A stretch of 20,271 bases of DNA, taken from positions 1 through 20,271 of the IMG/VR virus record IMGVR_UViG_3300035698_035441; one strand, given 5' to 3'. Every line of letters starts with the position of its first letter. The first letter of the stretch is position 1. The DNA is from a virus. Positions 1 to 20,271 of this stretch are shown piece after piece. The notes below the pieces were generated by a model. That model searched no databases and was not told the DNA's origin. It saw only the letters and a list, made by a program, of their open reading frames with translations. Position numbers and translations under genes: made by a program.

Positions 1-453
1 CTATTCTGGCAACGTTCCTTTTTCCAATTCAGACCGATATCCGGCTTTTGAGATAGTGATGTGGTCAAGCACGTTGATTCCAAGTACCTTACCGGCTTCC
101 ACCATTTGCTTGATTACTGCCGTGTCCTCGATACTGGCGTCCAGGTTGCCGCTAGGATGATTGTGTCCGACTATGATAGCGGTTGCATTATCGCGGATTG
201 CGTGCTCGAATACTTCGCGCGCGTGAACGATTGCACGGTTGACAGTACCGATCGACACTGTATGAATTTTGATAACATGGTGTGAACCGTCCAGCGTAAC
301 ACAAAAAAAGTGTTCCTTCGTTTTGCCAGCATACTTTTTGATCGACGGTAGCACGTTGATAGGCTGGCCGATTTTCCTGGTAGCTATTTCGTCGCATACC
401 TCAGACGCCAGCCGCTGCAAATCCGCCGTGCTCATTTCCTGATAGTTTACCAT
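1..453 (-). CDS. radC: Stand-alone RadC-like JAMM (MPN+) domain protein
   Basis: The 150-residue product is one RadC-type JAMM domain. The metal-binding motif is complete: H97-x-H99-x7-S107-x2-D110, inside the RadC signature HNHPSG. The helix-hairpin-helix part found at the start of chromosomal RadC is absent, as is common for the short copies on phages, plasmids and integrative elements. The biochemical role of this family is not settled; short copies often sit near DNA-metabolism or anti-restriction genes. I chose ATG at 453 because GAGGAG at 459-464 lies 5 bases upstream. A GTG directly before it (454-456) is too close to that site. The TAG stop is at the very left edge, so the gene is complete. 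It is the only leftward gene and diverges from the early operon. Confidence 0.9.
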   Translation of the reverse strand: MVNYQEMSTADLQRLASEVCDEIATRKIGQPINVLPSIKKYAGKTKEHFFCVTLDGSHHVIKIHTVSIGTVNRAIVHAREVFEHAIRDNATAIIVGHNHPSGNLDASIEDTAVIKQMVEAGKVLGINVLDHITISKAGYRSELEKGTLPE

Positions 454-480
454 CACAACTCCTCATGCTTGATACCACTA

Positions 481-496
481 TTACCATCTAAGGTAA
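481..496 (-). promoter_or_regulatory. Operator-like inverted repeat, copy 1
   Basis: Read leftward this is TTACCTTAGATGGTAA, with TTACC and GGTAA half-sites. It matches copy 2 (595-610) at 13 of 16 positions and copy 3 (2521-2536) at 12 of 16. It overlaps the predicted -10 of the leftward promoter, a place where a bound repressor would block transcription. The regulator is not in this window. Confidence 0.5.
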
Positions 497-518
497 CATT
501 TATTCGATAGAATGGAAA
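490..518 (-). promoter_or_regulatory. Putative leftward promoter of the radC-like gene
   Basis: On the minus strand a -35-like TTTCCA (513-518) is followed after 17 bases by TACCTT (490-495), which has the three most conserved -10 bases (T, A and final T). Predicted start is near 483, giving a leader of about 30 bases before the radC ATG. The -10 lies in the inverted repeat at 481-496. The hexamers alone are weak; support comes from identical geometry in two other sites of the window. Confidence 0.45.
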
Positions 519-572
519 GAAAAAAGCGAAAGATTTGTTATGAAAAAGCATACAAAAAGAATCGTCAAATAT

Positions 573-601
573 TTGCAAAATAAACGAATAAAGGTTACCT
601 T
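573..601 (+). promoter_or_regulatory. Putative rightward promoter of the clamp-like early operon
   Basis: TTGCAA (573-578) is followed after 17 bases by TACCTT (596-601), the same -10-like word found at the other two sites. The predicted start is near 608, leaving a leader of about 130 bases before the ATG at 740. The region 457-680 is clearly AT-rich compared with the genes around it. Confidence 0.45.
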
Positions 602-610
602 ATAAGGTAT
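595..610 (+). promoter_or_regulatory. Operator-like inverted repeat, copy 2
   Basis: TTACCTTATAAGGTAT contains a perfect 12-base palindrome, ACCTTATAAGGT (597-608). A further AAGGT half-site lies just upstream (591-595). It is the most symmetric of the three copies and covers the predicted -10 of the rightward promoter. Confidence 0.55.
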
Positions 611-653
611 AGGTAGTGTACGTTATTTAAAAAATTGACATGCAGGCTTTCAC

Positions 654-667
654 CTATCCACGGATAG
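654..667 (+). other. Small inverted repeat in the early-operon leader
   Basis: CTATCC-AC-GGATAG forms a short inverted repeat in the untranslated leader of the clamp-like gene. It could be a weak hairpin or a protein-binding site. Nothing else in 611-739 stands out apart from the ribosome binding site GGAG at 729-732. Confidence 0.3.
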
Positions 668-739
668 CAGCACAAGCGAATGAGAGCACGTCAGGCAGTG
701 AACGATTCACGCAAAAAACCAATCAATTGGAGTAGCAAA

Positions 740-1435
740 ATGACAACACTTTCAACAACTGACACAAGTGAATCCGTGTTATTCGTAGGTCGCGCCATTT
801 CCGAGGACGCGACGCGATATTTCATGGATGGAATCGAATGTGAAAGCGCAACCGCGAATACCAGGAATCTGGTAGCGACGGACGGTAGACGATTGCACGT
901 CGCCTATGGTGTAGAGACTACAATGGAAATTGGTGGCTATAAGCTGGCAAAACGCGCCAAGGCGAACAGTAAATCCGTGGAGTATTCGCCGAAAGTCAAA
1001 GGCGATTACCAATTTCCGAATTGGTTGCGCGTGATTCCTACAGAGTTCAGCGACGCGGAGCCGGTTGTAATCGATCTATCGCATACGCGAAAGAAAGATA
1101 GCGGCAAATATTCGCTGGCAGTCTGTGACATTGTGAGAGCTCTACCAGTCGACAGGTATATCAATTTTGACTTTGTCGACGATTTACAAGGTTTTTGCTG
1201 GACTATGAAAGTCGACAAAAAAAGTGGTGCGGCAGTGTTTACCACGGAAGCCGAAAAGATCGGAGTACCTGGATACCTTGCCGTGATAGCGCTCATGAAT
1301 GAGCCGGATGTGAAAGCCAAGGCAAGGCTACAACCGACACCAGAGCCGGTAGCAGAGCCTACAGAGGCTATCACAGAGCCTACATCGGTTCAACGTCGGC
1401 GAAAACCTTTTTCGTCAAAAGTGGTGGCGTCGTGA
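740..1435 (+). CDS. Putative DNA sliding-clamp-like protein (beta-clamp fold)
   Basis: The 231-residue product carries two beta-clamp (DnaN) signatures: ATDGRRLHVA at residues 46-55, matching the clamp motif ATDGxRL, and FPNWLRVIP at 92-100, matching the FPxxxxVIP stretch. These point to a clamp-like protein that would encircle DNA and tether replication proteins. At about 190 residues of folded sequence it is shorter than bacterial DnaN (about 370), so it would need to trimerise or act differently. The C-terminus (about 198-231) is a Pro/Glu/Thr-rich linker with EP repeats and a basic end, probably disordered. ATG 740 is chosen because GGAG (729-732) lies 7 bases upstream; the frame extends up to ATG 680 but without a comparable site. 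It heads the early operon, and its stop overlaps the next start. The assignment rests on motifs only. Confidence 0.5.
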   Translation: MTTLSTTDTSESVLFVGRAISEDATRYFMDGIECESATANTRNLVATDGRRLHVAYGVETTMEIGGYKLAKRAKANSKSVEYSPKVKGDYQFPNWLRVIPTEFSDAEPVVIDLSHTRKKDSGKYSLAVCDIVRALPVDRYINFDFVDDLQGFCWTMKVDKKSGAAVFTTEAEKIGVPGYLAVIALMNEPDVKAKARLQPTPEPVAEPTEAITEPTSVQRRRKPFSSKVVAS

Positions 1436-1878
1436 AGACACTAAAGGCTATCGTCAAAAGGAACGTCGGAAATTGTCAACGCGGTTGTGGCTATGTCTAC
1501 CACGATGGTATCGACTATTACTGCGAGGAGTTCTACAAAAAACAGCGTATCAACGTCAATTATCGCGCCGATTATGAGGTCAGAATGTCAAGCGAAATTG
1601 AGCGCCTAGTTCTTCATAATGAGAGCCTCTTGATTCTCGGCGAGATTGACCGTGTTAGCTTCTATGCTGACAATTCCAGCGAGCACGACAAAGCGCGCGG
1701 AGTGGAAAAACGCGGAGTATGGATCTACTGGAAGAGTGGAGTAAATCTCTGCTTTGACGAATCGCGGAATGCTGGTAATCGGTACTGGCAAAATAGCGAC
1801 GTCACCATTCAGCTAAAAGATGAAGTCGCGAAATGCGACCGATTCACGGAGTACGAAAGTATCGAGGTAGCGGCATGA
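1432..1878 (+). CDS. Hypothetical protein of the early operon
   Basis: I do not recognise this 148-residue protein. It starts with GTG overlapping the TGA of the clamp-like gene (GTGA), so it is probably translated by coupling; no strong ribosome binding site is visible. The first 35 residues hold three cysteines (C15, C19, C31) with nearby aromatic residues, which might bind metal, but the pattern is not diagnostic. The rest is mixed charged and aromatic, with no membrane segment or signal peptide. Its stop overlaps the next start (ATGA), so the three genes form a tightly coupled operon. Confidence 0.75.
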   Translation: MKTLKAIVKRNVGNCQRGCGYVYHDGIDYYCEEFYKKQRINVNYRADYEVRMSSEIERLVLHNESLLILGEIDRVSFYADNSSEHDKARGVEKRGVWIYWKSGVNLCFDESRNAGNRYWQNSDVTIQLKDEVAKCDRFTEYESIEVAA

Positions 1879-2087
1879 TAATCAAGACATACCTGAACAA
1901 GGCCGACGGCATAGAGGTAACGGTCGCGGCTCTCAAATGTGGCAAGCACGCGGTAGCAGTCTACGACATCGACGCCAGGCGATACCGAGACGGCGTCGCC
2001 GAGTTTCAGGATAGGCAACAGGCTATCCACTACGCCGAAGGAAAGGCCAATATTGACGCCGTGCCGCAAATGGTAGCCAGCTGGTAA
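1875..2087 (+). CDS. Small hypothetical protein of the early operon
   Basis: This 70-residue protein is not recognised. ATG 1875 overlaps the preceding TGA and has GAGG at 1864-1867, 7 bases upstream. The sequence has a regular alternation of hydrophobic and charged residues with a short basic stretch (DARRYRDG), fitting a small alpha/beta fold. It contains no cysteines beyond one and no membrane segment. It is the third gene of the coupled run and is followed by a hairpin. Confidence 0.7.
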   Translation: MIIKTYLNKADGIEVTVAALKCGKHAVAVYDIDARRYRDGVAEFQDRQQAIHYAEGKANIDAVPQMVASW

Positions 2088-2094
2088 GCAATCG

Positions 2095-2122
2095 GAAAGC
2101 CTAGGCGCAAGTCTAGGCTTTC
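2095..2122 (+). other. Perfect 10-bp hairpin after the third early gene
   Basis: GAAAGCCTAG (2095-2104) pairs perfectly with CTAGGCTTTC (2113-2122) across an 8-base loop. No T-run follows, so it is not a standard rho-independent terminator. It may be an RNA-stability or partial-termination element between 2087 and the DUF2958 gene at 2162. Confidence 0.55.
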
Positions 2123-2161
2123 TAATGGCCTACTAGGTCAAATACAGAAACGGAGAATGGT

Positions 2162-2461
2162 ATGATGCTACTAACGAAAGCGAATGAGAAGAGTCTACCG
2201 GCTATGTACAGCCAGGAAGAAACGCCAGCAGGTGAACAGATCGCGCAAGTCAAGTTTTTTACTCCTGACTCGAGCTGGACGTGGTACGCGACTGAGTACG
2301 ATCCTGAAGAGCGCATGTTTTTCGGTCTGGTAGACGGATTCGAAAAGGAACTAGGCTACTTTTCACTTGACGAGCTCCAGGCAGTGCGCGGAAAACTAGG
2401 CTTGCCGATTGAGCGCGATATGTACTTTACACCTTGCAAACTCGCCGAGATCATGGACTAG
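2162..2461 (+). CDS. DUF2958 family protein
   Basis: The 99-residue product matches the DUF2958 family by recall of its conserved blocks: MMLLTK at the start, [19 protein letters not shown] near residues 30-48, [20 protein letters not shown] in the middle, and [11 protein letters not shown] near the end. The family is common on plasmids, integrative elements and phages and has no established function. Length is typical, so it looks intact. GGAG at 2152-2155 lies 6 bases before ATG 2162; ATG 2165 is equally usable. A terminator follows 8 bases after the stop, so this gene ends the early operon. Confidence 0.85.
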
Positions 2462-2468
2462 CCAACAC

Positions 2469-2493
2469 AACCGCCAGCGATGGCGGTTTTTTT
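2469..2493 (+). terminator. Rho-independent terminator after the DUF2958 gene
   Basis: AACCGCCA (2469-2476), loop GCGA, then TGGCGGTT (2481-2488) form a perfect 8-bp stem, and the final T bases run on to 2493. This is a textbook terminator that closes the early operon and isolates the DUF488-like gene. Confidence 0.9.
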
Positions 2494-2498
2494 ATGCC

Positions 2499-2527
2499 TT
2501 GACTATGACATGGCACGGCAGTACCTT
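2499..2527 (+). promoter_or_regulatory. Putative promoter of the DUF488-like gene
   Basis: TTGACT (2499-2504) is followed after 17 bases by TACCTT (2522-2527), the same spacing and -10-like word as the two upstream sites. It begins 6 bases after the terminator's T-run. The predicted start is at about 2534-2535, which is the ATG itself. Confidence 0.5.
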
Positions 2528-2536
2528 ATATGATAT
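2521..2536 (+). promoter_or_regulatory. Operator-like repeat, copy 3
   Basis: GTACCTTATATGATAT matches copy 2 at 13 of 16 positions, though its right half-site is degraded (GATAT in place of GGTAT). Its last two bases are the first two of the DUF488-like start codon, so a protein bound here would cover both -10 and start codon. Confidence 0.45.
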
Positions 2537-3032
2537 GGCAAAGAGAAAAAAGGTGATCTACTTTTCGAATTTCAAGACATCTGGCAAGCTTGCCGACGCC
2601 GTATCTATTGCAGCTAGTACGCCTAGATGGTTTCAAGGTCCGAAATTGAAGTCTCTAGCGCCGGACATGGCGACAGTGAGACGGTACAAAAAAAATCCTG
2701 CCGGGCAACTCGACTGGTACATGCAGGATTACTTGGTGATGATTTACAACCTGAACGATCTTGACACTATCGCGGCCGATTACGTCGGCAAGGTTCTACT
2801 CTGCTACTGTGACAAAACGGCGTTTTGCCATAGGCAATTACTGGCAAAGACTCTTGAAATCGAGTTTGGCTATGAGTGTAAAGAGATCGGCGGTTGGGAA
2901 ATACCTTTTGACAAGCCGTTTGAAGATCCTACATCATTCATGAGTCTGACGGTTCCATTCGAGGGTGAAGAGGTCGACATAGTCGGCAACTACGCCAAGT
3001 TTCGCGATGAGCGGTTAAAATATCAGAGTTGA
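2535..3032 (+). CDS. DUF488-like protein
   Basis: The 165-residue product resembles DUF488 proteins. The main evidence is the block LLCYCDKTAFCHRQLLA (residues 88-104), matching the family pattern of a hydrophobic strand, Cys-x-Cys/Glu, then CHR before a helix. The N-terminus (VIYFSNFKTSGKL) would be the first strand of the fold. DUF488 has no established biochemical role. ATG 2535 is chosen because translation from there begins with a basic MAKRKK followed by the first strand. The frame is open upstream but runs through the terminator. No Shine-Dalgarno site precedes 2535 and the predicted transcript start coincides with the ATG, so translation may be leaderless. The TGA stop overlaps the -35 of the tRNA promoter. 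Confidence 0.7.
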   Translation: MAKRKKVIYFSNFKTSGKLADAVSIAASTPRWFQGPKLKSLAPDMATVRRYKKNPAGQLDWYMQDYLVMIYNLNDLDTIAADYVGKVLLCYCDKTAFCHRQLLAKTLEIEFGYECKEIGGWEIPFDKPFEDPTSFMSLTVPFEGEEVDIVGNYAKFRDERLKYQS

Positions 3033-3058
3033 CAAGTTCTCATTCGTGGTTCTATACT
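3029..3058 (+). promoter_or_regulatory. Strong sigma70-type promoter of the tRNA and downstream genes
   Basis: A consensus TTGACA (3029-3034) is followed after 18 bases by TATACT (3053-3058), which is 5 of 6 to consensus. Transcription should begin about 6-7 bases later, at 3064-3065, the first base of the tRNA. It is the best promoter in the window and does not share the operator motif of the early promoters. It may also serve the PP-loop, ParB-like and terminase genes. Confidence 0.75.
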
Positions 3059-3063
3059 TTGGA

Positions 3064-3135
3064 TGCGGGGTGGTGTAACGATAGCACGGCAGGTTAAGCA
3101 CTTGCAGGCTGTGGGTTTGACTCCCTCCCCCGCTA
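3064..3135 (+). tRNA. tRNA or tRNA-like gene, apparent anticodon AAG
   Basis: A cloverleaf can be drawn by hand. The acceptor stem has 6 G-C pairs plus a U1-U72 mismatch; the D stem is GTGT/GCAC; the anticodon stem is GCAGG/CTTGC with one G-U; the T stem is GTGGG/CCCTC with one mismatch. Tertiary partners are present: U8-A14, A15-U48, G18-U55, U54-A58 and G26/A44. The usual G19-C56 pair is replaced by A19-U56. The 7-base anticodon loop TTAAGCA gives AAG at 3096-3098, which would read the Leu codon CUU, yet the variable region is only 5 bases, unlike a leucine tRNA. Position 37 is C, also unusual. The discriminator is A (3135) and CCA is not encoded. The body resembles tRNA-Gln in its D loop. 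Function as a decoding tRNA is uncertain. Confidence 0.65.
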
Positions 3136-3151
3136 GCTTGTTCGTAGAGAG

Positions 3152-3595
3152 GTGATCTGCTTAACAGACCATTCAGTACTGGAAGATTCGCGTCCGTGCC
3201 CAATGCCCAGACCAACAGACGGTCGGCCCGAGGACCACGTGGTGGCGGTGGTGGCGGCTGAGATCGTCACAGACACGCTGGAACAGCTAACCCTGATCCG
3301 GCGGTCATCGAACTCAATCCTTGTCTCCTTCTCGGTGGGCAAGGATTCTTTAGTCTTACTGCACTTGGCGCGACAAGTTTTTGATCGTGTTGAGTGCTTT
3401 TTCATGTACTACGTCCCTGGTATCAGGTTGGTGGAAGATCAGATCGATAACTGCGAGGACAAGTACAAGGTCAAAATCCACCACATCCAGCACTGGGGCT
3501 ACTACGCCGCTAAGAAAAACGGCGTCTACTGCTCACCGAATCCCGACGTAAAACTCTGGAAATTAAGCGATTGCTACGAAAGGCCAGGGAGATGA
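3152..3595 (+). CDS. PAPS-reductase-like PP-loop protein, N-terminal part (split gene, IbrA-like)
   Basis: This frame encodes the ATP-pyrophosphatase half of a CysH/PAPS-reductase-family protein. The PP-loop SFSVGKDS lies at residues 59-66, preceded by a hydrophobic strand (SILV) and followed by the helix LVLLHLARQVF. A second conserved stretch (HWGYYAAKKNGVYCSPNPDVKLWKLSDCYE) precedes the break. Such proteins adenylate a substrate or handle sulfur; phage copies are mostly uncharacterised. The frame ends at TGA 3593-3595, but the family continues without a gap in the next frame, so the gene appears split by one missing base near 3578-3582. The start is uncertain: GTG 3152 gives the longest product, while GTG 3239 has GAGGA just upstream and still precedes the PP-loop. 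It begins 16 bases after the tRNA. Confidence 0.7.
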   Translation: MICLTDHSVLEDSRPCPMPRPTDGRPEDHVVAVVAAEIVTDTLEQLTLIRRSSNSILVSFSVGKDSLVLLHLARQVFDRVECFFMYYVPGIRLVEDQIDNCEDKYKVKIHHIQHWGYYAAKKNGVYCSPNPDVKLWKLSDCYERPGR

Positions 3596-3984
3596 GCGGG
3601 ATCAAACCCATCATCATGGGCGGGAAACGAGATGACGGGCAGTGGCGCAGAACCAACGCCGGAGAGGCCACGACCGGATCCTACGGCGATGTCTACCGCC
3701 CGATTTACGACTGGACGACTTACGACGTGGTCGGTTTCTGTAAGCTCAAGGGCATCCCAATTCCAAAGTCGGAGAACAGTAAGAATACCGGCGTGGATCT
3801 CAGTACCAAATTCGTGCTGTGGGCATATGAAAACGAGCCCCAGGCATACGATAAACTAAAAGAGCATTTCCCGTTCCTGGACGCGATGGTGCTCCGAAAG
3901 GATTGGTTCAATGTCCCAGACGAAAGCAAAGCCAGCGGCAAAGCCGGCAGCAAAGAAAACAGCAAAGCCGAAGCCACCGCCTAA
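3592..3984 (+). CDS. PAPS-reductase-like PP-loop protein, C-terminal part (split gene)
   Basis: This frame continues the same family. IMGGKRDDGQWRR is the Gly/Arg motif that follows the PP-loop half in PAPS reductases, and YRPIYDWTTYDVVGFCKLKGIPIP is the typical DWTxxDV block. Joining the frames as CYE-KAREMSG restores a smooth protein, which would need a fourth A after GAA at 3578. The ATG at 3592 overlaps the upstream TGA as ATGA, so the second half could be translated by coupling; a TTG at 3571 opens the frame earlier. The last 20 residues (ESKASGKAGSKENSKAEATA) are low complexity and lie where the ParB-like gene overlaps in another frame. Whether this is a real fission, a decayed gene or an assembly error cannot be decided here. 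Confidence 0.65.
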   Translation: MSGIKPIIMGGKRDDGQWRRTNAGEATTGSYGDVYRPIYDWTTYDVVGFCKLKGIPIPKSENSKNTGVDLSTKFVLWAYENEPQAYDKLKEHFPFLDAMVLRKDWFNVPDESKASGKAGSKENSKAEATA

Positions 3985-4747
3985 ACTCAGCAAGTTCGAG
4001 CGTTTCGACATGCAAGAAGTGGATCGCGGCGAACTCGTCAAGGCTCCATACAACCCGCGTAAAATCAAAAGCGACAACAAACAACGCCTCCGGGAACGCA
4101 TAGAGCGCGTGGGAATGCTCGCGCCCATCGTCTGGAACAAGCAGACCGGCAACATCGTGTCGGGCCACCAACGCCTCGAGGTCTTAGACACTCTCAGCAG
4201 ATCCAAAAACTACAAGCTCACTGTCGCGGTTGTGGATCTCGACCCCGCGACCGAGAAAGAGCAGAACATGTTCTTCAACAACACCTCCTCTCAGGGCGAG
4301 TGGTATCTCGACAAGCTCGGCGATCTATGGGACGACGACATCAACATGGCATTGGCCGGCTTTTCCAAAATAGACATGGAGGCTTTGTTTGACGCCGATC
4401 CCGCCGACGTGTTCGCGGAGTCACTCGAAGCCAACGAGGTCCCGCTCGAGGCACCGCCCAGGGCCGCGGCCAAAGCGCCGAAAGATCAGACCGACGACGA
4501 TGGCAACGTCCACGAGGAAGCCAACCCCGATGACAAATACTTTGAGCAAGGCGACAAGGTCAGAGAAGGAATGCGACATCGCAAGCGCAGGGCGGCGGTG
4601 GCTGGCCTGCGAGAGGACGTCGACTTCTTCTTTGTGGCCGTATTCCGGACCCAGCAGGAGCGGGATTCTTTCCTTGCCGATTACGGCGTAGAAGAGGCAC
4701 AATTCATAAACGGCAACGTGCTAAGGGAGGCTATAAATGGCAGCTAA
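3911..4747 (+). CDS. ParB/sulfiredoxin-like domain protein (IbrB-like)
   Basis: The 278-residue product has a ParB-type nuclease/sulfiredoxin fold at about residues 33-125: YNPRKI (47-52), a helix with GMLAPIVWN (68-76), then the GHQRLE box (85-90), a variant of ParB GxHR. A 25-residue N-terminal tail is built of Ala/Lys/Pro repeats, and a charged linker (about 180-215) leads to a C-terminal domain containing DVDFFFVAVFRTQQERDSFLADYGV. A ParB-like gene directly after a PAPS-reductase-like gene is the arrangement of the prophage pair IbrA/IbrB; such ParB-like proteins may bind or act on nucleotides rather than segregate DNA. The start is supported by AAAGGA (3897-3902) 8 bases before ATG 3911, although this makes it overlap the upstream frame by 74 bases. 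Its stop overlaps the terminase small subunit by 11 bases. Confidence 0.8.
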   Translation: MSQTKAKPAAKPAAKKTAKPKPPPKLSKFERFDMQEVDRGELVKAPYNPRKIKSDNKQRLRERIERVGMLAPIVWNKQTGNIVSGHQRLEVLDTLSRSKNYKLTVAVVDLDPATEKEQNMFFNNTSSQGEWYLDKLGDLWDDDINMALAGFSKIDMEALFDADPADVFAESLEANEVPLEAPPRAAAKAPKDQTDDDGNVHEEANPDDKYFEQGDKVREGMRHRKRRAAVAGLREDVDFFFVAVFRTQQERDSFLADYGVEEAQFINGNVLREAINGS

Positions 4748-5360
4748 AAAGAAACAGCCGGCCAAAAAGCCAAAGAAGAAGCCAAAGAAGAAACCAAAGA
4801 AGAAACCGGCGAAAAAGCCTGAGACCAGGGGCAGGCCCACGAAGTACAGCAAGGGCCTCGTCGTAGCCGCCGAGTTCATGGCCCGGGCGGGAATGATCGA
4901 CAAGGACATGGCCGAGAAAATCGGTGTCCACAAATCCACGTTCGACAAATGGAAAAATGATCACCCCGAGTTCAAGGCCGCTTTAACCAAGGGCAAGCAG
5001 ACCCCGAACGAAGAAGTCGAGGCCGCTCTGTTCAAATCAGCCATCGGGTACAACGTCGACGACGTCACGCAGGACCGCAAGGCCAACCCCAACTACGACC
5101 CCGAAGATCCAAACAGCCCGAAAGAGATCATTGTCCGTACCCACCTCAACCGCCGCCATGTTCCGGTATCAAATCTTGCGCAGATCTACTGGCTCAACAA
5201 CCGCAGCCGTGACCAGGTAGGGGCCGGGGATTTTCAGGTCTTGGTGTGGAGCCAGAAGCAGGAAATCCAGATCAACGTAGAGACGGACCCGTTGACGGTG
5301 TTTGCTGAAGCCATATCAGCGTTCAAGCTCGATGCAGATAAGCCCGACACAGCAGATTGA
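4737..5360 (+). CDS. terS: Terminase small subunit
   Basis: The 207-residue protein has the layout of a small terminase: a very basic tail (KKPKKKP repeats, residues 3-28), then RGRPTKYSKGLVVAAEFMARAGMIDKDMAEKIGVHKSTFDKWKNDHPEFKAAL, a helix-turn-helix of the kind that recognises the packaging site, then an oligomerisation region. It lies directly before the large terminase, which decides the assignment. AGGGAGG at about 4724-4730 precedes ATG 4737. The stop overlaps the next start as TTGA. The long Lys/Pro tail is not usual for the family and comes from a tandem DNA repeat. Confidence 0.85.
   Translation: MAAKKKQPAKKPKKKPKKKPKKKPAKKPETRGRPTKYSKGLVVAAEFMARAGMIDKDMAEKIGVHKSTFDKWKNDHPEFKAALTKGKQTPNEEVEAALFKSAIGYNVDDVTQDRKANPNYDPEDPNSPKEIIVRTHLNRRHVPVSNLAQIYWLNNRSRDQVGAGDFQVLVWSQKQEIQINVETDPLTVFAEAISAFKLDADKPDTAD
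4758..4818 (+). repeat. Short tandem repeat coding for Lys/Pro tail of TerS
   Basis: About five near-copies of a 12-base unit resembling aagaagccaaag encode repeated KKPK units at the start of the small terminase. Copies differ by single silent changes. Such a repeat can expand or shrink by replication slippage without breaking the frame. Confidence 0.7.
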
Positions 5361-7531
5361 ACCCGCTCACACACAAACAGGCGATAATACTCGATCACTA
5401 CAACCGCGAGCAGCCCCAACACATCATCATGGAGGGTGCGGTGCGTTCGGGAAAAACCTATCTCAATAACATTTTGTGGGCGACTCTCATCGGCAACACC
5501 CCCGGCCCCGGCAAGCAATTTATTTTGACCGGCACCACTATCGGATCGATTGAGCGCAACGTCGTCGCCTCCATCGAGGAGCTCACGGCCCGCAAAATCA
5601 CACTCAACAATTTCAATGAGTTCCCCCTGGTCCAGCACCTCGTGTGTTGTTTTGGTGCCAGCCAAGAAAGTAGTCATAAAGCTATGCAGGGGATGACCGG
5701 ATATGGGTGGTACGCCAATGAGGTGGTGAATCATCACATCAATACCATCCACGAGGCATTCAACCGCTGCAGTGGGGAAGGCGCCCGATTCTTTTGGGAT
5801 ACAAACCCCGACCATCCCCAGCACCCGGTCAAGACCCAGTACATAGATCGCTCCGGTCTCAGGGACGAGAACGGAAAGCTATTGGTTCAGGCGTGGCACT
5901 TCAAACTTGACGACAACGAAACCTTGACGCCCGAATACGTGGAAATGGTAAAGCGCAATACCCCTCCTGGGATGTGGTACGACCGCCGCGTCTTGGGGAA
6001 GTGGGTCGCTGCCGAAGGTGTGATCTTCACGAACTGGGAAGAGATACCGGTTATCCCCGAAAATGTAAAACGCCACTCACAGAGGATCTACGGCCTTGAC
6101 TTCGGGTTTTCGGTAGATCCGGCTGTGATCATCGATGTCTATTTTAACGGTGATGAGATCTGGGTTGACGAGCTCCTGTACTCGACTAACTACACGAATT
6201 ACATGCTCGCCGCCGACATGCGGGAAATGTGTGATTACGAGTTCCCGATATACGCCGACAGCGCCGAACCCAAATCAATCGAGGAAATAGCTGGCTTTGG
6301 TTTCAACATCCACGGCGCGACCAAGGGCCCTGATTCGGTGCGCGTGGGAATCGACTGGCTCATGGGCAAAAGAATCTACGTTACCGAACGGAGCAAAAAC
6401 ATCATCCAGGAATTGCAGCAATATAGCTGGCGGATGAACAAAGAAGGTACGTTACTGCCGGTGCCCGTAGACAAATACAATCACTGCCTGGCTGGATCGA
6501 CGATAATAGAGACCGCCGACGGCTGGAAGCGTTTAGACAAAATGCAGGCAGGCAAGTGCTTGACGTCATCGGGGATGAAAAACGTGTCGGCGGCGTGGAA
6601 GTCTGGCGACGCGGAGAAGCTGTACGAGGTAGTCACGACGAGTGGGAAGTCCGTACTCGCCACCGCCAAGCACAAAATAAAGACACAAGAGGGATGGAAA
6701 ACAGTTGACGCCTTGCGATATGCAGATGTAATATGTATTGCAAGGAGATCAAAATGGCAGTGTCTGAAATCGTTGTTTTTGAAGGCAGGAAATATCTGCG
6801 ATGGCCCGAATCAAAAAGATGGTCAGATAAATCGTACTACAGATCCGGTAATGGCAAACGCTTGCACGTTGCAGTATGGGAAAGTAAGCATGGGCCGGTT
6901 CCGAAAGGATTCCATATTCACCACGTTGACCAGAATCCTCTCAACAACAGCGTCGAAAATCTGGGATGCGTCAAAAACAAAGAGCATTGGTGCATGCACG
7001 AAATACCGCCAGAACGACGCAAAGCAATGCGAGAGAACCTCGACAGGATCAGGCACAAAACAAAAGCATGGCACGCGAGCGAAGAGGGCAGGGCGTGGCA
7101 TTCACAGCATGGACGAGAAGCGTACAAGAACAGAAAGCCCATCAAGAGGATTTGCGCATGCTGTGGCAAAGCGTTTGAAGACATGGCTCGCAGAGATTCG
7201 AGTCGGTTCTGCTCTAATGTGTGCAAAAGCAGAGCACGGCGCGATTCTGGCGTTGATAACGTTGTCAGGGTATGCGCCGTTTGCGGAAAGGATTTTACGG
7301 TCAATAAGTACAGTAAGAGCAGACATTGTTCCCCGTCATGTTCTGCGCGTGCGAGAAGTAAGAAGATCGCATAAAGTCTACGACGCTGAAGTCGAGGACG
7401 CCCATGAGTTTTTCGCCAATGGCATACTCGTTCACAACAGCATCGACGCATTACGCTACGCCTCAAGTGAGTTCATCGACGTCTATCGCGGCCGTCTCTC
7501 CGATGCCGACGCCGGGGATCTGGGACTGTAG
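5357..7531 (+). CDS. terL: Terminase large subunit containing an intein
   Basis: The 724-residue precursor contains a complete packaging motor. Walker A is GAVRSGKT (27-34); the Walker B region is YGWYANEV with E122; FWDTNPDHPQHP follows at 146-157. The RuvC-like nuclease has YGLDFG (D248), YADSAEP (D301) and DKYNH...SIDALRY (D697). The last motif is interrupted after H376 by an intein, C377-N694 (318 residues); splicing would join DKYNH to SIDALRY and give a 406-residue TerL, a normal size. The start is TTG 5357 overlapping the TerS TGA; no strong ribosome binding site is visible and no other start would keep the N-terminal helix before Walker A, so coupling is likely. N121 stands where Asp is common in Walker B. 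The central 200 residues of the intein are the off-frame reading of an HNH gene. Confidence 0.92.
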   Translation: MNPLTHKQAIILDHYNREQPQHIIMEGAVRSGKTYLNNILWATLIGNTPGPGKQFILTGTTIGSIERNVVASIEELTARKITLNNFNEFPLVQHLVCCFGASQESSHKAMQGMTGYGWYANEVVNHHINTIHEAFNRCSGEGARFFWDTNPDHPQHPVKTQYIDRSGLRDENGKLLVQAWHFKLDDNETLTPEYVEMVKRNTPPGMWYDRRVLGKWVAAEGVIFTNWEEIPVIPENVKRHSQRIYGLDFGFSVDPAVIIDVYFNGDEIWVDELLYSTNYTNYMLAADMREMCDYEFPIYADSAEPKSIEEIAGFGFNIHGATKGPDSVRVGIDWLMGKRIYVTERSKNIIQELQQYSWRMNKEGTLLPVPVDKYNHCLAGSTIIETADGWKRLDKMQAGKCLTSSGMKNVSAAWKSGDAEKLYEVVTTSGKSVLATAKHKIKTQEGWKTVDALRYADVICIARRSKWQCLKSLFLKAGNICDGPNQKDGQINRTTDPVMANACTLQYGKVSMGRFRKDSIFTTLTRILSTTASKIWDASKTKSIGACTKYRQNDAKQCERTSTGSGTKQKHGTRAKRAGRGIHSMDEKRTRTESPSRGFAHAVAKRLKTWLAEIRVGSALMCAKAEHGAILALITLSGYAPFAERILRSISTVRADIVPRHVLRVREVRRSHKVYDAEVEDAHEFFANGILVHNSIDALRYASSEFIDVYRGRLSDADAGDLGL
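6485..7438 (+). mobile_element. Intein in the TerL nuclease motif, interrupted by an off-frame HNH gene
   Basis: The N-terminal splicing region begins CLAGSTIIETADGW (block A, Cys1 = residue 377 of the precursor). Block B is VLATAKHKIKTQEGW with the TxxH motif (T436, H439). The C-terminal region has VYDAEVEDAHEFFANGILVHN (blocks F and G, ending H693-N694) followed by Ser695 as the +1 residue. All catalytic residues needed for splicing are present. The N part ends near residue 463 (ICIARR) and the C part begins near 671 (SHKVYD). Between them, about 207 residues rich in Arg, Lys, Ser and Thr show no LAGLIDADG or HNH motif in this frame. The insertion point is a catalytic motif of the host protein, typical for inteins. 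Confidence 0.92.
6754..7374 (+). CDS. HNH homing endonuclease nested out of frame in the intein
   Basis: The 206-residue protein has an HNH_3-type nuclease domain: LHVAVWESKHGPVPKGFHIHHVDQNPLNNSVENL at about 37-70, with H56, H57, D59, N61, N64 and H78 as likely active-site and metal residues. Two zinc-finger-like units follow: C134-x2-C137 with C153-x3-C157, and C174-x2-C177 with C192-x3-C196, probably for DNA binding. AAGGAG (6742-6747) lies 6 bases before ATG 6754, so the protein is probably made on its own; ATG 6733 in frame lacks such a site. The TAA stop falls where the C-terminal splicing part begins. Its frame differs from the terminase-intein frame, which stays open throughout. Expected role: cutting intein-free terL genes to spread the intein. 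Confidence 0.9.
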   Translation: MAVSEIVVFEGRKYLRWPESKRWSDKSYYRSGNGKRLHVAVWESKHGPVPKGFHIHHVDQNPLNNSVENLGCVKNKEHWCMHEIPPERRKAMRENLDRIRHKTKAWHASEEGRAWHSQHGREAYKNRKPIKRICACCGKAFEDMARRDSSRFCSNVCKSRARRDSGVDNVVRVCAVCGKDFTVNKYSKSRHCSPSCSARARSKKIA

Positions 7532-7587
7532 GGCTTGTCAAGTCCGGGCAATAGTACGAAACTACGGGAAAAGACGTGGAGGTCTAC

Positions 7588-9039
7588 ATGATCCTGCGAA
7601 CCACGAAAGACGTTCTAACCAATAAAGAAATAATCGATATCATAAAAGTTCACGAGGGCGAGCCCGTCAGGCGCATGGACAAGCTCTGGGAATATTACAG
7701 AGCCAAGAACACCAAGATCTTGAACCGCCGCCAGCCCGATGCCAACAATCCCGATAACAAGACCCCGGTCGGTTACGGGCGCAAGATCGTGACCACGTTC
7801 ACTGGCTACGCCTATCGGCCCCGGTACATCACCTATAAAACCGACGAGGACCAACCCGAGGGATACCTGGATCTCGTCAAAGCCACATTCAATCTCAACA
7901 GAGAGCATATCAAGACCTCGAGAGCGGGACGGAATACCGCGATTTTCGGCATGGCCTATGAAATTGTTTACGTCGACGGTGTGGCCACAGATAACCCCAA
8001 ATTACCAACCCAGGCCGAACCCAAGTTTTTCAGCGTGGATCCCCGCGAGCTGGTTTTGCTCTACGACGAACAGCCCGAGCCCAAGAAGAAAATCGCGGTC
8101 AGGTACTACGCCACGAATACCTCGAGAACCGAGTTCAACGTCGAAGTCTATTACATGACCAGAATCGAGACCTACACGCTGAAGAAGCCCAACACCAACA
8201 CAGTGGGCATAGGCGCAACGGATTGGGTGCTGGACTCGGTCAAGGTTTTCCCCAATTTCTTTGAGGACATCCCCGTTGCGGCCTACTATTTCGGTGATGA
8301 AATGCTGGGCATCATCGAGCCCGTTTTAGATCTCATCGATGATTACGACGTGCTAATTAGTGGGAGCCTTGATGAGTTTGATCGCTTTGCACATGCGTAT
8401 CTACGACTCGTTAAAATGAGCCTTACCGATCCCATCAAAGACAAGGTGCCGGGCGCGATAAGGAGAAAGCTGCAAGACATCAAGCGGCGTCGCATTTTTG
8501 AAAACTTGCCGAGTGCGGATGCCGTCACCTTCCTCACCAAAGACATCGCCAAAGAATACATTGAGTTTATGACCAATCTCGTTCGCAAAGAGATCCACGT
8601 GCAGAGCCACGTCCCTGATTTCAGCGACAAGACTTTTGCATCAGAGATCTCGGGCGTTGCGGTTCAGCGACTGCTTTTCGACTTCGAGAATGTGGTATCG
8701 AGCGCCGAGGCTGATTTTGACGTGGGCCTGGCCGAGCGCTTCGAACTCATGAACACCCTTTACAAAAAAGCCGGACGTGAAGACGTCGGCGAGCCCATGG
8801 GCATAACCATAAACCACAGACGCAACCTGCCCACGGACCTCAAGGAAAGATCTGATATCGCCAAGGTCATGAGCGATACCGGCTTCAGTGATTGGCTTGT
8901 GGCCGAGATCATGCCCGATCCCATCATTCCCGATGTCCAGACCGAACTCGATAGGCAGGAAGAGGACAGGCAAAAAGAACTGGAAAGGGAATTGACCCTG
9001 GCCGAAGCCGATGAAGGCGAAGGCGAACCCGAGGAATAA
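7588..9039 (+). CDS. Portal protein (SPP1 gp6-like)
   Basis: The 483-residue protein resembles the SPP1 gp6 portal family: an N-terminal helical region (IIDIIKVHEGEPVRRMDKLWEYYRAKN), the stretch GYGRKIVTTFTGYAYRPRYITY, then FGMAYEIVYVDG, FFEDIPVAAYYFGDEMLGIIEPVLDLIDDYDVLISGSLDEFDRFAHAYL in the middle, and an acidic C-terminus. Twelve copies would form the vertex ring through which TerL pumps DNA and to which the tail attaches. ATG 7588 is chosen because GGAGG (7578-7582) lies 5 bases upstream; GTG 7576 in frame overlaps that site. The stop overlaps the next start (TAATG). Size and position after TerL are typical. Confidence 0.9.
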   Translation: MILRTTKDVLTNKEIIDIIKVHEGEPVRRMDKLWEYYRAKNTKILNRRQPDANNPDNKTPVGYGRKIVTTFTGYAYRPRYITYKTDEDQPEGYLDLVKATFNLNREHIKTSRAGRNTAIFGMAYEIVYVDGVATDNPKLPTQAEPKFFSVDPRELVLLYDEQPEPKKKIAVRYYATNTSRTEFNVEVYYMTRIETYTLKKPNTNTVGIGATDWVLDSVKVFPNFFEDIPVAAYYFGDEMLGIIEPVLDLIDDYDVLISGSLDEFDRFAHAYLRLVKMSLTDPIKDKVPGAIRRKLQDIKRRRIFENLPSADAVTFLTKDIAKEYIEFMTNLVRKEIHVQSHVPDFSDKTFASEISGVAVQRLLFDFENVVSSAEADFDVGLAERFELMNTLYKKAGREDVGEPMGITINHRRNLPTDLKERSDIAKVMSDTGFSDWLVAEIMPDPIIPDVQTELDRQEEDRQKELERELTLAEADEGEGEPEE

Positions 9040-9956
9040 TGCCTGGTTTCCCGGTTTTCGAAGACCGCTCCTACAAGGCCCTACTCAGGCGCGAGCGCCA
9101 ATATGAGGTCATCGTCAACCGCGCCCTGATAGAATCACTGGACCAAATCCGCATCGACATGTCCAAGATCTACGAGAAGTACGCCGTCGACGGCAAGCTC
9201 TCCCTGGCGCAGATGACGCAGTACAACCGCCTGGCTACTATGAACAAAACCATCGTGGCGTCGATGAATGAGGCCACCCGGAAAAACGTGAGGACGTTCA
9301 ACACGCTCAGGCCCCAGCTCTACAACGAGTCCTTTTTCCGCTATGCCTGGGCCATCGATCAGGATGCCGGCGTCAACATCTCCTGGGGTGTGCTCAATCC
9401 CGACGTCGTGCTCGAAAACCTGAGTAGCGAATTCTACCGGATATCTCGAGCAACCTACGGACCCGAGGCCCGCACAACCGTGAGGCGGGCGCTGAACGTG
9501 GGCCTGGCCCAGGGGAAGTCCTACCCCCAGATGATGAAAGACATTCGCAAGGCCTTCAACATTACCAGTGGCCGCGCCATGCGTATCGTCAGGACCGAGG
9601 GCCAGACCGCGGTCAACGCGGGCCAAGATGATTTGTATACCAGGGCCGAGGCCAAGGGCATCAGGGGTGATCGGATCTGGGATTCCACACTCGATGACCG
9701 GACCCGGCCAACGAGTCCGAAAGTATTCGCCAATCACAGAGTCATGGATGGGCAGGTAAAGAAGAACGGATTTTTCACGACCAACGACGGCCAGAAGACG
9801 CCGTTCCCCACATGGCAGGGGATGGCCGCTAACCAGAGAATTCACTGCCGGTGCCGAGAGCGTTTTCAGATCGAGGGCTATCCCCCGCAGATCCGCAGAA
9901 CCCGGTCCCAGGGCATAATTCCCTACACTCCCTACAGCCAGTGGAAAGCGGCTTGA
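9039..9956 (+). CDS. Minor head morphogenesis protein (Mu F / SPP1 gp7-like)
   Basis: The 305-residue protein shows the Mu F/SPP1 gp7 pattern in its second half: MRIVRTEGQTAVNAGQ at about 180-195, WDSTLDDRTRP, HRVMDGQ and a closing HCRCR block near residue 268. The Cys/His residues at the end are typical of this domain. The N-terminal half is helical. Such proteins bind the portal and are packed into the procapsid in few copies, possibly to aid DNA entry. The ATG overlaps the portal stop codon. Confidence 0.88.
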   Translation: MPGFPVFEDRSYKALLRRERQYEVIVNRALIESLDQIRIDMSKIYEKYAVDGKLSLAQMTQYNRLATMNKTIVASMNEATRKNVRTFNTLRPQLYNESFFRYAWAIDQDAGVNISWGVLNPDVVLENLSSEFYRISRATYGPEARTTVRRALNVGLAQGKSYPQMMKDIRKAFNITSGRAMRIVRTEGQTAVNAGQDDLYTRAEAKGIRGDRIWDSTLDDRTRPTSPKVFANHRVMDGQVKKNGFFTTNDGQKTPFPTWQGMAANQRIHCRCRERFQIEGYPPQIRRTRSQGIIPYTPYSQWKAA

Positions 9957-9967
9957 TTATTCAGTCC

Positions 9968-9994
9968 TTGACAACTCACTATGCGATGTATTAT
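9968..9994 (+). promoter_or_regulatory. Putative internal promoter before the scaffold and capsid genes
   Basis: A consensus TTGACA (9968-9973) is followed by TATTAT (9989-9994), 5 of 6 to consensus, but with a short 15-base spacer. It begins 12 bases after the minor head gene stops and would start transcription near 10001, giving extra transcripts for the scaffold and capsid. The short spacer lowers confidence. Confidence 0.45.
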
Positions 9995-10022
9995 AGCTAG
10001 TACATTACGTCGGGGGTGGACT

Positions 10023-10169
10023 TTGAACAGGCGACAGCGAATTCAACGGGCCAGAAACAATCAACGCGAGAGTCTTCGGGCTCGCCACAATCCGCCAGAA
10101 CCTGAACCAGAATCCAAACCCGCGAAAAACAAGACAACTACTTCGGGGAAAACCACGAAGAAGGGGTGA
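10023..10169 (+). CDS. Small basic protein between minor head and scaffold genes
   Basis: This 48-residue product is not recognised. It is strongly basic at both ends (RRQRIQRARNNQR and KTTTSGKTTKKG) with a PPEPEPESKP linker between, and is probably disordered or nucleic-acid binding. I prefer TTG 10023 as start because GGGGG (10012-10016) lies 6 bases upstream and the transcript from the local promoter would begin near 10001. A longer form from ATG 9981 (62 residues) has no ribosome binding site and would contain the promoter -10. Its stop is 3 bases before the scaffold start. It could be a spurious frame, but the gap is otherwise unused. Confidence 0.5.
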   Translation: MNRRQRIQRARNNQRESLRARHNPPEPEPESKPAKNKTTTSGKTTKKG

Positions 10170-10172
10170 CAG

Positions 10173-10814
10173 ATGGCAGACGAGATCACGATTGAAGTCG
10201 TCAAAGAATGGATGACGGCGAACAAGGAAGGCGAGGGCGTTATAGCGTATCTCGCAGAGATCACACCGGAAGCCAAGATCACAGCAGAGTTGGTGCTTCC
10301 GTTTCTTGAAACTCCAGAAGGGCAGGCGCTGGTTCAACCCGCAGCAGACAAAAGGGTTAGCGATGCGCTGAAAACTTACAAAGAGGGTCATTTCGAGAGC
10401 GAAGTCAAAGTAGAGGTGGCTAAGAAAGTCTTAGAGCTGAACCCGCTGGAAACCCCCGAGGCCAAAGAGATTCGGGAACTCAAGGACAGAGTCGATAACG
10501 GGGAAAAGCTACGGGAAAAAGACAAGCTCAAGCGTTTGATAGTCGAGGAAGCGGCACGGCAAGAAATCCCTTCGTGGTGGGTCGATGATTTTTCCGGAAA
10601 CACCATCGAAGAAGCCAAAGTCTTTCTCGGTAAGATCAAAGCCCATGACACCACCAATGCCGAAAGGGTTCGCAACGAACTATTATCTGCTGGATTCAAG
10701 CCGGGAGCATCCGGCACGGGCGACAAAAAGAAGATCGATGCCAGCGCGCTTTCCACGGAGGAAGCAATCCGAATGGAGGAAGCGGGCGAGCTCGATGATG
10801 CTTTAGTCGAATAA
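10173..10814 (+). CDS. Capsid scaffolding protein (DUF4355-like)
   Basis: The 213-residue protein is acidic and highly charged, with a likely coiled coil at about residues 65-128 (repeated KE/EV/KL patterns), as in scaffolding proteins. Blocks such as AADKRVSDALKTYKEGHFESEV and RLIVEEAARQEIPSWWVDDFSGNTIEEAKVFL fit the DUF4355-type scaffolds of siphoviruses. Its place directly before the capsid gene agrees. It would template the procapsid shell and leave before packaging. AGGGGTGA lies just before ATG 10173. No protease gene was seen next to it. Confidence 0.75.
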   Translation: MADEITIEVVKEWMTANKEGEGVIAYLAEITPEAKITAELVLPFLETPEGQALVQPAADKRVSDALKTYKEGHFESEVKVEVAKKVLELNPLETPEAKEIRELKDRVDNGEKLREKDKLKRLIVEEAARQEIPSWWVDDFSGNTIEEAKVFLGKIKAHDTTNAERVRNELLSAGFKPGASGTGDKKKIDASALSTEEAIRMEEAGELDDALVE

Positions 10815-10833
10815 AAATCCAGGAGGGCCTTAA

Positions 10834-11700
10834 ATGGGTCTCGAAAACTTTACTCCACAGATATGGACAGCCAAGCTCTTTGTGAGACTGCGCAAAGCCC
10901 ATGTTTTCGGTGGAGTCGTAAACACTGACTACGAAGGCGAGATCACCGGAGCCGGTGATACCGTCAACATCAATGAGACGGGGCCGGTCTCGGTGTCGGA
11001 CTACACCAAGTACACGGCGATCACATGGGAAGCCCTGACTTCCGCGCAGAAAAAGCTCCTCATTGATCAGCAAAAGTACTTTGCTTTCACCATCGACAAC
11101 ATCGACAGGGCGCAGAACAAAGCCAAGGTCATGAACGGAGCCATGGGCGAGTCCGCGTACGCGATAGCCGACACCATCGACCAGCACATCGCCGGCAAGT
11201 ACGCCGAGGCCGGCGTCACGGGAAACGCGACGTATATCGGTAGCTCCGGAGCTTCGCTGTCGGTGTCCTCGGGGAATGTGATCGAAACCATTTCCTACGT
11301 GCAGCGCTATCTCAACGAAGCCAATGTTCCCACGGCCAACAGGTTCGGAATCATACCACCGTGGTTGCATCAGAAGCTCGTTCTCGCCGAAGTCGGTGGT
11401 ATCGCCGCAACCTCGGTGCCGAAAGTAAGAGACGATGGCGTCATCGCTCAGGGCTTTGTGGGTGCGGCCTTTGGATTCCAGTTGTTCATGAGCAACAACG
11501 TATCGACTGACGAAACCCAGTATCGGTGCATGTTCGGGACCAGGCAGGCTATTTCCTACGCGGGTCAGATCACGGAGATCAAGGCCGTTGAACGTGAGGA
11601 CTATTTCGACCAGGGCATCAAGGGCTTGTACGTCTACGGCTGCAAAGTCGTGAGACCCAACGCCTTGTGTACTGCGTATCTCGCTGAAGCCGCAGGGTGA
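10834..11700 (+). CDS. Major capsid protein (P22-coat-like)
   Basis: The 288-residue protein resembles the P22-coat-like branch of HK97-fold capsids: FTPQIWTAKLFVRLRKAHVFGGVVNTDYEGEITGAGDTVNINETGP at the start, LIDQQKYFAFTIDNIDRAQNK near residues 76-96, then ADTIDQHIAGKYAEAG and the closing YVYGCKVVRPNALC. This branch forms the shell with a separate scaffold, consistent with the gene before it. AGGAGG (about 10820-10825) is the strongest ribosome binding site here, as expected for the most abundant virion protein. Confidence 0.9.
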   Translation: MGLENFTPQIWTAKLFVRLRKAHVFGGVVNTDYEGEITGAGDTVNINETGPVSVSDYTKYTAITWEALTSAQKKLLIDQQKYFAFTIDNIDRAQNKAKVMNGAMGESAYAIADTIDQHIAGKYAEAGVTGNATYIGSSGASLSVSSGNVIETISYVQRYLNEANVPTANRFGIIPPWLHQKLVLAEVGGIAATSVPKVRDDGVIAQGFVGAAFGFQLFMSNNVSTDETQYRCMFGTRQAISYAGQITEIKAVEREDYFDQGIKGLYVYGCKVVRPNALCTAYLAEAAG

Positions 11701-11711
11701 GGGGGTAAAAC

Positions 11712-12101
11712 ATGGCTTCTACAACTTTTACGGTGCTTACTCCGGTAATCACTGGGACCACCATTACCGCGAAGGCCGGGGTCGTGAGTTCGGATACGAT
11801 CACGATTTCACCTTCTTCGGCGCAGAGCACTCTCGACGCAGCGGGATCGCTGTTCATTCGGGCCGAGAACACCAACTCCACGGCGGCGGTTACGCTTTCG
11901 ATTGGTGTTGGCACGGAGTTCTCTGCTTTGGGAATCGGTGCGGCCTCTGTCAGTATAGCCACCGAGACCACGGTCATAATCGGTGGCCAGCTCTTTGAAT
12001 CCGCAAGGTTCCAGACCAGCACGGGCACGATCGTGATCACGGCGACCGGCGCAGGCCCCATGTCTTGGGAAGCGTACCAGGCCCCGAGAGCGAATCAGTA
12101 A
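11712..12101 (+). CDS. Putative capsid decoration or accessory structural protein
   Basis: The 129-residue protein is rich in Thr, Ser, Ala, Val and Ile in alternating patterns (for example TTFTVLTPVITGTTITAKAG), giving a nearly all-beta prediction with few charges. This suits a small virion surface protein. It follows the capsid gene, the usual place for a decoration protein, but no family motif was recognised. GGGGG precedes ATG 11712. A stable hairpin follows its stop. Confidence 0.55.
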   Translation: MASTTFTVLTPVITGTTITAKAGVVSSDTITISPSSAQSTLDAAGSLFIRAENTNSTAAVTLSIGVGTEFSALGIGAASVSIATETTVIIGGQLFESARFQTSTGTIVITATGAGPMSWEAYQAPRANQ

Positions 12102-12107
12102 TCCTAT

Positions 12108-12125
12108 GGGGAGCTTCGGCTCCCC
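12108..12125 (+). other. UUCG-tetraloop hairpin against a ribosome binding site
   Basis: GGGGAGC-TTCG-GCTCCCC is a perfect 7-bp stem closed by a C-G pair around TTCG, an exceptionally stable RNA tetraloop. No T-run follows. The next gene's ribosome binding site GGAGG (12126-12130) begins at the very next base. It could protect the upstream capsid mRNA from 3' exonucleases or tune translation of the next gene. Confidence 0.8.
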
Positions 12126-12136
12126 GGAGGTAATTA

Positions 12137-12721
12137 ATGCCACAAAGCAATCTCTTCCTTCAGGGTGAGATAGACACGATAGTCACCCAGATCGTGACTT
12201 CGGGTGTTAACACGGTCACCGCACTGCCCAATGATGACATAGCCAATGCGCTGGTCACCATCGGTCTACAGCACGCCGAAATACACGAGGGCAAGGGCTA
12301 CAACGCGGCGGCCTACGAAAAACTCAATGCGGGAAGCGCCCTGACTATGTTCATCACCGCACCGACTACCGCCATCGAGGCCCACGTCGTACTTAGCGTG
12401 GAAACCGATGGCCCGGGTCTGTGGACATTTAGCAAACTCACAGATGCCAGCGGGGGCACGAACATAACTCCGGTCAATCATTATCTTCAGAGCGCAAACG
12501 CGGCGAGCACCGAAACCACGTACAACGCATTGGTGACGTCCACGGGTACTATTCTGGACCGTGGCGTGATCGGTGCAGCGGGCAAGTTCTACCTTGTTGG
12601 CGGCGACGATGGCGGGCGCGAGGAATGGCGGCTGTCTGACGCCGAGGAAGTGATCCTTGTTTTTACCGCCGATGGCGCGAGCACCCGAACGGTCTTGCGG
12701 GCATCATGGTACGAGGAATAA
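12137..12721 (+). CDS. Putative virion structural protein
   Basis: This 194-residue protein has no family I can name. Most of it looks beta-rich (ALTMFITAPTTAIEAHVVLSVETDGPGLWTFSKL; EEWRLSDAEEVILVFTADGASTRTVLRASWYEE). Proteins of this type, with a mid-section of alternating strands ending in a polar Trp-Tyr tail, often occur next to P22-like coat genes. GGAGG at 12126-12130 lies 6 bases before ATG 12137, right after the UUCG hairpin. It lies between the putative decoration gene and the connectors, so a capsid role is likely but unproven. Confidence 0.6.
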   Translation: MPQSNLFLQGEIDTIVTQIVTSGVNTVTALPNDDIANALVTIGLQHAEIHEGKGYNAAAYEKLNAGSALTMFITAPTTAIEAHVVLSVETDGPGLWTFSKLTDASGGTNITPVNHYLQSANAASTETTYNALVTSTGTILDRGVIGAAGKFYLVGGDDGGREEWRLSDAEEVILVFTADGASTRTVLRASWYEE

Positions 12722-13291
12722 ATGCCCATCGTCACTGCTACGCAGGTAACACTTTTCTCGAATATCAGTGCATCGGCGGCGACCATAGCGAGCAGCGGTC
12801 TCATTCCCATCGTTCAAGAAAGGGCCAACTATCTCTCACACAATTACTTTGTCACCGAGCTATGTCTCGAGGACGCGGTGACGTTCAACGCCACCGCCCG
12901 CACCATAGTAGCCAACAGCAGCTTTGTCGCCGAAAACTTTTTGGCTGACGACGAAATCTATGTGTATTACTCCTATCGCAACGACGGGTATTACATCATC
13001 AGCGGCGTAGACGACGAGACCCTGACCCTGGCCACTGGATCCACGGTCGTCGATGAACTCAGCGGTCGCACCATTGTGATCTCGGTAGTGAAGTGGCCCA
13101 CGGCCATAGCGTATACAGCCGCACAAATGGTGTACTACGATTATGACATCCGGAAGAAACGATCGGGCGGGGTGACGAGAACGAGTTTGGGGCCTTGGTC
13201 AGAGGCCTACGGCAAGGTGGGCGATGACTACGGCTATCCCCCGGAGATCATTGCCGCCCTGGGCGATTACCACGTGGTGCAGATGGCATGA
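12722..13291 (+). CDS. Putative head-tail adaptor (connector) protein
   Basis: The 189-residue protein sits where siphoviruses encode the first connector below the portal (SPP1 gp15 / HK97 gp6 position). It opens with a helical region (NISASAATIASSGLIPIVQERANYLSHNYF), has beta strands in the middle (IVANSSFVAENFLADDEIYVYYSYRNDGYYIISGVDDETLTL) and a C-terminal part ending GDYHVVQMA. Assignment is mainly by gene order and length. ATG follows the previous TAA directly (GAGGA nearby), and its stop overlaps the next start as ATGA. Confidence 0.6.
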   Translation: MPIVTATQVTLFSNISASAATIASSGLIPIVQERANYLSHNYFVTELCLEDAVTFNATARTIVANSSFVAENFLADDEIYVYYSYRNDGYYIISGVDDETLTLATGSTVVDELSGRTIVISVVKWPTAIAYTAAQMVYYDYDIRKKRSGGVTRTSLGPWSEAYGKVGDDYGYPPEIIAALGDYHVVQMA

Positions 13292-13617
13292 TCAGGGATT
13301 CACTGAACTTGACCACGGTCCAGGTCGCCAGAGAAGTCATCTCCTCTGATGGGATGGGCGATACCTCGGCCGTGACGACTTTGACCACGCTCCTTTTCTC
13401 CCAGATCTGGCAGGTCCAAGGAAGTTCAGCGTTTTTCTCGGATAAAATCAACAAGGCCAGCTCCCATGTATTGGCGGTGGAGACCGATACCTATACCTGG
13501 TCAGACACCGATCGATGGGTGGTCAACGGTAGTGATCGGTACAAAATCGTTGGTCGTCCCGATGACATTTCACACAAAGGCGGTTTGACAGTTGTGGCTC
13601 TGGATATCATAACGTGA
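13288..13617 (+). CDS. Putative head-closure (stopper) protein
   Basis: This 109-residue, mostly beta protein lies second among the connectors, the usual place of the SPP1 gp16-like stopper that seals packaged DNA. Its C-terminus (DTYTWSDTDRWVVNGSDRYKIVGRPDDISHKGGLTVVALDI) matches the general pattern of these proteins, where a beta-barrel ends in a conserved-looking WxVxGxxYxI stretch. It overlaps both neighbours by 4 bases (ATGA before, GTGA after). Confidence 0.6.
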   Translation: MIRDSLNLTTVQVAREVISSDGMGDTSAVTTLTTLLFSQIWQVQGSSAFFSDKINKASSHVLAVETDTYTWSDTDRWVVNGSDRYKIVGRPDDISHKGGLTVVALDIIT

Positions 13618-14039
13618 GTTTCAAAAGCACTGTGGATTCGCAATGGAACGGCCAGGACGTCAAGATCCGGGGCCGTAAGGTCATCAACAAAACCGCGTTC
13701 GAGATCGGCCTCGTGGTCGAGGGCCAGGCCAAACTCTTGGCTGCAGTGGATACGGGAAGGCTCGCGGCCAGCATCACCGTGGCGTCCAGGGCAAGATCGA
13801 CCTACCCCCGTGGCGAAGGCGCAAGGCCAGCCGACACCATCAGTCCCCCGTCGTGGGACATGGAGGTCTTGGTCGGTACTCCCGTGTTCTACGCCCCGTA
13901 TGTAGAGTTCGGCACCGTTCGCAGCTACGCCCAGCCTTTCCTGAGGCCCGCCCTGGACCTGGCCCAGGGCAAGTCTTTGACCATCGGTATGACCAATGGC
14001 CGTTACGAGTTCAAGGATTATTTTGTGAGAGCGGCGTGA
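13614..14039 (+). CDS. HK97 gp10-like tail-completion protein
   Basis: The 141-residue protein fits the HK97 gp10 family: an early helix (NKTAFEIGLVVEGQAKLLAAVDTGRLAASITV), where the family has VDTGxLrxSI, then VGTPVFYAPYVEFGTVRSYAQPFLRPALD, the family's typical YAxyvEfGT...aqPFLrPA block. Members act at the head-tail joint or tail end. It begins with GTG overlapping the previous TGA, and its own stop overlaps the next GTG the same way, so these genes form a coupled chain. Confidence 0.85.
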   Translation: MSFKSTVDSQWNGQDVKIRGRKVINKTAFEIGLVVEGQAKLLAAVDTGRLAASITVASRARSTYPRGEGARPADTISPPSWDMEVLVGTPVFYAPYVEFGTVRSYAQPFLRPALDLAQGKSLTIGMTNGRYEFKDYFVRAA

Positions 14040-14440
14040 CCGCGGCCCAGGCCCTGGGGTGGTCGATGATCCAGGCCTCCACGGTAACAGTGTTGGTGAG
14101 CACCGCCAACATCTACCATGGGCTCAGGCCCAAGTCCACGGCAGTGCCCGCGATCAACTATTACGAGGGCGAACTCAGACGATTTTCGGGGATGGAATCC
14201 CAGGATTTCGTCATCAATAACAGGGATGTAACCGCGGCGGGGGCCCAGGCCATTGCGAGAGTGGTTACTGATTTATTCCACGGCAGTGCGTCGACGGGAA
14301 TCTATGCCAGCCAAAACGGGTTTGACATAGCCCGAAGTTTTCTCGATACTGGAACCGGGAGCATTCCCGAGACCGAAGACGAGATCTATAACGCACCGCT
14401 GCGGATCACTTTGATTTATCCGTCAAGTACAGTGAGTTAG
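14036..14440 (+). CDS. Putative tail terminator protein (DUF3168-like)
   Basis: The 134-residue protein lies in the position of the tail terminator, after the gp10-like protein and before the tail tube. Its pattern, a helical start (TAAQALGWSMIQASTVTVLVS) then IYHGLRPKSTAVPAINYYEGELRRFSG, a polar middle and a final strand PLRITLIYP, suits DUF3168-type terminators. GTG 14036 overlaps the upstream TGA; ATG 14067 is an alternative but would cut into the first helix. Assignment rests on order and overall pattern. Confidence 0.6.
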   Translation: MTAAQALGWSMIQASTVTVLVSTANIYHGLRPKSTAVPAINYYEGELRRFSGMESQDFVINNRDVTAAGAQAIARVVTDLFHGSASTGIYASQNGFDIARSFLDTGTGSIPETEDEIYNAPLRITLIYPSSTVS

Positions 14441-14449
14441 GAGGGCTTT

Positions 14450-15013
14450 ATGCCTATTTATCAAAACAGTTCGGTAGACAGCGACAAGCTGGTCTTGGGT
14501 AACTGCAAAGTCGAGCGCGCGTCCAGTGCCTTGGGAACCTTCTCAAACCTGGGTGCGGGCACCGTTACGGGCTGGGACCATCCCATCGAGAAGTACACGG
14601 CCCAAGCCGGTAATGCCCCGGACCCCGTCGAGGGCGTGGCCTCTGAGACCTGTACCGTGGCCTTCGAGTTGATCGAGTTCGACGCCTCAGTGCTCAGTGC
14701 TATCTCCGGGGGCCTGGTCAGCGCAAGCACCACGTCTTCGGTAGAGACCATCCACGCGGGTGGTAACACCGACACCACCATAACCAGATCCGCGTTCAGG
14801 TTTACAAACACGCGGGTGGTTGACACCAATACCGTGGAAACCATTTTGACGGTGTACTACGCCACAGCAGACTCGGGTCCCAGTTTTCAGTTGAAGACGG
14901 ATAACGACACCGACCCCGTAATGATCATGCCCGTGGCCATCACCGGCAAGCTCGATACCACGAGAACGGCCGGCCAGCAGCTCTACGTGATCACCCACGA
15001 CACCCCAGGGTGA
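14450..15013 (+). CDS. Major tail tube protein
   Basis: The 187-residue protein precedes the frameshifted tail chaperones and tape measure, the usual place of the tail tube. It starts with a short strand segment (LVLGNCKVERAS), has GWDHPIEKYTAQAGNAPDPVEGVASETCTVAFELIEFD, and is beta-rich to its end, as expected of a tube monomer. TAGGAGGG (about 14438-14445) precedes ATG 14450, a strong ribosome binding site fitting high expression. Confidence 0.75.
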   Translation: MPIYQNSSVDSDKLVLGNCKVERASSALGTFSNLGAGTVTGWDHPIEKYTAQAGNAPDPVEGVASETCTVAFELIEFDASVLSAISGGLVSASTTSSVETIHAGGNTDTTITRSAFRFTNTRVVDTNTVETILTVYYATADSGPSFQLKTDNDTDPVMIMPVAITGKLDTTRTAGQQLYVITHDTPG

Positions 15014-15023
15014 GGAGCTACTG

Positions 15024-15455
15024 ATGCCTGACAACGTACTCGATCTTGACATCCTCAAACCCAAGGCCAGATTTGTTATGCTGAACGAAAACGAGATCGA
15101 TGTATCGTTTATCCCCTGCGGGATTACGTTCGACATAGATGAGATCCGGAGGAAATTGCTCGGGGTCGTCTCAAAGATGGAAGAGGAGACCGGGGAAGAG
15201 GGACAAGAGGCCGTAAGGGTATCGAGTGACGGCGATAGCGACTTGCCCAAAGATGCGTTCCTGTTGGGAGTTAGAATGTGTGTGGCGTTTTGCAGCATAG
15301 ACTACCCCGACATGGACGAGGCCTGGTTCTTAAAAAACACCAGCCCAGGGCAAGTCAGCATCATGGCCCAAGAGATCCAGGATGCACTGCTGGATTCGTA
15401 CAAGGGCATCGAGGCGTATCAAAAAAAAACGAACAAGAAAACGGCGAAGAAGTAG
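15024..15455 (+). CDS. Tail assembly chaperone, short form (G-like)
   Basis: The 143-residue protein is the unshifted chaperone that with its longer form coats the tape measure before tube assembly. It lies directly between the tube and tape measure genes and ends in a Lys/Asn-rich tail (YQKKTNKKTAKK) coded over a run of nine A bases, where frameshifting can occur. The body is helical and acidic. GAGGAG precedes ATG 15024. Confidence 0.8.
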   Translation: MPDNVLDLDILKPKARFVMLNENEIDVSFIPCGITFDIDEIRRKLLGVVSKMEEETGEEGQEAVRVSSDGDSDLPKDAFLLGVRMCVAFCSIDYPDMDEAWFLKNTSPGQVSIMAQEIQDALLDSYKGIEAYQKKTNKKTAKK

Positions 15456-15766
15456 ACAAGCCCCTTCAGTTGGGGCGATTGTTCGTTGAGATGGCACTGC
15501 TCTATCCCTGGGCGACAAAAGAGTATCTGCTGTGGAAAATGAGTATCGGCCAAATCGTGATGTACCACAATCTGGGCTCGGACATAAAGGCAGGTGTACC
15601 AGTGAAAGGTGGGAATCCGAGATCGTTAATGAACATGCCTATAGAAGAGGTCCTAAAGGTTAGAGAGGACCTCCGCAAGAAGGGCTACCTCGACGGTCTG
15701 AACCAAGACAAACAAAAAAGCGATGCCGCCAAAGCCCCGTACAGTGATAAGTACGGAGACATATAA
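15024..15766 (+). CDS. Tail assembly chaperone, -1 frameshift fusion (GT-like)
   Basis: A -1 shift at A AAA AAA (15422-15428) joins 135 residues of the G frame to 112 residues of the next frame (NEQENGEEVDKPLQLGRLFVEMALLYPWATKEYLLWKMSIGQIVMYHNLGSD...), giving 247 residues. The second frame has no good start near the overlap and encodes a clearly protein-like helical domain. It ends at TAA overlapping the tape measure ATG. This matches the lambda G/GT arrangement: a rare fusion in which the T domain contacts the tape measure or tube protein. Confidence 0.8.
15422..15428 (+). promoter_or_regulatory. -1 frameshift slippery site A AAA AAA
   Basis: In the zero frame the codons are CAA AAA AAA ACG, so both Lys tRNAs can slip back one base and pair perfectly. 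The zero-frame stop is 25 bases downstream. A small hairpin GCCCC/GGGGC (15460-15476) lies about 31 bases further on, too distant for a classical stimulator. Confidence 0.8.
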
Positions 15767-18624
15767 TGCCGAATTTAGGGGACATGGTCGTACGTATTGT
15801 CGGCGACAACGCTCAGTTCGATACCTCTATAGACAAGTCCCAGAAAAAGTTCGACAGGTTCGCGGCATCCTCACTAAAGATCGGTAAATCACTCACCAAA
15901 TTCGTGACCCTGCCCATTCTCGCCCTTGGCGGAGCCGCGATAAAAGCTTCCGCCGACATGGAAATGCAAGAGGCGGCATTCACCACGCTCCTGCGCAGTG
16001 CGGACCGGGCCAAGGCCCTACTCAAGGAGTTGAAAGAGTTCGCCGCCGTGACCCCGTTCTCTGTTGGCGACCTCACCAATTCAACTCGACTGCTGGTGTC
16101 ATTCGGGATCGAGGCAGAAAAAGCGGTCCCGATCATGAAGCAGATCGGTGACATCGCCCAAGGTAATAAGCAAAAGTTCGCGAGTCTGTCGCTCGCGTTT
16201 GGGCAGGCATCTTCCACGGGCCGTCTCATGGGCCAAGACCTCTTGCAGATGATCAACTCCGGATTTAACCCCTTGCTCCAAATCAGCGAGGACACCGGCA
16301 GGTCGATGAAAGACCTGAAAGATGACATGGGCAAGGGCTTGATCTCTGTGGAAATGCTTGGTACAGCATTTGCCAATGCAACGTCAGAAGGCGGCAGATT
16401 CTACAACGGCATGAAGACGGCGAGCCAGACCTTGACCGGGCAACTGTCTACCCTTTTGGATACCATAGTCGAGACCGCGAGGTCATTCGGCGACGTCCTT
16501 CTCCCGTCAATAAAGAAGGCGACCCTGGGCCTAACCGAGTTCACGCGACAGTTCACGGCTTTAGAGGAAAGCAGGAAAAAGTTCATCATAGGCGCGGCGA
16601 TTACCGTTGCCAGCATCGGGCCCGTGACCTACACCATTGGCAAGGCCGTGATAGTGGTCAAGGCGCTGATCAAGGGCCTCAAGCTACTCGGGGCAGGGTT
16701 CAAGGCCGTGGGTGCCCTTGGTGCAGCAGGGCCTCTCGGTGTGATGGTCGGGCTGGTGGTTGGTGGTGCGATCGCGTTCAAGAAGTTTGAGGACGCGGCA
16801 AATGATGCTGCGTCAACCCAGAAACTGCTCAACGATCAATTCGAGCGACAGAACGAACTCCTCACGTCGGGAAGTATCATTCTGCTAGAGCAGGCCCTTC
16901 GTTCCGCGAATGGAGCGCTTGAATACCAGCTCAACCTTCTCAACGAAATCGAGGGAACCCATTTCCTCGCCAATAAACAGCGGGCCAACGCCCAGTTCGA
17001 GATACTCGAACAGCAGCAAAAAATAGCGGCCCTCGAGCTTGACATAGCAATCCAGCGGGAAGAAGAGACCGAGGCGCTCGCCCAAGCCGCCGTAGATGCG
17101 ACGTTCGACCTGAGAGAGGAATACGAGGCCAGGGTTCTCTTGGGTGATGCGACTCAGGCCCAGGTTGACGTACTCACAAAGAAATACGAGGAGCAGGCCA
17201 AGGTCCGGGACGGCTTCAAGGTGGCGTCTAAGGAAGAGAGAGACGCGCGACGCAAGTCCGCTGCCGACATAATCGCGGACCTCAAGAAAGAACGGGCGGC
17301 TCGGCTCAATGCCATGCGGTTACGGCTGCAGGGCATTGCCATAACTGAGGAAGCAGAAGAAGAGGCGGCGGAGAACGAATCAGAGCGAAGGGTGTTTTGG
17401 TCAAGGGCTTATCTCGCCGCAATAAAAGAACGGGGGCGAATATCCCAGCAATTCCACATCGAGGAGATGGATAGGATCGAAGCCGAAAAGCAGGCGCGGA
17501 TATCTGCGACCACCCAAATGGTTAGCATCGTTATCAGTGGAGCCATGGCCATGGCCTCGGCATCGAAACAGAGCGCACTGGACGTGGGACAGGCCGGGGC
17601 TGACATGCTCGCCGATCTCGCAATCGCGAGCGGCAACGCAACCGCGATGGCTATAGGTGAAATAATCAAGATCGTGAACTTCGTGATCGACGAGGTCACG
17701 AGGGCGTTTGACAGCATACAGACCATCACTTTGGACGTGAGCAACAAAATCGCAAACTTGCGAGTGAACGCAATGCGGGACGCCAACGAAAGAATACTTG
17801 CCAACACTCTCGACACGATAGACAGAGAAGAGAAACGCCGGTTGGAAGCAGCGGGATTGCTGGACAAAACCAGAGTCCAGCGAGCCGAAGACGAGAAAAA
17901 AAGTATCGCCGAGCGGCTCGCCGCCGATCTTGACTTCGCCCAGAGGAGTCAGCTCATAGCCGAGCGCGATGCCCTTATAAAAGCGGGGATACTGAGCCAG
18001 GCCGATGAGGACCGTCTAGAAGTCATCAACAAAAAGCTTGGCGACGACTTGACAACACTGGAACGGGCGGCGCTGCAAGAGCAAGCTATTGAAGCGCAGA
18101 AAGCCATCGAGAAGGCCAAGATCGAAGCCGAAGCCGAGGAGAAACGAGCAGCTGCCCGAGAGCTTGCAGCTGCCGAAGAACGCCGAATCAACCGGGAGCT
18201 TGCGATCTTCAACCGTGACATAGCCATCATGCAGGCCGAGATCGACAGAGACGCGGCGATATCTAGTTTGGGTATATTCGCCTCAGGGGCCCAGAAAGGT
18301 AGAGTAGAGGCCATGTACGCCGACTTGATATCGGCAATGCGCCAGATCCCAATTCCTGCCCTGGCGGGCGGTGGTATCATACCTCCACGACCCGGAGGAA
18401 CACTGGTCAGAGCAGCCGAGGCCGGTGTGCCTGAGGTATTCTTTACCCTAGACAAACTCGAGTCAGTGCTCTCTCAATCACCGGGTAGCAGTGGTGGTAG
18501 TGAGGACGTCGACGACATCCCCCTGCAAATCGCCGTGAACATTGACGGGCAGGTGATAATCGATACCGTGGTCACGGCCAACAGGAACCGCAAGCTCTTG
18601 ATTGACGCCCAGACCGTGGTGTAG
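15766..18624 (+). CDS. Tail tape measure protein
   Basis: The 952-residue protein has the tape-measure domain at the start: MVVRIVGDNAQFDTSIDKSQKKFDRF and, at about residues 50-215, the block from ILALGGAAIKASADMEMQEAAFTTLL to MIQ/GTAFANATSEGGRFYNGM, as in TP901-like families. Two hydrophobic stretches (273-338 and about 585-650) may insert in the host membrane. Long charged coiled-coil stretches fill the rest. The C-terminus has LAGGGIIPPRPGGTLVRAAEAGVPEVFF at about 862-889, a motif common near the end of tape measures. At about 0.15 nm per residue the tail would be near 140 nm (inference). Its ATG overlaps the GT stop. Confidence 0.92.
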   Translation: MPNLGDMVVRIVGDNAQFDTSIDKSQKKFDRFAASSLKIGKSLTKFVTLPILALGGAAIKASADMEMQEAAFTTLLRSADRAKALLKELKEFAAVTPFSVGDLTNSTRLLVSFGIEAEKAVPIMKQIGDIAQGNKQKFASLSLAFGQASSTGRLMGQDLLQMINSGFNPLLQISEDTGRSMKDLKDDMGKGLISVEMLGTAFANATSEGGRFYNGMKTASQTLTGQLSTLLDTIVETARSFGDVLLPSIKKATLGLTEFTRQFTALEESRKKFIIGAAITVASIGPVTYTIGKAVIVVKALIKGLKLLGAGFKAVGALGAAGPLGVMVGLVVGGAIAFKKFEDAANDAASTQKLLNDQFERQNELLTSGSIILLEQALRSANGALEYQLNLLNEIEGTHFLANKQRANAQFEILEQQQKIAALELDIAIQREEETEALAQAAVDATFDLREEYEARVLLGDATQAQVDVLTKKYEEQAKVRDGFKVASKEERDARRKSAADIIADLKKERAARLNAMRLRLQGIAITEEAEEEAAENESERRVFWSRAYLAAIKERGRISQQFHIEEMDRIEAEKQARISATTQMVSIVISGAMAMASASKQSALDVGQAGADMLADLAIASGNATAMAIGEIIKIVNFVIDEVTRAFDSIQTITLDVSNKIANLRVNAMRDANERILANTLDTIDREEKRRLEAAGLLDKTRVQRAEDEKKSIAERLAADLDFAQRSQLIAERDALIKAGILSQADEDRLEVINKKLGDDLTTLERAALQEQAIEAQKAIEKAKIEAEAEEKRAAARELAAAEERRINRELAIFNRDIAIMQAEIDRDAAISSLGIFASGAQKGRVEAMYADLISAMRQIPIPALAGGGIIPPRPGGTLVRAAEAGVPEVFFTLDKLESVLSQSPGSSGGSEDVDDIPLQIAVNIDGQVIIDTVVTANRNRKLLIDAQTVV

Positions 18625-18636
18625 GAGAATAGAGGT

Positions 18637-20271
18637 ATGCGAATAATTTATGGAAACCTATTAGACGATCTTCCCAGCGCCCAGGTCGTGCCCCTGACCG
18701 AGACCGTGCTCTACGAGGGCGTCCAGGTCCTGGATGATCGCCTGACAACTCAGTGGTGGACTACCTCATCCACGTCTCAGACCATCGTGTTTGGTGCTAG
18801 TTCTGACACCATCGTCGGCGGGAATATCGGGCTGGTCACCGGGAGTGCGGCGACTAATTTGATCAACGACCCCGAGGATTGGACGGGGTGGGCGACCACA
18901 GCCAACGCTACGGTTGTTTCGAGCGGTTCGATAATGGGCATGGTCGGCAACCTTATCATGAACACCGGAGCACCTGGTAGCAGTTTTGCTGCTGATGCTG
19001 TAGGAACGACGACCGCCCTATCTTATATCATCACTCTACGGAAAGGCAATTCCGACGACCCAAGAGTCCTTGTCACAGACTCATCTTCAACGGCATTTGG
19101 TAATGTAGCCATCGCTTTTGCAACAAAGACCATCGTGTATACCGCAGGGGCGTCAAAGCACATAGAGGAGTGGATTGACGACGATACCATAAGAATTGGA
19201 TTCAGCGTATCGGCACCGACCGCAGTATCTAGAGCCAGGGTCTACCCCTCACAAACCGTGGGTACAGGCGCTACGGTCTTGGGCACCGCAGCAATGTCGC
19301 TCGACAACACCTACCCCGTGCCCTACGTCGCGACGAGTAGGACGGCGATTGATACCAGCTATGCATTCAGGTTGCCGCCGAGTGGGAAGTTTATCGTCGA
19401 CTGTGAGTTCATACCATATGAGGAGCTTGGCGATTCTATGCACTTTGCGAACTGGAGAATAGACGGAGGGACAAAACTCATGTTCTATTATCAGTCTAAT
19501 ACCATTATCACTGAGTGGGCAGATGCTTCTGCCGACAATCCTCTAGCGAGAACTAACTCTGTTGGGACTTTCGATAGTGGCACGGCACAGACTATAAACC
19601 AGGGATTAAGATTTATTTGTTCTTTGGATTTAACGACTGGCACGACTGGCGGTATAGACAGTTTTTTAATTCCTCGTTCTCAAGGTGATATGGCTTCCAG
19701 CTCTTTATGGAACCTTTCGGCTGGGATATTGACAACAAGCGCGTTGACCTCTTTCGCTGTTGGAGGTTTGCCTGATGCCACCCTCCGATTTGATGCGATT
19801 ATGCGTCATGCCCGCGTTTATGGCGGCAGTTTTGCATCGCCAGAAACATTCACAACCGAGGAGGACATCGATACCGCCCTCGAAGGCCACGAACTCCTCT
19901 TCGACCAAACCTACCAGAACCAATTCAACTTCGACACCGTGGCGATCATGGGCCACAACATATCCGAGGGCGCAAAAATAACCTTCGAGGCCAACGACTA
20001 CAACGAATGGAACTACACCGACGGCAGCAGCTCATCCATCATCCAGCACAGCTTGACCTGGGACGACAAAACCATTCTGAAGATGATCACGAAGACCAAA
20101 AAACAGTACCTGAAATTCACGATCAACGATCCCAACAACGATGACGGCTTGCTCAAAGTAGGCCGCATCTGGGCCGGTCCATATCTCGACGTGGACCCCA
20201 GTTCGCTCGACGACTTCCAGGTCATCAAAAAGAACAGCGACCGCGCCAATCACAACCGCAACCGCAACAAG
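18637..20271 (+). CDS. Tail-tip / receptor-binding-type protein, modular, cut by the window edge
   Basis: The frame is open from ATG 18637 to the window end, 545 residues without a stop. Right after the tape measure a distal tail or baseplate protein is expected. I infer four parts. Residues 1-60 (LLDDLPSAQVVPLTETVLYEGVQVLDDRLTTQWWTTSSTSQTIVF) resemble the start of a discoidin (F5/8C-like) domain. Residues 73-205 start NLINDPEDWTGW, similar to the NLLxxSEDF sugar-binding-like modules of phage tails. Residues 235-397 look like a LamG/concanavalin-type lectin fold. Residues 430-515 (FDTVAIMGHNISEGAKITFEANDYNEW ... KQYLKFTINDP) look like the second half of the discoidin domain. AGGAG (18623-18627) serves the start. 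Bases 19460-19830 are more AT-rich than the rest. Confidence 0.7.
   Translation, partial: MRIIYGNLLDDLPSAQVVPLTETVLYEGVQVLDDRLTTQWWTTSSTSQTIVFGASSDTIVGGNIGLVTGSAATNLINDPEDWTGWATTANATVVSSGSIMGMVGNLIMNTGAPGSSFAADAVGTTTALSYIITLRKGNSDDPRVLVTDSSSTAFGNVAIAFATKTIVYTAGASKHIEEWIDDDTIRIGFSVSAPTAVSRARVYPSQTVGTGATVLGTAAMSLDNTYPVPYVATSRTAIDTSYAFRLPPSGKFIVDCEFIPYEELGDSMHFANWRIDGGTKLMFYYQSNTIITEWADASADNPLARTNSVGTFDSGTAQTINQGLRFICSLDLTTGTTGGIDSFLIPRSQGDMASSSLWNLSAGILTTSALTSFAVGGLPDATLRFDAIMRHARVYGGSFASPETFTTEEDIDTALEGHELLFDQTYQNQFNFDTVAIMGHNISEGAKITFEANDYNEWNYTDGSSSSIIQHSLTWDDKTILKMITKTKKQYLKFTINDPNNDDGLLKVGRIWAGPYLDVDPSSLDDFQVIKKNSDRANHNRNRNK

Follow-up and report, generated by a model that had tools for sequence, protein, structure and literature searches.

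Three operator-like palindromic sites at putative promoters of an unclassified phage

Gene content and relatives of the phage record

The stretch of DNA analyzed here (the window) is a virus record taken at its complete length of 20,271 bases and belongs to an unclassified phage. This 20-kb record is probably an incomplete fragment of a larger genome. From 5' to 3', it carries a leftward radC-like gene, a clamp-like operon, a DUF2958 gene, a DUF488-like gene, a tRNA, a PAPS-reductase-like gene, a ParB-like gene, the terminase genes and a portal gene, followed 3' by additional ORFs resembling head and tail genes. Of the window, 4.5% is noncoding. The edge of the record falls at the radC gene, and an immunity region may be missing from it.

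The initial annotation described three promoters facing a radC-like gene, a clamp operon and a DUF488-like gene, and these gene labels fared unequally. Pfam supported both the RadC-like JAB-domain gene (positions 1–453, minus strand; RadC, 5.4e-35) and the DUF488-like gene (2535–3032, plus strand; DUF488-N3a, 1.3e-6), while the clamp label proved weak. The protein of the first gene in that operon (740–1435, plus strand) matched Pfam DNA_pol3_beta_2 at E = 0.035, under the curated cut-off, and a beta-clamp in the PDB at E of about 0.5, and its structure model was uninformative (pLDDT 33). Two overlapping plus-strand ORFs of no assigned family follow (1432–1878 and 1875–2087, spanning 1432–2087); a family search gave no match for either, and they are presumably co-transcribed with the clamp-like gene.

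No close relatives turned up when viral contigs were scanned with the clamp-like, DUF488-like and portal proteins one at a time. An alignment-based search of the same contigs with the ParB-like protein (gene at 3911–4747) identified one close relative, contig L017, whose ParB-like protein is 67% identical over the alignment, and a search with the DUF488 alignment recovered L017 again and nothing else. Among genome contigs, the DUF488 alignment found no relative and the ParB-like alignment only remote kin, while the RadC alignment gave two remote matches. L017 begins inside the DUF488-like gene, downstream of the three sites described below, and is therefore silent on them; no relative spanning the site region was found across the viral contig and genome scans.

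Several other features of the window were recorded. ARAGORN reported a 72-nt tRNA-Leu(AAG) at 3064–3135, which has a near-consensus promoter of its own and is too short for the long variable arm that tRNA-Leu usually carries; a similar sequence occupies the same place in L017, and ARAGORN did not report that one as a tRNA. The tRNA was the sole match in an Rfam scan, and the leader at 608–745 was considered as a structured RNA and rejected (z = -0.28). The PAPS-reductase-like gene (3152–3984) is split into overlapping ORFs at 3152–3595 and 3571–3984, whereas a single intact ORF (228 aa) stands there in L017, and the split is either a real frameshift or a sequencing error. Finally, the terminase large subunit gene (5357–7531) contains an intein (Pfam Intein_splicing), within whose coding sequence an HNH endonuclease ORF (6733–7374, 213 aa) is nested out of frame. 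The same intein and HNH arrangement, in the same relative frame, occurs in a remote faecal phage contig, MT838676 (L014: 2776–4995 and 4173–4844). Hidden out-of-frame HNH genes are known from phage methylase insertions (PMC11855218), whereas the carrier here is an intein in the terminase.

Shared palindromes and promoter geometry

A common sequence had been proposed at 481–496, 595–610 and 2521–2536, and we found a 14-bp site inside each interval. Site A, TACCTTAGATGGTA (482–495, minus strand), was identified by pattern match and covers the putative -10 of a leftward radC promoter (promoter A). Site B, TACCTTATAAGGTA (596–609, plus strand), is a perfect 14-bp palindrome, one of two in the window, and covers the putative -10 of the rightward promoter of the clamp-like operon (promoter B). 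Site C, TACCTTATATGATA (2522–2535, plus strand), covers the promoter and start codon region of the DUF488-like gene, which putative promoter C would serve. All three sites lie in noncoding DNA, the last base of site C being the A of the ATG at 2535, and sites A and B are 114 bp apart (about 11 helical turns).

The sites share a layout of a TACC half-site, six central bases and GGTA, with GATA as one variant half-site. TACCTTA is invariant across them and the right arm is variable, such that dyad pairing is 7/7 at site B and 5/7 at both A and C, which are imperfect palindromes, each two positions off TACCTTATAAGGTA. Exact matches to TACCTTAnAnGnTA in the window are sites A, B and C only. The initial annotation had asked whether copies of the motif lie upstream of genes; in a search of the whole record, sequences within two mismatches of TACCTTATAAGGTA occurred at these three sites and nowhere else, all of them intergenic and at putative promoters rather than scattered in genes. 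TACCTT itself occurs at ten positions in the window, where the right arm matches at 5/7, 7/7 and 5/7 in the three sites, compared to at most 3/7 at the seven others.

Each site has a -35-like hexamer exactly 17 bp upstream of TACCTT on the strand of the gene it faces, as originally described: TTTCCA at 513–518 (minus strand) for A, TTGCAA at 573–578 (plus strand) for B and TTGACT at 2499–2504 (plus strand) for C. We scored the likeness of this geometry to chance by requiring one common spacer of 15 to 19 bp, at least four of six hexamer matches at all three sites and 13 matches in total, and found it in 0.06% of flank shuffles (P of about 6e-4) on the genes' strands, or 0.2% with orientation left free. 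A palindromic 14-mer seed gathering three sites was not found in any of 2,000 dinucleotide shuffles of the intergenic DNA. A relaxed form of the pattern gave 9 rows against 2.0 expected, with none of 100 shuffles reaching 9, a figure inflated by palindromy because palindromic site B counts on both strands; the weaker rows consist of two of the sites read in reverse and of matches in coding sequence.

Could these be ordinary promoters whose likeness is an effect of chance or of composition in AT-rich intergenic DNA? When any 14-mer was allowed as the seed, triplets within two mismatches were gathered in 25 of 2,000 shuffles of the intergenic DNA alone (1.25%); moreover, A and C are imperfect and the motif was selected after the sequence was seen. 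Against this stand the result for palindromic seeds, the separate test of -35 spacing and the contrast in right arms between the sites and the other TACCTT positions, and we regard a chance origin as very unlikely. The three shared operator-like promoter sites are a real set.

As promoters, the three are plausible but not strong, judging from their predicted elements. Two of the three -35 hexamers match the consensus at just four of six positions and TACCTT is a poor -10, with a TG one base before it at site A; by a simple sigma70 score with approximate weights, the putative promoters A, B and C rank 42nd, 84th and 24th in the window. The top sigma70 match of the window is the operator-free promoter of the tRNA (3029–3058), a near-consensus TTGACA-18-TATACT with a counterpart, TTGACG-17-TATGCT, in the same place in L017. 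This pair suggests that ordinary sigma70-type promoters serve the phage and that the host polymerase reads them.

The start of the DUF488-like gene depends on which promoter is used at site C, where a better sigma70 match, ATGACA-18-TATGAT, places its -10 at 2529–2534, inside the right arm. If TATGAT is the -10, transcription would start downstream of the ATG at 2535, and the GTG at 2553 would be the more probable start codon; if TTGACT-17-TACCTT is used instead, the message would be leaderless, its first base falling on or next to that ATG. The ATG at 2535 has no Shine–Dalgarno sequence, whereas radC, the clamp-like gene and the DUF2958 gene have GGAG, and the gene could start at either codon. 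Whichever promoter is used, the palindrome overlaps the -10 region. A hairpin with a T run resembling an intrinsic terminator (2469–2495, plus strand) lies directly upstream of promoter C, with a few bases between it and the -35; this predicted terminator would isolate the DUF488-like gene from upstream transcription, as expected if promoter C is independent.

Candidate regulators of the three promoters

The initial annotation held that the shared geometry reflects a common phage regulator, either a repressor covering the -10 or an activator or phage sigma factor reading a -10 variant. Our analysis supports a common regulator and favors the repressor, while leaving room for a regulator of host rather than phage origin. 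From the sequence features above, we judge it probable that the three sites are operators of one dimeric helix-turn-helix repressor, the likeliest candidate being the immunity or early-gene repressor of the phage itself, encoded outside the fragment. Each operator would cover the -10 region of a sigma70-type promoter whose -35-like hexamer lies 17 bp upstream, so that a bound dimer would bar RNA polymerase from the -10 and turn off radC, the clamp-like operon and the DUF488-like gene together; removal of the repressor would turn on all three promoters. The weakness of TACCTT may be the price of bases shared by operator and promoter, and the spacing between A and B would, conjecturally, allow co-operative looping. 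What the sequence shows is the palindromes common to the three sites, their place between genes and the uniform -35 spacing on the strands of the genes; that a repressor binds these sites, that it is a single phage-encoded protein and that the genes are early is what we infer. Counted against this model are the 5/7 pairing of A and C, the weak TACCTT and the better -10, TATGAT, at C, together with the failure to recognize a repressor gene in the window or to find a relative that carries the region.

Alternatively, the TACCTT block could serve to switch the promoters on, as a variant -10 read by a sigma factor of the phage or as the target of a phage activator. The identity of TACCTTA at all three sites beside a varying right arm fits such a reading, as does the fixed spacing to the -35-like hexamer. 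A promoter class read by a phage-specific sigma factor, however, would have non-sigma70 elements and no need of a dyad, and here the -35 hexamers are sigma70-like, at a 17-bp spacing, and the sites keep their dyad. Because the right arm, for which a sigma factor or an activator reading the -10 variant has no need, is kept only at the three promoter copies of TACCTT, the binding site of a dimer is the better interpretation. Activators usually bind upstream of the spacer or within it, not on the -10, and no sigma-like gene was recognized among the ten proteins scanned. Taken together, we consider a sigma factor or activator quite unlikely.

The identity of the repressor leaves a further alternative, in which the sites are operators of a host regulator (for example, a LexA-like repressor of the SOS response or some other repressor of the chromosome) that the phage exploits to time the three units. 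Genes of the RadC-like and clamp-like kinds would be at home in a damage-response regulon, and no regulator or repressor gene was recognized among the proteins scanned in this probably incomplete 20-kb fragment. The closest ParB-like relatives in genomes, on the other hand, are only about 32–36% identical and come from unrelated phyla, so that they point to no one host. No LexA box or host operator of the TACCTTATAAGGTA sequence is known to us, and a literature search for the palindrome gave no match. A host regulator is, in our estimate, unlikely.

Another possibility considered was that the sites are not transcriptional operators but mark an iteron-like or parS-like element for replication or partition in the vicinity of the clamp-like gene. 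Sites A and B flank a 100-bp AT-rich stretch before that gene, and a ParB-like gene is present in the window. Yet site C lies by itself 1.9 kb away, at the start of a different gene, promoter geometry is kept at the sites, and the ParB-like gene, instead of being half of a partition pair, shares with the PAPS-reductase-like and terminase genes a cassette that is also present in Bacteroides phage BS-TP2. This explanation seems extremely improbable.

Returning to the repressor model, a more specific version is possible but doubtful: one phage regulator of new specificity would co-ordinate a DNA-metabolism and putative counter-defense regulon (radC, the clamp-like operon and the DUF488-like gene), in which the left arm acts as the -10 and the full palindrome as the operator. 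The same bases would then set both promoter strength and repression. If the repressor model as such is true, promoters and an operator sequence could be named for an otherwise undescribed phage lineage, the phage's repressor would be recognizable by its binding specificity, and the three transcription units would form one co-regulated set.

Comparison with similar palindromes and known operators

Motif scans of other contigs did not find the three-site promoter arrangement. The ParB-like relatives from the viral-contig alignment search contained two isolated copies of the palindrome with two mismatches and no cluster. A scan of viral contigs for the palindrome with CAA at about the -35 distance gave 22 matches, most of them inside coding sequence, so the palindrome is not a widespread promoter operator. 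A paired-site scan of viral contigs gave nine loci, mostly intragenic repeats, plus two P2-like contigs (L004 and L012).

Like the phage described here, L004 and L012 have several TACC-N6-GGTA palindromes in one intergenic region, there as paired TTACC-N6-GGTAA, but they carry P2-like terminase and portal genes, show no relation to this phage and were judged unrelated to it. The likeness is possibly convergent, since it was found by pattern search. In their own right, the intergenic clusters of TTACC-N6-GGTAA palindromes (L004:13241–13374 and L012:7221–7354) are probably operators of some regulator. In a prophage-like contig, L107, TACCTTATAAGGTA and TACCTTATAAGGTT lie 64 bp apart in a divergent intergenic region (1562–1639), where a second, different palindrome adjoins the pair. 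There TACCTTATAAGGTA occupies the spacer of a possible promoter, with TTTACT as its -35 and TATAGT as its -10, whereas here the site is on the -10, and no genes in common with this phage were noted. Judged by pattern, similar palindromes thus appear to occur as paired intergenic sites elsewhere, a likeness that is not evidence of homology.

The operators of CI and Cro in phages lambda and 434 are palindromes of about 14–17 bp bound by helix-turn-helix dimers, with one consensus at several promoters. The sites here likewise comprise several copies of one sequence overlapping promoter elements, and the 14-bp length and 4-6-4 layout are common to them and 434. In contrast, lambda and 434 have tandem triplets and a cI/cro pair, compared to one site per promoter, another sequence and no cI/cro in this fragment. 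In operator sets of the lambda, 434 and N15 kind, the gene for the cognate helix-turn-helix repressor belongs to the same phage and usually adjoins an operator; none was recognized among the proteins scanned here. That several promoters of a single phage share operators is established in lambda and N15, and in N15, PY54 and phiKO2 one repressor has related sites at several promoters, including that of a replication gene, the Cro site of PY54 being a 16-bp palindrome (PMC4488713). Those sites have another sequence and another length than ours, no immunity region can be seen in the record and no relatedness to these phages was seen. The three promoters most likely represent a phage repressor regulon of the ordinary kind, its mechanism textbook phage regulation and its operator sequence apparently undescribed.

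Follow-up and report, generated by a model that had tools for sequence, protein, structure and literature searches.

The window, a 20,271-nt stretch of viral DNA (IMG/VR record IMGVR_UViG_3300035698_035441), carries on its plus strand a single frame of 724 codons (5357..7531) that is uninterrupted across the whole of an insert and is a complete large terminase gene (terL) of the PBSX/SPP1 type. The frame matches Pfam Terminase_3C and Terminase_6N as well as phrog_2, and the spliced form of the protein matches the TerL of 5oe8 and the SPP1 gp2 nuclease 2wbn. The N-extein is encoded at 5357-6484 and the C-extein at 7439-7528. The only start codon near the beginning of the frame is a TTG, and at 5357 the frame overlaps the small-terminase-like ORF before it, which ends with a stop at 5360. 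A tRNA gene (3064-3135, plus strand; Rfam RF00005, 43.7 bits) lies upstream of the packaging genes, and an ORF with an HNHPSG motif, RadC/JAB-like by eye, is located on the minus strand at the window edge (1-456).

The insert (6485-7438, plus strand) is a mini-intein that begins with Cys, contains TAKH and ends in His-Asn, followed by Ser+1. Its N-terminal splicing half (6485..6739) harbors Cys1 and the block B residues T-A-K-H and was recognized by the curated Intein_splicing profile (2e-16; 60.6 bits on the terL frame versus a cut-off of 35.8) and by our own HMM (2e-29). The C-terminal splicing half (7373..7438), VYDAEVEDAHEFFANGILVHN, precedes Ser+1 of the C-extein and matches TIGR01443 intein_Cterm (4.8e-07) and our own HMM (6e-15). 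All class 1 Hint residues (C1, TAKH, H-N and S+1) are present, in agreement with the first-pass annotation, which had described the splicing halves as intact and the usual in-frame endonuclease domain as missing. The two halves lie on one continuous frame and are joined by an intein-frame linker of 211 codons (6740..7372, plus strand) that contains no stop, is predicted to be disordered and shares its DNA with an HNH gene; no endonuclease match was found in this in-frame middle, and the endonuclease of the window is not in the frame of the intein.

The HNH gene (6754..7374, plus strand) encodes an HNH_3 homing-type endonuclease of 206 aa, with an ATG at 6754 and a TAA at 7372-7374. The protein matches Pfam HNH_3 (E=4.3e-15; 55.5 bits versus a cut-off of 24.8) and phrog_15471 (1.6e-37), displays the HH...NN...H pattern, of which the HH, N and H columns, together with Cys columns, are conserved in the HNH family, and carries two C-terminal CxxC...C zinc-finger-like (Cys4-like) motifs. 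The ORF lies wholly within the intein but one base back from the terL/intein frame (intein = HNH +1): its ATG is 15 nt beyond the N splicing half and its TAA runs into codon 1 of the C half. These coordinates bear out the earlier description of a 206-residue HNH protein read in another frame from the end of the N half to the beginning of the C half, with the terminase-intein frame free of stops across it; the third frame has 13 stops within the HNH, versus none in the intein-frame linker. A Shine-Dalgarno-like (SD) AAGGAG, read from the sequence, is present at 6742..6747 (plus strand), 6 nt 5' of the ATG, and an alternative ATG at 6733 has no SD. A search for an internal promoter yielded one 9/12 match at 6705-6734, no better than in shuffled sequences.

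Structure prediction supports this division of the DNA between two proteins. AlphaFold gave a confident fold for the HNH (pLDDT 92.9), and for the intein frame it placed residues 1-90 and about 285-325 in a Hint domain modelled with confidence (pLDDT 84-98 in the N splicing half), while pLDDT is below 50 over most of residues 103-280 in the linker. In Foldseek searches the Hint halves matched mini-inteins, e.g., NpuDnaB 4o1r with a TM of 0.82, with E down to 1.2e-07. The best structural match of the HNH model is I-HmuI, albeit a weak one, and the profile of the HNH family also matches I-HmuI (1u3e, E=5.6e-06).

Scanning IMG/VR with the HNH and its family alignments gave matches in more than 590 stretches, from which the top 80 per family scan were retained, and loci were sorted by profiles of both intein halves and of the HNH built for this analysis. 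Among the 150 distinct viral loci with this HNH family that were sorted from these best 80 per family scan, at least 119, including the window, share the overlapped layout, with both intein halves in one frame, no stop and the HNH out of frame. The frame relation is the same in all 119 (intein = HNH +1), and the splicing residues are largely retained: Cys1 in 116/119, TxxH in 116/119 and Asn-Cys/Ser at the C end in 119/119. The remaining loci comprise 11 split forms, 17 without intein halves, two cut by the contig end and one decayed locus (L022). An HNH fused in the intein frame, which in relatives of the window would be the sign of an indel pair, was found in 0/150 loci. About 2-4 stops are expected per HNH in the +1 frame and about 16 in the other frame, so that stops are avoided far more readily after an out-of-frame insertion in +1; the uniform +1 relation is explained equally well by descent from a single founder. 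In L022, an archaeal MAG contig (Methanimicrococcus), both the HNH frame and the terL frame end within 7 nt (3480-3491), as if both frames of a decaying overlapped copy had been lost by one lesion at the end of the HNH.

The first-pass annotation attributed the open frame to selection, on the grounds that about 207 codons would stay open by chance about 5 times in 100,000. The arithmetic holds ((61/64)^207 is ~5e-5), but the null is unsuitable and the estimate too strong, because the same DNA already encodes the HNH protein and the chance must be conditional on it. In the null model used here, the HNH protein is fixed and synonymous codons are drawn at the phage's own usage, taken from the surrounding genes. 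The window is then expected to contain 3.6 stops, and the probability of no stop is 1.5% (1.1% with the HNH's own codon usage); in GC-rich loci it reaches about 26%. The window alone is thus only suggestive of selection on the open frame.

The family is far more informative. Within the HNHs of the 119 overlapped loci there are 0 intein-frame stops versus 274.9 expected, a count to be read against the other classes of loci since the 'overlapped' label was assigned partly by lack of stops. In the same 119 loci, the control frame (+2) has 1822 stops versus 1960.8 expected, i.e., no depletion, and the 27 analysed non-overlapped relatives, in which the HNH is free-standing or between split halves, have 196 versus 185.4 expected, each of the 27 having stops. 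With surrounding codon usage, 70 loci gave 0 stops versus 273.7 expected. The loci are widely diverged (median end branch 0.9 changes per column), so that synonymous sites are effectively independent draws. Moreover, 120 of the 130 loci with both intein halves, L022 with its lesion being counted among the 120, have no intein-frame stop within the HNH, none has 1-2, and ten, all split-gene forms, have 3-19, a distribution that is not a chance outcome. Selection leaves its trace on the HNH protein itself. A Met followed by I, M, T, N or K forces a TGA in the intein frame, which synonymous choice cannot avoid because those codons always begin with A; this combination occurs at 0/135 internal Met of overlapped HNHs versus 14/81 in other HNHs (p=5e-7), and its absence indicates that the need for an open terL has shaped the HNH sequence. 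As the first reading had proposed, albeit on a different calculation, selection therefore keeps stops out of the terL frame, which apparently still allows the packaging protein to be made whole.

The two frames are constrained very differently. Over 35 independent pairs, substitution rates at codon positions 1/2/3 were.34/.29/.62 for the N half in the intein frame and.32/.28/.53 for the HNH region in the HNH frame. The HNH region therefore varies fastest at HNH position 3, where a change replaces an amino acid in the intein frame, and each pair is more alike in the HNH frame than in the linker frame (identity of, e.g.,.78 versus.54). This is the predicted pattern of a drifting linker beneath a constrained HNH frame. 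There was no sign among 69 loci that HNH codons were chosen for a more polar linker (GRAVY -0.335 observed versus -0.358 expected, p=0.25), hydrophobic residues being slightly above expectation, and on the measure of hydrophobicity no demand on the linker beyond an open frame was detected.

The sequences around the HNH starts bear on how the protein is translated. SD-like matches of at least 5 nt precede 23/70 HNH starts versus 85/1047 matched control terL stretches (odds ratio 5.5, p=2e-8), and a match of at least 4 nt is absent at 25/70 starts, about a third. A stop in the HNH frame lies no more than 12 nt before the first ATG or GTG in 61/119 loci, which in half of the loci leaves next to no room for a frameshift fusion and implies that such fusion is not the general route. 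The simplest reading of these sequences is that the HNH would be made by independent internal initiation.

Most inserts interrupt the third metal-binding motif of the TerL nuclease, in the registers NH|CxDAxRY, DHx|CDAxRY and DA|CRY. The window insert also lies in the third nuclease motif, and the rejoined sequence reads NH|S-I-D-A-L-R-Y. A terL cut in its active site needs splicing to work, which explains the pressure on the frame. The 44 N-exteins scanned match Terminase_3, 6N, 3C and 6C, and the insert is distributed sporadically, in one conserved motif, across diverse TerLs. One locus, L004, contains two overlapped inteins in a single terL, the second being near the first nuclease motif (GLDFGYS|CDP). 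Cultured carriers of the overlap include Tetrasphaera phage TJE1 and Acinetobacter phage Highwayman, both annotated with TerL only, and the overlap is also present in the complete genome record LS06-2018-MD07. No SEA-PHAGES-type actinophage occurs in the one complete match listing, where TJE1 is the only actinophage. Among close TerL relatives of the window phage, only one contig was found (L274, 31% identical), and a nucleotide search of phage records for its relatives returned none; the collections therefore offer no close relative of the phage, and no clean pair of filled and empty alleles that are otherwise the same.

The same HNH family occurs at terL in two further states. In the split form, terL-IN, HNH and IC-terL follow one another on three ORFs, the last of which has a start of its own; this layout was found in L251 (identical in L252 and L254), L013, L008, L076, L078, L105, L107, L122 and L186, and among cultured phages in Brochothrix BL3, Lactobacillus CL2 and Vibrio 1.245.O and 1.238.A. 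In BL3 (L275), gp2, an HNH remnant and gp3 are adjacent, gp3 comprising the C half and C-extein, and in CL2 (L278) terL is divided by a split intein with an unannotated C half. The two Vibrio phages (L027 and L030) have an unannotated HNH between terL and a 'Hedgehog/hint domain protein' that appears to be the C half of the split TerL intein. The relation of the N-half frame to the HNH is no longer fixed in split forms; L251, which groups among overlapped loci in a 15-row clade (SH-aLRT 94), has 12 intein-frame stops, as expected after release of the frame. Free-standing HNHs nearly always adjoin an intein-less terL, as in PAE1, EauM-23, SN1, Shemara and most metagenomic cases; L276, L277, L279, L280, L024 and most of the loci lacking intein halves are arranged in this way, and in BP10 the HNH lies upstream of terS. 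In L067, N and C halves about 270 codons apart share one frame (127-1221) of an 867-aa ORF, and a separate HNH of the same family is located 1.4 kb downstream.

On the HNH tree the states are clustered (the overlapped form requires 15 changes versus 25.9 in shuffles), but its deep branches are weak and hence give no order of states. Distance correlations among HNH, intein and TerL are all weakly positive (0.14-0.24) and not decisive; that between HNH and intein is 0.19, too low to establish joint travel as one unit. The description of the window as an in-between form fits the overlapped, split and free-standing states of one HNH at terL. This distribution suggests that a terL-specific homing endonuclease has moved between a site beside its target and a site inside the intein. 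Collaboration of a free-standing endonuclease with an intervening sequence is described for cyanophage psbA introns (Zeng et al. 2009, as cited in PMC3229294).

Taken together, the locus very probably represents a contiguous terL mini-intein whose homing endonuclease is a separate HNH gene overprinted on the linker, with the intein in HNH +1. We infer TerL splicing, HNH translation, cleavage and homing, which would proceed as follows. Ribosomes on terL would read through the HNH DNA in the terL frame to give a precursor with two Hint halves and a ~211-residue unstructured linker; the halves would then associate into one fold and splice out the insert, by which the nuclease of TerL would regain its metal-binding motif. 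Other ribosomes would initiate at the internal SD and ATG to yield a free HNH endonuclease, which could cut intein-less terL at the conserved motif and thereby spread the whole insert. Selection in the HNH frame would keep the enzyme, while selection in the terL frame would only bar stops and frameshifts.

The HNH might instead be a packaging partner of TerL rather than a homing endonuclease, its location in an intein being incidental. The whole family is indeed found at terL, whether within a TerL intein, between split halves or next to a terL that has no intein, and HNH packaging factors beside terminase genes are known, as in HK97-like phages (Kala 2014, as cited in PMC12613952). We consider this unlikely, since the match of the family profile is to the homing enzyme I-HmuI rather than to packaging HNHs, and the family is distributed sporadically over very different TerLs. 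Furthermore, an intein at a conserved motif of the target gene is the classic position for a homing element, and this is where the insert lies. That the HNH is made by frameshifting, fused to the N half of the TerL intein, rather than from its own start appears highly unlikely: such a shift is possible in the window, where the HNH frame opens at 6709, 45 nt before ATG 6754, but the stops close upstream of the first start codon in 61/119 loci and the enrichment of SDs at HNH start codons argue against it.

Three further explanations have hardly any probability when set against overprinting of the HNH gene on a splicing-competent frame. Inteins with an in-frame HNH do exist, e.g., in the dCTP deaminase of cyanophage CL131 (PMC6293099), from which a sequencing or assembly error could have displaced the HNH through a pair of indels; this artefact was rejected on comparative data, as 119 independent loci share the +1 frame, none has the HNH in frame, and inside the linker the HNH is equipped with a start, an SD and a stop of its own. 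Chance, or codon composition as a by-product of the HNH with no selection for splicing, might account for the open frame of one locus, given a probability of ~1.5% in the window and up to about 26% in GC-rich loci. It is exceedingly improbable as, and was rejected as, the origin of 0 versus 275 expected stops across the family, where stop counts are bimodal and expectation is matched both in the +2 frame and in non-overlapped relatives. Equally remote is the reading of the insert as an HNH-encoding group I or II intron that is removed from RNA: group I introns do host HNH_3 enzymes, I-HmuI among them, but Rfam detected no group I/II intron core in the window, giving only a tRNA, the host frame is open throughout, and a full Hint domain with splicing residues is encoded.

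Few intermediates are available for two open questions, namely by what route inteins acquire endonucleases and how split inteins with a free-standing endonuclease come about. The loci described here may well constitute a large undescribed class, 'overprinted-endonuclease inteins' in phage terminases, which would have arisen when a homing gene entered the linker of a mini-intein in a different reading frame. With the split and free-standing forms at the same gene, such a class would supply the step that has been missing between homing genes standing beside their target, mobile inteins and split inteins. Since one endonuclease is found overlapped, split and free-standing at a single gene, and these states fall on one tree, the order of events becomes testable. 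The overlap is also a very clear natural case of two same-strand frames, in one of which the protein is under constraint, whereas in the other little more than the absence of stops is maintained. Since an annotation may list just one of the two proteins, as it does for TerL in TJE1 and Highwayman, such endonucleases are being missed. No intein with an endonuclease in another frame was found in the literature searched, outside which lies a 2025 preprint on the 'non-canonical architecture' of actinobacteriophage inteins that is cited in the paper on phage ShiLan discussed below (PMC11855218).

Several known systems share part of this architecture. I-HmuI (PDB 1u3e) resembles the terL HNH family over the HNH domain, which the profile match spans, but is located in a group I intron, whereas the terL family has two C-terminal zinc-finger-like motifs and sits in inteins or beside terL. 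For the methylases of phages ShiLan and Pacc40, a 2025 paper described HNHs encoded out of frame while the host frame stays open, explicitly without a splicing domain (PMC11855218). As in terL, the ShiLan HNH (~195 aa, with zinc fingers) lies out of frame inside a host gene whose frame remains open, starting near one end of the insert and stopping near the other. However, the ShiLan insert has no splicing domain and is thought to remain in the protein, its host is a dispensable methylase, and its HNH has a GTG start without an SD and is found in a handful of actinophages. In the terL insert, by contrast, a complete Hint domain flanks the HNH, an active-site motif is interrupted and SDs are enriched; the window thus shares the out-of-frame HNH and open host frame of the ShiLan type but, with its complete Hint halves, not the lack of a self-splicing domain.

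Classical full-length inteins likewise carry an endonuclease between their Hint halves (LAGLIDADG, or HNH in CL131; PMC6293099) and are inserted in conserved motifs. Mycobacteriophage TerL inteins sit in the ATPase domain (PMC5050341), whereas the insert site described here is the TerL nuclease motif. Unlike in classical inteins, the endonuclease of the terL insert is a separate protein in another frame, none of the 150 loci having it in frame. In the 'fractured genes' attributed to Dassa et al. in 2009, split inteins are said to have a free-standing endonuclease between their halves. The terL loci resemble these in that the endonuclease is an ORF of its own between the halves, and true split relatives exist at terL (L251, L013, BL3, CL2 and 1.245.O); in the window and 118 other loci, by contrast, the terL frame is continuous, so that splicing would occur in cis from one precursor.
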